DNA from: Catalimonadaceae bacterium JC749
GTDB lineage: Bacteria; Bacteroidota; Bacteroidia; Cytophagales; Cyclobacteriaceae
Assembly (NCBI GenBank): GCA_021730635.1
Contig: JAJNNC010000004.1
Coordinates: forward strand, 62,001-126,000
Length of the DNA: 64,000 nt
Direction: 5' to 3'
Both the position numbers and the translations under genes were made by a program. The notes beneath the pieces were generated by a model. It saw only the letters and a list, made by a program, of their open reading frames with translations. It had not been told where the DNA came from and ran no database searches. This document shows positions 1 to 64,000 of this stretch, one piece after another. The stretch's first letter is position 1. Every line of letters begins with the position of its first letter.

Positions 1-550
1 CATCTGAATTGGCCAATGACAAATAGGGTAGGTCTTCCTCATCTATTTTAAGCAATGCCAGGTCTGTCGTAGGATCTGTCCCCACCACATTGGCACGGTA
101 ACGACGGTTGTCTGTTAACACTACATCCAGTTCATCGGCATTGGCTACTACGTGGTTATTGGTAACAATATAACCGTCTGTACTGATGATAACACCGGAA
201 CCCACACCCACTCTGGGACCCTGTTCAGGAGCTCCCTGAAACCTGTCACCAAAAAACTCTCTGAAAAACTCAGGAATTTGCTGGTACTGTTCGCTGCGGG
301 CGGTAGCTTGTTGTGTACTGGTAATATGAACCACCGAAGGCGTAACTTTTTCTGCGGCAAAAGTGAAATCAAATGGAGCTTCTGCTGCCTCTTTGGCTGT
401 GCTGAAATAACTGGCGTTATAGGCAGGAGAAGCGGCTGATTCCACCCTGACGGTCTTCACCTGGTCTTTTAATATAAAGTAATAGGCAGCCAGCGTGATT
501 AAGCTACCAATAATGGCTGCGAAAAGCGCTGTAAGAACATTATTCTTCAT
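1..550 (-). CDS. HtrA/DegP-like serine protease, N-terminal part (3' end outside window)
   Basis: This is the first ~183 residues of a trypsin-like periplasmic protease of the HtrA/Deg family, which degrades or refolds misfolded envelope proteins. A basic N-terminus is followed by one hydrophobic segment (residues ~5-27) acting as a signal peptide or anchor. The protease domain begins around residue 65. Two of the three catalytic residues are visible: His133 in TNNHVV and Asp163 in TTDLALLK, with the family-typical GSGVIIS.DGYIVTN run before them. The catalytic Ser and PDZ domains lie beyond position 1. The ATG at 548-550 gives a good signal-like N-terminus. It is transcribed away from the 881 gene across a 330-bp spacer. 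The family call is secure. Confidence 0.93.
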   Translation of the reverse strand, partial: MKNNVLTALFAAIIGSLITLAAYYFILKDQVKTVRVESAASPAYNASYFSTAKEAAEAPFDFTFAAEKVTPSVVHITSTQQATARSEQYQQIPEFFREFFGDRFQGAPEQGPRVGVGSGVIISTDGYIVTNNHVVANADELDVVLTDNRRYRANVVGTDPTTDLALLKIDEEDLPYLSLANSD

Positions 551-880
551 TATCAATATTAATTTTTCGTTAAACTTTATTTAAAAACGTCCACTTGTTT
601 ACACAATGAGCACTAGTATATTCTCTATGAATTTTAACTGATTAAAGTAAAAACAGGTTATAATTTCATAGATTTTCTGCGTTGTGCCATATAGCAAATA
701 AAAATAATAATAATATTTTTATAGCTACCTCAACCATTTTGATTCACCAAAAGGATAAATCCAACAAGGTGACGTTATGACTGTTAAACTCATAGTTATT
801 ACAATTTATTTTCATGATAAGTGTCATTCTTTTTAAAATTTTTGAAAGTGAATCCATCACTGCATTGATCTTCAGTCTCT
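551..880. other. AT-rich divergent intergenic region
   Basis: This 330-bp spacer separates the divergent HtrA and CrtI-like genes and must hold both promoters. It is very AT-rich, especially around 690-720. I see no convincing ORF, terminator or clear palindrome in it. Confidence 0.5.
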
Positions 881-2311
881 ATGAATGCCTTTGATGCGGT
901 GGTGGTCGGTACAGGTCCTAATGGCTATGCGGCAGCCATCACCTTGCAGCAACAGGGGGTGTCGGTGCTGATGCTGGAGGCTTCAAAGACTGTAGGAGGC
1001 GGTGCCCGCTCTGCTCCTTTGACACTTCCTGGTTTCGTGCACGATGTGGGATCAGCCATACATCCTCTGGGGGTGAGTTCACCTTTCTTCCGCAAGCTGC
1101 CGCTGGATCAGTTCGGGCTGGAATGGATCTATCCTCCTGAAGCGTTGGCCCATCCTTTGGATCATGGAGAAACCATACTGTTGAAAAGGTCGGTGGAAGA
1201 AACGGCCCTTCAATTAGGGCAGGATGCTTCGGCATATGTCGGGCTTATGAAGCATGCCGTAGACCATTGGGATAAAATCGCGCCTGATTTTTTGGGCCCG
1301 CTTACCTGGCCCCGCCATCCCCTGCCTATGTTGCGGTTTGGACTCAAAGCGATACAGTCTGCTGAAGGACTGTCGCGTCGTTTTTTCCAGGCGGAACCTG
1401 CAAAAGCATTATGGGCAGGATTGGCTGCTCATAGCATGCTGCCCTTACACAAAATGGTTTCTTCCGGGGTCGCAATGGTTTTGGGTGCCTTAGGGCATGT
1501 AGTGGGATGGCCTTTTCCGAAAGGAGGGGCTCAATCTATTACCCAGGCCTTGGATCAGTATTTTAAATCATTAGGGGGGGTAGTAGAAACCGGAAAAAAG
1601 GTAACTTCTACCAAAGATATACCCGATTGCAAGGTGGTATTGTTTGACTTAACGCCCGCTCAACTTTTGGCCATTGAAGGGCTTTCCTTTAACGTCTGGT
1701 ACCGAAAGCAACTACAACACTTTCAGTATGGGCAAGGGATTTTTAAAATTGACTGGGCACTCAGTGACCCTATCCCCTTTCGGAATCCGGCTTGTTTGAG
1801 GGCTGCTACTATCCATATAGGCGGTACGATGGAAGAAATAGCACGATCCGAAAAAATGATATGGCAGCATCAGCATCCGGAAAAGCCCTTTGTATTGCTG
1901 GTGCATCAAACGCCCTTTGACCCCTCAAGGGCACCCGCCGGGAAACATACAGCCTGGGCCTATTGTCATGTGCCTCGTTACTCACAACAGGATATGACAA
2001 AAGCCATTGAACAACAGGTAGAGCGCTTTGCTCCAGGATTTGGGGATACCATTCTAGCCAGACACACCATGAATACGCAACAGGTAGAGGCTTTTAACGC
2101 CAACTACATAGGCGGAGATATCAATGGTGGGGCGCAGACCATCACACAACTGTTTACCAGACCTACCTGGCGGTTGCGTCCCTATAGAACCTCACTGAAA
2201 CAGGTGTATATCTGCTCTTCTTCCACACCTCCGGGGGGTGGCGTTCATGGTATGTGTGGCTATCATGCTGCCAGGTTGGCCCTACAAGATCACTTCCACA
2301 AGACAAATTAA
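881..2311 (+). CDS. FAD-dependent oxidoreductase, CrtI/phytoene desaturase-like
   Basis: A 476-residue flavoprotein of the phytoene-desaturase/amine-oxidase superfamily. The N-terminus carries the dinucleotide-binding Rossmann motif GTGPNGYAAA (residues ~10-19) ending in an acidic residue (LEA, ~31-33), followed by GGGARSAPLTLPGF, the usual second FAD contact. The C-terminus has a second FAD-contact region, CSSSTPPGGGVHGMCGYHAA, typical of CrtI-like proteins. Members act on carotenoids, all-trans-retinol or other hydrophobic substrates, but the substrate cannot be read here. No carotenoid gene (crtB, crtY, crtZ) lies nearby, so a carotenoid role is not supported by context. It stands alone and converges on the oxygenase gene at 2406. 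Confidence 0.85.
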   Translation: MNAFDAVVVGTGPNGYAAAITLQQQGVSVLMLEASKTVGGGARSAPLTLPGFVHDVGSAIHPLGVSSPFFRKLPLDQFGLEWIYPPEALAHPLDHGETILLKRSVEETALQLGQDASAYVGLMKHAVDHWDKIAPDFLGPLTWPRHPLPMLRFGLKAIQSAEGLSRRFFQAEPAKALWAGLAAHSMLPLHKMVSSGVAMVLGALGHVVGWPFPKGGAQSITQALDQYFKSLGGVVETGKKVTSTKDIPDCKVVLFDLTPAQLLAIEGLSFNVWYRKQLQHFQYGQGIFKIDWALSDPIPFRNPACLRAATIHIGGTMEEIARSEKMIWQHQHPEKPFVLLVHQTPFDPSRAPAGKHTAWAYCHVPRYSQQDMTKAIEQQVERFAPGFGDTILARHTMNTQQVEAFNANYIGGDINGGAQTITQLFTRPTWRLRPYRTSLKQVYICSSSTPPGGGVHGMCGYHAARLALQDHFHKTN

Positions 2312-2334
2312 ATTAGCGAATGTCAATGTTTGAT

Positions 2335-2400
2335 GTTTACACAAAACACACAACTCAAAACAAAGAACCCAGTACCCAGAACTTAGAACTCAGAACTTAT
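2335..2400. repeat. Dispersed AGAAC-type repeat, copy 1
   Basis: The spacer between the convergent 881 and 2406 genes has a TTTACACAAAA block followed by CAACTCA and several AGAAC units (CCCAGAACTTAGAACTCAG). A clearly related block occurs at 5376-5423. It is non-coding; function unknown. Confidence 0.55.
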
Positions 2401-2405
2401 ATCAA

Positions 2406-3044
2406 CTACAAAAAAGTCAGGGAACCAATCTGGTCCAGCATCCATCCCGTAATGCTATAGCGTGTTTTATGGGCAGGTAAGACCTCATGCTCAATCTCAC
2501 TCCGGAAACAGGCCAGCCGACCTGCTATGGGCACAATATCCTTGGTTTGACCTTCATCAAGATAAAGTCTAAGGATGCCACCATCCTGGGCAGTCCAACC
2601 GGGGTTCAGATAGAAGACGCAGGAAATGATTCTGTGCGGATTTTGCTGAAAGCGATCGGCATGTCTTTTATAGAATGTACCCGGCGGGTAAACAGCAAAA
2701 TGTGATTCATAATCCTTGAGCCCTAAAAAGCAGGTCTGGTTCAGATAATCTTTGATAGCCTGCATCTTTTCCAGAAAGTGCTGGGTAATTTGTTTTGCAG
2801 TCCCAGGATCAATCCACTTGATATAATCGCCTCGAATGGTGTTATCCACCTGGAACTGCTGATGTTTGCCGATACCTGCTTTTTTGAGTTCACCTTCCTC
2901 ACGGATTTGTTGCAACCTGTTCAGGAGCTGAAAGGTTAGCTCATCGGATAGAAAATGATCTGTGACAGCATATTGTTGTTCGGCTAGTCCATCGGCAATG
3001 CTTTCCAACTGTTCTTCAAAAGCAGGCATCGTTCTTCTCGTCAT
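2406..3044 (-). CDS. 2OG-Fe(II) oxygenase, prolyl 4-hydroxylase-like
   Basis: A 212-residue cytosolic protein with the double-stranded beta-helix of the 2-oxoglutarate/Fe(II) dioxygenases, closest in layout to prolyl-4-hydroxylase-like enzymes. The iron ligands are visible as His128-x-Asp130 in KRHADRF and His186 in EIEHEV; Arg195 in KTRYSITGW is the expected 2-oxoglutarate carboxylate anchor, so the site looks intact. The substrate is unknown; bacterial relatives hydroxylate proline in proteins such as EF-Tu, but nothing here shows that. The next gene in the same direction (OmpH) ends upstream at 3080, so they may share a transcript. Confidence 0.88.
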   Translation of the reverse strand: MTRRTMPAFEEQLESIADGLAEQQYAVTDHFLSDELTFQLLNRLQQIREEGELKKAGIGKHQQFQVDNTIRGDYIKWIDPGTAKQITQHFLEKMQAIKDYLNQTCFLGLKDYESHFAVYPPGTFYKRHADRFQQNPHRIISCVFYLNPGWTAQDGGILRLYLDEGQTKDIVPIAGRLACFRSEIEHEVLPAHKTRYSITGWMLDQIGSLTFL

Positions 3045-3079
3045 CCCCGTTACATGTATGATGAAAGCCCAGGGCCCTT

Positions 3080-3724
3080 CTATTTTTTAGCCGTGGTTGT
3101 GTCTGCCTGAACACTGTCTTTTTCTACCGTTGCAGGGTTTTTATACTGTTCATTGAGCGCAGTTAGTATTTCCCGGGTAATATCCAGACTATCATCGGCA
3201 TACAATACTCCACTACCCTTGGTATAGGTAAGCACAATTTTCAGGTCTTTGTTTTTGCCATACTGCTCCAGATAGTTGGAAACGTTCTGGTATAGTTCTT
3301 CATTGACTTTATTCTCTTCTTCCATCATCTGAGAGCTTAAATTCTGCTGGTATTGTAAGAGATTCTGTTGTTTCTTCCGCAGATCTTCTTCCACCGCACG
3401 GGCCTGGTTCATCGTCATTTGTCCGGCTGTTCGCTGAAATGAGTTTATTTCATTTTGTAAACCTTTTGCTCGATTTTCATATTCCGCCTGCAACTTGGTG
3501 GCTTTTCCTTCCAGCTCGGTTTGCTTATCCTTAAAATATTCGTAGTTAGCCAGTAAAGTGTCAGAATTTACGTATGCAATTTTAGGAATGGGTCCACTGG
3601 ATAAAAAGCCCCCTACATCAGACTGATTATTTGCCGCCGAGCTGCCACCGCTGAAGTGTAAAATATATAGATAAATGACGGCAACTGCTAATACTCCATT
3701 CAGGATTAAAGATAAATTTTTCAC
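3080..3724 (-). CDS. OmpH/Skp family periplasmic chaperone
   Basis: A 214-residue OmpH-family protein. Skp/OmpH chaperones hold unfolded outer-membrane proteins in the periplasm. One N-terminal hydrophobic segment (residues ~5-25) is followed by KIAYVNSDTLLANYEYFKD, the family's start motif, then a long Lys/Glu/Gln-rich coiled coil (~70-150) and a C-terminal strand region ending LDITREILTALN. The start is GTG at 3724 (VKNLSLILNG); there is no better in-frame ATG upstream. The short tail is rich in Thr, Ala and Lys. Confidence in the family is high. Confidence 0.88.
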   Translation of the reverse strand: MKNLSLILNGVLAVAVIYLYILHFSGGSSAANNQSDVGGFLSSGPIPKIAYVNSDTLLANYEYFKDKQTELEGKATKLQAEYENRAKGLQNEINSFQRTAGQMTMNQARAVEEDLRKKQQNLLQYQQNLSSQMMEEENKVNEELYQNVSNYLEQYGKNKDLKIVLTYTKGSGVLYADDSLDITREILTALNEQYKNPATVEKDSVQADTTTAKK

Positions 3725-3950
3725 TTTTAATTACAATTTAGTTTCAGAATATTCCCAAATATAAGAAAATAATATATTGGAAATTCCACTGAGAATACGA
3801 CAATTTTAAACTGATGAGAAGGCACTTTATTGTATTGATTCACGCTGGCAGAAAAGTGATACTCGAATAGCTTTTTCGGTAGTGATGGGTAAAATAATGC
3901 CCGATCAGTTGTGAAAAACCAATCAGGCATTATGGTACATTATTTTCAAA

Positions 3951-5216
3951 TCAAACAGCTGGCTTGGTTTTGGATCTATCCGCTACTGTGGCTCCTTCTG
4001 TGCTGACAGGTGTAGCGCGAACCGCTTTTTTCTCTTTGAAGAAAATAGTAAAGACAACCAATACGCCTACTGAGAGTAAGGCAGGCACCAGCCAGATATC
4101 TCTCCAGGAATAGGCTATACCCTCACCTATGGTGGTCGTATACATTTCCACAATAACACCAGACAACCAGGAGCCAATGAACATGCCTACCCCATACGTA
4201 GCAAAGGTGATTAAACCCTGGGCTGAGCTTTTTACGTTGGCAGGGGCTTTTTCGTCTACATAAATCTGGCCGGTCACAAAGAAAAAATCATAACAGATTC
4301 CATGCAGGATTATGCCTCCGTACAGCATCCAGACCAGTTCCGTGGGATTGCCATACATGAAAAGGGCATATCGGGCAGCCCAGGCGGCCATCCCCACCAT
4401 GAGCATTTTTTTATAGCCCAGGCGTTTGAAGAAAAAAGGCATGAGCAGCAGAAATAAGATTTCAGAACCCTGACCGAGGGTCATTTTTCCTGCTGCATTT
4501 TCCACCCCTATGTTGTTGAGAAAAAGATTGGCAAAGCTGTAATAAAAGGATAAAGGAATACAAATAAGCATGGAAGAAATAAAGAGTACTGCGAACGAAC
4601 GTTCCTTTAGCAGTTTCAGGGCATCTAATCCGATTACTTCACTGACAGTTGCTTTTTGCCCTTTATTTTTTGGCGGGGTGTGGGGCAAGGTAAAACTGTA
4701 TAAGCCCATCACTACAGAAGCACCTGCGGCAATCAGAATCGGCGTGGCCTGGGCTTCTATGCTAAGGTACCCTATTATTACGCCAATGATGATCCAACTA
4801 ATTGTGCCTAACACTCTGACGCCAGGAAATTGCTTCCCGGGGTTTTCCATATGCTGAAAAGAGAGTGAGTTGGTCAGGGCAATGGTAGGCATAAAGCACA
4901 AGGTGTAGGCAATAATCACCGGATAGAAACCACCAAAATCCTTCATTTGGGCCAAAATATACAATAGCACTGCGCCCAGCAGATGGAGTACACCCAGAAC
5001 CCTTTCTGTGGGAAAAAAACGGTCGGCAACCATCCCTACAAAAAAAGGAGAAATCATGGCTGCTATGGCGAAAGCACTATAGGCTAAACCAATCTGAGTT
5101 CCTTCGAATTTTAGGGTAGTTCCCAGATATGTTCCCAGGGTTACGTACCAAGCGCCCCAGACGATATACTCAAGGAACATCATAGTGGAAAGTTGTAGTC
5201 TTGTTTTGGCGTTCAT
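3951..5216 (-). CDS. Nucleoside:H+ symporter NupG-like MFS transporter
   Basis: A 421-residue inner-membrane protein with about twelve hydrophobic segments. The start MNAKTRLQLSTMMFLEY..VWGAWYVTLGTYL matches the opening of the nucleoside:H+ symporter (NHS/NupG) branch of the major facilitator superfamily, which imports purine and pyrimidine nucleosides. Bacteroidota carry several paralogs of this branch, often beside sugar or nucleoside catabolism genes, so other small substrates are possible. A basic loop between helices 2 and 3 (GMVADRFFPTERVLG) fits the MFS pattern. No catabolic gene is adjacent to refine the substrate. A 206-bp spacer full of short repeats lies 5' of it. Confidence 0.85.
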   Translation of the reverse strand: MNAKTRLQLSTMMFLEYIVWGAWYVTLGTYLGTTLKFEGTQIGLAYSAFAIAAMISPFFVGMVADRFFPTERVLGVLHLLGAVLLYILAQMKDFGGFYPVIIAYTLCFMPTIALTNSLSFQHMENPGKQFPGVRVLGTISWIIIGVIIGYLSIEAQATPILIAAGASVVMGLYSFTLPHTPPKNKGQKATVSEVIGLDALKLLKERSFAVLFISSMLICIPLSFYYSFANLFLNNIGVENAAGKMTLGQGSEILFLLLMPFFFKRLGYKKMLMVGMAAWAARYALFMYGNPTELVWMLYGGIILHGICYDFFFVTGQIYVDEKAPANVKSSAQGLITFATYGVGMFIGSWLSGVIVEMYTTTIGEGIAYSWRDIWLVPALLSVGVLVVFTIFFKEKKAVRATPVSTEGATVADRSKTKPAV

Positions 5217-5300
5217 ATCAATATTTTTCTTCGTTTTGCCTGAATATAGGGCGATTTTTTTTGTATCTCAAGCAGGAAATAAAAATGTTAAATATAGGAA

Positions 5301-5364
5301 GGATTAAAGGACTGAAGGATTAAATAACTGAAGGACTGATGGATTGAAGGCTTAAAGGACTGAT
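5301..5364. repeat. Tandem octamer repeat, eight degenerate units
   Basis: Eight consecutive 8-bp units fit GG(A/C)(T/C)T(A/G)A(A/T) with few changes: ggattaaa, ggactgaa, ggattaaa, taactgaa, ggactgat, ggattgaa, ggcttaaa, ggactgat. The period is exact over 64 bp. It lies between the 5' end of the NupG-like gene and the 3' end of the RND adaptor gene. Confidence 0.75.
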
Positions 5365-5375
5365 TGCTACTTTTA

Positions 5376-5423
5376 TTTTACACAAAATTATCAACTCAGA
5401 ACATAGAACTTAGAACCCAAAAC
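5376..5423. repeat. Dispersed AGAAC-type repeat, copy 2
   Basis: TTTTACACAAAA followed by CAACTCAGAAC and further AGAAC units, matching the order of elements in the block at 2335-2400. It directly adjoins the 3' end of the RND adaptor gene. Confidence 0.55.
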
Positions 5424-6766
5424 TATTCATTAGCATTATTCCCTCTGTTCCTTCTGCCTTCCGTGGCAACGACCTTACTCTCATCTTTTAGTTGTTTGGA
5501 TACCGCAAGGTAGGGACCAGCGACAACCACATCCCCGGCTTCCAATCCGGATAAAATTTCGATGTTCTCATAATCGCTTATACCGGTGGTGACCTCCACT
5601 TGTGTTACCGATTCATCCGACGCTTTTTTGAAAACTACTTCTATCAAAGCTTCCTGTTGGCCAAAGGTAAGTGTGCTGTCCTGTTCATCTTTTGGACGGG
5701 TAGTGACTGAGGCCAGCGGGACGGCCAAAGCATTTTCTTTTTGCTGTGTAATAATATCGACACTAGCTGTCATGCCCGGACGAAATGGATAACGTCCTCT
5801 CTGTTGAATTAAATCCTGATACGATTCGCTGAGTAGACGAATCCTGACTTCAAATTCCGTAACGGCTTCATCCGTCACTTTTTCATTGGCAGTATTGGCG
5901 ATGGCAGTCACAATTCCTTTAAACTCTTTATTTAAGTAACTGTAGGCATCTACATCAATCATAGCCGTATCTCCTAATGACACCCTGACGATGTCGTTTT
6001 CATTGACATCCACGCGCACTTCCATCTGGCTTAAATCCGCAATGCGTAGCATTTCCGTGCCGGCCATCTGTGAGGTTCCAACGACCCGTTCACCTTTTTC
6101 TACACTGAGTTTGGAAACTGTTCCACTCACCGGAGCATAGATATTGGTCAGGGATAAATTCTCCTGCGCTTCCCGTACAGAAGCCTGAGCACTTTGCACC
6201 GCATAACGAGCAGCTTCTACATTCTGCTGCCTGGATTTCAGGTCTTCCTGGGCTACCTGGTAATTGCTTTCTGCTACTTCAAAATCAGCATCAGATATCA
6301 CACCCTGTTCGTAGAGCCCTTTGTTTCTATCGTAGGCAGCTTTGAGCTGGATCAGCTGTGCCTGTGCACTGGCTGCCAGGGCTTCTGACTGGGCCAGGTT
6401 GGCTTTTTGCTGATTCAAAGTGGCCAGTACTCTGGAAACGGCAGATTCAAAGTTATCTGGCCGGATCCGGATGAGTAGTTGTCCCTGTACCACAGAATCA
6501 CCTTCCTCCACATTGAGTTCAGTGATCTCTCCGGGCACTTCAGGAGAAATTTTTACTTCGGTTTCTGGTTGTACCGTACCGGAGGCACTGACACGCTCAA
6601 TAATGGTGCGTTTTTCGGCAGTGGCGAAAGTGACGGCAATGGTTTCCTCACCGCCAATCCAACCTGCTTGCTTGGCTATAAACAAACCTACGATGACAAC
6701 GCCTACCAGAATCAAAATGACAACGATAGGATTTCTCTTTTTTCTTTTGGAAGTTTTAACAGGCAT
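5423..6766 (-). CDS. Efflux periplasmic adaptor (RND/MacA-type membrane fusion protein)
   Basis: A 447-residue membrane fusion protein that would bridge an inner-membrane pump and an outer-membrane channel. After a basic N-terminus (KTSKRKKRNP) comes one transmembrane segment (~12-30). The lipoyl half-motifs are visible at ~70-100 (SGTVQPETEVKISPEVPGEI.ELNVEEGDSVVQGQLL) and ~205-235 (LTNIYAPVSGTVSKLSVEKGERV), enclosing an alpha-helical hairpin rich in Ala and Gln (~110-200). Beta-barrel and membrane-proximal domains follow. The long hairpin and single anchor resemble MacA-like adaptors. No pump or TolC gene adjoins it; the FtsX-type permease is 14 kb away. Confidence 0.9.
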   Translation of the reverse strand: MPVKTSKRKKRNPIVVILILVGVVIVGLFIAKQAGWIGGEETIAVTFATAEKRTIIERVSASGTVQPETEVKISPEVPGEITELNVEEGDSVVQGQLLIRIRPDNFESAVSRVLATLNQQKANLAQSEALAASAQAQLIQLKAAYDRNKGLYEQGVISDADFEVAESNYQVAQEDLKSRQQNVEAARYAVQSAQASVREAQENLSLTNIYAPVSGTVSKLSVEKGERVVGTSQMAGTEMLRIADLSQMEVRVDVNENDIVRVSLGDTAMIDVDAYSYLNKEFKGIVTAIANTANEKVTDEAVTEFEVRIRLLSESYQDLIQQRGRYPFRPGMTASVDIITQQKENALAVPLASVTTRPKDEQDSTLTFGQQEALIEVVFKKASDESVTQVEVTTGISDYENIEILSGLEAGDVVVAGPYLAVSKQLKDESKVVATEGRRNRGNNANE

Positions 6767-6971
6767 AGATAAAGTAGCAACGGTTGAATAAAGAGGCAGA
6801 AAAAAGTAACAGCCGGTTAGTACCAGGCAATTTAGAAATTATTTTATATTTAGCACAAACGGAAGAACGAAGCGAAGGTTCACAGCACGGATGGACTGTT
6901 CCTTTAAAGTTTCTTTCGACTACACAGGGTTAGATCGGCACGCCGAACTTTACTATAAATATATTATTCAA

Positions 6972-7667
6972 ATGAAAAAAATAGTGGTATTATCTGGTTC
7001 AGGAATTAGTGCGGAGAGTGGTATTCCTACTTTCAGGGATGCCGGGGGACTATGGGAGGGGTATGATGTGATGGAGGTGGCTACCCCGGAAGGATGGGCT
7101 AAAAATCCAGCGCTGGTACTCGATTTTTATAACCAAAGAAGGAAAGCGGCCTATACGGCACAACCCAATTCCGGACATCTTTCTCTGGTAGCACTGGAAG
7201 AGTATTATGAAGTTGTAATTGTTACCCAGAACGTAGACAATCTGCATGAAAAAGCTGGCTCCACCCATGTCATCCATTTGCATGGGGAATTAAGCAAATG
7301 TCGCAGTACGGTGGACGAAACGCTAATCTATAACATAGAAGGAGGGGAGTTGAAGTTAGGAGATGTGTGCGAAAAGGGTTCTCAGCTTCGTCCGCACATC
7401 GTATGGTTTGGAGAACTGGTACCCATGATAGAAGTGGCTTTTGGGGAAGCCTTATCCGCGGATGTTTTCATCGTGGTAGGCACTTCATTGCAGGTATATC
7501 CGGCTGCCAGCCTGTTATATTATGTGGGCGATGAGGTGCCCGTGTATATAGTGGACCCTAATACGCCCCCATACCCTTATCGCCCCGGCATGAAAACCTA
7601 TCAGGAACCAGCCAGTACAGGGTTACCCAAGCTGGTGAAACTATTGTTGGAAAAAGCCCGGGAATGA
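6972..7667 (+). CDS. cobB: Sirtuin-family NAD-dependent protein deacylase
   Basis: A 231-residue cytosolic Sir2-family enzyme that removes acyl groups from lysine using NAD+. Visible motifs are GSGISAESGIPTFRD (NAD binding), TQNVDNLHEKAG, the catalytic His in HLHGEL and the late NAD motif VVGTSLQVYPAASL. A Tyr-x-x-Arg pair in DFYNQRR matches the pair that favours acidic acyl groups (succinyl, malonyl) in SIRT5 and E. coli CobB, so desuccinylase activity is plausible. Only two cysteines lie in the region that usually binds zinc, so the four-Cys zinc site is absent. ATG 6972 is chosen because the 27 codons upstream in this frame do not resemble the family. It stands alone in its direction apart from the GH20 gene ~100 bp downstream. 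Confidence 0.9.
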   Translation: MKKIVVLSGSGISAESGIPTFRDAGGLWEGYDVMEVATPEGWAKNPALVLDFYNQRRKAAYTAQPNSGHLSLVALEEYYEVVIVTQNVDNLHEKAGSTHVIHLHGELSKCRSTVDETLIYNIEGGELKLGDVCEKGSQLRPHIVWFGELVPMIEVAFGEALSADVFIVVGTSLQVYPAASLLYYVGDEVPVYIVDPNTPPYPYRPGMKTYQEPASTGLPKLVKLLLEKARE

Positions 7668-7764
7668 CTTTTCCCAGCTTACAGGAAGTGACGGAGCTAT
7701 TTTTCAGAAGCCTTGTTTGCTTTGCAAGTTCTCAATATCTTCATAGGAAAATATAACCTTTACG

Positions 7765-8907
7765 ATGTGGAAATTTATTTTTACACTGTTGTTGATAGGC
7801 CTAGGGCTTCCTGCTACTCAGGGAAAAAATTTCACCCTGCCACCGGAGACTTTACTACCGCTCGATAGTTTGCTGCCCATCAGGGGATTTTGTATTGCGG
7901 CCCCCAGGTCGGATGAATTAACAGAGTTTCTGAAATTTATCAATGAAGAGCTGGTGCCTCGCCGTGTCAACACCCTGATCTTACGGGTCGACTATAATTA
8001 TCAGTTTACCTCACACCCCGAACTCAGGGATAGTGCAGCCCTTTCTCAGGAAGAGGTAAAAAAACTGGTACAGGTCTGTAAAAACAACCAGATTCAGTTG
8101 ATACCTCAGATCAACCTGCTGGGGCATCAATCCTGGGCGAGCGAAACAGGTAATTTGCTCAGTGTCTATCCTGAGTTTGATGAAACACCCCACGTCAAAG
8201 TGCCTGAACAATATGAATGGCCTAATAAAGACAGTCTTTATTGCAAAAGTTATTGTCCGCTGCATCCGGAAGTACATGAGGTGGTTTTTGCCCTGGTAGA
8301 TGAGATCTGTGATGTCTTTGAGGCAGACGCCTTCCATGCTGGTATGGATGAGGTATTTTACATTGGCGATGAAAAATGTCCGCGATGCAGTGGGAAAGAC
8401 AAAGCGGAATTGTTTGCCGGAGAGGTGACCAAGATCAGAGATCATCTAGCCCAGAAGGATCGCAGGCTCTGGATCTGGGGCGACAGGCTCCTGGATGGCA
8501 AAACCACAGGCCTGGGCATGTGGGAAGCCAGTATGAACAATACCCACCAGGCCATTGATATGATTCCCAAAGATGTGATGATCTGCGACTGGCATTATGA
8601 ACGTCCGGATCAAACGCCTGTCTATTTTGCCATGAAAGGGCTTCAGGTCGTTACCTGTCCGTGGAGAGCCCCTGAAAATGCGACCCGACAGGTAGCCGAT
8701 ATGCTGAAATTCAGAGCGCATTCAACCCCGGAGATGAAAGAACGTTTTCAGGGCATTGTACAAACGGTTTGGTCTGATGCGGGTAATTTTCTGGATGAAT
8801 TTTACGGGAGAGAAACGGATAGTGAGGAAGGCGACAACAACCCAGCCAATTGTTTCAGGGTCATGTATGACTCCATCATGTCGCTAACGGAACAGGGGGG
8901 AAAGTAG
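7765..8907 (+). CDS. Exported GH20-type glycoside hydrolase (beta-N-acetylhexosaminidase-like)
   Basis: A 380-residue exported protein with a signal peptide (residues 1-20, ending TQG). The remainder is a TIM barrel resembling glycoside hydrolase family 20. The acid/base pair appears as Asp195-Glu196 in FHAGMDEVF, the family's H-x-G-x-D-E motif, and LIPQINLLGHQSWA and CPLHPEV are typical earlier strands. GH20 enzymes release terminal N-acetylglucosamine or N-acetylgalactosamine by substrate-assisted catalysis. The usual N-terminal GH20b domain is missing and the protein is short, so it belongs to a catalytic-domain-only branch whose activity is uncertain. No partner sugar genes adjoin. Confidence 0.82.
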   Translation: MWKFIFTLLLIGLGLPATQGKNFTLPPETLLPLDSLLPIRGFCIAAPRSDELTEFLKFINEELVPRRVNTLILRVDYNYQFTSHPELRDSAALSQEEVKKLVQVCKNNQIQLIPQINLLGHQSWASETGNLLSVYPEFDETPHVKVPEQYEWPNKDSLYCKSYCPLHPEVHEVVFALVDEICDVFEADAFHAGMDEVFYIGDEKCPRCSGKDKAELFAGEVTKIRDHLAQKDRRLWIWGDRLLDGKTTGLGMWEASMNNTHQAIDMIPKDVMICDWHYERPDQTPVYFAMKGLQVVTCPWRAPENATRQVADMLKFRAHSTPEMKERFQGIVQTVWSDAGNFLDEFYGRETDSEEGDNNPANCFRVMYDSIMSLTEQGGK

Positions 8908-9011
8908 CTGTTTAGCAGGCAGGCCGAACGATGGCTGAGGTGAGCCCTCTCTCTACCCTATGCGATGAAAAGCAGCAGATGGCTCAATGGCCACCTGCTC
9001 GGTGAAGGATG

Positions 9012-9722
9012 TCAGGCAATGTTGGTATATACTGCCTGAATATCATCATCGTCCTCGATTTTATCCAGCATTTTCTCAATGTCTTCCAGCTCTTCTTCAG
9101 AAAATTCCACGGATGTATTGGGAATACGCTGTAAGGTGGCTTTGGTTACTTCGATCTGCTGATCTTCCAGGGCCTGAGAAAGACTGCCAAAATTGGTATA
9201 ATCCGCATAGGCATACACCATGTCATCGTTGAGCTCAATTTCTTCCAGACCAGCATCTATCAGTGACAGCTCCAGTTCTTCAATATCCAACCCTTCCGGT
9301 TTTTCGAACTCAAAAACAGCTTTTCTGGAAAACATATATTCCAGAGAGCCTGTAGGCACCATGGATCCGCCAGCCCTGTTAAAATAAGACTTAACGTTGG
9401 CTACCGTGCGGGTAGGATTGTCCGTCGCGCATTCCACAATCACCAACACCCCGTGAGGTCCTTTGCCTTCGTAATTCACTTCCACATACTCATCTGCATC
9501 CTTTCCGGCAGCTCTTTTGATAGCCGCTTCAATATTATCCTTCGGCATGTTCTGTGCCTTCGCATTCTGGATAGCCGTTCTCAGCTTACCATTCATGTCA
9601 GGGTCTGTACCACCCTCTTTGGCAGCTACAGTAATAGACTTTGCCAGTTTTGGAAACAACTTGGACATCTTATCCCAACGTTTCTCCTTGGATGCACGGC
9701 GATATTCAAATGCTCTTCCCAT
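9012..9722 (-). CDS. YebC/PmpR family DNA-binding or translation-linked regulator
   Basis: A 236-residue member of the near-universal YebC family. The opening [19 protein letters not shown] is a recognisable Bacteroidota version of the usual MAGHS-type start, followed by [37 protein letters not shown], the helical N-domain. The acidic middle and C-terminal domains are complete ([38 protein letters not shown]). Members have been described as transcription regulators (PmpR) and more recently as ribosome-associated factors that ease translation of proline stretches; the role here is not decided by sequence. The ATG at 9722 begins the conserved MGRAFEYRR; five extra codons upstream are not conserved in type. 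Confidence 0.92.
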
Positions 9723-9928
9723 ATTTTTTTGGATCAATGTTTATGGCTTGTTTTTAATAGTCATGAGCGACAAAAATATTAACACTAGGGCGCATTTCCT
9801 TTTCACCCTACAAAAAAATTTAAGAAACGTTAGGGGAGAGGAGGCCCTCTGTTAGTCTGATGGAATAATAATGCCAATGGCTAAGGAACAGCCCCCTATA
9901 TGAAAGCTCATAGAGTAATATTGGTATA

Positions 9929-10255
9929 TTATTTTTCCCAAGAAATGGGCGTTTGTTGATAATGTTTCATTTCCTGAATATGCTCAAAGTAGGGTTTGAC
10001 AAGGTTGAAGAAACCTGAAAATTGGGCACTTTTTCTGAAGCCGTTCAGATGCTCTTCTTTGGAAGTCCAATAGATGGTTTCTATAAAATGGTTCGGTTCA
10101 TCCACCCCATGCAGCACATGATATCCCAGACAATAGGGTGAGTCTTTCAGAAATTTACCAGCTTCTTCATAAGCGTTTACAAAACTTTCTGCTTTTTCAA
10201 CAGCAATGTTGTATCTGATGATTTCTACGGAAGGATTTTGAGGTTGATGAGGCAT
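9929..10255 (-). CDS. Antibiotic-biosynthesis-monooxygenase (ABM) domain protein
   Basis: A 108-residue single-domain protein with the ferredoxin-like dimeric alpha/beta barrel pattern: IIRYNIAVEKAESFVNAYEEAGKFL, then a strand-rich LGYHVLHGVDEPNHFIETIYWTSKEEHLNGFRKSAQFSGFF. ABM proteins include quinol and heme monooxygenases that work without cofactors and small stress proteins. The closing EHIQEMKHY is also common in this family. It is divergently placed from an HxlR regulator, with a perfect inverted repeat between them, so regulation by that HxlR protein is likely (inference). The substrate is unknown. Confidence 0.8.
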   Translation of the reverse strand: MPHQPQNPSVEIIRYNIAVEKAESFVNAYEEAGKFLKDSPYCLGYHVLHGVDEPNHFIETIYWTSKEEHLNGFRKSAQFSGFFNLVKPYFEHIQEMKHYQQTPISWEK

Positions 10256-10316
10256 GACATTCCTATTAATTTGTATGTTGTAATAAAAGTATCACTTCCG
10301 ATATAGAGAAACAATA

Positions 10317-10334
10317 ACTTACCAAAAGGTAAGT
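10317..10334. promoter_or_regulatory. Candidate HxlR operator (perfect 7-bp inverted repeat)
   Basis: ACTTACC-AAAA-GGTAAGT is an 18-bp site with perfect 7-bp arms and a 4-bp centre. It lies 22 bp before the HxlR start codon and about 62 bp before the ABM gene start, as expected for an autoregulated divergent promoter. HxlR regulators bind as dimers to short palindromes; binding here is inferred. Confidence 0.6.
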
Positions 10335-10355
10335 CCACTACCAACGCATGACGAT

Positions 10356-10721
10356 ATGATTAAATGGAACAACAAAGAGTTTACCTGCCCGGTAGATGTC
10401 AGTCTGAGTTTTATAAGCGGAAAGTGGAAAATATTAATCCTTTCCCATCTTTGTCAGATAGAAAAAAAGGGCTTTAGCGATCTTAGAGAAAACCTGCCCG
10501 GCATCTCAGAAAAGATGTTGAGTCAACAGTTAAAACAATTGGAGAAAGACCAACTCATCAGTAAATCAGTGTTGTCTTTGAAGCCTTACCGGGTGGAGTA
10601 TTCCTTGACCGACACCGGGAAGTCATTCGGTCCCTTGTTCACGTTTTTAAGCCAATGGGGCATTACCTTTTTAAAAAGAAAGGGTATTGATTATATAAAG
10701 GATCAACATTTATATAAATAA
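10356..10721 (+). CDS. HxlR family winged-helix transcriptional regulator
   Basis: A 121-residue regulator of the HxlR type. The family's features are in order: the N-terminal Cys in EFTCPVDVSLSFISGKWKILIL, the winged-helix core LRENLPGISEKMLSQQLKQLEKDQLI, and the wing KPYRVEYSLTDTGKSFGPLF. The N-terminal Cys (residue ~9) is the position used for thiol sensing of quinones, aldehydes or disulfide stress in HypR/YodB-like relatives; only one Cys is near the N-terminus. It is divergent from the ABM gene and is followed by an OsmC gene on the same strand, so an electrophile or peroxide response is a reasonable inference. Confidence 0.92.
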   Translation: MIKWNNKEFTCPVDVSLSFISGKWKILILSHLCQIEKKGFSDLRENLPGISEKMLSQQLKQLEKDQLISKSVLSLKPYRVEYSLTDTGKSFGPLFTFLSQWGITFLKRKGIDYIKDQHLYK

Positions 10722-10822
10722 TGCCCTTAATCATTCTCAGAGAGCGAAAGAAACTTTCTGAAGTCGTGAGAATTGATGCAAACAGATCTCAACCTTTTTA
10801 TCGGTGAGCCGTGACCAATCGT

Positions 10823-11299
10823 ATGAAGAACCATCACTACCACATTGAGGTACGCTGGACAGGCAATACAGGTTCCGGCACTTCCTCGTACCGGGCATAC
10901 CGGCGCGACCATGTGATTTCAGCTGCCCAAAAACCTATTATTCCCGGTTCTTCCGACCCACACTTCCGGGGTGATCCTGCCCGGTATAATCCGGAGGAAA
11001 TGTTTGTGGCATCACTTTCTACCTGTCATATGTTGTGGTATCTGCATCTGTGTGCTGATGCCGGGATTGTGGTGACCGCCTATGAAGATCATGCGACCGG
11101 TCTGATGGAAGAGGGAAAAGACGGAGGGGGCCATTTCCGGGAAGTCACCTTACATCCAGTGGTCACCATTACGGATGAAACCAAATTGTCATTGGCCGGG
11201 CAATTGCACCATCAGGCCCATGAACGGTGCTTTATCGCTAATTCCGTAAATTTTCCGGTACTGCATCAACCGACTACCCGTATCAGCAGACCGGAGTAA
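10823..11299 (+). CDS. OsmC/Ohr family peroxiredoxin-like protein
   Basis: A 158-residue OsmC-family protein. These homodimeric, cysteine-based enzymes reduce organic hydroperoxides. The first conserved Cys is in EMFVASLSTCHMLWYLHLCADAG and the second in the late CFIANSVNFPVL helix. The N-terminus HHYHIEVRWTGNTGSGTSSY..YRRDHVISA is the common start of the YhfA/OsmC branch in Bacteroidota. Both redox Cys positions appear present. ATG 10823 is preferred; a GTG at 10811 would add four residues. It lies ~100 bp after the HxlR gene on the same strand, and could be read from the HxlR promoter. Confidence 0.9.
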   Translation: MKNHHYHIEVRWTGNTGSGTSSYRAYRRDHVISAAQKPIIPGSSDPHFRGDPARYNPEEMFVASLSTCHMLWYLHLCADAGIVVTAYEDHATGLMEEGKDGGGHFREVTLHPVVTITDETKLSLAGQLHHQAHERCFIANSVNFPVLHQPTTRISRPE

Positions 11300-11341
11300 G
11301 TTCAATAGAGCCAGGGATCAATGGATGAGAAAAGGGAAGTT

Positions 11342-13174
11342 TCAGAAGGAAGCTTTTCTTTCATCATTGACGACCTGACGTGCCTGCCGGGTATACAGTT
11401 GATAATATTTGCCCCGGGCAGCGATCAGACTGGCATGGTTTCCTTCCTCTTCTATTTTACCCTTTTGGATGACCAGAATACGATCACAGTGCTTGATGGT
11501 GGACAGCCGATGGGCAATAATGATGGCTGTACGTCCTTTGATCAATTGTTGAATGCCCTGCTGTATTCTGGCTTCTGCCAGCGTATCTACCGACGAAGTG
11601 GCTTCATCCATAATCAGAATGCCGGGGTTTCTCAGGATGACCCTGGCAAAGGCGATCAGTTGTTTTTCACCGGTGGAGAGGCGGTTGCCTTCTTCTCCGA
11701 CTTCCTCTTCCAATTTGTCCATCAGGTCGCTGGCACCCATCAGGTGAAGGGCTGCCTCCATTTCAGGAGCGGTGGCTTGTGGCGCGCCATACCTGATATT
11801 GTCCGTGACGGTGCCGGAAAACAAATGGGGCGTTTGTAACACCACACCCAGCTGAGTGCGAAAACTTTTCAAGGTCCGTTCCCTGTAATCCACTCCGTCA
11901 ATCAGGATACTCCCGGCTACCGGCTCATAAAAGCGGCCAATCAGGCTGGCAATAGTAGACTTGCCTTCCCCGGTGGGTCCTACCAACGCAATAGACTCCC
12001 CAGCCCGGATATGCAAATCAAAATCCTGTAAGATGGGCTTGTCTGCTGCATAGTGGAAATACACATGCTGAAAGTGAATGTCGCCTTTGATCTTACCAAA
12101 ATCAGTGATGCCTGGCTTATCTTTTATGAGGATCGGTTCATCAATTAAAGAAAATATGCGTTCTCCTGCTGAAAGACTACTCTGTGCCAGCGCATAGAAA
12201 CGGGTAATATCAAAGATGGGCATAAAGATGTTGCGGGCATAGCCAAAGAAAGCGGCCCAGGTACCCAGCGTAATGCCGGTGACAGCAGCCACCACCTGAT
12301 GACCTCCCCATAGAATGACCAACGCTGCCGCGATAGAGCCCACCATGACAACTATGGGTGCGTAGGTAGCGGTGTAAAAGGCTGATTTAAAGGAAGATTG
12401 GCGCATGGCCTCACTTTTCTGGTTGAAGTGGGCAGCCGCTTTCTCCTCCTGTACCGTAGACTTATTGACCTCAATGCCATTGAGATTCTCATTATAGCTG
12501 GCGGTCAGTTCGCTGTTGATCTTTCTGGCCTTCCTCGAATACCGTATGATCAGACTACGGATTCTGACTGATACCAGAAATAAGAGGGGAAGAGTCAGTA
12601 ACACAATGAAAGCCAGTTTCCAGCTATACACAAACATGACGATAAAGCTTAAAATGATCATAATAGAGCCCCAGACAAATGACATGAAGCCCCAGGAGAT
12701 CAGTTCAGCAATACGATCCGTATCGGAAGTAATTCGGGAAATCAGCCAGCCAATGGCAGAACGGTCATAGAAGGAAAAGGAGAGGCGTTGCAGCTTGTCA
12801 AACATTTCCTTCCGCAGGTCATATAATACATATTCCCGTATTCTACCGGTATACAGAATAATACCGTAGATGGTAATGGCCTGAAATAGAATAACGCCGG
12901 CATAGATACTTCCGTATCGTAGCAATCCCTTTGTGCCCTCTTCCCAATAAAGGCCATTCGCTGGGAGGCGCTCTATCATAGGCGCGATGAGCTGGTCGAT
13001 ATAGTGTAGCCACAGAAGCGGAAATACAGCATCCACGCTGGCATCGAGCAGGGTAAACAATACCAGGAGCCAGAACCATTTTTTGTATTTCAGACTGTGC
13101 TTAAAGATTCTTTTCAGAAAAGGCCATAACATCCCTTTTCCACTAAATTCTTCATCTTCTAATACTGCATTCAT
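11342..13174 (-). CDS. ABC exporter half-transporter, second subunit of heterodimer
   Basis: A 610-residue type IV ABC exporter subunit: six membrane segments in the first ~340 residues, then a nucleotide-binding domain with Walker A GPTGEGKST (~397), signature LSTGEKQ (~495) and Walker B ILIMDEATSSVD with the catalytic Glu present. The signature is non-canonical (LSTGE instead of LSGGQ). In heterodimeric exporters this degenerate signature pairs with the partner's altered Walker B, which is found in the gene at 13255. The organisation resembles E. coli MdlAB, Bacillus BmrCD and Thermotoga TM287/288, which extrude drugs or lipids. It starts 80 bp after the partner gene ends and belongs to the same transcript. 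Confidence 0.9.
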   Translation of the reverse strand: MNAVLEDEEFSGKGMLWPFLKRIFKHSLKYKKWFWLLVLFTLLDASVDAVFPLLWLHYIDQLIAPMIERLPANGLYWEEGTKGLLRYGSIYAGVILFQAITIYGIILYTGRIREYVLYDLRKEMFDKLQRLSFSFYDRSAIGWLISRITSDTDRIAELISWGFMSFVWGSIMIILSFIVMFVYSWKLAFIVLLTLPLLFLVSVRIRSLIIRYSRKARKINSELTASYNENLNGIEVNKSTVQEEKAAAHFNQKSEAMRQSSFKSAFYTATYAPIVVMVGSIAAALVILWGGHQVVAAVTGITLGTWAAFFGYARNIFMPIFDITRFYALAQSSLSAGERIFSLIDEPILIKDKPGITDFGKIKGDIHFQHVYFHYAADKPILQDFDLHIRAGESIALVGPTGEGKSTIASLIGRFYEPVAGSILIDGVDYRERTLKSFRTQLGVVLQTPHLFSGTVTDNIRYGAPQATAPEMEAALHLMGASDLMDKLEEEVGEEGNRLSTGEKQLIAFARVILRNPGILIMDEATSSVDTLAEARIQQGIQQLIKGRTAIIIAHRLSTIKHCDRILVIQKGKIEEEGNHASLIAARGKYYQLYTRQARQVVNDERKASF

Positions 13175-13254
13175 TTTTGTTAATGTTATATAGACTCTCC
13201 CCTTGCCCCTTTTATAAGAAATAGAGGCTGCCTTCAGGCAGACGGGGTGCGTTT

Positions 13255-15090
13255 TTAAGTTTCTCCTATAATTTCATCTTCCAATGCGGATTGCAACTGA
13301 TGAATCTGCTGATAGTACCCCGGCTGATGCATCAGCTCGCGGTGATTGCCCTCCTGTACGATCCTTCCTTTTTCCAGCACAAAAATTCTGTCGGCATGCT
13401 GGATGGAAGTGATGCGGTGAGAAATAATGATGGTCGTTTTTTGCCGGATTTCTTCCGTGAGTTTTTCAAAGATGATCCGTTCCGTTTCTGTATCTACCGC
13501 CGAAGTCACATCATCCAGGATGAGTATATCCGGATGGGAGAGTATCGTTCTGGCCAAAGCAACCCGCTGCTTTTGTCCGCCGGAGAGTGTCACTCCTTTT
13601 TCCCCTACTACGGTATTAAATCCATGAGCCAGGATGTTTTCCAGCATGTGTGCCTGCGCCATTTCAGCCGCTGCCAAAATTGCTTTCTCATCAGCATCGG
13701 GAGCCGCATAGGCAATGTTATCACGGATGGAGGCTGAAAACAGGAAAGCTTTCTGCAATACCAAACCAATCCTGTCCCGCAGAAAAGGTTTATCATACAT
13801 CAGCGTGGACTGACCGTCCACATATATTGTACCCGCATCCGGATCATAAAAACGGGTCAGCAGGTTGATAATAGTCGATTTTCCTGAACCAGCAGGCCCT
13901 ACAAAGGCTACCGTTTCTCCGGCTTTGATCCGGAAAGAAATCCCTTGCAGTACATGCTTTTCTGTATGGGGCTGGTATTTAAAGTAGACATGATCAAACA
14001 CGATGTCGCCGCGTAAGGGCTTGGGTTGAGAAATCCCCTGTGGTTCATAGTCTTCCTGCCTGACAGACAGTACCTGAAAGATCCGCTCGATGGCCACGGT
14101 AGCCATGCCCATTTGCGAAAGGATACGGCCTACCTGCCGTAAAGGCCAGGAAACCATGCCCACGTAGGTAAAAAAGCTGAGCAACTCTCCCAGCGTAATC
14201 TTGCCCTGTAGCGCAAAATAGCCTCCGGCCACAATGGATAGGCTGATCTGCAACAGCACCAGAAATTCTGAAAAAGGCCAGAAATGGGTATGCAGCCAGG
14301 CATGTTTTAATCCTACTTTAAGTTTGCGTTGGTTCTGCTCCTCAAATTTTTGGATTTCATAGTCTTCACTGGAAGAAGCCATGACCAGACGAATGCCATT
14401 TAAGTTCTCCTGCACGCATTTGTTGAGACGATCGGCTTCTTCTTCATGTTCTTCCCATACAATCCGCTCTTTTTTGAAGAAAATAAAACCTCCCCAGGTA
14501 ATCAGAGGGACCAGCGCCACAGAGATAATGGCATAAGGCCAGTACACAATCGCCATCATGGAAAAAGCGAATAAAAAGATGGCTGTCAGCCGGATTACCT
14601 CCACAATCTGGTTTTGTGCAAAGTTTTTAACCGTATCCATATCGCCGGTAGCTCGTTGGATCAGCTCCCCTTTAGAAGTCTGGACGAAGTAGCTCAGGGG
14701 GAGTTTTTGCAAATGCATAAACATAGTATCTCGCAGGCTTTTCATCGCTTTTTCGGTGCTGTTGGCGTTCAATGCACTGGATACCAGCAAAAAGCTTCCT
14801 CTGGCCAGGGCAATCAAAAGGTACAGACTGCCCAGGCTTGCCAGGATCCATCCGATATGATCAGAGGGAAGCTGTGACAATAAGTGGTAAAACAGCTCAG
14901 AGATAAAATCCTGGGACGGTCTTTCCTTCTCTTCTCCCAGCACGGATCTCACATAATCTACGGCGATCTGCAGAATCTTAGGTTCCAGACTCGTCAGCGC
15001 AATCCCAATGACCAACAGAAAAGCGGATAGTAGATAATAGTTGAACCAACGGTCCAGTACTTTGATGATATTTTTGATATGTTGAATCAT
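13255..15090 (-). CDS. ABC exporter half-transporter, first subunit of heterodimer
   Basis: A 611-residue ABC exporter subunit with six membrane segments and a C-terminal ATPase domain: Walker A GPAGSGKST (~396), canonical signature LSGGQKQRVALAR (~500), Walker B ILILDDVTSAVD (~520). The residue after the Walker B Asp is Asp, not the catalytic Glu, so one of the two ATP sites should be catalytically weak; that site would use the partner's odd LSTGE signature. ATG 15090 (MIQHIKNIIKVLDRW) is chosen because the 14 codons upstream run toward the leader terminator. It is preceded by a leader ORF and a terminator hairpin ending 41 bp before the start codon, so conditional transcription is expected. 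Confidence 0.9.
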   Translation of the reverse strand: MIQHIKNIIKVLDRWFNYYLLSAFLLVIGIALTSLEPKILQIAVDYVRSVLGEEKERPSQDFISELFYHLLSQLPSDHIGWILASLGSLYLLIALARGSFLLVSSALNANSTEKAMKSLRDTMFMHLQKLPLSYFVQTSKGELIQRATGDMDTVKNFAQNQIVEVIRLTAIFLFAFSMMAIVYWPYAIISVALVPLITWGGFIFFKKERIVWEEHEEEADRLNKCVQENLNGIRLVMASSSEDYEIQKFEEQNQRKLKVGLKHAWLHTHFWPFSEFLVLLQISLSIVAGGYFALQGKITLGELLSFFTYVGMVSWPLRQVGRILSQMGMATVAIERIFQVLSVRQEDYEPQGISQPKPLRGDIVFDHVYFKYQPHTEKHVLQGISFRIKAGETVAFVGPAGSGKSTIINLLTRFYDPDAGTIYVDGQSTLMYDKPFLRDRIGLVLQKAFLFSASIRDNIAYAAPDADEKAILAAAEMAQAHMLENILAHGFNTVVGEKGVTLSGGQKQRVALARTILSHPDILILDDVTSAVDTETERIIFEKLTEEIRQKTTIIISHRITSIQHADRIFVLEKGRIVQEGNHRELMHQPGYYQQIHQLQSALEDEIIGET

Positions 15091-15130
15091 GATCCTTGTA
15101 GGCTTAGCCTGTATTTTTACTGTATTCCAC

Positions 15131-15158
15131 AAAAAAACCGCAATCGGGAGGACTGCGG
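15131..15158 (-). terminator. Leader terminator (attenuator) upstream of the ABC exporter
   Basis: On the minus strand, CCGCAGTC-CTCCC-GATTGCGG (8-bp stem with one G-U pair) is followed at once by seven T residues. The nearest upstream gene is divergent, so this cannot terminate any preceding gene; it sits in the 5' leader of the exporter operon. Its left arm (15150-15158) is also complementary to GGACTGCGG inside the leader ORF (15207-15215), the signature of an alternative antiterminator. Confidence 0.85.
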
Positions 15159-15188
15159 CTTATGTATGAATGACAGTGGAATAGGTCT

Positions 15189-15296
15189 TCACTTTTGTTC
15201 ATATAACCGCAGTCCGTGTTCAATGACTGTGAGATAATCCGCCGTTTGAAGGGTCGGACAGGTCAGCAGTACAAAAAAGTTGACTCCGGTTAACAT
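15189..15296 (-). CDS. Candidate 35-residue leader peptide of the ABC exporter operon
   Basis: A short ORF starts at ATG 15296 (MLTGVNFFVLL...) and stops with TGA at 15189 (...RLYEQK). It lies between the divergent promoter region and the leader terminator. Its codons 28-30 (GGA CTG CGG) are exactly complementary over 9 nt (11 with a G-U extension) to the terminator's left arm, and its codons 3-5 (ACC GGA GTC) can pair with the same segment with one mismatch. Coding and RNA structure are therefore interlocked as in ribosome-mediated attenuation. I do not recognise the peptide, and it is too short for coding statistics; the evidence is positional and structural. Confidence 0.6.
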   Translation of the reverse strand: MLTGVNFFVLLTCPTLQTADYLTVIEHGLRLYEQK

Positions 15297-15647
15297 AGGG
15301 TTATTGATTTTCAATGATGTTGCAAATTAACAGCTTTTTCCGGAAAAAAGAAATATAAGTTATGACCATTTTATTTGTTTGATCTTATAGTTTTCTTGCC
15401 CAGGCAGCTCCAGCAGACTACCAATCTTAACCCTTTACGTGGGCCTTCTTCAAGCAAATCTGTAGCATCTATTAAAGATTTGGTATTTTTCAAAGAGGTA
15501 GTACTTTTTATAGTGCAAAAAAGATGTGTCCATTTGCATCATTCAAAAATATTTGTACTTTTAGAACAATACATCCCGATAGCGCAATTTTTATTGTATT
15601 ATTCCTGCATTTATTTTCCCACAATACTAACCTTAAATGTAAGCATT
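15297..15647. other. Divergent promoter region, exporter leader and gamma-CA-like gene
   Basis: About 350 bp without a supported gene. It should contain the promoter of the exporter leader (minus) and that of the lipoprotein at 15648 (plus). An open frame runs through it toward 15648 from 15375, but the lipoprotein signal begins only at 15648. On the minus strand TATATTTC (around 15352-15359) is near the Bacteroidota -7 consensus TAnnTTTG, without a clear -33 partner. Confidence 0.4.
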
Positions 15648-17108
15648 ATGAAAAAACCTATGATGCTGCTTAGCCGAAAGAAGATATCAGCATATTCTAG
15701 AAAGTATGCTGTTGTAGGCGGATGTACTACGTTTTTCTTCTTTGCCTCCTGTTCTTACCTTGATCTGATTGAACCCCTAATTCCCGATGAAGAGGGCCCC
15801 ACAGAAGGCTATTTTTCTCCGACAGAAATTAACCGCCCGGTGAGTCCTGTTTACAGCTCTTCCAAAACAGCCACCTTTATTGATCCCACGGCTACCATTA
15901 CCGGGGCGGAGCATATTCTGTTAGCGGAAAAGATCTACATTGGCCCCTTTGCTGAGTTGTATGGCAAGTGGGAAGGAGATGACCATGAAGACGCCAGGCA
16001 ACTGCTGGCGAGCACAGCTACCACGTATGGAGGCGATGATGACGATGACGATAAAGAAGCCACCATCATTATTGGGGCAGAAACGAATATTCAGGACAAT
16101 GTCACTATATATGCAAATATAGACCGTGATGAGGAGAGTGAACACCTGATAGAGATGCTCGACCTGAAAAGGGTGGAGATCGGAGAGCGGGTGATCATGG
16201 CCCATGGGGTTACCATCAAAGGTCCCGTGGAAATTGCCCTAGAAGGATCGGATATACCGGCAGATCCTGATGACGACCAGGAGGTATTCCTGAGCTTTGG
16301 AGCGGAAGTAGATGGTGCGATCCTGGAAATAAACACAGGAGTATCTGCCCTGGGCCGTGTCGGACCTGGTGTGCGGTTGCGAAGTGGCTATATTGTGCTT
16401 CCGGGTAAAAACGTGACTACCCAGGAAGAAGCCGATGATCCTTCCTTGGGTAAGGTGCGTGCTATTACTGAGGCAGATGTAGATTTTAACGAAGCGGTGT
16501 TGGAGGTGAACATAGCGTTTGCCCGTGAATATACCCGGTTGTATCGTGAAAAACACGCCAATGTGTATGGCATCAACTATGATCCGGGCAATACAGCATT
16601 TAACCCGGAACGTGATCTGCCCGAACTAAAAGGAAAACCTACCCAGGTGCCTGAATTCCGCAACCGAATCATTGGTGAGGTGATCATGGATAATACCCTG
16701 CAGGAAATCAATGACAGAATGGGAGATCGAATTGCGTTGCGTTCGGATGAAGGAGAGCCTTTTGTCATGGGCAGTATTAAAGAAATGAAGGATGATGTGA
16801 TCTTTCATGCCTTGGAAGAAACTGATCTTACCGTTGGCAACAATGTGTATTATGGAGAAAAAGTCATTGTTCATGGAGGCGGACGTTTGCCGACAGGCAG
16901 TGGACCGGGAGATCCGGAAGAGCCTACGGTGGTAGGGGATGATGTGGTGCTCATGGACGAATCCGTGGTGTTCAGATCTACCATCAGGAATGGCGTGACC
17001 ATCGGGCACAAAAGTGCTGTGGTAGGCTCTGAAATAGGAGAAGGGCAAACTATTCCCGACAAAACCATTATCATCAATGATGCCGTGTTTGGCACCGTAG
17101 AATGGTAA
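15648..17108 (+). CDS. Lipoprotein with two tandem gamma-carbonic-anhydrase-like left-handed beta-helices
   Basis: A 486-residue lipoprotein; lipobox FFASC puts the lipidated Cys at ~35. Residues ~78-300 follow the archaeal gamma-carbonic anhydrase Cam: NIQD (147-150), MAHGVTIKGP (184-193), VTTQEEAD (256-263) and helix NEAVLEVNIAFAREY. In this half the Cam ligand His81 is Tyr155, His117 is kept as His186, and His122 is Lys191. Residues ~343-486 repeat the fold: RSDEG (365-369), His387 with Glu390 in FHALE (Cam His81 and Glu84), Glu404 in place of His117, and His409 in VHGGG (His122). So the halves hold complementary ligands. Acidic inserts (residues ~110-135, with a run of Asp) are unusual. 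Enzyme activity, a hybrid metal site, or a purely structural role all remain possible. ATG 15648 gives the signal peptide. Confidence 0.8.
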   Translation: MKKPMMLLSRKKISAYSRKYAVVGGCTTFFFFASCSYLDLIEPLIPDEEGPTEGYFSPTEINRPVSPVYSSSKTATFIDPTATITGAEHILLAEKIYIGPFAELYGKWEGDDHEDARQLLASTATTYGGDDDDDDKEATIIIGAETNIQDNVTIYANIDRDEESEHLIEMLDLKRVEIGERVIMAHGVTIKGPVEIALEGSDIPADPDDDQEVFLSFGAEVDGAILEINTGVSALGRVGPGVRLRSGYIVLPGKNVTTQEEADDPSLGKVRAITEADVDFNEAVLEVNIAFAREYTRLYREKHANVYGINYDPGNTAFNPERDLPELKGKPTQVPEFRNRIIGEVIMDNTLQEINDRMGDRIALRSDEGEPFVMGSIKEMKDDVIFHALEETDLTVGNNVYYGEKVIVHGGGRLPTGSGPGDPEEPTVVGDDVVLMDESVVFRSTIRNGVTIGHKSAVVGSEIGEGQTIPDKTIIINDAVFGTVEW

Positions 17109-17121
17109 ATTCAGCTGATCG

Positions 17122-17150
17122 ATTGCCGGAGATCACCTCCGGCAATTTTA
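17122..17150 (+). terminator. Rho-independent terminator after the gamma-CA-like gene
   Basis: ATTGCCGGAG-ATCAC-CTCCGGCAAT is a perfect 10-bp stem with a 5-nt loop, followed by TTTATTATTT. It lies 13 bp after the stop codon at 17108 and before the next lipoprotein start at 17180. Confidence 0.85.
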
Positions 17151-17179
17151 TTATTTGCATCCGATATGGATTTGGTGCT

Positions 17180-17692
17180 ATGCGGACATTTCTTTATCAA
17201 TCCAAGGCTTTTACTTTGTGGTTTATACTCTGGGTCATTGGCTTTATCTATGCCTGTGATTCCCCTTCTTCCACAGTAAACACCTCCCAGTCAACCCAGC
17301 CGGTCACGGGCTTGACCACCTCCCTGGAAGATGAAATCAAAGACCTGCCCAACGGGCAGATCAGCTGGTCAACGTATTGGAAACTATGTTGGGAACCCTA
17401 CCCGGAAGCGATAGCTTATGAATTGCAGATCATGACGTCGGAGGGCGTTTCTCCCAGACCAAAAAGGCAACAGGATAGCTGCTACCGACTGCAGATCGCT
17501 ACAGGACAGAATGCGAAGGAAGAGGGCATGCTCAACCGGGAGAGCTTACTGAGCCTTCAGATGGGTATGCTCACCTATCAGGTACGGGCTGTGCTAGACG
17601 AGCAGCAGGTAAGTGCATGGTCGGCACCGGTGACGATTGATACTCTAGTCGCACCGCAGTCTCATCCTTATCGCACGAAAATAACGCCTTAA
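17180..17692 (+). CDS. Small lipoprotein with a fibronectin-III-like domain, function unknown
   Basis: A 170-residue protein whose hydrophobic N-terminus (TLWFILWVIGFIYAC) ends in a lipobox with Cys at ~26, so it should be anchored to a membrane and face the periplasm or surface. After a Ser/Thr-rich linker comes ISWSTYWKLCWEPYPEAIAYELQIMTSEG..., ending YQVRAVLDEQQVSAWSAPVTI; the W..V/YELQ...Y.VRA....S.WS.P pattern is that of a fibronectin type III-like sandwich. Two Cys in the domain could form a disulfide. ATG 17180 is chosen for the signal peptide. It sits behind the terminator of the gamma-CA-like gene, so it may be expressed separately or by read-through. Confidence 0.6.
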   Translation: MRTFLYQSKAFTLWFILWVIGFIYACDSPSSTVNTSQSTQPVTGLTTSLEDEIKDLPNGQISWSTYWKLCWEPYPEAIAYELQIMTSEGVSPRPKRQQDSCYRLQIATGQNAKEEGMLNRESLLSLQMGMLTYQVRAVLDEQQVSAWSAPVTIDTLVAPQSHPYRTKITP

Positions 17693-17722
17693 GCCCAGCC
17701 GGTCAGGCCATCATGCTCCCCA

Positions 17723-18754
17723 TCAATCATCCTCTTCTTCAATATCTACTTTCGTGATCTCAAACTCCTCACGGGAAAGATTTCCCGAAAACAACTCATT
17801 CAGATGCGCATAAATCACATAATATGCTTTTCCTCTTTGCGTGACGGTGGTGGGAGTAACTGCACCGGTTTCAAAAATACCTTCTACCTCCGTGGTTTCC
17901 CAGCCGTCTTCACTTTCCAAGGCTACCACTTTTCCATCGGCTGAGCCTTGCGCATTGTCTACCACCAGCAGCGTTTGCTGGTTCCGGCTCAGATACAGGC
18001 CATCCGGATTGATAAGAGGTTCATCCACCGAAATTTCAGAGAAGTTCTCCGGATCATCGAGTGGAATTTTATACAGGGTAGCGGTTTCAGAGAAAGCGGC
18101 GATTAAAAATCCCATAGGATGAAAAACGATGCCATTCAATCCGAATCCACCGGGAGAAGGCCGGAAAGTGTCGTCTTCCAGAAATACAGAAGCATTGCCC
18201 TCTTTATCCACCTTGTAGATCACCGGATAAAAACTGTCGGTCACGTAGGCATTGCCTTGCATATCGTTGGCCACATCGTTGGCAAAATGAGGAGCGTCAG
18301 GAGCCCCGGAAATGTCGCCCAGGTTGGTAAAGGCCAGGCGCTCGCCGGAAGGCAGGTCGTAAATCCCTAATGCGGCCAGATCTCCTTCATTAGGATCAGA
18401 TACACAGACTAGCAGCCGTTTCCCAGGATGATCTATGTGAATGCCAATGGTAGAGACAAAATCATCATCTTCTATGAAGGGTTCGTAATTTCCCTGGTCA
18501 TCCACCTGTCCGATGGTACCACGGGTCAGAGAGGAAACCAGATAGCGCTTGCTTTTTTGGTCGTATTCTATGCCTTCCGGAAACAAGGCAGTTTCTGTGA
18601 TGATGATTTGTTCCGGTAGCTCATCCTCATCATGGTTTTTTAGTTCGTCAAGAAGCTCTTCAAGATAGTGCTGACAGGAAGTCACCGATAAGAAGAAGGT
18701 GACAAGTAATACGTTTTTGCACAGTCGGAGGAAGTTGTAGGAAAAGGTTGTCAT
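17723..18754 (-). CDS. SMP-30/gluconolactonase-like beta-propeller lipoprotein
   Basis: A 343-residue lipoprotein: signal peptide with lipobox SVTSC (Cys ~27), an acidic linker, then a beta-propeller with repeated FPEGIEYDQKSKRYLVSSL, ANDVANDMQGNAYVTDSF, LNGIVFHPMGFLIAA and INPDGLYLSRNQQTLLVVDNA blades. This matches SMP-30/LRE-like and NHL-like propellers, many of which are calcium-dependent lactonases; acidic residues such as the Asn-Asp in ANDVAND are in positions often used for metal. Several Bacteroidota members have no tested activity, so a binding role is possible. It converges on the lipoprotein at 17180. Confidence 0.75.
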   Translation of the reverse strand: MTTFSYNFLRLCKNVLLVTFFLSVTSCQHYLEELLDELKNHDEDELPEQIIITETALFPEGIEYDQKSKRYLVSSLTRGTIGQVDDQGNYEPFIEDDDFVSTIGIHIDHPGKRLLVCVSDPNEGDLAALGIYDLPSGERLAFTNLGDISGAPDAPHFANDVANDMQGNAYVTDSFYPVIYKVDKEGNASVFLEDDTFRPSPGGFGLNGIVFHPMGFLIAAFSETATLYKIPLDDPENFSEISVDEPLINPDGLYLSRNQQTLLVVDNAQGSADGKVVALESEDGWETTEVEGIFETGAVTPTTVTQRGKAYYVIYAHLNELFSGNLSREEFEITKVDIEEEDD

Positions 18755-18895
18755 AAGTGGTTTGTTTTTAGCAGGAAATTACTTCCATACCTAACCAGCA
18801 AAGGACAACAAATGTTGTAAACTTCAGCAGAGGGAAAAAAGGCGTTTGCCACTGATATTGAATCGGCTCAACACCAGTGACAAAAAGGGGGCAAG

Positions 18896-19543
18896 TTACA
18901 CAGTTTGCCTGCTTACCGTGATACCCATAGCCTCCAATCGCTGCGGATCATCCTGAAAAGCGATGCGGGCTACCTTGATGAACTTTCTCATCCAAATTTC
19001 CAGGGCATCTACTGCTGTGTTTTTATGCCTGGTGGCAATTTGTGCCTGACTGATGGCTTCCTTTTGCAACACTTCCAGCGTAGTGATATGCGCGATCAGT
19101 TTTCTGGCTTCTGCTAACTCTTTCGCCGGTACATTGTATTTAGAGAGCACCTGGGCATACGAGGTCACGGTATGGTAAAAGTCAGTGGCTTGCAAGATCC
19201 ATTCGGAATGAGTTCGTTTTCTTTCTCCTTCCAGACCCAGTTTCTGTATGGCATCAGGGTCTTTACCAAAAGCCAGGCGGGCTGTGGCAATATGTTTCCT
19301 GTACAAACCTTTGGCTTTCTCACGAGCCTCGTTCAGAATCCGGGTAGCCTGCAACTGCTGATTGGCTGTTTCTCTCTGCCTTCTTTTGGTATCAATGGCT
19401 TTCTGATACAACAGACGGCCTTCTTTCAGCCTGGCAGCCCCATAAGTGAATTGGGCAAGCTGCGACTGTAGCTCCGGCAGGGAGGCAGCACTTTCCAGCA
19501 TCAGGCAGGATTGGCGAATAAATTTCGCTTCAGATGTTTTCAT
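18896..19543 (-). CDS. Helical protein of unknown function with internal duplication
   Basis: A 215-residue protein without signal peptide, almost wholly alpha-helical and rich in Lys, Arg, Ala, Gln. I do not recognise a family. It contains two related units: a long helix leading to ATARLAFGKDPDAIQKLGLEG (~86-106) and one leading to VARIAFQDDPQRLEAMGI (~192-209). The shared pattern (V/T)AR.AF..DP..L..(M/L)G(I/L) suggests a duplicated four-helix arrangement. It has an ordinary start and stop, and codon usage like its neighbours, so it is probably a real gene. It lies alone between a propeller gene and a 560-bp spacer. Confidence 0.6.
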   Translation of the reverse strand: MKTSEAKFIRQSCLMLESAASLPELQSQLAQFTYGAARLKEGRLLYQKAIDTKRRQRETANQQLQATRILNEAREKAKGLYRKHIATARLAFGKDPDAIQKLGLEGERKRTHSEWILQATDFYHTVTSYAQVLSKYNVPAKELAEARKLIAHITTLEVLQKEAISQAQIATRHKNTAVDALEIWMRKFIKVARIAFQDDPQRLEAMGITVSRQTV

Positions 19544-20106
19544 AAATTATTCATTATTTAGTGAAGCTCGAAAGTAGAAGATGTTGTATAAAGTATTTTA
19601 TATAAAATATGAAAAATTGTACATGCGTTATGCCCTTTACATTTTGAGCGCTGAGATAGAAATGCTGCCTTTACCTTGTTGATCTGCGGGTAAAAGTTGG
19701 CACATGGGACGCTGATTCAGGAATAATATGCGCTTCGGTATGGTGAAACCAGGGTGCAAAGTACTTCCTGTCGGATGGAAAAGGCTTGTTGTCAGCTTGG
19801 AAAATGTTTCCTGACAAGGGAGGAGTTCAGGGGTAGCCTGGGAATGGTTTTGCTACTTCAGGAATTGAACCCACTGTGGGTCAGCAGAAAGTATCCGGTA
19901 GGGCAGGGGTAAGCAGGAATACCAGCAGATCAGGAGTTGCCTTCGACTCAATGAGTTTTCAGACAGTAAAAGTATACAAAACTATCCAATGAATGTCTTA
20001 TAGCATGAGCGAAAACTTTTAAGTTCAGGAAGGAAGCTTGATGGAGGGGTAAATAGCTTACATTCTCCGATATTTTTTTAACTTTAACAGAAAAGATATC
20101 TGTATT
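19544..20106. other. 563-bp spacer without recognised gene
   Basis: The region between divergent genes at 18896 and 20107. The central part (about 19650-19960) is GC-richer than other spacers here, which can mark decayed coding sequence, but I could not recognise any protein. A small perfect palindrome ACCCAC-T-GTGGGT sits at 19869-19881. Confidence 0.4.
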
Positions 20107-20688
20107 ATGGTAACAGTTGATGTTTCTGAGAAGACTTACACGGTGGAAGAATACCTGGCTTTAGACAGGAAGTCAGCGATAAAGCATAACTATTACAATG
20201 GTAAAATAGAACCTCTGTCCGGAGGAACCGCCAATCATAACGAAATTGCTGCTCGTATAGCAGCAGCCTTAATTTTTGCCATCGATGAGCAGGATAAGCC
20301 TTATCATGTTTATAATAGTGATATGCGTATCCAGATTCCGCAGCAGAATTTTTTTGTCTATCCGGATGCAGTAGTAGTGTGTGAAAAACCGGAATTTTTT
20401 AATAATCGAAAAGATATTTTAACCAATCCGCTATTAGTCGTTGAGGTATTATCCCCCTCAACAGAAGATTATGACAAGCGCCTCAAATTTTTTCATTATC
20501 GCACCTTGCCCTCCTTCAAGGAATATGTATTAGCCAGTCAGGAGCGTGCCTCTGTGAGCTCTTTCTACCAGGAGAAACCTAAGCACTGGGTGGAAACCAT
20601 AGCGGAAGGTACGGAGCAAGTCATCTACTTTCCCTCTATTGATTGTGAAATCTCTCTCCAAAAAATCTATAAAGGGATCAGTTTTTAA
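20107..20688 (+). CDS. Uma2 family (DUF820) restriction-endonuclease-fold protein
   Basis: A 193-residue PD-(D/E)XK superfamily protein of the Uma2 type, common in cyanobacteria and Bacteroidota. The opening YTVEEYLALDRKSAIKHNYYNGKIEPLSGGTANHNEIAARIAAAL is typical. Catalytic positions are visible as Asp in FVYPDAVVVC and the E-x-(x)-S block LLVVEVLSPSTEDYDKRLKF, with a Lys later. Function is unknown; members are often found near mobile elements but none is seen here. Confidence 0.88.
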   Translation: MVTVDVSEKTYTVEEYLALDRKSAIKHNYYNGKIEPLSGGTANHNEIAARIAAALIFAIDEQDKPYHVYNSDMRIQIPQQNFFVYPDAVVVCEKPEFFNNRKDILTNPLLVVEVLSPSTEDYDKRLKFFHYRTLPSFKEYVLASQERASVSSFYQEKPKHWVETIAEGTEQVIYFPSIDCEISLQKIYKGISF

Positions 20689-20900
20689 CAGCCAGTATTG
20701 TATCTATTCAGAGATTACGGAATATTGAAATAAAACTATTGTCCGATAGTGTACACTCAGTGTCATGAAAATGATACACCTGCAAGGACTCCCCTTGCTG
20801 ACAATAGGGCCATACGTTTGCCAAACAGCGTCCTCTGAAATTTTTTCTGTCCTGGAGTTTCTTTTGTGGCTTTCTATTATATTTCATTAATCTTACTGCT

Positions 20901-23276
20901 ATGCTGAAGAACTACCTGACCATTGCTTTTCGTCACCTCTGGAAGCAGAAGTTTTACTCCGGGATCAATATCCTGGGACTGGCCATCGGTATGGCCTGCT
21001 GCCTGCTCATCACTCTTTACCTACTGGATGAACTGAGTTATGATAAGTTTCATCAAAAGGCAGATAGAATATACAGGTTAGCCGTGGATGCCAAAATCGG
21101 AGAAGATTTACTGAGTGCCGGGCATGTCAACGAACATATGGGAGAGGTAGTGGCGGAGGAGCTAGCCGAAGTGGCGTTAACAACACGGGTCAGGGATAAC
21201 AACAACTGGGTTGTCCGACACCAGGATGAGATATTCCTGGAAGATGAAATCATTGCCGTAGACACCGGCTTTTTGCAGATTTTTACCTATCCGCTCCTGG
21301 AAGGGGATGCAGCAACCGCTTTGCAAAAACCCGCTTCGGTGCTGCTTACAGAAAAAATGGCTGTCAAATATTTTGGTACAACCCAGGGGGTGGTAGGGCA
21401 GACACTGGAAATGAACCAGGAACCCTATACGGTCACAGGTATCCTGGAAGAACCTCCTTCTCAAAACCATTTCTCCTTTGAGATCGTGGTGCCCTTACAG
21501 TATAAAGCGACTAATGATGTGAATTGGTTGGCACTGGGTAATAATTCTATGTATGTGCTGTTGAAAGAAGGAGCTTCTCCTGATGCAATTCCTGAGAAGT
21601 TAGATCAGCTTTTTCAAAAATATAATCCTGAAGCCCATGAAGGCATTCAGAAAATTGGGTATGTCCACTTTATCACACAGCCTATCACGGATATCCACCT
21701 GTTTTCTAACTTTAAGTACGATGGGGCTGAACAGGGAAATCTGAAAGCGCTCTATATTTTTGCAGCCATCGCGGTGTTTATCCTCCTCATCGCAGGGGTG
21801 AATTTTGTCAATCTGGCTACGGCTCGTTCGGCCGATCGTGCCAAGGAAGTAGGTGTCCGTAAAACGTTAGGCTCTATCAGGGCTGCACTGATCCGGCAAT
21901 TCCTCACAGAGTCTATGTTGATGAGCCTGCTGGCTATGTTCATCGCCCTGGGGATGGCCGAGCTGTTCAGAATGCCCTTCAACGAGATTTCAGGGAAAAA
22001 TGTAGACATATTCGTCAATGAAAGTGTCTGGTTGGTAGCTCTCAGCATTTCTTTGGTAGTAGGAATGATCGCGGGTTTGTATCCGGCCCTCTACCTGACC
22101 CGTTTCAAACCGGTGGAAGTGCTGCGGGGCAGTTTTTCCAAAAGCAGCCAGGGACGTACCTTCAGAAATGCTTTGGTGGTGTTTCAGTTTGTGATTTCCA
22201 TTGGGCTCATCATCTGCACCGCACTGGTGTACCAACAGTTGCAATACATGCGTCAGAAAGAGCTGGGGATGCATAAAGAAAATATCGTACTGCTGAAAAA
22301 TGTAGATAAGCTGGGCCATCAGTATGAATCCCTCAGGCAAACCCTGGCCGGTGATAGTAAAATCCTATCGTTGACGGCCTCAGACCAGGAGCCCTTCAGC
22401 GTCTACAATGGTACCGGAATGGCACAAAAAGGAAAAAGTGGTGAGGAAAGAAAAATGATCAGCTACACCACCACAGACTATGGCTATCTGGAAACCATGG
22501 GAATCCAATTGCAATCCGGGCGTGATTTCTCCCGTGACATTGCTTCCGACACCGCAGCTGTCATCTTGAACGAAGCCGCCGTGAAAGCTTTGGGGCTGGA
22601 AGATCCCTTACAAAGCTTTGTTGAGGCCAATGAAAATACTGCCTATCAGGTGATCGGCGTGACGGAAAATTATCATTTTCAATCAATAGATAAACAAATA
22701 GCACCTTTGGCCATCCTCTTGTATCATGCGGTAGATGAATTAAATGTGATGGAAATACGGGTGCAAAGCCAGGATATGGTGAGCATGATAGCGGCACTGG
22801 AAGAAAGGTGGGAGGCGTTTGCCCCTGACGTGCCTTTTGAATATACTTTTATGGATGAAGCTTTTGATGGCCTGTTCAAAGATTATCTGCAATTAAGCAA
22901 AATCATTTCCCTGTTTGCCGGACTTGCTATCCTGATCGCTTCTTTAGGTTTGCTGGCACTGGCAGCCTTTATGGCAGAGCAGCGTACCAAAGAAATAGGC
23001 ATCAGAAAAGTGATGGGGGCTTCTGTGAAAGATATCGTGCTGATGTTGTCGGGCAATTTTACCAGACTCGTGGTGCTCGCTTTTGTGATTGCCATACCCT
23101 TAGCCTATTGGGCGATGCAGCAATGGTTGCAGGATTTTGCTTACCGCATTGATATGAATGTCTGGACCTTTCTGGTAGCTGGTCTGCTGGCCATCTGTAT
23201 TGCCTGGCTGACTATTAGTTATCAGGCAGTAAAAGCAGCCAGAAGCAACCCGATAAAGGCCCTGCGGTATGAGTGA
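20901..23276 (+). CDS. FtsX/MacB-type ABC transporter permease
   Basis: A 791-residue inner-membrane protein. It starts with MLKNYLTIAFRHLWKQKFYSGINILGLAIGMACCLLI, the standard opening of the Bacteroidota MacB_PCD-FtsX permeases. Layout: TM1, a large periplasmic domain (~40-280), three TMs of a first FtsX domain (~285-400; FVNLATARSADRAKEVGVRKTLG), another TM and periplasmic domain (~425-670), and a second FtsX domain (~680-780; QRTKEIGIRKVMGASV). Such proteins pair with a separate ATPase, but none adjoins. Its last 169 bp recur at 24072-24240, after a toxin-antitoxin pair. Many genomes carry these genes in tandem, so a deleted second copy is likely. Confidence 0.9.
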   Translation: MLKNYLTIAFRHLWKQKFYSGINILGLAIGMACCLLITLYLLDELSYDKFHQKADRIYRLAVDAKIGEDLLSAGHVNEHMGEVVAEELAEVALTTRVRDNNNWVVRHQDEIFLEDEIIAVDTGFLQIFTYPLLEGDAATALQKPASVLLTEKMAVKYFGTTQGVVGQTLEMNQEPYTVTGILEEPPSQNHFSFEIVVPLQYKATNDVNWLALGNNSMYVLLKEGASPDAIPEKLDQLFQKYNPEAHEGIQKIGYVHFITQPITDIHLFSNFKYDGAEQGNLKALYIFAAIAVFILLIAGVNFVNLATARSADRAKEVGVRKTLGSIRAALIRQFLTESMLMSLLAMFIALGMAELFRMPFNEISGKNVDIFVNESVWLVALSISLVVGMIAGLYPALYLTRFKPVEVLRGSFSKSSQGRTFRNALVVFQFVISIGLIICTALVYQQLQYMRQKELGMHKENIVLLKNVDKLGHQYESLRQTLAGDSKILSLTASDQEPFSVYNGTGMAQKGKSGEERKMISYTTTDYGYLETMGIQLQSGRDFSRDIASDTAAVILNEAAVKALGLEDPLQSFVEANENTAYQVIGVTENYHFQSIDKQIAPLAILLYHAVDELNVMEIRVQSQDMVSMIAALEERWEAFAPDVPFEYTFMDEAFDGLFKDYLQLSKIISLFAGLAILIASLGLLALAAFMAEQRTKEIGIRKVMGASVKDIVLMLSGNFTRLVVLAFVIAIPLAYWAMQQWLQDFAYRIDMNVWTFLVAGLLAICIAWLTISYQAVKAARSNPIKALRYE
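23108..23276 (+). repeat. Direct repeat, copy A (end of permease gene)
   Basis: These 169 bp, including the stop codon TGA, match 24072-24240 with six mismatches by eye (about 96% identity). Copy A belongs to the intact permease gene. Confidence 0.9.
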
Positions 23277-23336
23277 ACTATTGTGATATATGTTTTTTTT
23301 GGTTTATATTGAATATCAACCATAGATACAATTGAT

Positions 23337-23567
23337 ATGCTTGCTTTAAACGGAATATATCACAACGGCAAATTAATTCTTGAGAAGGAGATAGCCTCGG
23401 ACAAACCTATCAAAGTGATTGTCACTTTTGTGGAAGAATCACTAACGGAAGAGAAGGATGCACTACAACTCAATCAATTTTCTTTTATGGAAGCCAGAAG
23501 ACTGTTAAAAGATTACAAAGGCTCATTTGCTGATGAAGTAACGGAAGAGAGAAGAGAAGAAATATGA
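23337..23567 (+). CDS. Antitoxin-like protein of the PIN toxin pair
   Basis: A 76-residue protein opening LALNGIYHNGKLILEKEIASDKPIKVIVTFVEE, a pattern seen in small DUF2281/AF2212-type antitoxins: a short beta-rich N-terminal domain followed by an acidic, helical tail (FSFMEARRLLKDYKG...EERREEI) that would wrap the toxin. Its stop overlaps the toxin's start by 4 bp (ATGA at 23564-23567), the classic layout of a type II toxin-antitoxin pair. The family assignment is approximate; the role rests mainly on the coupled PIN gene. Confidence 0.75.
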   Translation: MLALNGIYHNGKLILEKEIASDKPIKVIVTFVEESLTEEKDALQLNQFSFMEARRLLKDYKGSFADEVTEERREEI

Positions 23568-24001
23568 ATATTTTTTTAGATACCTCTACCTTGTTTAAGT
23601 TATACCACGAAGAAGAAGGGACTGATGAAATAGATCGTTTCATTAAAGAACATAATGTTGAACATATTTTTTTATCAGCCATTACCAAAATAGAATTTGA
23701 ATCTGTGGTGTGGAAAAAGGTAAGAACAAAAGAAATTCCTAAGGAAACCGCTCAACAATTAATAGCCTTATTCAGAGCAGATTATGATAAATTCAGTTTT
23801 GTGGAGGACCATGTAGAAGTAAAAGCAATAGCAATTTCTTTGTTAGAAAAATATGGCGTAAGAGGGTTAAGAACATTGGATGCTATACAATTTGCTACCG
23901 CCAAATACCTGGAGGATATCGTTTCTTTGCATAACACATCAGACAAAAGATTGGAGCATCTATTTCAACTAGAACACCTGACAACAAATCTTTCAGACTA
24001 G
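23564..24001 (+). CDS. PIN-domain ribonuclease toxin (VapC-like)
   Basis: A 145-residue PIN-domain protein. VapC-type toxins are Mg-dependent endoribonucleases that cut tRNA, rRNA or mRNA until bound by the antitoxin. The acidic quartet is visible: Asp6 in NIFLDTS, Glu44 in ITKIEFES, Asp106 in LRTLDAIQFATA and Asp127 in NTSDKRL, so the active site looks intact. The last motif is NTSDKRL rather than the usual TaDkrL. It is translationally coupled to the 23337 gene. The pair lies between two copies of the permease gene end. Confidence 0.9.
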   Translation: MNIFLDTSTLFKLYHEEEGTDEIDRFIKEHNVEHIFLSAITKIEFESVVWKKVRTKEIPKETAQQLIALFRADYDKFSFVEDHVEVKAIAISLLEKYGVRGLRTLDAIQFATAKYLEDIVSLHNTSDKRLEHLFQLEHLTTNLSD

Positions 24002-24071
24002 TATACATCTGTATTTTAATAAGTCAGAGGATATATCCTCCACATTAGCCATATGGAAAAGCTTTGGCAGT

Positions 24072-24240
24072 TTGGGCGATGCAGCAATGGTTGCAGGATT
24101 TTGCTCATCGCATTGATATGAATGTCTGGACCTTTCTGGTAGCTGGTCTGCTGGCCATCTGTATTGCCTGGCTGACGATTAGTTATCAGGCAGTAAAAGC
24201 AGCCAGAAGCAACCCGATAAAGGCCCTACGGTATGAATAA
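24072..24240 (+). pseudogene. Direct repeat, copy B: orphan 3' fragment of an FtsX-type permease gene
   Basis: An in-frame coding fragment equal to the last ~56 codons of the permease at 20901 (WAMQQWLQDFAHRIDMN...), ending in its own TAA. Differences from copy A include two changes in the TTACC/TCATC stretch, one each in the GAC(T/G)ATT and CCCT(G/A)CGG positions, and two in the stop region. The frame stays open a few codons upstream (KALAVWAM, compare IPLAYWAM) but has no start codon. It is best read as the relic of a second tandem permease gene. Confidence 0.85.
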
Positions 24241-24287
24241 GGGCCTTTGACCCCGCAGATAAAGCTTTTGTGCCGGGGAGGGTGTTT

Positions 24288-25214
24288 TTATTTCACCTTG
24301 CTGGCCAGCAGGTACAGCACGGCCATCCGAACGGCTACGCCGTTTTCAACCTGTTCCAGGATAATAGAGTGCTCCGAATCGGCTACATCGCTGTTGAGTT
24401 CCACCCCCCGGTTGATCGGTCCGGGATGCATAATGGTAATGGGTTTGTTGAGACTGTCGAGCAGTTGCTTGTTGATCCCATAATACAGGGAGTATTCCCG
24501 GAGAGAGGGGAAATATTTTACCTGCTGCCTTTCCAGTTGTATCCGCAATACGTTGGCAACTTCACACCATTCCAAAGCTTCCCGCAGATCGAGCGTTACT
24601 TTCACCCCTAGACTTTTGATATGCTTAGGTAGCAGGGTGGCAGGTCCGCAGACCATCACTTCAGCACCCAGTTTGTTGAGTGCGAAGATATTGGAAAGCG
24701 CGACCCTGGAGTGCAGGATATCCCCGATGATGGCGACCTTTTTGCCTTCTACCCCTCCAAACTTCGAGCGGATAGAGAAGGTATCGAGCAGGGCCTGGGT
24801 AGGATGTTCGTGCGTGCCATCCCCGGCGTTGACGACATTGGCCTGAATATTTCTGGCCAGAAAATGAGGAGCACCCGGACTGGCATGGCGCATGACGACC
24901 ATATCGACCTTCATAGCCAGTATATTGTTGACCGTATCGAGCAGGGTTTCTCCTTTTTTTACCGAACTACCCGAAGAGGAGAAGTTAACCACATCGGCGG
25001 AAAGGCGTTTTTCTGCCAGTTCGAAGGAAAGGCGGGTACGGGTAGAATTCTCAAAGAAGACATTGGCGATGGTGATATCCCGTAAGGAGGGCACTTTCTT
25101 GATGGGCCGGTTGATGACCTCCTTGAAATTATCGGCTGTGTTGAAAATTAATTCTATTTCTTCTCGGGTAAGATCCTGGATGCCTAACAGATGTTTACTT
25201 CGCAGTTCTTCCAT
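24288..25214 (-). CDS. pyrB: Aspartate carbamoyltransferase, catalytic subunit
   Basis: A 308-residue enzyme joining carbamoyl phosphate and aspartate, the second step of de novo pyrimidine synthesis. The carbamoyl-phosphate motif STRTR is in FFENSTRTRLSFELAEKRL (~53-71); HPTQALLDTFSIRSKFG and the aspartate-side loop HPGPINRGVEL are present, and the length is normal. Its start overlaps the pyrR stop by one base (TAATG at 25212-25216), so the two are co-transcribed and probably translationally coupled. There is no adjacent pyrI, fitting the unregulated catalytic-trimer type. The assignment is secure. Confidence 0.97.
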   Translation of the reverse strand: MEELRSKHLLGIQDLTREEIELIFNTADNFKEVINRPIKKVPSLRDITIANVFFENSTRTRLSFELAEKRLSADVVNFSSSGSSVKKGETLLDTVNNILAMKVDMVVMRHASPGAPHFLARNIQANVVNAGDGTHEHPTQALLDTFSIRSKFGGVEGKKVAIIGDILHSRVALSNIFALNKLGAEVMVCGPATLLPKHIKSLGVKVTLDLREALEWCEVANVLRIQLERQQVKYFPSLREYSLYYGINKQLLDSLNKPITIMHPGPINRGVELNSDVADSEHSIILEQVENGVAVRMAVLYLLASKVK

Positions 25215-25762
25215 TAACGGTCTTGTTTTGTGGTTAGCCAGACACTATCTTCAGCACCCTGTTCCTGCCATTCTACCAGTACTCTTTGGGAGTCAAGGGT
25301 GTTCACCGCTTTTCCAATGTAATCGGGTTCTATGGGCAGGTGTCGGGTATATTTGCGGTTGATCAGCACCAGCAGTTCTACGGTGCGGGGCCGGCCAAAA
25401 GTAATCATCGCATCCAAAGCCGCTCTGATGGTCCGACCGGTATATAATACATCATCTATCAAGATGACTTTCTTGTCCTCTATGAGGAAGGGAACATAGG
25501 TAGTGTTGGCTTTCAGGGGAGCCGTACGACGCCGGAAATCGTCCCGGTGAAAGGTAGTATCCAGATAGCCCAGGGGGATTTCTTTGCTTAGGATTTGTTC
25601 CAGTTTTCTGCGGATGCGATTGGCCAGAAAGATACCCCGGGGTTGCAGACCCAGCAGCACGGTATCCTCAAAGCGGTCGTGGTTTTCCAGCAACTGATGG
25701 CAAAGCCGGCTCAAGGTGACATCCAGCAGCTGCGGGTTAATGATCAATTTCTTTTGCTCCAT
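25214..25762 (-). CDS. pyrR: PyrR: pyrimidine operon regulator / uracil phosphoribosyltransferase
   Basis: A 182-residue type I phosphoribosyltransferase of the PyrR family. The PRPP-binding loop VILIDDVLYTGRTIRAALDA is intact, as are LLGLQPRGIFLANRI and RTVELLVLINR. In Firmicutes PyrR binds pyr mRNA to cause attenuation and also has UPRTase activity; whether the Bacteroidota protein binds RNA is not established by this sequence. ATG 25762 (MEQKKLIINPQLLD) is preferred to a TTG four codons earlier. It is followed directly by pyrB, so the pair looks like a small pyrimidine operon. Confidence 0.93.
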   Translation of the reverse strand: MEQKKLIINPQLLDVTLSRLCHQLLENHDRFEDTVLLGLQPRGIFLANRIRRKLEQILSKEIPLGYLDTTFHRDDFRRRTAPLKANTTYVPFLIEDKKVILIDDVLYTGRTIRAALDAMITFGRPRTVELLVLINRKYTRHLPIEPDYIGKAVNTLDSQRVLVEWQEQGAEDSVWLTTKQDR

Positions 25763-25947
25763 AGTCCCCGGCAAATTTAGGGGATTCAGTTTACAACTAT
25801 CAAGTAAGAAGAAGTATTTTTATAAGTCTTTCTCCGGATAGTGGACCCGCCTGAAAGTGATGAGAGGGGTGGAGCAGTTCTTCAGGGAAAGAACGCTACT
25901 ACCCTGAGAAGCAAAAACCATGAAGGACCTGTTCCCTGATCAGTGAG

Positions 25948-25969
25948 TGCACAGGACCACCACTGTGCA
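25948..25969. repeat. Inverted repeat in the spacer upstream of pyrR
   Basis: TGCACAG-GACCACCA-CTGTGCA has perfect 7-bp arms. A second, overlapping pair TTCCCTG (25932-25938) and CAGGGAA (25968-25974) would form an alternative outer stem. No T-run follows on either strand, so it is not a standard terminator. It lies between the end of the 25999 gene and pyrR. Confidence 0.5.
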
Positions 25970-25998
25970 GGGAAAGGCAGAAAAAGAGGTACAAAGAC

Positions 25999-27525
25999 TC
26001 ACATCATGGCATTATACGTGACCTTGTTGATGAAAAATACTTTTCGGTTCAGGTTCAGGCCCACATTTTCCTGGTTTTTGATGTCCTGGGTACCGTGCAC
26101 ATAAAAGTATTCATCATACCATTTCTGAATGCCCTCTATTTCATTGTCATTCTTGTTCTTCAGTTCGTCGTTGCTATGGGTGAGTTTGATGGGGCTGGTG
26201 ACAGATTCTTCCACCTCACCTTTGTTGCCGATCACGTTGGAGCGAATTTCCCCATCGCAGGAATACATCAGCACCACGCTATCATCCTGCACATTCACAT
26301 GTACCAGTTGCTTAAGCTCCATGCTTTTGGTATTGTCCAGTTTGAAGGCATGATCCCATAACAGATCACCCTTGTTGCTAAAACATACGGCGATGGCATG
26401 GGTATAGCGGTAGCCATCGAAGTAAGATTCGTTATAGCGGGAAGGAAAGTAACCGCTGTAGAGCCCGCTATAGTAGTAGCTATTGTATTTGGGATAATAG
26501 GCTTCCCCCAGCAGAATATATTTTCCGTTATCAGCGATCAGTTCATGGACGACCATCCGGTAGTTGAGGTTGATTTTCTTATCCTTTTCCTTTTTTCTGG
26601 CAATTCTTCTTTTGACCCTCTCTTCCCTTTTATCCCGCATGTAGCTGAAAAAATTATTCAGATCGGCATAGTTGTAATATTTGATATCCTGTGTGCCGGC
26701 AGGCGTAATAGAAGCGATAAACAACCCCCGGGAGTATTTGGAACGTTTGGGTCCGTAGGTGCCGGCCAGAATTTGTTTTTCCCCATCGAATTCGGTGACC
26801 TGGGCATCCAGCAGGTTTTTCTTATCTTCCGTAGCGATGGGTGCACTTTGCAGAAGGTTGCTGTATTGGTCATAGGCTTTGACCGTAACGGTCTTGACAC
26901 GATCTGCATTCAGTTCACCAATCAGTACATCGAAAGTATTGTCGGTTTTGTTGGGGATAATATCGATCAGTTCTCCGTTGTTCTGGTAAATCCCGGGCAA
27001 CACTCTGATCTTTTCGGTGAGCATATCATAATGGACTACCACCGGCCGATAATTCACCTGTCCGCCCAGTATGACTGTCTGACCAATAATTTCAAAGTAG
27101 CTAAGTTCAACAGGTACTATCCTTTTGATAGTGTGCTGGGCCGTATCCCCTGAGGCTACGGCCATGTTGAGCATAAACATTTCCTGGTCGCGGTAGACAC
27201 TGTTCTGAAACAGGATGCAGAGTTGTCCTTTATCATAATCATAGCCCCGGAGCATCAGGTTGGGGTCCATGGCCAGCAGTTGATTCCATTCTTCTTTGAG
27301 GGAAGTATCGTATTTGTGGAATTCCCAGAGATTGTCTCCTTCCTGGTTTTTCTCTTCAGTATCCCGGAAGATAACCAGCCCTTCATCTTTCGCTGAAACG
27401 ACCACAAAGTCATTACTATTTCTATCAATTTCAATCTCTATCCGTTCTGGCTGTACGATTTGAGGCCAGGCTAGAGTGGGAATGAGCAGGCTCCCCATGA
27501 TGAGCTGAATAAATCTTTTCCACAT
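25999..27525 (-). CDS. Exported protein of unknown function
   Basis: A 508-residue protein with a clear signal peptide (MWKRFIQLIMGSLLIPTLAWPQ). I recognise no catalytic motif. The mature part is rich in strands with repeated hydrophobic-polar alternation and phrases such as EEWNQLLAMDPNLMLRGYDYDKGQLCILF and GEKQILAGTYGPKRSKYSRGLFIASI, reminiscent of a beta-propeller or similar repeat fold. A strongly basic stretch, KREERVKRRIARKKEKDKK (~300-320), interrupts it, followed by a Tyr-rich segment (YYPKYNSYYYSGLYSGYFPSRYNE). The protein is probably periplasmic or surface-exposed. It is divergent from the GT9 gene with two palindromes between them. Confidence 0.65.
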   Translation of the reverse strand: MWKRFIQLIMGSLLIPTLAWPQIVQPERIEIEIDRNSNDFVVVSAKDEGLVIFRDTEEKNQEGDNLWEFHKYDTSLKEEWNQLLAMDPNLMLRGYDYDKGQLCILFQNSVYRDQEMFMLNMAVASGDTAQHTIKRIVPVELSYFEIIGQTVILGGQVNYRPVVVHYDMLTEKIRVLPGIYQNNGELIDIIPNKTDNTFDVLIGELNADRVKTVTVKAYDQYSNLLQSAPIATEDKKNLLDAQVTEFDGEKQILAGTYGPKRSKYSRGLFIASITPAGTQDIKYYNYADLNNFFSYMRDKREERVKRRIARKKEKDKKINLNYRMVVHELIADNGKYILLGEAYYPKYNSYYYSGLYSGYFPSRYNESYFDGYRYTHAIAVCFSNKGDLLWDHAFKLDNTKSMELKQLVHVNVQDDSVVLMYSCDGEIRSNVIGNKGEVEESVTSPIKLTHSNDELKNKNDNEIEGIQKWYDEYFYVHGTQDIKNQENVGLNLNRKVFFINKVTYNAMM

Positions 27526-27567
27526 ACACTTGTTGGGTTTATCGCTTGTTGAATCTTCAGATACTTA

Positions 27568-27584
27568 CTCCTAAAATTTAGGAG
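27568..27584. promoter_or_regulatory. Palindrome CTCCTAAA-A-TTTAGGAG, possible operator
   Basis: A perfect 8-bp inverted repeat around a single central A, 43 bp before the start codon of the 25999 gene (minus strand). Its position fits a regulator site or promoter-proximal element; no regulator gene adjoins. Confidence 0.4.
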
Positions 27585-27660
27585 ATTTCCCTTATAATTT
27601 AAAGTTTATTTTGAGAAATCAAAATAACTTTTTTGGTGGAAAAATCTGATTAATTGTGCT

Positions 27661-27680
27661 GAGTTTACTATTATAAACTC
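27661..27680. repeat. Inverted repeat GAGTTTA-N6-TAAACTC
   Basis: Perfect 7-bp arms with a 6-nt centre in the AT-rich divergent spacer (27526-27842, 317 bp). The spacer holds no gene I can support; this and the palindrome at 27568 are its only clear structures. Confidence 0.4.
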
Positions 27681-27827
27681 TCTGTTTTAAGTTATTGGTT
27701 TTAAAATTAGTGGATTTTGTGCTAGTAGACATAACCTTTTATTTTGATATTAGTTCAAATGCAATTCATTTTCCTTTTTGATCATTTCCTCATCCAATTC
27801 AGTCCTCCTTTGTAAAGGAAATATTTC

Positions 27828-27835
27828 TATTTTTG
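27828..27835 (+). promoter_or_regulatory. Possible Bacteroidota -7 element upstream of the GT9 gene
   Basis: TATTTTTG matches TAnnTTTG exactly and lies 8 bp before the ATG at 27843, which would give a nearly leaderless mRNA. A TTTG lies further upstream, but the spacing is shorter than usual, so this is tentative. Confidence 0.25.
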
Positions 27836-27842
27836 CGGCATA

Positions 27843-28853
27843 ATGAAGTTAAAGGTATTAATTCTTAGGTTTTCATCCATTGGGGACATTGTACTGACGA
27901 CACCCGTGCCCCGGGCACTTAAAACGCAATTGGATGCAGAGGTGCACTACTGTACCAAAAAAAAATATGAAGTCGTACTGGGGGGCAACCCATACATTGA
28001 CAAACTGATCTTGTTGGAGGATAGTCTGGATGCTTTGATTCAGCAGCTAAAAGAAGAGCACTATGATTACGTCATAGATCTACATCATAATCTTCGAACG
28101 CTGCTGATCAAAAAAAGAGTGGGGATGCAGAGCTATAGTTATCCGAAGCTTAATGTAGAAAAATGGTTGATGGTGAACTTCAAAATTAATAAGTTGCCCA
28201 ATATACACATTGTGGACCGATACATGGAGACGGTGAAGCCCTTGGGCGTCAAAAAAGACAACCTGGGTCTGGATTATTTTATACCCGAAAAAGATGAAGT
28301 GGAAAAGGAATGGCTTCCGGAAACGCATCGGCAGGAGTATGTAGCCTATGCCATCGGGGCACAGTTTAATACCAAGAAACTACCTGTAGAACGCATGATC
28401 GAGCTTTGTGACCGCATCAACAAACCCATTATCCTGCTGGGAGATCAGCATGACTGGGAAGCAGGGGAGCGGGTAGCGCAATTTTTTGAGAGAAATGAAA
28501 AAACTGCCAGTTTTGAACCGAAGCTCGCTGAGTTGAATAAGAAAACCTACATTTATAACGCCTGCGGCAAATTTAATCTGAATCAATCGGCCTCTATTGT
28601 AAGAGGAGCCAGTGTAGTGTTTACCCACGATACGGGTTTGATGCACATTGCTGCGGCCTTTAAAAAAACTATTTTCTGTATCTGGGGAAACACCATTCCT
28701 GCCTTTGGGATGTATCCCTATCAAACCCGTTTTACGGTACTGGAAAATAACAAGGTGTCTTGCCGCCCTTGTTCAAAAATTGGTTATAGCAAGTGTCCCA
28801 GAGGACATTTTAAGTGCATGCGTGACATTGTTTTTGATTTCTATGTGCCTTAG
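27843..28853 (+). CDS. Glycosyltransferase family 9 (heptosyltransferase-like)
   Basis: A 336-residue GT-B fold enzyme of family 9, related to the WaaC/WaaF ADP-heptose:LPS heptosyltransferases. The start MKLKVLILRFSSIGDIVLTTPVPRALK is the family signature, and the C-terminal nucleotide-sugar site VFTHDTGLMHIAAAFKKTIFCIWGNT is intact. A Cys-rich tail (SCRPCSKIGYSKCPRGHFKCM) is common in Bacteroidota members. It is expected to act at the cytoplasmic face of the inner membrane on lipid A-core or related glycolipids; the donor sugar is not readable. It is followed at ~95 bp by the glutamate dehydrogenase gene on the same strand. Confidence 0.92.
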   Translation: MKLKVLILRFSSIGDIVLTTPVPRALKTQLDAEVHYCTKKKYEVVLGGNPYIDKLILLEDSLDALIQQLKEEHYDYVIDLHHNLRTLLIKKRVGMQSYSYPKLNVEKWLMVNFKINKLPNIHIVDRYMETVKPLGVKKDNLGLDYFIPEKDEVEKEWLPETHRQEYVAYAIGAQFNTKKLPVERMIELCDRINKPIILLGDQHDWEAGERVAQFFERNEKTASFEPKLAELNKKTYIYNACGKFNLNQSASIVRGASVVFTHDTGLMHIAAAFKKTIFCIWGNTIPAFGMYPYQTRFTVLENNKVSCRPCSKIGYSKCPRGHFKCMRDIVFDFYVP

Positions 28854-28949
28854 CGGCCGGAAGCAAAAACAATTCATTCATAAAATAATTCATTAATACA
28901 GACCCGATTGGAGATTGGAATCAACTTAAAACTATAAATTTTTATATTG

Positions 28950-30359
28950 ATGAAGCAGCATAGTTTTTTTGAAAGTGTATGTAGCTATGTAGATCAGGCT
29001 GCCAAGTATACACAATATCCTGCCGGACTGATAGAACAAATCAAACAGTGTAACAGTGTTTATCAGTTTAATTTTCCTGTGAAGGTAAAAGATAAGGGCT
29101 ACCAGGTAGTGACCGGATATCGGGTACAACATTCCCATCATCGCTTACCGGTGAAGGGAGGTATTCGGTATAGCGAAAATGTAAATGAAGACGAAGTAAA
29201 AGCCCTGGCCGCCCTGATGTCTTACAAATGTGCTCTGGTCAATGTTCCCTTTGGCGGGGCAAAAGGGGGGGTGCGGATCAATGCCAGAGAATATTCTGAT
29301 GAAACCCTGGAAGCCATCACCCGCCGATATACAGCAGAGCTTATCAAGAAAAACTTTATCAGTCCGGCTTTGGATGTGCCGGCGCCTGACTATGGCACAG
29401 GAGCAAGGGAAATGGCATGGATTGCGGATACCTATTCTACTTTTCGTCCGGATGAGATTAATTCTATCGGATGTGTCACCGGAAAACCTCTTTCGCTGCA
29501 TGGCATCAAAGGGAGAACAGAAGCAACCGGCAGGGGGGTGTTTTTTGGGTTAAGAGAGGCGGTCAGTGTGGCAGAGGACATGCAAAAGCTTGGACTGACC
29601 CCAGGACTGGATGGTAAAAAAGTCATTGTACAAGGCTTGGGAAATGTGGGGTATCACGCGGCTAAATATCTGCAGGAAGGAGGAGCGATCATCATTGGAA
29701 TCGCCGAATACAATGGCGGGATCTTAGACACGACAGGCCTCGATGTGGAGGAGGTATTTCAGCATATGCAAATCCATGGGTCTGTCATGAATTTCAAGAA
29801 TGCCAAGAATATAGAAAATTCCATCGAACTTTTAGAATACGAATGTGATATACTGGTGCCAGCCGCCCTGGAAGAGCAGATCACCTCAGAGAATGCTCCC
29901 CGGATTCAGGCTAAAATCATAGGGGAAGCGGCCAACGGACCTATTACCAGTGATGCGGAACAAATTCTACTGGAAAAAGGAATCATGATTATTCCTGATA
30001 TCTATTTGAATGCAGGCGGGGTGACCGTGTCTTATTTTGAGTGGCTGAAAAATCTTTCCCATGTGGCCTTTGGTAGAATGGATAAAAGGTATGAAGAACT
30101 CAACAACAACAACATCATAAGGGCAGTTGAAGAAACCACCGGTCGTCAGTTGTCCAAAGCCAGTCTGGATCGGTTAGTCATAGGGCCCAGTGAAAAGGAT
30201 ATTGTAAATTCTGGCCTGGAAGAAACCATGGTGACTGCTTATTATGGCATCAGAGAAATTATGCTGAGAGAGGAAACTACGAATTTACGAATCGCCTGTT
30301 TTGTGAATGCCCTTTCCAAAATTGCGGTAGCCTATATGGACAGAGGTATTTTCCCCTGA
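28950..30359 (+). CDS. Glutamate dehydrogenase (Glu/Leu/Phe/Val family)
   Basis: A 469-residue oxidoreductase that interconverts glutamate and 2-oxoglutarate plus ammonia. The catalytic lysine region [17 protein letters not shown] (~95-111), [21 protein letters not shown] and the Rossmann motif [15 protein letters not shown] are present; the length fits the hexameric 45-50 kDa enzymes. The coenzyme (NAD or NADP) cannot be decided; the family also includes amino-acid dehydrogenases with other substrates, but the motif set is glutamate-like. ATG 28950 is used rather than the adjoining TTG. A terminator follows 42 bp after the stop codon. Confidence 0.92.
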
Positions 30360-30401
30360 CCGTTGTTACCAATACCTTTTATTAGCTCTTTGAGCGCAAG
30401 G

Positions 30402-30440
30402 CAACCCATGAGAATATATTGATTCTTCATGGGTTGTTTT
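30402..30440 (+). terminator. Rho-independent terminator after glutamate dehydrogenase
   Basis: CAACCCATGA (30402-30411) pairs perfectly with TCATGGGTTG (30427-30436), with a further GAAT/ATTC pair inside a one-base bulge, followed by TTTT. It ends the gene that stops at 30359. Confidence 0.8.
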
Positions 30441-30553
30441 CCTATGTATTGTTTGTATGCAAATAGCATAGTATGCCCCTGGTACTGTTTTTATCTTTAT
30501 CTCATCCTTCATCAAGGTAAAGAGTTTAAGCAGTCTATTAATGATCGGTGACT

Positions 30554-33500
30554 ATGTTTATTGAAAGAAAAGCTGCAGGTGGGTGGTGTCTGATCTGGCT
30601 TGTAGTTTTTTTTACCATATCCCACCCCAGTGTCTCCCAGCAACAACGTAATTTTAGTTTTCCTGATGGTATTTCAGAAGGTGACTTTGAACCGGGCGTT
30701 ATAGTGATAAAAATTAAAAACGCAGCTTCCAATACCCGTAGCAAAGCGTATTCACAACAGTCGGTGCTAAATCAGGTTCAACAAGTAACAGCTTCTACCA
30801 GGATACAACCCATTTTTTCAGATCACGTTCCCGCAGGAGGAACCAAGACACAGGCCAGGCAACACACGGGGAACCATCCTTTGGCAAATATCTATAAAAT
30901 ATATATAAACTCAGAAGACCCTATCTCTCAAAAAATCAATCAGCTGTTACAGCTGGCAGAAATAGAATACGCGGAACCCTATTACCTGATGAAACCCTTG
31001 GAAGCCTATGCCGATGAAAAATTTATTCCCAATGATCCAGAGGCCAAGCCCAATGCAGGGAAGCAGGATTTTCTGACAACCATCAAGGCTTATGAGGCCT
31101 GGCAGATAGAAAAAGGAAATTCCAATATTGTTATTGGCATCCTGGATACTGGCGTAGGGTTGGGCCACCAGGACCTGATGGGAAATCTGTACTACAACTT
31201 GGAGGATCCACTCAATGGAGCAGACGATGATGGTGATGGCTTTGTAGATAATTATTTGGGTTGGGATTGGGCTGATAATGATAATAGCCCTAATGCTGAC
31301 AAAGACCAGCACGGAACCATGGTGACCGGCATGGCAGCCGCCACTACCAACAATGGAAAAGGGATTGCAGGAGCGGGTTTCCAATCTTCCTATATGCCTG
31401 TCAAAATCTTCCGTTCGGCAGATAATGTTTTCTGGGGCGGATATGAAGCCATCGTTTACGCAGCGGATCAGGGCTGTAAGGTAATTAACTTATCCTGGGG
31501 TGCACCGAATGCTTACTCCTCCTTCGGTCAGGATATTATCAATTATGCGGTCTTGGAAAAGGATGCTGTGATCGTGGCAGCAGCAGGGAATAGCGGAAAA
31601 AAAGAGTATTATTATCCTGCCTCTTACAACCATGTACTCTCAGTGGCTGTGTCTGACGCCAAGGATAATAGAGTCGCACAAACGACGTACAATTTTGAGG
31701 TGGATTTGATGGCACCTGGCAATAGTAATTATACGACCGCTAATCAGGACAAGTATCAGAATGGTTCAGGGTCTTCCCTTTCTTCCCCTTTGGTAGCAGG
31801 AACCGCTGCATTGGTGAGAGCCAGATTTCCGGAACTCAATGCCCGGCAAGTGATGGAGAAAATAAGGTTAAGTTCAGATAATATCTATGCGGTAGGTAAT
31901 AATAAAAATTACAAAGAGCAATTGGGTTTTGGAAGGCTCAATATGAAAAAAGCACTGCAGGAGGCAACAACGCCTGCTCTGCGAATGAACTCCTTTGCGT
32001 TTTATAACCATCTGGGCGCTTATGCTTTCGCAGACGATACAGTGAGGATGAAGATGAATTTTATTAACTATCTGAAACCCACTTCCGCTCAGGCAACAGT
32101 TACCTTGTCTACCCTGTCTCCCTATGTAACCCTGTTGGATTCAGTCATGCAGGTAGGTGTCCTGAATACTATGGGTACTGCCATGAACGAGGAACAACCG
32201 TTTTCCATGTATCTTCATCATAATTTGCCCATTAACACGGAACTGGTGTTTCGATTAGCCTACAAAGACGAACATTATACAGATTACCAGTATTTCAGAA
32301 TTCGTTCTTCACCCACCCACATTCTCATTGACAATGGTGTCAGTCAACTACCCATTGGAGATAATGGCGATCTGTCTTACAATCCCTACGAATTTATGGG
32401 TGGTAAAGGGATGGTATTTCAGCAGGGTGTCATCAGCCAGCACATGGGACTCATCCTCGCAACCGATGAAGATCGGGTATCCGATAATCTGATCAATGAT
32501 TTTACCTATGGAAGTAGGAACGCTGATTTTAAAGTGCTGGAAAATTTTAGAATAAATGCCTCAGAATTAGCCGGTCTGGAAGCCAGATCAGCATTTTCTG
32601 ACGAGTATGCTTTTGATCCTCTTGGTTTAAGAATAGAACAAACCTGGTTATTTGATAACGCACCCAATCAGAAGCCATACTTTATTGGAGAGTACAAAGT
32701 TATTCACACAACGGCTGAAACCCTGACTGGTTTAAAGCTAGGGGTGTTTGCCGATTGGAATCTGGGGCATTGGCTGTCGAACAAAGCATATTGGGATGCT
32801 ACCCATCGTTTGGGGTATGTGTCGAATGGTGATATATTCTCAGGCGTGGCGTTGCTTACCCCTCAGGCAGAAACCTATCATGCGATTGATCTCAAAAATA
32901 TAGGAGGAAACACTGCTGAAATAGGTTCCATTTTCAGTGATAGTGCCAAGTACAGCTTTCTTTCTGGTCATGCATTCAAAGGAGAAGCAGGGATTCAGGG
33001 ACTGGGAAATGATGTTGCGTTTGTGGTGGGAGGTGAAACTGATACACTTTCTTACCATCAAAGTACCACCTACGCTTTTGCCTGGGTAACAGGCCACAGC
33101 CTGGAAGCATTGCAGGAAGTTGTTACAAAGGCTCAGCAGGATTATAACAATTATTTATTACATCCCCCCACCTCCCTCACAGTCAATGTTTGCAGTAACC
33201 ATGCAGCGAGTGTCAGGCCAGCACAGGGAAGTATGTTCCGCTTTTATAGCGATCCCCTAGGGGAAAATCTTTTGTTGGAAGGCAGTGAATTTACAACCTG
33301 GCCCATTTCAAAAGACACTTCCCTTTATGTTGCGGATATTACCGAGGGATACGAAGGAAAAATCAGCCGCGTCCATATTGGCATCCTGGAGCCACAAACA
33401 GCTTTTATTTTTGATGAAACCACCAACCATGGATTGAGGAACGACACATTATTCCTGGATGATTCGGATAATTTCACCATTGACCTGGTGGATCAGAGTG

Positions 33501-34963
33501 AAAATGCAGTGTCATGGCGGTGGGATTTCAACAATGGTTTTAAAAGTAATTTACAGTACCCAAAGACCCGTTACACCCAACCTGGTACTTATCCGATTAC
33601 CCTGACCACTTATAGTGAACCTGGGTGTTCTCATTCCTTCACCAGGATGCTTACAGTGGTTAGAAGATCCTCATTACCGGCGGTCAGCGATGTTCAGATT
33701 TGTGCAGGATCAAATGTCACTTTACAGGCTACGAATACCGAGGCACTCGCCTTTTACGCAGATGCAGCTTTGGAGCACTTTTTATACCAGGGTAGTGCCT
33801 GGACGGTGGGACCGCTGTGGTATGATACGGTCTTTTATGTCGTCAATCGGGAGGGTGAGTATGAAAGCTTACCCAAAGCAGTAGCTATTGAGGTAATCAG
33901 ACCTACGTTAGAGATAGACTTTGTTCTTGACACCGTAAGTCTGACTCCCAAATATACAATGAACTTGTTTGCTGAGGGGATTTCTGACGAAATACAAACA
34001 CTTCAATGGTATATTAATGAAGCATGGATGGGAAGTCAGGAAACCATAACTTATGATTTTTCACCCCATCAGGCTAAAGGGGATCCATTCACAGTCCGAC
34101 TAGCTTATTCGATCAGGTCGGGGGAATCCGTTTGTGATTTTACGGCTACAAAAACCTTTGAACCAGCAGCCACTGATAAACCTGCATTGTCGGCGAACTA
34201 TATATGCCAAAACGAAAAAGTAATCATAACACCTGAGGAAGGTGAGGTTTTCTACTTCTATACGGATAATACTTTGGATACCCTGATCCATAAGGGAAGA
34301 AGACTGGAAGTAAATACTATGGATGGTATACATACCTTTTTTATAACCCGAATGGATGGTTTGAAAGAAAGCGAAGCAGCGCAGGTTACCATTAGCAACA
34401 ACCTCTTTGCTAATTTTACTATGTCGGCAGATACCTTATACTTGTCAGAACATCAATCCGTCACCCTGGCAGGCTTCACCACAGATCAATCTGATCCAAA
34501 GCAAATCAGTTGGCATTGGGATATGGGCGATGGTCAGTTGATCAACAAATCCAATAGCTTTTCTCATTACTATGACACGGCGGGGATCTATCAAATCCGT
34601 TTGGTAGCCTATACGGCTGATGGTTGTATGAATACCATTAAGAAAATGTTGGTTGTGGAAAAAGTAGCTGCTTCTGACGAAGATTTAATACACAAAGCCC
34701 TTAAAATATATCCGAACCCCACTACAGGAAAAATTACCATCGAGAACACCTATTGGTCGTATGAACCTCTCACCGTTCAGTTACTTTCCTTGCATGGCAA
34801 TAAGATGGGCAGGGGGCATTATTTATATGCCAATATGCCGCTCACAATTAATTTAGCGGAAATTCCTCAAAATCAAATTGGCACCGGACTTTATATACTG
34901 CAGATAAGCCATCAGCAGGGAAGTGTATTTAAAAAAATCCTGATTTCACCTACCAATCCTTAA
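30554..34963 (+). CDS. Large S8 (subtilisin) protease with PKD domains and T9SS sorting domain
   Basis: A 1469-residue secreted protease. Domains: signal peptide (~1-28); I9-like propeptide (~40-140, ending IEYAEPYYLM); S8 catalytic domain with Asp198 in GILDTGVG, His253 in DQHGTMVTGMAA and Ser408 in GSGSSLSSPLVAGTAAL, so the triad is complete; a long extracellular middle; PKD-type beta-sandwiches around ~985-1035 (VSWRWDFNNGFKSNLQYPKTRYTQPGTYPITL) and ~1310-1365 (ISWHWDMGDGQLINKSNSFSHYYDTAGIYQIRL); and a C-terminal type A T9SS domain (LKIYPNPTTGKITIEN...GLYILQI). The final domain directs export by the Por machinery and attachment to the surface. ATG 30554 is chosen over GTG 30548. It is probably a nutrient-scavenging or virulence-type protease; substrate unknown. 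Confidence 0.93.
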   Translation: MFIERKAAGGWCLIWLVVFFTISHPSVSQQQRNFSFPDGISEGDFEPGVIVIKIKNAASNTRSKAYSQQSVLNQVQQVTASTRIQPIFSDHVPAGGTKTQARQHTGNHPLANIYKIYINSEDPISQKINQLLQLAEIEYAEPYYLMKPLEAYADEKFIPNDPEAKPNAGKQDFLTTIKAYEAWQIEKGNSNIVIGILDTGVGLGHQDLMGNLYYNLEDPLNGADDDGDGFVDNYLGWDWADNDNSPNADKDQHGTMVTGMAAATTNNGKGIAGAGFQSSYMPVKIFRSADNVFWGGYEAIVYAADQGCKVINLSWGAPNAYSSFGQDIINYAVLEKDAVIVAAAGNSGKKEYYYPASYNHVLSVAVSDAKDNRVAQTTYNFEVDLMAPGNSNYTTANQDKYQNGSGSSLSSPLVAGTAALVRARFPELNARQVMEKIRLSSDNIYAVGNNKNYKEQLGFGRLNMKKALQEATTPALRMNSFAFYNHLGAYAFADDTVRMKMNFINYLKPTSAQATVTLSTLSPYVTLLDSVMQVGVLNTMGTAMNEEQPFSMYLHHNLPINTELVFRLAYKDEHYTDYQYFRIRSSPTHILIDNGVSQLPIGDNGDLSYNPYEFMGGKGMVFQQGVISQHMGLILATDEDRVSDNLINDFTYGSRNADFKVLENFRINASELAGLEARSAFSDEYAFDPLGLRIEQTWLFDNAPNQKPYFIGEYKVIHTTAETLTGLKLGVFADWNLGHWLSNKAYWDATHRLGYVSNGDIFSGVALLTPQAETYHAIDLKNIGGNTAEIGSIFSDSAKYSFLSGHAFKGEAGIQGLGNDVAFVVGGETDTLSYHQSTTYAFAWVTGHSLEALQEVVTKAQQDYNNYLLHPPTSLTVNVCSNHAASVRPAQGSMFRFYSDPLGENLLLEGSEFTTWPISKDTSLYVADITEGYEGKISRVHIGILEPQTAFIFDETTNHGLRNDTLFLDDSDNFTIDLVDQSENAVSWRWDFNNGFKSNLQYPKTRYTQPGTYPITLTTYSEPGCSHSFTRMLTVVRRSSLPAVSDVQICAGSNVTLQATNTEALAFYADAALEHFLYQGSAWTVGPLWYDTVFYVVNREGEYESLPKAVAIEVIRPTLEIDFVLDTVSLTPKYTMNLFAEGISDEIQTLQWYINEAWMGSQETITYDFSPHQAKGDPFTVRLAYSIRSGESVCDFTATKTFEPAATDKPALSANYICQNEKVIITPEEGEVFYFYTDNTLDTLIHKGRRLEVNTMDGIHTFFITRMDGLKESEAAQVTISNNLFANFTMSADTLYLSEHQSVTLAGFTTDQSDPKQISWHWDMGDGQLINKSNSFSHYYDTAGIYQIRLVAYTADGCMNTIKKMLVVEKVAASDEDLIHKALKIYPNPTTGKITIENTYWSYEPLTVQLLSLHGNKMGRGHYLYANMPLTINLAEIPQNQIGTGLYILQISHQQGSVFKKILISPTNP

Positions 34964-35168
34964 TCTTTTTTCTTCTATTTTCAGGTTTACTATCAAAGCA
35001 AAATATTGATAGCCAAACATGGCATGCACTCATCATTGCTATATTCTTTAGGTAGAAGGGAAAAATAAAATGATTTGAGTTGATGAACATATTCATCCTC
35101 AAATACTGTTATGGGGTCATATCAAAATTTTTTATGTTTGCCGGTCTGTGGAATAAAAATAAGAATAC

Positions 35169-36755
35169 ATGAAAAGATTAGTATGCGTAGTCGTTGGGCT
35201 CATGGTGATAACTTTACATCATAGTGGGTTAGCTCAGCAACAGAGTTTCCCCTTTGATTCAATTGCCCATCGTTTTGCACAGACAATCACCCTTCAGGAG
35301 TTAAATGAGCATCTGACGGTAATAGCCTCAAAAGATTTTGAAGGAAGAGAGACTGGAAAGAAAGGACAAAAGTTGGCGGCAGATTATATTGCCCGTACAT
35401 TTGAAAAGGAAGGGTTGCCTCCGGTTATAGGAGATTCCTCTTTTTTCCAGCAATACACGATTACTGAAACCAGTTGGGAAGATCCCTACCTGCAGGTAGA
35501 GGATAAAAGGTTCAACTTTTTAGAAAATTTCTATACTTTAACTTCCTGGGTGAATCCTTCAGAAATCAAATTTGATGAAATTGTATTTGCAGGCTATGGC
35601 ATTGAAAGTGAACATTATAATGATTATCATCAATTAGAGGTATCAGGAAAAGTAGTGGTCATATTGAGTGGAGAACCTGTCGGTGAGGACAGTATTTTCT
35701 TAGCCACAAAAACCAAGGAGCCGTCCCATTTTACCTCAGACTTTCGTACTGAGTTGGAGGCAAAAAGGCAGATGGCTGCCAAGCATGGTGCCAAAGCCCT
35801 TTTGATCATTGATAACTCCTTTGAGAAAAATTTAAATCGTTATAGCAGATACGCCAGGATGCCAATGACTGCCCTGGAGGTAAAACAACCAAAAGTGACA
35901 GTCGCCTGCATTGATCCTTCTGTTGGTATGCTTCTGTTAAAGGGAAAGGAGCCTTCTTCTCTGGCTCGTAAGATACACAAGAAAGAAAAACCAGTTTCTT
36001 TAACAGTGAAAAGAAAAGGAGTATTAGCATTTCATCAGGAAATAGATCGTTTGACTGGGGAAAATGTGTTGGGGTATTTGGAAGGCTCTGATCTGAAAGA
36101 GGAGCTGATCATCATAACAGCCCATTATGATCATATTGGTATCAAAGACGGTTTGGTGAATTATGGGGCTGATGATGATGGATCGGGAACGGTTGCCGTG
36201 CTGGAAATGGCAGAGGCATTTGCTGAAGCAAAGGAGGCTGGTTTTGGTCCTAGGAGAAGCATGTTGTTCATGACGGTATCGGGAGAAGAGAAAGGGTTGT
36301 TTGGTTCGTCCTATTATACAGAAAACCCTGTATTTCCTCTACGTAATACGGTGGTAAACCTCAATATCGATATGATTGGACGTATAGATACGGCCCATCA
36401 ACAAGCTCCTCATTATGTGTATGTCATTGGATCAGATCGGCTCAGTACCGAATTACACCAAATCAATGAGGCGGCGAACCAACGCTATACCCAGCTGGAA
36501 CTGGACTATACCTATAATGCACCGGATGATCCTAACCGTTTCTATTACCGATCGGATCATTATAACTTTGCTAAACACAACATTCCTGTCATCTTTTATT
36601 TTAATGGTGTTCATGCGGATTATCATAAACCCACCGATACCATTGAAAAAATAAACTTTGATGTGTTGACCAAGAGAACTCGTTTAATCTTTTTTACCGC
36701 CTGGCAATTAGCCAATCAGGACCGGAGGATTGAAGTGGATGTCAGGGGAAAATAA
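35169..36755 (+). CDS. M28 family zinc aminopeptidase with PA domain
   Basis: A 528-residue exported peptidase. A signal peptide (~1-22, GLAQ) is followed by a short N-domain, a PA-like inserted domain (~145-265), and an M28 catalytic domain: His in TAHYDHIGI and the bridging Asp in NYGADDDGSGT (~340-346), the general base pair Glu-Glu in TVSGEEKGLFGSSY, Asp in NLNIDMIGRID and the last ligand His in GVHADYHKPTDT, all present. M28 enzymes bind two zinc ions and remove N-terminal residues from peptides, which fits a role after the neighbouring surface subtilase. The TPR lipoprotein gene follows 67 bp later. Confidence 0.92.
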   Translation: MKRLVCVVVGLMVITLHHSGLAQQQSFPFDSIAHRFAQTITLQELNEHLTVIASKDFEGRETGKKGQKLAADYIARTFEKEGLPPVIGDSSFFQQYTITETSWEDPYLQVEDKRFNFLENFYTLTSWVNPSEIKFDEIVFAGYGIESEHYNDYHQLEVSGKVVVILSGEPVGEDSIFLATKTKEPSHFTSDFRTELEAKRQMAAKHGAKALLIIDNSFEKNLNRYSRYARMPMTALEVKQPKVTVACIDPSVGMLLLKGKEPSSLARKIHKKEKPVSLTVKRKGVLAFHQEIDRLTGENVLGYLEGSDLKEELIIITAHYDHIGIKDGLVNYGADDDGSGTVAVLEMAEAFAEAKEAGFGPRRSMLFMTVSGEEKGLFGSSYYTENPVFPLRNTVVNLNIDMIGRIDTAHQQAPHYVYVIGSDRLSTELHQINEAANQRYTQLELDYTYNAPDDPNRFYYRSDHYNFAKHNIPVIFYFNGVHADYHKPTDTIEKINFDVLTKRTRLIFFTAWQLANQDRRIEVDVRGK

Positions 36756-36822
36756 TAACATCTAGACTGCCTTGCCAAGGTTAAAAATTGGGAATGATAT
36801 CATTAGGAGGTAAATATTAAGC

Positions 36823-37857
36823 ATGATTGAGCGTTGGTTTAAAACCATAGGGTTGTACCTGTTTTTTCTTAGTGGAATGATAGCGTGTACAAATGAGAAC
36901 AGAGACCGCAATGCTTTTTTCCTGAAAGGTAATTTACAATTAAAGGACAGGGCCTATCAGGAGGCAATCCGGTATTATGATGAAGCCCTTCAGTCGGATC
37001 CCCATTTTGCTGATGCCTATAATAACCGGGGAATTGCACACTATGAATTGGGCAGGTACCCTGAGGCAGTGCTTGATTATACGCAAGCCATTAATCACAA
37101 AACAAACTTTCCTGATGCATACTATAATCGTGCGAATGCTTATTATCAGTTGAAGCAGTATGAGAAAAGTTTAATTGATCTGGATACGGTTTTAAACTAT
37201 TATCCGGATTCAGCTTATGTTCATTTCTCAAAAGCACTTTCACTCTCCGCCCTGGGTGAACATCACCAAGGAATAGACGCTTTGAATAAGGCTTTGGCCA
37301 TGGACCCGTCAAATCCAGAAATTTTTATAAACCGGGCTACCCTTTGGTATTATCAGCAAGATTATGACAAAGCGAGAGAGGATATTCAGAAGGCCATACA
37401 ACTCGATGATCAGGAAGTCAACGCTTATAATGTATTGGGACTGGTGTTTACTGAACAGCAAAATTATGATTCGGCCTTACATATATTTAATCATGCACTT
37501 AGCATTGCTCCCTATCAGGCCTATGTATTAAACAACAGAGGGTATTTGTTTCTGCAAACAGGGCAGTTAGAAAAAGCGCAGGATGATATCAATCACAGTA
37601 TCCGGTTGGATCCGTTGAATAGTTTTGCTTACCGGAATAAAGGAATTTATTATCTTCAGACAAAACGTCCACAGGAAGCCATCAGGGTGTTGCAGCAGGC
37701 GATCAATTTGCAGGAGGATACACCAGAAGTTTATTTTTATTTAGGGGAAGCCTATCAACAGTTAGGAAAGAATGAAGAAGCTTGTCAATCCTGGAGAAAA
37801 GCAGCTGAGCGTAAGGAGAAAAAGGGAAGTCAGGCGTTGAGTCAATTTTGCCCATGA
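36823..37857 (+). CDS. TPR-repeat lipoprotein
   Basis: A 344-residue lipoprotein; the lipobox GMIAC gives a lipidated Cys at ~22. About eight tetratricopeptide repeats follow (KDRAYQEAIRYYDEALQSDPHFADAYNNRGIAHYELGRYPEAVLDYTQAI and so on, ending YFYLGEAYQQLGKNEEACQSWRKA). TPR domains bind peptides or proteins. It has a Shine-Dalgarno-like AGGAGG at about 36805-36810, 12 nt before the start, unusual in this genome. It follows the M28 gene closely and may share its transcript. The specific partner is unknown. Confidence 0.88.
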   Translation: MIERWFKTIGLYLFFLSGMIACTNENRDRNAFFLKGNLQLKDRAYQEAIRYYDEALQSDPHFADAYNNRGIAHYELGRYPEAVLDYTQAINHKTNFPDAYYNRANAYYQLKQYEKSLIDLDTVLNYYPDSAYVHFSKALSLSALGEHHQGIDALNKALAMDPSNPEIFINRATLWYYQQDYDKAREDIQKAIQLDDQEVNAYNVLGLVFTEQQNYDSALHIFNHALSIAPYQAYVLNNRGYLFLQTGQLEKAQDDINHSIRLDPLNSFAYRNKGIYYLQTKRPQEAIRVLQQAINLQEDTPEVYFYLGEAYQQLGKNEEACQSWRKAAERKEKKGSQALSQFCP

Positions 37858-37881
37858 AGCTACGCATGGGTCAGCTGTATT

Positions 37882-38565
37882 TTATAATTTGAGTATTCTA
37901 ATTTCTACCCTTCTATTCAGGCTATGAGCTTCCGGCGTGTTTTCTTCAGATAAGGGACGGGTGCCGCCAAAGGCTTTCGTTTTAATTCTTTTTTTATGGA
38001 TGCCCTGTTTTTCCAAGTATTTTTTGACAGATTTTACTCTCTCTTCTGACAAAGACATTAAGGATTCTCTAGCCCCTTTATCGGTGTGTCCTTCCAGCTG
38101 AATCACCATACCTGGATTTTCTTCCATAATTTGAATGAGTAGATGCAAGGTTCCATGAGAGGATTTCTCAATGTCAGCTTTTCCCCGTTCAAATAATATT
38201 TGTTCGGGAAGTTCAATCATGCCACCTTCCTGGGGTGATTGATGCAAATAGAAATCGTTTTCCAGACGGTTTTCTGGAGAAGTGGTAATCACGACTTCCA
38301 GGGGGAGATAATTTTCTGAAATTACCTGGATATTATAGGTATAATTAGGTTGAAGGGTAATCTGATAAGCACCCTCAAAGTTCCTGATTCCGGTAACATT
38401 ACCATTCGGCAACAGTTCATATTTTATCTTAGCTTGTATGGGTCTGTTTGTTTTAGCATCCAATATTCTACCCGTGAGGGATACAATTTCACTTGTATCA
38501 CTGAGCATAGGACTTTCTCCTAAGGTAAAGAGGAATAAGAAAATAAATTGTAAAGTAGAAAGCAT
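37882..38565 (-). CDS. OmpA-family protein with carboxypeptidase-regulatory-like domain
   Basis: A 227-residue exported protein: signal segment (~1-17), a carboxypeptidase-regulatory-like beta-sandwich (~25-115, LTGRILDAKTNRPIQAKIKYELLP), and an OmpA/MotB peptidoglycan-binding domain (~125-227) with GHTDKGARESLMSLSEERVKSVKKYL and the closing SLNRRVEI. The Asp and Arg usually used to grip diaminopimelate are kept. It looks like a shortened relative of the 38691 protein lacking the N-terminal propeller; the two lie in tandem on the same strand, 125 bp apart. It converges on the TPR gene. Confidence 0.88.
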   Translation of the reverse strand: MLSTLQFIFLFLFTLGESPMLSDTSEIVSLTGRILDAKTNRPIQAKIKYELLPNGNVTGIRNFEGAYQITLQPNYTYNIQVISENYLPLEVVITTSPENRLENDFYLHQSPQEGGMIELPEQILFERGKADIEKSSHGTLHLLIQIMEENPGMVIQLEGHTDKGARESLMSLSEERVKSVKKYLEKQGIHKKRIKTKAFGGTRPLSEENTPEAHSLNRRVEIRILKL

Positions 38566-38690
38566 ACTCCAATTGCTATCTAAAACATCATCAAATATAC
38601 AATAAATTATATAAAAAAACGAAAAAGTTATATTTTTGTTTTATTGTTTGTTTTTTTAGTGTTTTAAATTAATGATGGTTTATCTATAAA

Positions 38691-40805
38691 TTAATTCTTT
38701 TTTGTATCCAAAATGCTAAACTCAACTCTTCTGTTCTTCTCCCGGTTTGAAGCCGTATTGTTATCTTTCAAGGGTTTTTCCTCACCAAAGCCTATGGTTT
38801 TAAGTTGAGATAGACCTACCCCTTTGTAAGATAGATAGTCAGCAACAGCATTGGCTCGTCGTAGAGATAGTGTTTTGTTATAAACCTCAGAACCCTCTGA
38901 GCTGGTGTGACCACCAATTTTGAGTGTGAAGGTTGGATTGTTTTTCAGATATACTGCAACTTCATCCAGGTGTGCGTAGGCTCCTTTTCTTAGTGCATAA
39001 CTATCATAATCAAACAGAATTTTTTCTGCTACTATTGCTTCTCTATTGAGGGAAAGCTCCTGTACGATACTACCCGTGCTTGCCAGAAATTCCCCTTCGT
39101 TGATCAGGTATAAATCACGCTGTACGATTTTATCTTCATTCTCATCGAGTTGGGTTAGATCTACCTTCATTCTGTTTAGGGATGTATACCCCTGGCTTTC
39201 CGCAAAGATTTCATAGGTGCCGGGTTTCAGTTTAAATTCAAACAACCCCTTGTCGTTGGTTTTGATCGTGTTTGTCACGGTCAGAGAATCATGGGTATTG
39301 GAGAAGATCACATTGGCAACGACGGGCATGTTATTTTTTACATTATATACTTGTCCTTTCACCAGGAAGACAGGCTCGGGTTTTCTGAAGATGGGCAAAG
39401 GCATCTGAAATAAATTAGTGCTGTCTGTTGATTCTCTGGTTAAAAAAGCATAGTCGTTATTCACAGAAATGTTAAAAAAAGTATCATCTTTTGCAGAATT
39501 GATAACGGGACCTAGATTTTCAGGTTCAGACCATTTTTGCCAGGAATCATCTAACCGTTTTGTGACGTAAACATCCTGCTCACCAAATCCACTGTAACCC
39601 CTTGAAGAAAAGTATAAAGTGGTAAGATCCGATGCCAGGAAAGGAGATGATTCTACATCCGGGGTGTTAATATTTCCCAGGTTTAAGGGTGTTGACCAGC
39701 TGCCGTTCCCCCGGTTAAAACTGATATACAGATCAGATTTACCAAAAGAATCTTCTCGTTCAATGGCCATCAAAAGGTATTGTTGGTCATTGGATAAAAA
39801 ATAATGGGCATCTTCTGAAAAATTATAAAAATCCATGATATCCATCGGAATGGGTTGGGTCCATCCTTCTTCGGTATGTTTACTGAAAGATACCCCCCCT
39901 TTCATTTTGTTCTTCCCCATGTAGGCATTACCGAGTAACAACACATAGTTTTCACCATCCAGGGCGACAGCGCTTACAAAGTTGCTGCCCTTGTTATTCA
40001 ATGGAAGACCCGCATTGATAGGAGCCTTCCATTTGCCGGTGGTAGAGTCTTTCTCCATATACCAGATGTCTTCTACATCCCTGGGACCTCCCACATTGAG
40101 GGGCGATTTACGGCTGAAAAATAATATTTTCCCATCAGGTGCCATGATAGGATTCAAATTGATCAATTCGTTATCCATATTGGCTTCAATCTTTTCCAGC
40201 ACAAGCTCGGCATTCAGATGCTCTGCAATATTGATTGGCGCATTGATGGGAATAGAAGCGTCAGAAATACCGATGGCATCAATCCCGTTATAGCCAGCAA
40301 CGGCATCACACTGAAGGACAAGTTTTACCGCAGTAACTTTATAATCGGTAGGATCTATAAACACATTATAAAGGCGTCCTTTGGCCTTGGTCGGTTTGGG
40401 CTCCAGAGACGCTACCAAATGCATCTGATTTTTTTCATCATAACAATAGATCTGATGCACTACGCCAGGGTGATAAGATTCAGCAATGGCTATTTGCTGT
40501 ACCTTCATGGGGTATTGAAAACTTACCACTATATATTCTTCTTCATCAGGTTTGGCAGGAATCCAGGCATTCGGACTATCTCCACTATTACTGGGCAATA
40601 CATCGGGCTTACCTAAAACCTGATGGGCAGGATATTCCTGATAAGATAAACCTTCTTTAAAGAAGAGTCCCTGCTGGTAAAAAGAAGAGTAACTTACTAC
40701 TTTGTTGGCCCACTGTGTGGTTTGGGCAAAACTGTAGGTAGTAATTTGTGTGAAAAAAATAGAAAAAAAGGCTACACTAGCAATAAAACGACAATATTGT
40801 AACAT
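38691..40805 (-). CDS. OmpA-family protein with PD40 beta-propeller
   Basis: A 704-residue exported protein: signal peptide (~1-30, TTYSFAQ), a discoidin-like region, WD40-like/PD40 propeller blades (~205-450; NLNPIMAPDGKILFFSRKSPLNVGG, SPFLASDLTTLYFSSRGYSGFGEQD), a carboxypeptidase-regulatory-like domain (~480-560) and a C-terminal OmpA domain. This architecture is common in Bacteroidota gliding and T9SS-associated proteins (PorE-like), but no other Por gene adjoins. In the OmpA domain the usual Asp after HT is replaced (GGHTSSEGS), so peptidoglycan binding may be weakened, while the Arg in LSLRRA is kept. ATG 40805 (MLQYCRFIASVAFF) gives the better signal peptide. It is divergent from the CHAT gene. 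Confidence 0.88.
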   Translation of the reverse strand: MLQYCRFIASVAFFSIFFTQITTYSFAQTTQWANKVVSYSSFYQQGLFFKEGLSYQEYPAHQVLGKPDVLPSNSGDSPNAWIPAKPDEEEYIVVSFQYPMKVQQIAIAESYHPGVVHQIYCYDEKNQMHLVASLEPKPTKAKGRLYNVFIDPTDYKVTAVKLVLQCDAVAGYNGIDAIGISDASIPINAPINIAEHLNAELVLEKIEANMDNELINLNPIMAPDGKILFFSRKSPLNVGGPRDVEDIWYMEKDSTTGKWKAPINAGLPLNNKGSNFVSAVALDGENYVLLLGNAYMGKNKMKGGVSFSKHTEEGWTQPIPMDIMDFYNFSEDAHYFLSNDQQYLLMAIEREDSFGKSDLYISFNRGNGSWSTPLNLGNINTPDVESSPFLASDLTTLYFSSRGYSGFGEQDVYVTKRLDDSWQKWSEPENLGPVINSAKDDTFFNISVNNDYAFLTRESTDSTNLFQMPLPIFRKPEPVFLVKGQVYNVKNNMPVVANVIFSNTHDSLTVTNTIKTNDKGLFEFKLKPGTYEIFAESQGYTSLNRMKVDLTQLDENEDKIVQRDLYLINEGEFLASTGSIVQELSLNREAIVAEKILFDYDSYALRKGAYAHLDEVAVYLKNNPTFTLKIGGHTSSEGSEVYNKTLSLRRANAVADYLSYKGVGLSQLKTIGFGEEKPLKDNNTASNREKNRRVEFSILDTKKN

Positions 40806-41128
40806 AGTACATTTCGTTATAGAAATCAGCAATTCACTCAGGAAAGAAAAAATCTCCGCTAAATGGGCTTACTGATTGCCAATGGATTATTGTTTTTAAT
40901 AGAAATAATTGAATTTTAGTCAATTTATCAGGGAGTAAAGAGCACTTTTGCCTTTATTACAGCTGATCAAACTAAAATTTAAACTAAATCTTTCTTCCAG
41001 GAATTTTGCTTTATTTCTGAAGGATATCTTACACTCACCAATCTTTATTTAGCTAAAAGAAAAATGGAGCCATCTGACAGGAGTGCGAACAAATCTTCTT
41101 CTTTTTCTTGTTAAAAGAAAATTAGGAA
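40806..41128. other. Divergent spacer between the OmpA and CHAT genes
   Basis: About 320 AT-rich bp containing the promoters of both genes. I see no ORF, strong palindrome or terminator in it. Confidence 0.4.
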
Positions 41129-44100
41129 ATGCGCATGCTTTTTGTTAAAAAACTGAAAACAGTATTGATGAGGCTTTTCTTCCTGGTTTTTTTAGTGTTG
41201 CCCCTGCAACCTGCCTTTTCTCAAAGCGTATGGCAAAGCCTCTACCAGCAATCCCAAAACCATTACATTCATAAAAATCTGCAGAAAAGCTACCAGCTGG
41301 GCAAAAGGGCTCTGATGCAGGCAAAAATAGAGTATGGAGTGGCTCATTCCCACTACGCTGATAATTTGAGATTGCTTTCTTTGATCTGTTATTCTTCTGC
41401 TCAACTTCAACAAGGTATTGACTATGCCTTTCAGGAAATTACTGTCAGGGAGCAATTAGGGCAAAAAGAAAACTTTGTGTATGGGCAGACACTGTATAAT
41501 CTTGGCATATTATATTCAGCAGCCTCCAACTTTGATGTGGCTGCCTCTTATTTGACAAGGGCGCTGAGCATACTCCGTAATTTTCCGCAGGAACCAGAAA
41601 GTATTGCAGAAGCTTATTTTCAGCTGGGCAAAGCCTATCATGGGCAGCAGCAGTGGTCACAAGCTGATTCTGCACTCACCCTAGCCGAACAGATAGCTAT
41701 TGAGAAGAATCTCTCTCAGGACCTGGTTTATCATGTCCGGTATCAACGTGCTTGCCTGTCAGAAAAACAAACTGCTGACAGTCAGTTGGCTTTTCAGCAG
41801 TTGAAATCAGAGATAGAACAGCAGCAGGATACGCTCCATCCCATTTACTTTCATGTGATCTACTTTCTGGCTACCAAAGAAGAGGAAAAGGGAAAGTGGC
41901 AGGAAGCCGGCTTATTATTTGAGAAAGCCAAAGATATGCTGGAAGTATCTATGACAGATAGTCTCCATTATGCCAGTGTCTTAGATCATTTGGGGGTGAT
42001 CGAGCTGGCTAAGACAGAGCTGACAAAAGCAGCACATTACATAAGGAGCGCTTATCAAATCAGAAAAAAACACCTTCAGCCACAGAGGGATGCTTATTGG
42101 GTTTCCGTAGATCATATGGGGCAAATGTATCAGAAAGACGGCAAAAAAGCTGAGGCGATACAGTTTTATGAAAAGATTATCCGGGAGGTCTCCGACTCTG
42201 TTTCAACATTTCCCTATCAGTATGGTGTCGTATTAAATAATTTGGCGCTTCTCTTGTTAGAATCCCATCAGTATCAGAAAGCATCTCAGTATTTCCAAGC
42301 GGCATTGTCCAAGATAGAACAATGTCAGTCGGAGGAGGCCAAGATATCCCAACAGCAAGCCTCTATCTATTACAATGTGGCCAAAAACCATCAACGCTTA
42401 AGTCAGTTCGACACGGCCATCTTTTACTTTAAAAAAGCGATTGATTTGAGTAAAACGTTTTCGGATGGTAAAAGTCCTGCTTACAGAGCGGCGCTCAGTG
42501 GTATGGCTTCATTGTATCAGGATATGGGCTATTTTACGGAAGCGGAGATTTTTTACCGGGAAGCCCTTCAGCTTCAGGAAGCAGTGAGTGGCAAAGAAAG
42601 CAATGAGTATGCTGATCTTCTGAACAATTTTGCGCTTCTGATGCAGTCTAAAGGGGATTACCAACAGGCGGAGGCCTTCCTGCAGGAAGTGATCCACATC
42701 AAACAAACTTTGTTGGGAGAAGAGGACCTACAAACGATAGCAGTGTCTTCCAATCTGGGCTTGTTTTATGTCGATATGGCTAATTATAAAGAAGCCAGAC
42801 CTTTACTGGAAAAAGCGTTGGCTCAAAAAAGCCAGGTATATTCAGTCAATGATCCTGCCCTCATTGTCAATCTTGTCAATCTGGCAAAACTTGAAGCAGC
42901 AGAGGCGAATTATACCAAAGCGGAACCTTTGTTGAAAAAGGCTTTACGAATCGCTACAATACATTTCAAAGAGGAACATGCAGAACTTGCCCGTATCCAA
43001 GGGGAATTGGCAAACCTCTATCTTGCCTTAGGAAACTACCCGGCGGCAGAGCCTCTTCTTCAGGAAAGCCAGCACATTCTTCGGGAAAGATACGGTTCTT
43101 CACATCCCGATTATTCGGCTTCTATCCAAAAAATGGCGATACTCAGTGAGGCCACCGGTAAAGATTCTCTGGCGGAGGTGTTATTCGAAGAATCTTTGGA
43201 AATTGACCGGCAGGTGTTGGGAAAGCAACATCCTGCCTACGCTATCTCTCTGAATAACATGGCTTCCTTTTATCAAAATATAGGGAAAGATTCAGCGGCG
43301 CTGCCGCTGCTGGAAGAGTCTCTCACTATCAGCCAGTATATCTTTGGAAAGGAACATCCTTCTTATACGGCAACCCTGCTCAACTTAGGGTTGTTGTATC
43401 AGGAATTAAAAGAGTATGCAAAAGCGGAACCTATGCTCAATGAAGTGGTAGCCCTTCGTAAAAAATTATTGGGCACCGATCATCCTGATTATGCCTATGC
43501 GCTCTACGGAAAGGCGGTGCTGCTGCATCGTTTACAGAAATTTGAAGAAGCGTCTCCTCTGTTTCAGCAGGTCGTTGATAATTACAGTAAGCAGATTAAG
43601 TCTTATTTTCCTGCTTTGAGTGAAAAAGAAAAGAGTGCTTTTTATAAAAGAATTGAGCCTGTCTTCAATGCCTATCGTGATTTTGTGGTGGATCTGTTTC
43701 TCAACAAGGGGTACAATAGTAATCCTGAACACAAAGGGGCACTGTTAGGAAAGCTGTATAACCTGCAATTAATCACCAAAGCTATGTTGATGGATGCCTC
43801 CAGCAAGATTCGAAAAAATATTCTGCAAAGTGGCAATGGACATCTGATGCAAACTTTTGAAGAATGGATGGCAACCAAAGAGCAATTGGCACAGGCCTAT
43901 ACTTTTTCTAGAAAAACTTTGGCGGTAAAACAGATCAACCTTAAAGCACTGGAAAGAAAGGCCAATGATTTGGAGAAACAACTGTCTGCAGGATCTGTGC
44001 TGTTTGCCAAAGATATGGAAAAGAAAAATCTGACGTGGTCTGATATTCAGCAAAGGTTAAAAAGTGAGGAAGCAGCCATAGAAATTGTCAGAGGTCATAA

Positions 44101-45277
44101 AGAGAAATCAGATATAATTTTTTATCTGGCGTTGGTGGTGACTCCCGACAGTCCTTTTCCTGATTGGGTCGTGATGCCCAGGGGGAAGGAGATGGAGGGG
44201 AAAAATTACTTCTATTATAAAAACGGTATAGAATTCAGAGTAAAAGATACCCTGTCTTATCAAATGTACTGGAAGCCCATACAACAGGTGATTCCACCGA
44301 AGGTAAGCACCATGTATGTAGCTCCGGATGGTATTTACAATAAAATCAGTTTGAATAGTCTGTATAATAATGCTGAGGAGAATTTTTTAATCGATGAGAT
44401 GAATGTCAGAATGTTAAGTAGTACTAGAGAATTGATCGAAGAGCCGGAAGAGGGTCATCAACCTATACAGACACAAGCCTATTTGTTTGGCTATCCAAAC
44501 TACCGTTATGAAATAGATCAAGACATGCGCTCAGAGGAAAGCGGTACTGAAAAAAAATCAGTCGGTATCCTGACCAGTTCCGATTCAGAGTTATACCCCT
44601 ACCGTTTTGGTATTACCCTCTTGCCCGGTACACAAAGGGAGGTGAACTATGTGGATGAGATTCTCCATCAGTTTCAGTGGAATACTTTCAAGTTTACGGA
44701 AAATATAGCACTGGAAGAAAACATCAAACAGGTGAAAAACCCGGGGCTGCTCCATATTGCCACTCATGGATATTTTATGAGTGATCTCTCGCTGGAAGAT
44801 GACAAAAAAGCCTATGGCATACACTTGCAAAGTATGGCAGCGAACCCCTTATTACGGTCAGGGCTGTTGCTGGCCGGATCAGAACTGACTATTATGGCTT
44901 CTGAGGCTGACGATGAAATCGTGCATGAGCGTAATGCTGAAGACGGCATCCTGACGGCTTATGAGGCGATGAATCTGGACCTTCTGGGAACCGACCTGGT
45001 GGTGTTAAGTGCCTGTGAAACCGGTTTGGGCGATGTGAGAAATGGTGAGGGGGTTTACGGGCTGCAACGTGCCTTTCTCATAGCAGGCGCACAAAGTGTG
45101 ATGATGAGTCTTTGGAAAGTCAATGACCATGCCACTACCGAACTGATCAAAAAGTTTTATGCCAACTGGCTCAGTGGGCAGGATAAATCCAGCGCTTTAC
45201 GAAATGCTCAGCTAGCCATCAAAGAAGAATATCACAACCCTTACTACTGGGGTGCCTTTGTGCTCATGGGAAAATAA
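41129..45277 (+). CDS. Exported TPR-CHAT protein (caspase-like peptidase domain)
   Basis: A 1382-residue protein with a signal peptide (~1-31, LQPAFSQ), over a dozen tetratricopeptide repeats of the kinesin-light-chain type (~35-830), a helical linker, and a C-terminal CHAT domain (~1090-1382). The CHAT dyad is His1213 in HIATHGYF and Cys1296 in LSACETG, so it looks catalytically competent. CHAT proteases belong to the caspase/gingipain clan CD; TPR-CHAT proteins are known as effectors in type III-E CRISPR and other defence contexts, but those are cytoplasmic. This one is predicted to leave the cytoplasm and has no CRISPR or defence neighbour. A terminal HG/ACETGLGDVRNGEGV block is typical. 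ATG 41129 or 41135 would serve. Confidence 0.93.
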   Translation: MRMLFVKKLKTVLMRLFFLVFLVLPLQPAFSQSVWQSLYQQSQNHYIHKNLQKSYQLGKRALMQAKIEYGVAHSHYADNLRLLSLICYSSAQLQQGIDYAFQEITVREQLGQKENFVYGQTLYNLGILYSAASNFDVAASYLTRALSILRNFPQEPESIAEAYFQLGKAYHGQQQWSQADSALTLAEQIAIEKNLSQDLVYHVRYQRACLSEKQTADSQLAFQQLKSEIEQQQDTLHPIYFHVIYFLATKEEEKGKWQEAGLLFEKAKDMLEVSMTDSLHYASVLDHLGVIELAKTELTKAAHYIRSAYQIRKKHLQPQRDAYWVSVDHMGQMYQKDGKKAEAIQFYEKIIREVSDSVSTFPYQYGVVLNNLALLLLESHQYQKASQYFQAALSKIEQCQSEEAKISQQQASIYYNVAKNHQRLSQFDTAIFYFKKAIDLSKTFSDGKSPAYRAALSGMASLYQDMGYFTEAEIFYREALQLQEAVSGKESNEYADLLNNFALLMQSKGDYQQAEAFLQEVIHIKQTLLGEEDLQTIAVSSNLGLFYVDMANYKEARPLLEKALAQKSQVYSVNDPALIVNLVNLAKLEAAEANYTKAEPLLKKALRIATIHFKEEHAELARIQGELANLYLALGNYPAAEPLLQESQHILRERYGSSHPDYSASIQKMAILSEATGKDSLAEVLFEESLEIDRQVLGKQHPAYAISLNNMASFYQNIGKDSAALPLLEESLTISQYIFGKEHPSYTATLLNLGLLYQELKEYAKAEPMLNEVVALRKKLLGTDHPDYAYALYGKAVLLHRLQKFEEASPLFQQVVDNYSKQIKSYFPALSEKEKSAFYKRIEPVFNAYRDFVVDLFLNKGYNSNPEHKGALLGKLYNLQLITKAMLMDASSKIRKNILQSGNGHLMQTFEEWMATKEQLAQAYTFSRKTLAVKQINLKALERKANDLEKQLSAGSVLFAKDMEKKNLTWSDIQQRLKSEEAAIEIVRGHKEKSDIIFYLALVVTPDSPFPDWVVMPRGKEMEGKNYFYYKNGIEFRVKDTLSYQMYWKPIQQVIPPKVSTMYVAPDGIYNKISLNSLYNNAEENFLIDEMNVRMLSSTRELIEEPEEGHQPIQTQAYLFGYPNYRYEIDQDMRSEESGTEKKSVGILTSSDSELYPYRFGITLLPGTQREVNYVDEILHQFQWNTFKFTENIALEENIKQVKNPGLLHIATHGYFMSDLSLEDDKKAYGIHLQSMAANPLLRSGLLLAGSELTIMASEADDEIVHERNAEDGILTAYEAMNLDLLGTDLVVLSACETGLGDVRNGEGVYGLQRAFLIAGAQSVMMSLWKVNDHATTELIKKFYANWLSGQDKSSALRNAQLAIKEEYHNPYYWGAFVLMGK

Positions 45278-45307
45278 ATTTTCTCACCTAGAAATTCAGC
45301 GTAATCG

Positions 45308-46627
45308 TTAGGTGGTAACCCGGATACCGGTATATTCTATCACAGCCTCCTTGATCCTCATGAAAGTTTCTTTCAGGATATTTTCATCATTTTCCAGTAA
45401 TGTCACCCGAAAACCCTGCAATTCAGAACAGAAAGAAGAAATGGGCACCACACAAACACCCTTAGCGGCCAGCATATAATAGACAAAACGCTTGTCAGGA
45501 GCCATGTCTGGTTCTTCCATAAACCAGCGTTGTAGGAGTTGCTGAACCCGCTCATCTTCAATTTCCAATGATTGGTGCTTGTTTAGTATCTCATCCTGAA
45601 AGATAATGGTATTGTAAAAGGCACCATAGGTTTTGTTGAATTTTAAGGCTGGCACCTCCTCCAATATATGGGCGATAATCTGGCTTCTTCTCCCAATTTT
45701 CTCATTAAACTCTTTTCGGTAGTCAGTATACCTTGGGTCCCCCATGATACGGGGGATGGCCAGTTGAGGAAGTTTGGTAGAACAAACTTCAATCATTTTA
45801 GCGTTATCCAAGGTGGCACAGAAACGTTGAAAATCGGCGGATGACTCCCTGTTATAATATTCCATCCAGCCACAGCGTGCGCCCGGCCAGGGTAGTTCTT
45901 TGGAAATACCCTTCAAAGAAATACCTGGTACTTCACCAATTACATCGGCCAGTGCATATGCTTTGGCATTATTGTAAGTAATATTCAGATAGATCTCGTC
46001 GGCTACCAGAAACAAATCAAATTCCCGGGCAATCTCTACCATTCTCTGAAGGATCTCCAGCGGGTAAACCACCCCGGTAGGGTTGTCCGGATTGATGATC
46101 AGTATTCCTACAATATTGGGATTATATTTTACTTTCAGATAAAGATCTTCCAGGTCAGGATACCAGTTGTTGTCCGGATCCAGGTTATAGGTAATCGGAT
46201 GATGATTGGCATGGGAGGCCTCTGCAGAGGAATGGGTAGAGTAGGAGGGGGAAGGACCGATCACCCGCGAAGTGGGTACCAGGTATTGGTATAATTTGGA
46301 AATAGCATCACCCAGCCCATTAAAAAAAAGAATGTCATCGGCAGTGATTTGTGCACCACTCCGGCGGTTGTTCAGTTCTGCCAGAAATTTTCTGGTTTCC
46401 AGGACACCTTTAGAATCGCAGTATCCATAGGTGGCATCTTCTTTCAGCAAATCCGTAATAATTTCTTTCATCCAGGCAGGAACCTGATAATGTTTCTGAA
46501 TAGGATCTCCTATATTTTCCCAATAGATAGTCTTTCCCAACGCCTGCAGTTGTTGGGCTTTCCGTACAATTCCACGAATTTCATAGGTCAACTCTTTCGC
46601 CCCTTCACTGAGCAATCGCTGTCTCAT
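45308..46627 (-). CDS. PLP-dependent class I/II aminotransferase
   Basis: A 439-residue fold-type I aminotransferase. The PLP lysine sits in GISLKGISKELPWPGARCGWMEY, the Asn/Asp/Tyr cofactor contacts in NPDNPTGVVYP and LVADEIYLNI, and the distal Arg in GFRVTLLEN. The start NIGDPIQKHYQVPAWMKEIITDLL resembles the AlaA-like alanine/aspartate branch, but the amino donor is uncertain. ATG 46627 is used; a TTG eight codons earlier is less likely. It is divergent from the M42 gene with ~115 bp between. Confidence 0.87.
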   Translation of the reverse strand: MRQRLLSEGAKELTYEIRGIVRKAQQLQALGKTIYWENIGDPIQKHYQVPAWMKEIITDLLKEDATYGYCDSKGVLETRKFLAELNNRRSGAQITADDILFFNGLGDAISKLYQYLVPTSRVIGPSPSYSTHSSAEASHANHHPITYNLDPDNNWYPDLEDLYLKVKYNPNIVGILIINPDNPTGVVYPLEILQRMVEIAREFDLFLVADEIYLNITYNNAKAYALADVIGEVPGISLKGISKELPWPGARCGWMEYYNRESSADFQRFCATLDNAKMIEVCSTKLPQLAIPRIMGDPRYTDYRKEFNEKIGRRSQIIAHILEEVPALKFNKTYGAFYNTIIFQDEILNKHQSLEIEDERVQQLLQRWFMEEPDMAPDKRFVYYMLAAKGVCVVPISSFCSELQGFRVTLLENDENILKETFMRIKEAVIEYTGIRVTT

Positions 46628-46740
46628 AATACGCTTTTTTTTGTCTTTCAAAATTGTGTACCTTCATAGCCTTAAAACGGATAAAGTTACGATCAATATT
46701 GTTTAATTGAAAAGCTATTAGTTAACGAATTTTTTAACAA

Positions 46741-47796
46741 ATGAGTCTAAATATTGAATTACTGAAAAAAACGTGTGAAATCGCAGGAGTTCCTGGCTAC
46801 GAAGAAAGAATCCGGAACCTGGTGATCCGGGAAGTAGAGCCTTTGGTGGACAGTCTGGAAGTTGATAACATGGGGAGCGTGATTGCCCTGAAAAAAGGAA
46901 GTAATAATCCGGATGGGAAGCGCGTGATGGTGGCTGCCCATATGGATGAAATTGGTTTTATTGTCACGCACATAGATGACAATGGATTTTTACGTTTCCA
47001 TACCCTGGGTGGGTTTGATCCTAAAACACTGACAGCCCAACGCGTGGTAGTGCATGGGAAAAAGGATCTGGTGGGTGTGATGGGTAGCAAGCCTATCCAC
47101 GTCATGACGGCGGAAGAAAGAACGAAAAATCCAAAGATCACCGATTATTTTATTGATCTGGGAATGAAAGGAGAGGAAGTGAAGGAAATAGTTCGCATAG
47201 GAGATGTGGTAACCCGTGAACGTGCGATGATAGAAATGGGTAATTGTGTCAACTGCAAATCAATTGATAACCGAGTGTCTGTTTTTATACTGATAGAAAC
47301 CCTTCGTCGGCTGGAAAAAGTCCCCTATGATGTCTATGGAGTATTTACGGTACAGGAAGAGGTTGGTTTAAGAGGTGCCAATGTGGCAGCGCACTCCATT
47401 AATCCTGATTTTGGGATTGGACTGGATACGACTATCGCCTTTGATTTACCGGGAGCACAACCCCATGAAAAGATTACTTCTTTGGGAGAGGGCACTGCCA
47501 TCAAGGTGATGGATGCTTCCGCCATCTGTGATTATCGTATGGTAGATTTCATGAAAAAAATGGCAGATCAACACCAAATAAAATGGCAACTGGAAGTATT
47601 GACGGCTGGTGGTACTGACACAGCTGGCGTACAACGGATGGGTAAACAAGGTGCTATTGCCGGAGCTATTTCGGTGCCTACCCGTCATCTGCACCAGGTC
47701 ATAGAAATGGCTGACAAAGACGATATAGAAAGTAGTATCCGTTTACTGGAGGCCTGCCTCGAGAATATGGATCAGTATGACTGGATGCATTGGTAA
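46741..47796 (+). CDS. M42 family metallo-aminopeptidase (glutamyl aminopeptidase-like)
   Basis: A 351-residue cytosolic peptidase of the M42 (PepA/TET/FrvX) family, which forms large dodecameric, hollow complexes that trim peptides. Ligands and catalytic residues are visible: His and Asp in VAAHMDEIGF, Asp in SIDNRVSV, the Glu pair in VQEEVGLRGA, Asp in GLDTTIAFD and His in PTRHLHQVIEMAD. The site is complete. These enzymes were once mis-annotated as cellulases; there is no support for that here. A terminator follows. Confidence 0.92.
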   Translation: MSLNIELLKKTCEIAGVPGYEERIRNLVIREVEPLVDSLEVDNMGSVIALKKGSNNPDGKRVMVAAHMDEIGFIVTHIDDNGFLRFHTLGGFDPKTLTAQRVVVHGKKDLVGVMGSKPIHVMTAEERTKNPKITDYFIDLGMKGEEVKEIVRIGDVVTRERAMIEMGNCVNCKSIDNRVSVFILIETLRRLEKVPYDVYGVFTVQEEVGLRGANVAAHSINPDFGIGLDTTIAFDLPGAQPHEKITSLGEGTAIKVMDASAICDYRMVDFMKKMADQHQIKWQLEVLTAGGTDTAGVQRMGKQGAIAGAISVPTRHLHQVIEMADKDDIESSIRLLEACLENMDQYDWMHW

Positions 47797-47826
47797 TTGT
47801 AGGTATTACTGATGAATTTCAAGTTG

Positions 47827-47863
47827 AAGTACAAGGTAGCATCCCTATCTTGTACTTTTTTTT
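47827..47863 (+). terminator. Rho-independent terminator after the M42 gene
   Basis: AAGTACAAG (47827-47835) pairs perfectly with CTTGTACTT (47849-47857), followed by a T-run to 47863. It lies between the stop at 47796 and the end of the convergent PAP2 gene. Confidence 0.85.
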
Positions 47864-47889
47864 GCTAAAGCAACCCATGAGCCTCTGTG

Positions 47890-48726
47890 CTAAAATACAA
47901 ACACCAATCTTACCATAGGTGGACTGAGGACAAACTGGCTTTGTAGATTTTGATTTCCCTTTTCTTCAGGTTTGGTTTTATGAAGTTGAGGAATCAGATA
48001 GCCAACTGAAGCCCCTACCAGATAGCCTGTAATCACATCGGTTGGAAAATGCATGCCCGCTTTGTAACGAAAATAGCCGGTTGCCGCCGGCAATAAGGCA
48101 GCACCCGTCCAGACCAAGACTTTAGTTGTGGCGTCATCCGAAAGGTCTGAAATGACTTTAGCCGTGAAAAAAGAAAGGGCAGCGGTATAAGAGGTGTGTC
48201 CGGAAAAAAAAGAAAAGTTACTGGCACTGGCTGTCCGGATATTTTCAGGCACATCCTGATTATAGGTGAATGGCCTGGGTCTCTTGACCAAAGCCTTGGT
48301 GATTCCGGTAATCGCCTCATTAAGCAAAACTGTTTCTGCCAACATTACTCCTATGGTTCCGGCATCTTTTCTTCCATCCTGGAAGCCTAAAATAGCGAGG
48401 GGAAGAAAGTAGGAGGTGGTCAGCGTAATATCACTGGCAATCCGGGCATTTTCTCCATAAAAGCCTGTAGCAGCTTGATCAATGGCGAAAATATCACTTG
48501 CATTCAGTTTCCCTAAATCTTCTGCAGTCAGGGGTTCGTTCCTGTCTCTGAGCAAAATACTGGCTGTGGTTCCGGCAGCACCCACACTTAATAAAGGTAG
48601 CTCTTTAGCCAAAGATAATTCATAAGGGGATTGGGCTTCACCCTGAAAAGGAAATAAAATAAAGGTAACCCAATATAAAATCAGCAAGGATACTGGGCGA
48701 TGATAACGGATAGGTAAATGTCTCAT
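47890..48726 (-). CDS. PAP2-family membrane-associated phosphatase
   Basis: A 278-residue protein with an N-terminal signal or membrane segment and several hydrophobic helices. The three phosphatase motifs are intact: KALVKRPRPF (K-x6-RP), FFSGHTSY (SGH) and RYKAGMHFPTDVITG (R-x5-H-x3-D), giving the catalytic His pair. PAP2 enzymes dephosphorylate phosphatidate, undecaprenyl pyrophosphate, phosphatidylglycerol phosphate or lipid A; the substrate is unknown. ATG 48726 (MRHLPIRYHRPVSLLILY) is preferred to a farther upstream start, as it places the hydrophobic segment at the N-terminus. Confidence 0.9.
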   Translation of the reverse strand: MRHLPIRYHRPVSLLILYWVTFILFPFQGEAQSPYELSLAKELPLLSVGAAGTTASILLRDRNEPLTAEDLGKLNASDIFAIDQAATGFYGENARIASDITLTTSYFLPLAILGFQDGRKDAGTIGVMLAETVLLNEAITGITKALVKRPRPFTYNQDVPENIRTASASNFSFFSGHTSYTAALSFFTAKVISDLSDDATTKVLVWTGAALLPAATGYFRYKAGMHFPTDVITGYLVGASVGYLIPQLHKTKPEEKGNQNLQSQFVLSPPMVRLVFVF

Positions 48727-49178
48727 GTAAATAATAAAACTGATGTGGACGTAAGAAGGTAACCTGTCCAATTATCAAATTGTTGTTAGGCCATAACCGT
48801 AAGGCGTGATGGAAATGAAGGTAAATTCTTCAAAAGGAAATACTTGCCATCTTATTTTTCAGCAGTAACCATGAAAGGAAGAGAACTTGTTTGAAGTTCC
48901 TTCACACACATTTCTATCGAAAATAATACGTTAGAGACCTGCCTAAAATGGGTGCTTCTTGAGCTTGTGTTGTAAATTTTCTGCCAATCTTGCATGGCAA
49001 TTCTCTTACTGATCTGCCAAAATACTTCTAAAGGTTTTCCCTCAATTGTTTATCGTCTTTTTTTCATTCAATAACTACTTTAAAAAGTTAAATAAACATA
49101 CATCCAAGAAGGGAAACTAACACTATTTCAATGTTTTATATAATAATTATAATATTTGTGTAAACTTATTTTATACTC
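48727..49178. other. Divergent spacer upstream of the 49179 lipoprotein gene
   Basis: About 450 bp, strongly AT-rich near 49050-49175, holding the promoters of two divergent genes. I find no gene, terminator or strong repeat. Confidence 0.4.
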
Positions 49179-50531
49179 ATGAAAAATATTAACAAACTAA
49201 CAATTTACGCGTTAGCCTCCATGCTAGCACTGGCCTCCTGTAAGGATGATGTTGAGGAGATCCAGGATGATCAATTGGAAACAGGGATTGTCGAGATTCC
49301 GGATTCTTTCAGTAATTATACTACTGAGCAGAACAAAACCAATCTGGAAGACAATGGTATCAGTCTGGTAAACGAAATGGAGGGCTTGAAGAGTTCTACT
49401 GGTATAGAAACATCTTCCCAATTAGCCAATTTATTAAGCCGTGCATCAGTGGCACCGGCCAATGGACGTATGACCCATACCGTCCGTACATTGGCAAACT
49501 ATGGTAATGGAAAAGCATCGGTTCGCGATGTGTTTGCTTCTTTAAGAACAAAGAATGAAGATCCCGCCTCTATTCAGGAGTTTTATAACCACTATACAGG
49601 TGTTTATACCTGGAATGTCCAAGAAGAAAACTGGGACTTTTCTAGAGAGAGTGATCATATCATCTTTAAGTTTCCGGCTACTGAAAACAGCACAGAGAAT
49701 AATGCAGAATTTATCATTCATTCCTATGAAGGTATCATGGTAGCTAATCCGATGGATCAGCAATATGAGGGAGATCTGCCTACTAAAATTGTGATGGAGG
49801 CAAAAGTTGATGGGGAAAAAGTTATAGGATATGATTTTATGGCTGCCTACAACCAAGAAGGTGAACCCACTAACGTGACCACTTCTTTGCAGGTAAATAC
49901 ATTTATATTCTCTATCAATGCCCAAAACGAGCAAGAAAAAGTAGGAGTACGGTATGCTTTGAAGAATGGCAGCAAAACCCTGATTGCGATGGGAGCTGGT
50001 GCTGAGGGTATGTTCACTGCCGAGGAGATTGGAAAAGTCAATAGCGGAGAGCATACAAATCCTGGCGATGTGGTTCACGAAGTGAATGCTTATTTTCAGT
50101 TAATGAATATTAAAATGGCGGGTAATTTTGATGTGAAAACTTTCGCCGATGGTTACGCGGTAATTTATGCTGACCAGTATGATGAAAATGGCTACTGGAA
50201 TGAAGAATTTGATCATGACAAAGCAGTAGAGGAAGAAGCAGCTTTGTTAGATGAGAATTTCGAGTTAGTGGTGTTCTATGCTGACTCTAAACAAAAGATA
50301 GCTGATACCGAAATATATACATATACGGATACATATACTTACTCAACTTGGGAATATGACGAAACCTCCCAGGACTTTGTTGAAAAAGAAGTAACTGAGG
50401 AGTATGTGGCTTCAGATATCCGCTTAATTTTTGCCGACGGGTCGAAATCAGATTTAGAGACTTACTTTAAAGAAGGATTTGATGATCTGATCAGCGAAGT
50501 TACTACGTTTATCCAGGAACTGGAGAATTAA
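49179..50531 (+). CDS. Acidic lipoprotein of unknown function
   Basis: A 450-residue lipoprotein with signal peptide MKNINKLTIYALASMLALASC (Cys21). The mature protein is acidic and strand-rich, with phrases such as YTWNVQEENWDFSRESDHIIFKFPATENS and QEKVGVRYALKNGSKTLIAMGAG. I do not recognise a family or active site. The C-terminal half ends in a Tyr/Thr/Asp/Glu-rich stretch (IYTYTDTYTYSTWEYDETSQDF). A terminator follows at once, and the upstream region is long, so it is probably a single-gene transcript. Confidence 0.65.
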   Translation: MKNINKLTIYALASMLALASCKDDVEEIQDDQLETGIVEIPDSFSNYTTEQNKTNLEDNGISLVNEMEGLKSSTGIETSSQLANLLSRASVAPANGRMTHTVRTLANYGNGKASVRDVFASLRTKNEDPASIQEFYNHYTGVYTWNVQEENWDFSRESDHIIFKFPATENSTENNAEFIIHSYEGIMVANPMDQQYEGDLPTKIVMEAKVDGEKVIGYDFMAAYNQEGEPTNVTTSLQVNTFIFSINAQNEQEKVGVRYALKNGSKTLIAMGAGAEGMFTAEEIGKVNSGEHTNPGDVVHEVNAYFQLMNIKMAGNFDVKTFADGYAVIYADQYDENGYWNEEFDHDKAVEEEAALLDENFELVVFYADSKQKIADTEIYTYTDTYTYSTWEYDETSQDFVEKEVTEEYVASDIRLIFADGSKSDLETYFKEGFDDLISEVTTFIQELEN

Positions 50532-50556
50532 ACGAAAAGTGCAACTTATAAAAGAG

Positions 50557-50585
50557 AACCACCCGCAAAAAGGGTGGTTTTTTTA
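50557..50585 (+). terminator. Rho-independent terminator of the 49179 lipoprotein gene
   Basis: AACCACCC-GCAAAAA-GGGTGGTT is an 8-bp perfect stem followed by TTTTTT. It overlaps the stop codon of the convergent DUF4249 gene by a few bases. Confidence 0.88.
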
Positions 50586-51461
50586 TGGCCAGACTACTTG
50601 CTGGTAAGTGGCTCCATACCCTCCCCAAATTCCTAACGCGTCTCCTTGAATATTTGAAAGAACAGCATTTCCGGAAGCAGCCAGAGGATTGCCTGATGCA
50701 TATAACTCCCGTTCCAGAGTACGCCAGTAGTTAAAATGTGCCTGGTCTATGGTACAAAGCTTAACCGTTACACTTTCCCCTTTTCTAAAGTATAAATCAT
50801 CAGTTCTCTGGTGCAGGGAATTGGCACCCCGCAATACTGTGAAGGAAAGAGACTGTCCGTTAAAGTATTGATCACCCATGGCTGAAAAATACACTGGAAT
50901 CTGGGTATCGTCAATTCCTTCGCGTTGAGTAAAGATGCGGTAATAATTTGATTCAGCTTCATCATCGCTGAAATGAGCCCAAAGGTGTCCGATACTGTCT
51001 TCGTTGGGTAGGCTCTCAAACCACAGGCTGTCAAAAGAAACGGGAGCAGGAATAGTGGTAGTGGCCTTATACACCTTTCCCTGCAGGACAATGGTCAGTT
51101 GATAAGTTTGGCCGACCCTACCCCGAAGGCTGGTTCCCTGATAGATATACTCTGGAAAGTATGCTTCTCTCCTGCGTAAGGTGAGCACTTCTTCCTGTTC
51201 ACCATCGCTGACAGATACTTTTGCAGTGGTAACAATTAAATCCCGCATAGAAGCGGAATCAATTTTGTCAAAATAACTTGAACTGCGTGTCAGGATTACG
51301 GTAGGGTGTTGTCCTTGTTCAATCCATCCTTCAATGACCAGTTTGGAGTCATAGGCAGGTAAATCTACTTCTATGGTCTTTTCACAAGAGCAAAGGCATA
51401 GTAAGATGACACCAAAAATTCCTCGGTAGCCATGATTGAGTATGAATAAGAATGTGTTCAT
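50583..51461 (-). CDS. DUF4249 lipoprotein, partner of a TonB-dependent receptor
   Basis: A 292-residue lipoprotein with a hydrophobic N-terminus ending in lipobox LCLCSC and a mature start EKTIEVDLPAYDSKLVIEGWIEQGQHPTVILTRSSSYFD, the hallmark of DUF4249. These proteins occur next to TonB-dependent receptors in Bacteroidota and are thought to be surface-exposed ligand-binding partners, somewhat like SusD. ATG 51461 places the signal peptide correctly; the longer upstream extension runs back into the receptor gene. It is 13 bp from the receptor stop at 51475, so the two form one operon. Confidence 0.88.
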   Translation of the reverse strand: MNTFLFILNHGYRGIFGVILLCLCSCEKTIEVDLPAYDSKLVIEGWIEQGQHPTVILTRSSSYFDKIDSASMRDLIVTTAKVSVSDGEQEEVLTLRRREAYFPEYIYQGTSLRGRVGQTYQLTIVLQGKVYKATTTIPAPVSFDSLWFESLPNEDSIGHLWAHFSDDEAESNYYRIFTQREGIDDTQIPVYFSAMGDQYFNGQSLSFTVLRGANSLHQRTDDLYFRKGESVTVKLCTIDQAHFNYWRTLERELYASGNPLAASGNAVLSNIQGDALGIWGGYGATYQQVVWP

Positions 51462-51474
51462 TGAAACAATGTTA

Positions 51475-53847
51475 CTAAAAGGAGAACTGATAGGTGAGGG
51501 CTGGTATAATGGGAAATAAGGAAATTTGTTTTGCCTGCACATCCAGCTCGTATTCACGAATATTTCCTTCGTTTTCAAAATAGATATAGTAAGGGTTTAA
51601 ACGGCTATAGGTATTATACACCGAAAAAATCCATCGGGATCTGTACCGCCCAGTGAGGGAAGTTAAGTAAGTAACCGACAAGTCCAGACGATGATAGGGG
51701 GCTAATCGGTAATTATTGCGCCCCTCATATTCATTGACTACGTTGCCCTGCATCACATATCGTGCTACCGGTAAGGTCATGGTATTACCAGTTGAAAATA
51801 CAAATACCCCTGAGAATTTCCACCGGGGATTCGCCTGATAATTGGCTAACAAAGAAAGATCATGTAAACGGTCGTATTTAGCAGGAAAAGGCGTTCCTTG
51901 GTTGATGTCATCAAACTGCCGTATCGTCTTTGATAGGGTGTAGGATAGCCATCCCCGCCATACACCTTTATTTTTGCGAAGGAAAAATTCCGTACCATAA
52001 GAGGTGCCTTTTCCGAAAAGAAAGTTATCATCAAAATTTAATCCTTTATCGTATCCGATGAGAACCCCATCACGATATTCCATCTGATGGTCCATCGTTT
52101 TATAGTACAGGGTCAGCGTTCCTTCGTAATCCTGGTCTGGGGTATAGTGTTGATAGCTCAACGAATACTGAGTGCTTTTTTGCGGTAATATGACCGATGA
52201 GCTGGGTATCCAAACATCCGTTGGCAAAGTAGTTGACGACATGGGAGCCATGTGGGTATACTGATACATGCGATCAAAGGCTACTTTCAACGAAGACTGT
52301 TTGTGTAACTGATAGCTGATAGCCACTCTGGGTTCCCATCGTGCATAATGGGTAATCCGTTCGCCCGGGTGGTAGGATATTGTATCGGAAGTAATACCAG
52401 GTTGGGAAGAAAGGTACCGCTGAAAAGGACCCAGATGTTGAAAGTAGCTGGTCCGCATTCCTAGGCTTGTTTTCCATTTTTCTGAAAGGGACCACTCGTC
52501 ATGCCAGAACAGAGCAGCTTCCTGCGTGTGTAGGGTGGCGGCCTGTCCAAAATCAAGGGCTGTGTCTTGTGTGGTGGCCTGAATGTGATTGGGCAGGTAA
52601 CGATGACGCACCAAGTGCAGACCCATAGTCATCAGATGATGATCCGATGGAGTGTAACTCAATTCATATTGAGCCCCTATGTCTCTGATACCAGATCCCA
52701 GGTGCAGATGATACTCACTTACCTCAGCCTCAAAATTCATTTGATACTCACTGTAAAACAGAGAGGCTTCGGAAAACAAACGAGGTGAGAACACATGCTT
52801 CCACAAAGCGGAGGCGACCCGATTTCCCCATCCAATCCGGTTAGTGAAGGCATCATAGTTGGAATACCAAAACTGATCATCGCCTACATAGGCACTAATC
52901 TGTATAAGATTTCTATCTGAAAACAGGTAATCCCACTTTACATTAAAATCCTGAAAATAATAATCAAGGCCCGATTTAAGAGGAGAATGTTGTGAGAAAA
53001 AAGTTCGGTTCAATACATCGTAATAGGTACGACGACCAGAAACCAGCAATCCACTTTTATTTTTTACAATGGGGATTTCCAGTTGGAGATTCGCCGCAAT
53101 CAATCCGATACCCCCCTGACCTTTCATTTGCTGCTTGTTACCCTGGCGGGTCGTTATGTTCAGAATAGATGAAAGTCTTCCTCCATAATAAGCAGGAATG
53201 CCGCCCCGTACCAGTTCAGCATCCTCCAGCATACTCCCATTAAAAACAGAGAAAAATCCGAACAAATGGCTGGGGTTATATACCGGAGCTTTGTCGAGCA
53301 ATATCAGATTCTGATCCAGTCCTCCACCCCGCACATAGAAGCCTGTATTGCCTTCACCTGAAGATTGCACACCTGGCAGATATTGTATAGCTTTTACCGG
53401 GTCAGCTTCTCCGAGCAGATAAGGCAATGATTCAATTTCCTGTCTTTGCAGGGATACACGATCTACCGTTTGCATCACCCGTTCTTCAGAAGATTCACCT
53501 TGAATGACTATTTCCTCCGTAGTAATAACAGTGGGTTTTAGCTGAATGTGCAAAGTGGTATCCTGCCTGAGCCACAATGAATCGATCTGTCGTTCATAAC
53601 CCAGGAAGGAAAAAATGATTTTATTGGGACCGGAGGGTAACCATAAGGTGAAAAAACCTACATCATTGGTCGTCGTACCTTTCCCTGTAGCAACCACTCC
53701 TACAGCAGTACCCGGCAGGGGCTCTTGTGTGAGGGCATCGTGTACATATCCCTTGACCACATGAGACGATTGCGCTATCACCCTGAATGTCAGCAAAAAA
53801 AACAATCCAAGTAGCATGAATCTTATTTTTCCTGCTTTTCTATTCAT
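51475..53847 (-). CDS. TonB-dependent outer-membrane receptor
   Basis: A 790-residue receptor: signal peptide (~1-25, FRVIAQ), a carboxypeptidase-regulatory-like domain (~30-115; VVKGYVHDALTQEPLPGTAVGV...), a plug domain (~120-235; SLPYLLGEADPVKAIQYLPGVQSSGEGNTGFYVRGGGLDQNLILLD) and a C-terminal beta-barrel ending ITYQF-like (LTYQFSF). It imports a ligand using TonB energy. It lacks an adjacent SusD gene but has the DUF4249 partner; this pair type is common in Bacteroidota and its ligands are mostly unknown. ATG 53847 gives the signal peptide. Confidence 0.9.
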   Translation of the reverse strand: MNRKAGKIRFMLLGLFFLLTFRVIAQSSHVVKGYVHDALTQEPLPGTAVGVVATGKGTTTNDVGFFTLWLPSGPNKIIFSFLGYERQIDSLWLRQDTTLHIQLKPTVITTEEIVIQGESSEERVMQTVDRVSLQRQEIESLPYLLGEADPVKAIQYLPGVQSSGEGNTGFYVRGGGLDQNLILLDKAPVYNPSHLFGFFSVFNGSMLEDAELVRGGIPAYYGGRLSSILNITTRQGNKQQMKGQGGIGLIAANLQLEIPIVKNKSGLLVSGRRTYYDVLNRTFFSQHSPLKSGLDYYFQDFNVKWDYLFSDRNLIQISAYVGDDQFWYSNYDAFTNRIGWGNRVASALWKHVFSPRLFSEASLFYSEYQMNFEAEVSEYHLHLGSGIRDIGAQYELSYTPSDHHLMTMGLHLVRHRYLPNHIQATTQDTALDFGQAATLHTQEAALFWHDEWSLSEKWKTSLGMRTSYFQHLGPFQRYLSSQPGITSDTISYHPGERITHYARWEPRVAISYQLHKQSSLKVAFDRMYQYTHMAPMSSTTLPTDVWIPSSSVILPQKSTQYSLSYQHYTPDQDYEGTLTLYYKTMDHQMEYRDGVLIGYDKGLNFDDNFLFGKGTSYGTEFFLRKNKGVWRGWLSYTLSKTIRQFDDINQGTPFPAKYDRLHDLSLLANYQANPRWKFSGVFVFSTGNTMTLPVARYVMQGNVVNEYEGRNNYRLAPYHRLDLSVTYLTSLTGRYRSRWIFSVYNTYSRLNPYYIYFENEGNIREYELDVQAKQISLFPIIPALTYQFSF

Positions 53848-54273
53848 ACCTTTAATAATCCTGTTTTTGCCAGCATATTAAAGAAAATGCTCAGGCAGAA
53901 AAACAGTAACTTACAGGATATACTACGTCGTAATATTCAGTATACCAACTTGATAAATCATGGGAAAGCCCTGATGTTTTCCACTATCAAAATAGTCAAT
54001 TTCATTTCGGTATTTCTCAATGCCAATGATTTTGAGATAGCCAGGAAGTAGAAGAAAAGGGGATTGCCTTTAACCAACTTGCTAGTCGAATTCTGACCGG
54101 TCACCAGGTACATATTCTTAGAATTGTGATATGTCAGCTAGGCTAACAGAAAACAGATAGGATCAAAATTGGATTACAATAAAATCCTCTTAATATTTGG
54201 GAAGTAAAATTTGAATTGATTCATATAAAATAATTACCTTTTAGAAAAATTATTAACCTATATATTATTCATC
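53848..54273. other. Spacer upstream of the RRM gene
   Basis: A 426-bp AT-rich region between the divergent TonB-receptor and RRM genes. I see no ORF or clear promoter motif that decides a start. The last 90 bp before the RRM start are almost pure A/T. Confidence 0.4.
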
Positions 54274-54633
54274 ATGAATCTATTTATTGGAAGTCTTCCT
54301 TATGATCTGGAAGAAGAAGAATTAAGGGAGCTTTTTGAAGAGTATGGACAAGTGTCCTCTGTAAAAATAATTATTGACAGGGCTACTGGAAAAAGTAAAG
54401 GCTTTGGGTTTGTTGATATGCCTAACGATCAACAGGCTGAGAAAGCTATGGACGAATTGGATGGCGCTGAAATTGATGGGAGAACTATTGCCGTGAAAAA
54501 AGCTGAAGATAAAAGGGATAGAGATAGTTCCAGAGGAGGTGGAGGTAATTTCAAAGGTGGTTACGGCGGTGGCAGACAGAATTTTAATAGAGGAAATTCC
54601 AGAGGAAGAGGAGAGGGTTCTGAAAATTATTAA
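54274..54633 (+). CDS. Glycine-rich RNA-recognition-motif (RRM) protein
   Basis: A 119-residue protein with a single RRM (~1-80). RNP2 is LFIGSL (residues 3-8) and RNP1 is KGFGFVDM (42-49), keeping the aromatic RNA-stacking residues. The tail (~85-119) is rich in Gly, Arg and Asn (RGGGGNFKGGYGGGRQNFNRG), as in cold-induced plant and cyanobacterial RRM proteins. Bacteroidota use such RRM proteins as post-transcriptional regulators, in place of Hfq in many species. Function by family knowledge; the targets are unknown. It stands alone. Confidence 0.95.
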   Translation: MNLFIGSLPYDLEEEELRELFEEYGQVSSVKIIIDRATGKSKGFGFVDMPNDQQAEKAMDELDGAEIDGRTIAVKKAEDKRDRDSSRGGGGNFKGGYGGGRQNFNRGNSRGRGEGSENY

Positions 54634-54750
54634 CACTACAGGCAAGGGTGAAGTCAGGCAGGTGGCTTGTCGGAATCTGTGGCTACAGTGAGTGTTAGTT
54701 ATATTTTTATAATATAGCGCCTAATCCATCAGAAACAAGAACTGACAGCA

Positions 54751-54840
54751 AAAAAAATCCTAGTGAGTTTTCAAGGTGAAAAAGTATTGACCAGGCTTCA
54801 ATGGCTTTTCAACCAAATTGAAAATGTAAACTCACTAGGA
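54751..54840 (-). terminator. Long hairpin with T-run downstream of the SDR gene
   Basis: TCCTAGTGAGTTT (54758-54770) and AAACTCACTAGGA (54828-54840) form a 13-bp perfect stem, with further inner pairing (TTTTCAA/TTGAAAA and GGTGAAAAAG/CTTTTCAACC). On the minus strand the stem is followed by eight T (54750-54757). It lies 95 bp after the SDR stop (minus strand), fitting the end of the esterase-PhyH-SDR transcript. The size and inner pairing are larger than usual. Confidence 0.55.
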
Positions 54841-54934
54841 ACATTCATTTTTTGTATTCCGAATGCTCAAAAAAAGCCAGAGAAAACTAGCACCTTTTAG
54901 GCAAACGGATGAAATACAGGCAGTAGCTTGCTGT

Positions 54935-55597
54935 TCAGTAGACAATCTCTTTTTCAAAATTTTCCTGTTTCTGCTGGTATAGTTTCCAGAATTGCTGTGC
55001 AATGGCTGGTGGATTGTACTTTTCTGCCTCGGGTTGTATCATACCACAGATAGTAACTGTCGCCACGTGTATATTCTTAGCCTTCAGCTCCTGGTGCAGG
55101 GCATAGGCAGCATTTCGTAAACCGGATTTGCCTATTCCCAGTGAACCATAACGCCAGTCAGGCTCCAGCGATACACCCCTTCCGGTAAAAAAAATTTTTC
55201 CCTCTTTTTTTTGTTCCATGCCAGGTAAAATTTCCTGTACGGCTATCAAGGCACCCACTACATTCACCTGAAAGTCGTATGTCATCTGGGCTGTGTTTTC
55301 TTGCAACAGATAGCTCTTCCGGCTCGAGGAAGCGTTATAAATCAGTACATCAGTATTGCCCAAAGAATCCTTGATGTAGCCAAACACCTTTCTGTAGCTG
55401 ACTTCATCAGTGACATCCGCCGTAAAATAATAGGACTCAATATTTTCTTTTTCTAGTTTTTTCTGCATTTTATGCAGTGCCTCCGTATTCCGGGCAATCA
55501 TCGCTATGGTAAAACCTTTCTTTCCGAAATAACGAGACAGTGCCAATCCCAACTGATCGCCTACCCCGACAATGGTCATTAATTGATTCTCTGCCAT
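54935..55597 (-). CDS. Short-chain dehydrogenase/reductase-like protein, catalytic Tyr altered
   Basis: A 220-residue SDR-fold protein. The nucleotide motif GVGDQLGLAL (~11-20), the Asp after strand 3 (FTADVTD) and IYNASSSRK (the NAG-region) are present. The expected YxxxK active-site motif reads LGIGK (around residue 155), so the catalytic Tyr is replaced by Leu while Lys is kept. It may bind a nucleotide without reducing a carbonyl, or use a different residue. It follows the PhyH gene by 30 bp on the same strand. Confidence 0.8.
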   Translation of the reverse strand: MAENQLMTIVGVGDQLGLALSRYFGKKGFTIAMIARNTEALHKMQKKLEKENIESYYFTADVTDEVSYRKVFGYIKDSLGNTDVLIYNASSSRKSYLLQENTAQMTYDFQVNVVGALIAVQEILPGMEQKKEGKIFFTGRGVSLEPDWRYGSLGIGKSGLRNAAYALHQELKAKNIHVATVTICGMIQPEAEKYNPPAIAQQFWKLYQQKQENFEKEIVY

Positions 55598-55627
55598 AAA
55601 TAAGTGAATAGAATATACGCCTGTTGT

Positions 55628-56533
55628 TCAGGTTGTTTGATAGGTTTGAGGATTAAAAAGCAGTGGGAAAAATTTGCCTTCCATGGGATGATCTTTCGGA
55701 ATGGCCGGGACGCCTTCCAGCAGAATATCATTAGAGTTGGATTGCACACCGTCTGCAAAAGCATTGAGGACGAAAGCACGCCTGGGTCGTGAAGTCCGGT
55801 TTTCGTAAGAACCATGCAACGTCAAAGGATGATGAAATGCACTGTAGCCTTTTTTCAGTTCTATAGGAACGGGTTTGAACTGTGCTTTCTGTGTTTCTGT
55901 CAGATACCGGTTAATGCCATTCATATCACCGGCAAGTTCTGGTTTGTCCAGCAGACCCCACCGATGACTACCCGGTACATAGTATAAACAGCCATTTTGT
56001 TGATCCGCGTCATCCAGTCCGGTCCAGCAAGTGAGATGGGCCATAGGGGTGGTACGTGTCCAGTAAGAATAATCCTGATGCCAGGCCACGACACCGCCAT
56101 GTTGAGCGGGTTTGCAAAATAATTGATCATGCCAGAAACGGACTGCCCGGTTTCCCAACAACTGGCTGGCTGCCATCACAAAAGCTGGATTCCACAGCAC
56201 ATCGTGAAACCCCGGAGAAATTCGCCAGGCACCCAGCGCATGAAAAAGGACCTGGTTAGGATCTGAGGATTCGTTGCTATGAAACTCATAGAAGTAATGG
56301 TGACCCGGATGTTCAGGTTCCATCAGAGAGCTTAGCTCATTTTTAAGTACTTCGATCTGATCTTCATCAAGCATTTTAACATTGGCCAGGTATCCGTTTT
56401 CCTGAAAAAACTGAAGCTGTTCTTCAGTCAGCTTGTAAGGCTCCCATTCTTCGGCTGTTTGTGGCCAGCGGAAAAGATCGCTGATAAGGTGATGGATGTC
56501 AGCGAGATCTTGAGCAGTGGCAGGATGTATCAT
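55628..56533 (-). CDS. Phytanoyl-CoA dioxygenase (PhyH) family protein
   Basis: A 301-residue 2-oxoglutarate/Fe(II)-dependent dioxygenase of the PhyH family. The N-terminal metal pair is His-x-Asp in VVAWHQDYSYW, and the second half carries FHHPLTLHGSYENRTSRPRRAFVL with the distal His and Arg. NGCLYYVPGSHRWG is a typical family stretch. PhyH proteins hydroxylate phytanoyl-CoA, mitomycin-type or other small substrates; the bacterial substrate is not predictable here. It sits between an exported esterase and an SDR, as part of one minus-strand transcript. Confidence 0.9.
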   Translation of the reverse strand: MIHPATAQDLADIHHLISDLFRWPQTAEEWEPYKLTEEQLQFFQENGYLANVKMLDEDQIEVLKNELSSLMEPEHPGHHYFYEFHSNESSDPNQVLFHALGAWRISPGFHDVLWNPAFVMAASQLLGNRAVRFWHDQLFCKPAQHGGVVAWHQDYSYWTRTTPMAHLTCWTGLDDADQQNGCLYYVPGSHRWGLLDKPELAGDMNGINRYLTETQKAQFKPVPIELKKGYSAFHHPLTLHGSYENRTSRPRRAFVLNAFADGVQSNSNDILLEGVPAIPKDHPMEGKFFPLLFNPQTYQTT

Positions 56534-56593
56534 AGTGTGTTATTTGTTTATCATTATATCAATCTTGAAAGACAATGCCTTTTAGGGTATGGG

Positions 56594-57469
56594 TTATTCA
56601 ATAGGTCGTTGATTTCCCTGTAAACTATCAACTTCTTCTTCCAAGGGATAGTTTTGCGCAAAGAATTCATGAAAAAATAAAAACTGGTAGAGAACGGCAT
56701 TTTGCCAATATTCCCAATTATGGCCCCCGGGCCGTTCAATATAGTCGTGAGGAATCTCCTTTTCAACCAAAACCTGGTGCAACCTGCGATTCACTTCAAG
56801 GAAAAAATCCTCAGTGCCGCAATCAATAATGAGGGGCAATCCACCTGCAGGAATGCTGTCTACCAGATTGACCACCGAGAGTGAGTCCCATCGCAGCGGA
56901 TTTTCTTCATATTTCCCCAGTTTCAGGTAAATTTCCCAACGATGGATATCATAGGTGAGGTTGACCCCGCCACTCATGCTACCACCAGCACCGAAGATAT
57001 CCTGATGCCGGATCGACAAAAACAATCCGCCGTGCCCTCCCATACTCAAACCGGTAATGGCCCGCCCCCTGGGGGATTGAATAGTACGATAGCGTGCGTC
57101 TACATACTCCACCAATTCTTCTGCTACATGGGTCTCATACTGGCTGCCAGGGTCCAGGGGGCTGTCCAGATACCAGCTATTATAACCTCCGTCTGGGCAG
57201 ACGACAATAACCTGGTACTGGTCTGCCAGACCCAACACCTGAGGCGCTTTGGAAGTCCAGTCGGTATAGTTACCACTATGGCCATGCAACAGATAAATGA
57301 CCGGATACAACTGCTGGTTGCTTCCGTAATCTTCAGGAAGAATAACCAAAGCCGGGATATCCTGATTCATAGCCGGGCTGTGAACCAGTAAGGTATCCAG
57401 CGTGGCACTGTACGACCGGAAAGGGAGCCAAAAGAAAACCAAACCGATCCAAACTAAGACTTTTATCAT
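56594..57469 (-). CDS. Exported esterase (esterase D/ antigen 85-like alpha/beta hydrolase)
   Basis: A 291-residue protein with a signal peptide (~1-21, FRSYSA) and an alpha/beta-hydrolase domain of the esterase D type. The nucleophile elbow is GLSMGGHGG (Ser ~145), the acid lies in IIDCGTEDFFLE and the catalytic His in ERPGGHNWEYWQNAV, so the triad is complete. VIYLLHGHSGNYTDWTSKAPQ is the usual oxyanion region. Such exported enzymes often deacetylate or deacylate carbohydrates (feruloyl or acetyl esterases). It is 60 bp upstream of PhyH, in the same direction. Confidence 0.9.
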   Translation of the reverse strand: MIKVLVWIGLVFFWLPFRSYSATLDTLLVHSPAMNQDIPALVILPEDYGSNQQLYPVIYLLHGHSGNYTDWTSKAPQVLGLADQYQVIVVCPDGGYNSWYLDSPLDPGSQYETHVAEELVEYVDARYRTIQSPRGRAITGLSMGGHGGLFLSIRHQDIFGAGGSMSGGVNLTYDIHRWEIYLKLGKYEENPLRWDSLSVVNLVDSIPAGGLPLIIDCGTEDFFLEVNRRLHQVLVEKEIPHDYIERPGGHNWEYWQNAVLYQFLFFHEFFAQNYPLEEEVDSLQGNQRPIE

Positions 57470-57743
57470 GGTGTAGGTCTGTCAAGAAATAAAGGACAAC
57501 ATCCAGTGACTTCTCCCTTAAGTATCACAAACGGCTTCATGGTTTGTCTTCCATCATGCCTAAAGCAATACTTCAGGAAGGATTGTGTGGTTGTCTGATG
57601 CTACAGAAAGGTCAAAAAATAGTAAACAAGTTTGTAATTACCAACATAAGGTTTTTTTGTTATCACAGGCTTACAAAGTTTCTTTCTTCCACCAAAGATA
57701 GAGATGGGTTGCCTGTAACTTCAATATCCAAAAAGGAGCGTTG

Positions 57744-58700
57744 TTAATCACCTGCATCTTCCATAGAAAGCACAAGCTTGCCCGCCACATGTTCGCTTTC
57801 AAGGTGCTGATGAGCCCTGGGTATTTCCTCCGGCCTGTATATGTTCTCAATCACGGGCTTTAGCTGGTTTTCTTCGGCGTAATTGGCCAGCAAAGCTAGA
57901 TCTTCTCCCTTAGGGCTGACTGAAACCAATCTGGCTTTCTTCTTGGTGAATATGGATAATCCTATCTGAAAAAAGATTTCAGGAGAAACACCGGTGGTGA
58001 CAAACCTGCCATGTTCGTGCAGAATGGATTTACACTCTGGGTAAGAACTTTTACCTACTGCATCAAATACGATATCATATTGGGCAGATAGCTGGGTGAA
58101 ATCCTGCCTATGATAATCAATCACGGCATCTGCTCCTAAATTTCTGACCATTTCTACATGTTCGGTTCCACAAACCCCTACCACAGAAGCACCTCTGGCA
58201 AGAGCAATTTGAATGGCCAGGTGGCCTACACCTCCGGAAGCTCCATTGATCAGCACCTGTTGATTTCTTTCTGTCAGATGACCTTTGTCTCGTAAAGCCT
58301 GTAAAGCGGTGAGGCCCGCCAGTGGAAGGGCCGCTGCTTCTTCAAATGAAAGATTTATAGGTTTGATTGCTACGTTTTCTTCACTAACGGCTACATACCC
58401 TCCATATCCCCCCATCTCTGTAGTAGAAAGCATCGCAAATACTTCATCACCAGCCTTGAATTTGCGCACTTTTGCACCTACTCCCACTATCTCACCGGCA
58501 ATATCATAACCCAATACTTTGGGAAAGTGTATGGGTAGCACCTTTTTCAGGTCACCTCTCCGGATTTTGTAGTCCACAGGATTAAGGCTGGCTGCTCTGA
58601 CTTTTACCAAAACTTCGTCATCTTCTACCAATGGGGTACTGATCCTTCTGGTCTGTAAAACTTCCGGCGATCCATATTGATCAATCACAATAGCATTCAT
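57744..58700 (-). CDS. NADP-dependent quinone-oxidoreductase-like MDR enzyme
   Basis: A 318-residue medium-chain dehydrogenase/reductase of the zinc-free quinone oxidoreductase branch. It starts MNAIVIDQYGSPEVLQTR, has the GroES-like domain (~25-125; DEVLVKVRAASLNPVDYKIRRGD) and the Rossmann motif GASGGVGHLAIQIALARGASVVGV (~153-175). It lacks the cysteine lobe that binds structural zinc. Likely reactions are reduction of quinones or alpha,beta-enals. It is followed by 274 bp without a gene and stands alone. Confidence 0.9.
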   Translation of the reverse strand: MNAIVIDQYGSPEVLQTRRISTPLVEDDEVLVKVRAASLNPVDYKIRRGDLKKVLPIHFPKVLGYDIAGEIVGVGAKVRKFKAGDEVFAMLSTTEMGGYGGYVAVSEENVAIKPINLSFEEAAALPLAGLTALQALRDKGHLTERNQQVLINGASGGVGHLAIQIALARGASVVGVCGTEHVEMVRNLGADAVIDYHRQDFTQLSAQYDIVFDAVGKSSYPECKSILHEHGRFVTTGVSPEIFFQIGLSIFTKKKARLVSVSPKGEDLALLANYAEENQLKPVIENIYRPEEIPRAHQHLESEHVAGKLVLSMEDAGD

Positions 58701-58840
58701 ACAGTGAGGTTAGTCGTTCAATAAAAAGACTAATTTTTAGCCTTACTGTTTAATTAAAAAATGATATTACCTGGGAAAAGGTGGGTGAGGTTCTTATGGT
58801 AAATATCAATACTTAGGGGTATGGTTTGAAAGGAGGTGGA

Positions 58841-59248
58841 TTACAACTGGTTAAGAATCTGTCTTAATTTTTCTTCTGTTAAGGGCTTACTCACGTAGCC
58901 GTCGATGCCGTATGACTGGGCTCTTTGAATATCCTTTTGATTGTCAGAGGAAGTGACCACGATAATATGCACACGGCGTTTAGTAAATGGTGCTTTTTCC
59001 ATTTCATCCAGAAACTCAAAACCATCCATGCCGGGCATGTTCAAATCCAGAAATATTAAATCCGGGCAGGCGTGAGGTTGTGTGGTCACTTTTTGACAGT
59101 TTTCTTCTAACAGAGATAAGGCCTCCTGACCGTTGTAGGCAATAAAAATATTCTCAAAACCATTTAATTCCTGAAGAAGCATCTGATGAAGATAATTCGC
59201 TACTTCATCATCATCTACCAACAATATATTTTTGATTTTATGACTCAT
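58841..59248 (-). CDS. Stand-alone response regulator receiver (CheY-like)
   Basis: A 135-residue receiver domain. The acid pocket is VDDDE (11-15), the phosphorylated Asp is Asp68 in IFLDLNMPGMDG, the switch Thr/Ser is in VTSS (98-101) and Lys121 is in YVSKPLTEEKL. There is no output domain, so it works as a phosphorelay or docking module. No histidine kinase adjoins. It matches the small receivers found beside hybrid kinases in Bacteroidota. The spacer upstream (59249-60093) is unusually long. Confidence 0.93.
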   Translation of the reverse strand: MSHKIKNILLVDDDEVANYLHQMLLQELNGFENIFIAYNGQEALSLLEENCQKVTTQPHACPDLIFLDLNMPGMDGFEFLDEMEKAPFTKRRVHIIVVTSSDNQKDIQRAQSYGIDGYVSKPLTEEKLRQILNQL

Positions 59249-60093
59249 TGCTATAGCATTCAGATAAAAAGTTGAAGTACGTCAATACTGAATTTTGCTG
59301 AACAGGTCTTCCCGCTTCATCAGGCTCATAGTTTTTCAGCGTCCCCCTGGTATATACTGCCTTGGAATAAGTAAAAAGCACCCTTCGAAAGGGAAACTTG
59401 CATGGGATCATCTCTACATTGGCAACATAAACAAACGGTTCGCTACCCCAGCCTCTGCAAGAAGTATCATAATTTTCCTGGCCAAAAGTCGAAGCGAGAT
59501 ATCTGTAGTGAATTTGATGTTTCCTACCTTGAGCTCCTCTCACCTTGCACAATGGAAAAAAAAGGCAGCTGTTTTCTAATAATTTGAAAAAAATGAAAAA
59601 ATCGGGAATCACCGTATTGCTATTTAAACAAAAAAATAATGATCAGGGTAGTATAAAAATTAAATGATTATTTGAAAAATATAATATCTTCCCTGGCTTT
59701 CGCTAAAAATTATTATAAAAATAAAGGATTTTTACTCAAATAAAGATTAAATACCCATAAAATTTTTATGGATATCAACAAATACTCCACTTTTTTTGAT
59801 AATTAGCGGATAGAATGCCGGAGTTCGTTGGTCAGCTACCCAAATTTTCGTATCATTCAGGTAATTCATAGTGCTTTTTACCTAAAATTGTTGTCCATTC
59901 CCTCCCTTTTCATTGGAAAAGGAGGTAGCCATGTCATTCATAAAATTTATGCCAGGTGAATCTAAAATGAGCTGATCTGTCGGGGGTGACCCTGCTATAA
60001 AAAATTACATTTTGAAAACCAATTATTGTTCGAAAAATGCAAATTCTGAAAATTAAGCCGGGAAATATCTCCGGCAGCCTAACAAACTAATAT
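59249..60093. other. 845-bp spacer with no confident gene, possible relic
   Basis: This is the largest gap in the window. The part nearest the response regulator (to ~59590) can be read on the minus strand as a 124-codon frame whose segment GWGSEPFVYVANVEMIPC...YTRGTLKNYEP faintly resembles a LytTR DNA-binding domain, but no full domain is seen. The rest to 60093 is very AT-rich. The weak hairpin GCCGG...CCGGC (60057-60075) precedes the aldolase start. Confidence 0.35.
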
Positions 60094-60732
60094 ATGACCA
60101 GAACGGAAATAGTAAATCTTGTCTTAAAAGAAAAAATTGTAGCCATCCTACGATTGGATGATGAAAAAAGTGTATTGCCCGTAGTGAACGCTTTGGCAGA
60201 AGGAGGCGTAAAAGTGTTGGAAATTACCATGGGCACGCCAGGGGGACTAAAATGGATCAAATCACTAACGACTGACAGAACAGATCTGTTGGTAGGGGTG
60301 GGCACTGTTTTAGACGAGGCCACCGCCCGGTTGGCGATACTGGCAGGCGCAGCTTTTATTGTAACCCCTGTCTTTAAAACCGAAATTATTCACATGGCTC
60401 ATCGATACAATGTACCCGTATTCATGGGAGCTTTTTCTCCTACCGAAATCCTGGAATGTTTTGAGGCCGGTGTGGATATTGTCAAAGTCTTTCCGGCAGA
60501 AGTACTGGGGATGGCCTATATCAAAGCGATCAAAGCGCCTATGCCTCAACTGCAACTCATGCCTACCGGTGGCGTGACCGTGGAGAATGCAGCTGACTGG
60601 ATGAAAGCAGGTGCCAGTGCTTTAGGCGTGGGGGGTGGCTTGGTCAACAGAAAGCTGATACAGCAACAAAATTTTGAACAGATCAAGGAAAATGCTCGTC
60701 AGATGGTTGCCAATATCAGTAACCTATATTGA
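60094..60732 (+). CDS. eda: 2-dehydro-3-deoxyphosphogluconate / 4-hydroxy-2-oxoglutarate aldolase
   Basis: A 212-residue class I aldolase of the Entner-Doudoroff KDPG type: it cleaves 2-keto-3-deoxy-6-phosphogluconate to pyruvate and glyceraldehyde-3-phosphate. The Schiff-base Lys131 is in DIVKVFPAE, and the general-base Glu43 in VLEITMGTP; ARLAILAGAAFIVTP and LMPTGGVTVENAADWMKAG are the usual phosphate-binding loops. No KDPG synthesis gene adjoins, so related uronate degradation is possible. Its last 17 bp overlap the convergent AstE/AspA-like gene. Confidence 0.93.
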   Translation: MTRTEIVNLVLKEKIVAILRLDDEKSVLPVVNALAEGGVKVLEITMGTPGGLKWIKSLTTDRTDLLVGVGTVLDEATARLAILAGAAFIVTPVFKTEIIHMAHRYNVPVFMGAFSPTEILECFEAGVDIVKVFPAEVLGMAYIKAIKAPMPQLQLMPTGGVTVENAADWMKAGASALGVGGGLVNRKLIQQQNFEQIKENARQMVANISNLY

Positions 60733-61660
60733 ACAAAGCTTCCCCCTGATTGACCAGTGGGTGATAGTTAATGCAGATGATATAGCCACTGGAGGGCGAT
60801 TTAACCTTCTTCTCAAATTCCCCATAGGGGTCTGTGATGATGCCCAATACCGTTCCTTTTTCCACATAGGTTCCATTTTGGGCGGTCGGTCGAAACATGC
60901 CGGAGAGGGTAGCTCTAACCCAGCTTGTTTTTCTTAACATCACCGGGGGATTTTCAGCAGGCGGACTATCGTTGCGTAACCCCAGGTGGTGTAATACGCG
61001 TAAGGCTCCTTTCACCCCTTCCTGAATGGCGAATTCATCCAGACGCAATGATTCGCCCCCTTCGTATAGGAGAACTGATTTTCCGATTGTTTTGGCATTT
61101 TTTCTCAATGATTTATCGAGATATTTAGAAGCCACAACGAAAGGAGGATTGAAAATCTCTGCCAGTTCCACACTTTCCGCATCTTCAAACACACAACGTA
61201 CCTGGGGAAAGTTGGCTCGGCTGGCTCCTCCCGTATGAAAATCTAGGGCATAATCTACGTGTTGTACTATCTGATGGAGCAGGGTCCAGGCAATGCGGCT
61301 GGCCAAAGAGCCCTGCGGAGAGCCCGGAAACACCCGGTTCAGGTCCCTGCCGTCAGGTACCTCTCTCGACTGGCTGATAAACCCGAAAATGTTCATAATG
61401 GGGATGCAAACAATGGCACCCGCCGTCGGTTTGTGATACCCTGCCCGGATAATACGGCGCAGAATTTCCACGCCATTGACCTCATCACCATGTAAACCTG
61501 CCAGCAACAGTAAGAAGGGCCCTTCCTTCTTGGCACGATTGATAAATACCGGGATCTCTACATGCGTACGGGTCGGAAGTTTGGCAATATCCATGTAAAG
61601 CTGTGCCGAACCACCAGGTTCAATTTCTTGTCCTAATATGGTGAGTGGGCGTATAGTCAA
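60716..61660 (-). CDS. Succinylglutamate desuccinylase/aspartoacylase family zinc hydrolase
   Basis: A 314-residue zinc carboxypeptidase-fold hydrolase of the AstE/AspA family. The zinc ligands are His and Glu in [13 protein letters not shown] (~54-66) and His in ALDFHTGG (~139-146); a catalytic Glu is in [13 protein letters not shown]. The start is TTG at 61660 ([16 protein letters not shown]), which keeps the conserved N-terminus and overlaps the rimK stop (TTGA). It is co-transcribed with RimK. A natural hypothesis is that it removes or trims the Glu added by RimK, but classical substrates are N-acyl amino acids, so this is inference. Confidence 0.88.
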
Positions 61661-62538
61661 TCTACTTCGGCGTTTCGCTCAATATGTTTGATAATAGCGC
61701 CGGCAATATCTTTTCCAGTGGCTTTTTCTATACCTTCCAGTCCGGGAGAAGAATTTACCTCCAGGATAAGCGGGCCCCGGTCTGATTGTAACAAATCTAC
61801 GCCAGCGACGCTCAGGTTCATCGCTTTGGCAGCCCGGATGGCTGCATTTTCTTCTATATCGGATAGTTCAATGACCTGGGCGGTACCCCCCCGGTGTAAA
61901 TTCGAACGAAACTCGCCTTCTTTGGCCTGCCTTTTCATGGCACCTACCACCGTATCGCCTACCACCAGTACCCGTATGTCAGCACCTTTGGCTTCTTTGA
62001 TAAACTCCTGCACAATGACCCTGGCCTTTAGTCCGTTGAAAGCTTCTATAACCGATTCGGCAGCCTTGCGGGTTTCTGCCAGCACAACCCCCAGGCCTTG
62101 CGTTCCTTCCAGCAGTTTGATCACGCAAGGAGCGCCACCTACGGCATCAATGATTTGTTTAACATCACTGGAGTAGTTGGTAAAGACAGTTTTGGGTAAT
62201 CCCAAACCAGCCCGGGATAAAATTTGCAGGCTTCTCAGTTTATCTCGGGAACGTACCAATGCGATGGATTCTACCGTAGAAAACACTTTCATCATTTCAA
62301 ACTGACGAACAACAGCCGTGCCATAAAAGGTTACCGAAGCACCAATTCTTGGAATGATAGCATCTACATCCTTGATATATTCTCCTTTATAAAAAACGGT
62401 AGGTTTCCTTTTCTCTATCTCGATATTGCATTTCAGATGGTCAACAATTCGTACCTGATGACCACGTTTTTTCCCGGCCTCCACCAGGCGTTGTGTAGAA
62501 TATAAGTTAGGGTTTCTGGATAAAACAACAAGTTTCAT
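61657..62538 (-). CDS. rimK: RimK-type ATP-grasp alpha-L-glutamate ligase
   Basis: A 293-residue ATP-grasp enzyme of the RimK family, which adds glutamate residues to the C-terminus of ribosomal protein S6 or related acceptors. It starts [27 protein letters not shown], and the ATP-grasp domain shows [17 protein letters not shown] (phosphate loop) and the metal region [26 protein letters not shown] with the Mg-binding Glu and Asn. The length fits E. coli RimK closely. The stop overlaps the start of the AstE/AspA-like gene by 3 bp. Such rimK-AstE/AspA neighbours are also found in other Gram-negatives, which supports a joint role. Confidence 0.92.
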
Positions 62539-62660
62539 ATTAAAAAAATAATTTTTGGGTTGTTTCTAATAGGTTAGGGTACTTCAGAATGTGTTGTCTC
62601 ACTTATCTATGATAAGACGATTTGCTTTTAATTTTATTCGCAAAGTATGTAAAATTAAAT

Positions 62661-64000
62661 TTAAAACTCACCATTGGCTGCATATTCTTCCAGTTGCCAC
62701 TGCATTTTCATAATTCTGTCTTCCACGGTTTCTGAGCTCAATTTCTCCCGGAGCCGGTCCACCATCATGGGAAAAGCAAAAGGGGTTGGTTTGGGCGGAT
62801 TTCGGATCAGAATTTCCTGATGCTGAATATCTTCCAATAGACGCTGCAAGGTGGAGGAGGCAACCTGTTGGTAAAGGGCTTCATCCAATGCCTGATGCAA
62901 TAAGAGATTATCCGGGTCATACTCCTGAAAGACTTCATATAAAATCTGGGCGGAAGCCTGCAAATGTTTGTTACCAATATTTTTCCCTGGATACCCCTGG
63001 AATATTAAACCGGCAATAGCAGCAATTTCCCGAAACTTCCGTTTGGCCATCTCTGTGCTGTTCACACTTTGTAACACATCCTCGACAAGCTGATCGGTAG
63101 AAAATAAATCCAGTTCTAAGGCTTCTTCCAGCGGGATTTCCTGATCGGAAAGCAGCTCAAACCCATAGTCGTTCATGGCCATAGAAAAACTGATAGGCTG
63201 AATCCGGCTGATGCGCCAGGCAACCAATGCCGACAGCAGTTCGTGCATATTACGCCCGGCCAGGGGGTACATAAACAGATGATAGCCTTCAGAAGATCGT
63301 AACTTTTCAATGAGAAAATGTCGGGAGTCGGGTAGGGCAGACCACTCCTGCTGAAGCTGCAACAGAGGGGCCACGGCTTTCATTTCTTTTTCATCGTATT
63401 CTCCCCTGGAAAATTGCTGTAATTTGTAACGGATCATGGCGGCCAACGGCCTGGATAGAGGCAGGCGCCCTCCCGACCAGCGGGGAATGATTCCGTTTTT
63501 GCCTCGGGCACGGGTGACCAGCACGGTCATATCTTTGATTCTTTCCAGCTTCAGGTTTCTGCCGGCAAACCAGAAATTGTCCCCTTTGTGAAGCCGGGCA
63601 ATAAAACTTTCTTCTACTGTGCCAATATAGCCTCCACTGACAAACTTGACCTGCAAGACCGGATCACTGACAATCGTACCCATAGACAGGCGATGCCGCA
63701 TGGCGGTCCTGCGGTCTGTGACCTTAAAAACACCCTCTTCCTGTATCACTTTGGAAAATTCGTCATACTGACCCAGGCTGGCCCCACCGGTAGTGATGAA
63801 CTGTAAAGCCCACTGCCATTCTTGCTGACTGAGCTGTCGGAATGCAAAGGTGGAAGTGACCTCCTGAAAAGCATCCTTTTCCCGGAAGCCTTCGCCCACT
63901 GCCAGGGTGACCAGAAACTGCACCAACACATCCAACGAATTCTCCAGAGGAGTTCTGGATTCAAAAATTTTCTGCCGAATGGCTTCCTGTATGGCAGCCG
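62661..64000 (-). CDS. Ligase-associated DEXH-box helicase (Lhr-like), C-terminal part (5' end outside window)
   Basis: The last ~446 residues of a large helicase. The fragment opens IRQKIFESRTPLENSLDVLVQFLVTLAVGEGF (frame continues through the window edge, so ATG 63935 is not the start), and continues through FWFAGRNLKLERIKDMTVLVTRARGK, RWSGGRLPLSRPLA and EGYHLFMYPLAGRNMHELLSALVAWR. This is the winged-helix and Lhr-core C-terminal region of the ligase-associated DNA-damage-response DEXH helicase, normally encoded with an ATP-dependent ligase, an exonuclease of the metallo-beta-lactamase type and a phosphoesterase. The motor motifs and any such partners lie beyond 64000. Confidence 0.85.
   Translation of the reverse strand, partial: AAIQEAIRQKIFESRTPLENSLDVLVQFLVTLAVGEGFREKDAFQEVTSTFAFRQLSQQEWQWALQFITTGGASLGQYDEFSKVIQEEGVFKVTDRRTAMRHRLSMGTIVSDPVLQVKFVSGGYIGTVEESFIARLHKGDNFWFAGRNLKLERIKDMTVLVTRARGKNGIIPRWSGGRLPLSRPLAAMIRYKLQQFSRGEYDEKEMKAVAPLLQLQQEWSALPDSRHFLIEKLRSSEGYHLFMYPLAGRNMHELLSALVAWRISRIQPISFSMAMNDYGFELLSDQEIPLEEALELDLFSTDQLVEDVLQSVNSTEMAKRKFREIAAIAGLIFQGYPGKNIGNKHLQASAQILYEVFQEYDPDNLLLHQALDEALYQQVASSTLQRLLEDIQHQEILIRNPPKPTPFAFPMMVDRLREKLSSETVEDRIMKMQWQLEEYAANGEF

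Follow-up and report, generated by a model that had tools for sequence, protein, structure and literature searches.

On the minus strand of the window (the whole 64,000-nucleotide stretch of DNA analysed here) there is, very probably, a ribosome-mediated transcription attenuator by which a heterodimeric ABC exporter is held off until a ribosome stalls during translation of a leader peptide, a reading for which there are no expression data. This interpretation, first put forward in a sequence-only reading of the same DNA, is supported by conservation and compensatory changes in 34 orthologous operons and by conservation of the leader peptide in one family of relatives, f47.

We note that the elements themselves are present, and that re-reading the sequence returned the coordinates given in the sequence-only reading. 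A leader ORF of 35 codons plus TGA (MLTGVNFFVLLTCPTLQTADYLTVIEHGLRLYEQK, 15296-15189), with leaders in the same place in the 34 orthologous operons, is followed by an intrinsic terminator that separates it from the exporter gene, whose ATG lies at 15090. Segment 1 (ACCGGAGTC, 15290-15282), segment 2 (GGACTGCGG, 15215-15207) and segment 3 (CCGCAGTCC, 15158-15150) are exactly where they had been placed, and the terminator, given as 15158-15131, measures as an 11-bp stem at 15161-15135 with its T tract running to 15131. Taken to their full extent, segment 1 is AACCGGAGTC (15291-15282, codons 2-5), which can pair with segment 2 and is backed by shuffles and by covarying counterparts in relatives; segment 2 is GGACTGCGGTT (15215-15205, codons 28-31), the antiterminator strand, backed by the fold, shuffles and covariation; and segments 3 (AAGCCGCAGTCC, 15161-15150) and 4 (GATTGCGGTTT plus the T tract, 15145-15131), both backed by fold and covariation, are the left and right arms of the terminator, the former being also the partner of segment 2. 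Between segments 2 and 3 the fold places a further hairpin, TATGAA...TTCATA, across the leader stop codon (15203-15165). The same position is occupied in many relatives, by GAGGTT..AACCTC in f47 and by varied arms in family f41. We also observed that the f47 leaders all carry AAACGGAGG between segment 2 and the stop codon (columns 91-99 of alignment A1) and that CGGAGG, as Arg-Arg codons, recurs in many f41 leaders; both are Shine-Dalgarno-like and at the same time make up the left arm of the hairpin at the stop codon.

The proposed mechanism is as follows. Ribosomes reaching the leader stop codon would cover segment 2, leaving segments 3 and 4 to form the terminator, and transcription would end near 15131. 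Were a ribosome instead to stall early in the ORF or midway through it, segment 2 would pair with segment 3, no terminator would form and both exporter genes would be transcribed. In a leader that is not translated at all, segment 1 would pair with segment 2 and so favour the terminator. The stall would most likely occur under a translation inhibitor, around the Thr-Cys-Pro-Thr codons (codons 12-15, 15263-15252), a candidate site inferred from its position in the peptide without experimental data. Termination in the cell is likewise inferred, as is the dependence of the leader transcript and of read-through on translation of the ORF, for which there are no RNA or reporter data. Translation inhibitors are our leading guess for the inducer, and export of this inducer by the pump is a further inference.

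The pairings on which this mechanism depends are of unequal strength. The window leader folds at -52.8 kcal/mol (z = -4.96), a value as low as which was found in none of 200 dinucleotide shuffles. The complementarity of segments 2 and 3 asserted by the sequence-only reading is borne out and clearly non-random, at -17.4 kcal/mol (z = -4.5), which 0 of 1000 ORF shuffles reached. The pairing of segments 1 and 2 claimed in the same place does exist in the window, at -15.8 kcal/mol, but it is weaker and only moderately non-random, with 22 of 2000 shuffles reaching that value. In the window fold the 2:3 and 3:4 helices are 11 bp each, and the antiterminator shares the left arm of the terminator, as the covariation also indicates, so that the two structures are mutually exclusive. 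A stepwise ribosome simulation, in which the ribosome-covered stretch was taken out of the fold at each position, gave the 11-bp antiterminator with the P-site at codons 1-11 and 14-24. Codons 12 and 13 gave the terminator, as did codon 25 and all later ones, where its stem was 11 bp; without a ribosome the optimum was the 1:2 pairing plus terminator. By partition function, with the ribosome at codon 14 and segment 4 present, the antiterminator stood at 0.94 and the terminator at 0.01 in the window.

The outcome that would have refuted the attenuator, namely no conservation of the ORF or of the pairing segments in relatives, was looked for and the opposite was obtained. We examined 34 loci, 16 from f47, 15 from f41, two from f82 and one from f65, of which f82 belongs to the order of the window and the other three families to another class of the same phylum. 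In all 34, a leader ORF of 33-48 codons and then an intrinsic terminator precede subunit 1, and the 2:3 and 3:4 pairings are present. The orthologous operons are 45-57% identical to the exporter of the window: about 49-50% in genus g222 and its relatives in f47, with f41 and f65 at a similar distance, and 53-57% in the window's own order, where they were found in f82 (L183 and L184) and in f69 (L185). A homologue of subunit 2 follows subunit 1 in most of these loci. The leader element was looked for and found absent at L185 (53%) and at L003, a Chitinophagales MAG (48%). Among 396 sampled genomes of the window's own family there was no orthologue, only more distant relatives or paralogues below about 40% identity, and the sole other genome of its genus likewise gave only paralogues below about 40%; a close comparison of leaders was therefore not possible, and the nearest relative usable for comparison is at most 57% identical to the window exporter. 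A DNA search of plasmids returned chance matches only. Within genus g222 the segment-2 sequence occurs solely before the exporter, apart from two matches with two mismatches, and it is absent from the two genomes that lack the exporter. As a separate observation, genome G790 of f47 (contamination estimate 6%) carries four copies of the exporter (L144, L148, L149 and L150), each with its own leader attenuator, and the four attenuators represent two leader types.

The same segments change together across these leaders. Segment 2 begins at nucleotides 71-88 of the leader ORF in every leader except L166, where it begins at nucleotide 113. Written over 10 columns as segment 2 : segment 3 : segment 4, with a bulged base in brackets, the core of the window is GACTGCGGTT : AGCCGCAGTC : GATTGCGGTT, that of f82 is GACTGTGGAA : AACCGCAGTC : GATTGCGGTT and that of f41 is ATCCGTGGTT : AACCGCGGAT : ATTCGCGGTT; f47 has a first form, GCCCGC(T)GGTT : AACCGCGGGT : ACTCGCGGTT, and a second, GTCCG(T)TGGTT : AACCGCGGAC : GTTCGCGGTT, and L147 has GTCTG(T)CGGCA : CGCCGCAGAC : GTCTGCGGTT. 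Columns 7, 9 and 10 vary jointly in all three segments, in a compensatory manner. Over 35 leaders with 22 distinct core sets, 93% of the cells of the 2:3 core are paired, compared with 85% when segment 3 is permuted across the leaders, and the observed pairing was never reached in 2000 shuffles; nor was the number of double changes, 261 against a shuffle mean of 48. In alignment A1, of 15 sequences, 94% of 2:3 and 99% of 3:4 are paired, and for both helices 0 of 500 shuffles were as high in pairing or in covariation score. The shuffles over the 35 leaders and on A1 ignore relatedness; A1 also beats all slid structures, which preserve it. Because segment 2 was chosen for best pairing in the 35-leader table, the paired fraction there is inflated. 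When shuffles allowed for this choice, four leaders, all of f47, were the only ones in which 2:3 was weak, at above 5% of shuffles.

This covariation bears directly on a different reading of the locus, in which the terminator would end an independent upstream gene for a small RNA or small protein, the exporter would have its own promoter past the terminator and the complementarity would be incidental. The 40 nt between terminator and gene start could in principle separate two such units, and at some f47 loci the spacing from terminator to exporter, which includes repeats, reaches 238 nt. A 2:3 complementarity that no shuffle in 1000 reached, and whose changes across 35 leaders are matched in both terminator arms, is not what incidental pairing would give, and in L147, L163, L156, L160 and L145 only 13-25 nt separate the T tract from the exporter start, which leaves too little room for a promoter. 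We consider two independent units quite improbable.

If the attenuator is the right reading, folding in the relatives imposes a limit on how it could work there. In most of them the terminator wins at equilibrium with the ribosome at codon 14 (mean 0.88 versus 0.10), and an equilibrium-only ribosome simulation shows no switching, for which reason truncated transcripts were folded as well. Before segment 4 exists, a ribosome at codon 14 leaves segment 2 holding segment 3 (mean 0.91 in the relatives), and with a ribosome at the stop codon 2:3 is 0.00, by construction of the footprint. Since the terminator is the more stable structure at equilibrium in most relatives, a switch there must rely on the order of folding during transcription. 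Folding order has also been proposed by the authors of the bmrB study for an antiterminator weaker than its terminator (PMC4191407).

The leader peptide provides a second line of evidence. In f47, 15 of 15 leaders are exactly 36 codons long, while the remaining two frames are closed by 1-4 stops each. Across these 15 leaders Tyr8 is invariant through two codons (TAT, TAC) and Pro15 through four (CCA, CCC, CCG, CCT), and Thr/Ser13 and Ala/Ser14 are nearly invariant. On this evidence the f47 ORF is under selection as a peptide, and it overlaps the antiterminator strand; for the window leader, which has no close relative, the same may be suggested by analogy with f47 only. Codons 8-15 of the window read FVLLTCPT, codons 8-16 of f47 read YMVFITAPT and codons 9-13 of f82 read YSPIT, so that Thr-Cys-Pro-Thr in the window is positioned like ITAPxT (codons 12-17) in the f47 leaders and like YSPIT in those of f82. 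Many f41 leaders have IAP, IP, SP, VP or TP in the corresponding part, and L151, L153, L159 and L147 are among the leaders without a Pro in the candidate stall region. The Pro-containing motif is a likely arrest site as judged from these peptides, a hint with no experimental test behind it.

Conservation of this kind also counts against a small-molecule riboswitch or protein-binding leader in which the ORF would be incidental. In favour of that reading, the leader is strongly structured, with terminator and antiterminator. We nevertheless regard it as very improbable: the f47 ORF is kept at the amino-acid level, at fixed length and with the alternative frames closed, and an Rfam covariance-model scan of the window leader returned only chance-level matches, with no family at a useful score and no match to Bacteroid-trp. 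An amino-acid-starvation attenuator of the trp/his/leu type would share this architecture; in its favour, f41 leaders carry a Trp codon within segment 2 (PWF) and Leu accounts for 7 of the 35 codons of the window leader. It is nevertheless hardly credible here: in no leader is segment 2 preceded by a run of identical or related codons, base pairing accounts for the one Trp codon, which sits within segment 2, and exporters rather than biosynthetic genes lie downstream.

The least firmly held part of the attenuator model is the role of segment 1. Counterparts of the 1:2 pairing are CTAACCAG:CTGGTTAG in f47, ATCACGGA:TCCGTGGT in f41 and CCACAGTC:GACTGTGG in f82, the last immediately 5' of the ATG, and most are weak individually, the number of shuffles as good ranging from 1 to over 200 out of 300. 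In the window segment 1 lies in codons 2-5, whereas most relatives have it in the 5' UTR, where a ribosome stalled in the middle of the ORF would not cover it. The notion that a stalled ribosome masks segment 1 may thus hold for the window and is not general; a segment 1 in the 5' UTR would instead keep the pump off while the leader is untranslated.

Upstream of the leader there is a weak -7 promoter-like box, TTAATTTG (15330-15323; consensus TAnnTTTG), 34 nt before the ATG, from which the leader transcript is predicted to start near 15316. With one mismatch to the consensus, the box in the window is inferred. Clear TTG...TAnnTTTG promoters occur in relatives, in most cases 50-100 nt upstream of the leader ATG and in L183 31 nt upstream. 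A perfect 14-bp palindrome, TTTTTCCGGAAAAA, lies directly upstream of the presumed box (15348-15335); it may serve a further transcription factor as operator, or have arisen by chance from A/T runs.

The exporter consists of two subunits encoded next to each other on the minus strand, each with ABC_membrane and ABC_tran domains, of 611 aa (subunit 1, 15090-13255) and 610 aa (subunit 2, 13174-11342), identified by domain matches and motifs. Subunit 1 has a degenerate Walker B with Asp for Glu (ILILDD) and a canonical signature (LSGGQKQR), and subunit 2 a canonical Walker B (ILIMDE) and a degenerate signature (LSTGEKQL), a distribution of motifs typical of heterodimeric exporters in which one ATP site is degenerate. 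In PDB sequence searches both subunits fall within the multidrug-exporter superfamily, with BmrC (YheI) at 287-290 bits and BmrD (YheH) at about 309 bits among the matches, though not the nearest. Beside the operon, at 9932-11299, are genes for a protein with an antibiotic-biosynthesis-monooxygenase domain, a regulator of the HxlR type and an OsmC-like protein, which may together form a cluster for redox or electrophile stress.

To our knowledge, drug-induced transcription attenuation by a leader peptide is known almost only from Bacillota. The parallel drawn by the sequence-only reading was bmrB-bmrCD of B. subtilis, in which 50S drugs that slow translation of the leader turn the pump on (PMC4191407). 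There too a heterodimeric ABC exporter lies behind a translated leader and a terminator competes with an antiterminator; the bmrB terminator, however, lies inside the coding region (PMC4191407), whereas that of the window (15161-15131) follows the stop codon at 15189, and BmrC and BmrD are only distant homologues of the window subunits. By analogy the window element may work like bmrB-bmrCD, without relatedness to bmrB having been shown. Given the different terminator position and leaders not shown to be related, we do not class it as a member, and induction by 50S-targeting antibiotics, as in bmrB, is only inferred for it. According to a table in PMC5418344, resistance genes are also subject to drug-induced transcription attenuation in lmo0919 of Listeria, mef/mel (msrD), vmlR and ermK, which differ in their downstream proteins and are all in Bacillota. 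The same paper also cites the tetQ leader of Bacteroides, an attenuated resistance gene in the same phylum as the window; there translation rather than transcription is controlled, and the product is a ribosomal protection protein and not an exporter.

Bacteroid-trp leaders combine Trp-rich ORFs with a terminator. They differ from the window leader, itself without a match in the Rfam scan, in serving amino-acid biosynthesis. The motif (RF01692) is a known cis-regulatory leader in Bacteroidetes (PMC2864571), and leader-like short ORFs have been noted in long 5' UTRs of B. thetaiotaomicron (PMC7366714). The statement that no case had been described in Bacteroidota was consequently too broad, tetQ and Bacteroid-trp being known, and survives in a narrower form: we found no transcription attenuator of a drug exporter in that phylum, in a search of open-licence papers only, where absence is weak evidence. 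An attenuator before the same pump in five Bacteroidota families of two classes seems not to have been described previously.

We speculate, tentatively and with more doubt than conviction, that these leaders represent an old, phylum-wide sensor in Bacteroidota in which programmed nascent-chain arrest, responding to a single class of peptidyl-transferase drugs or natural products, turns on a dedicated exporter. The arrest motif would then be a small residue followed by Pro near codons 10-17 (TAP, TSP, SP, TCP, IAP). Chloramphenicol and linezolid favour a penultimate Ala, Ser or Thr (PMC8987054), with which one of these residues ahead of Pro would agree. If true, this would be the first described case in Bacteroidota of a drug pump under leader-peptide transcription attenuation. 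Conservation across five Bacteroidota families in two classes, ahead of the same exporter pair, would show that the strategy is either ancient or has spread within a phylum whose promoters differ. Because the leader peptide should report the inducer, the leader set also offers a way to learn against what this uncharacterised pump gives protection.

The arrangement may not be confined to Bacteroidota. A Chloroflexi MAG (L010, 192-394) has, at an exporter homologue 36% identical to that of the window, a 47-codon leader ORF and a strong terminator; the 2:3 pairing there is suggestive, being matched in 13 of 1000 shuffles. Short ORFs and terminators also occur at a few of the Bacillota homologues among L004-L012 and L028. 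For instance, in L006, L008 and L028 (42-43% identical) a short ORF with a Shine-Dalgarno sequence and a hairpin of the GGCAC..GTGC(C)TTTTT type lie shortly upstream of the exporter, and these hairpins are possible separate attenuators.
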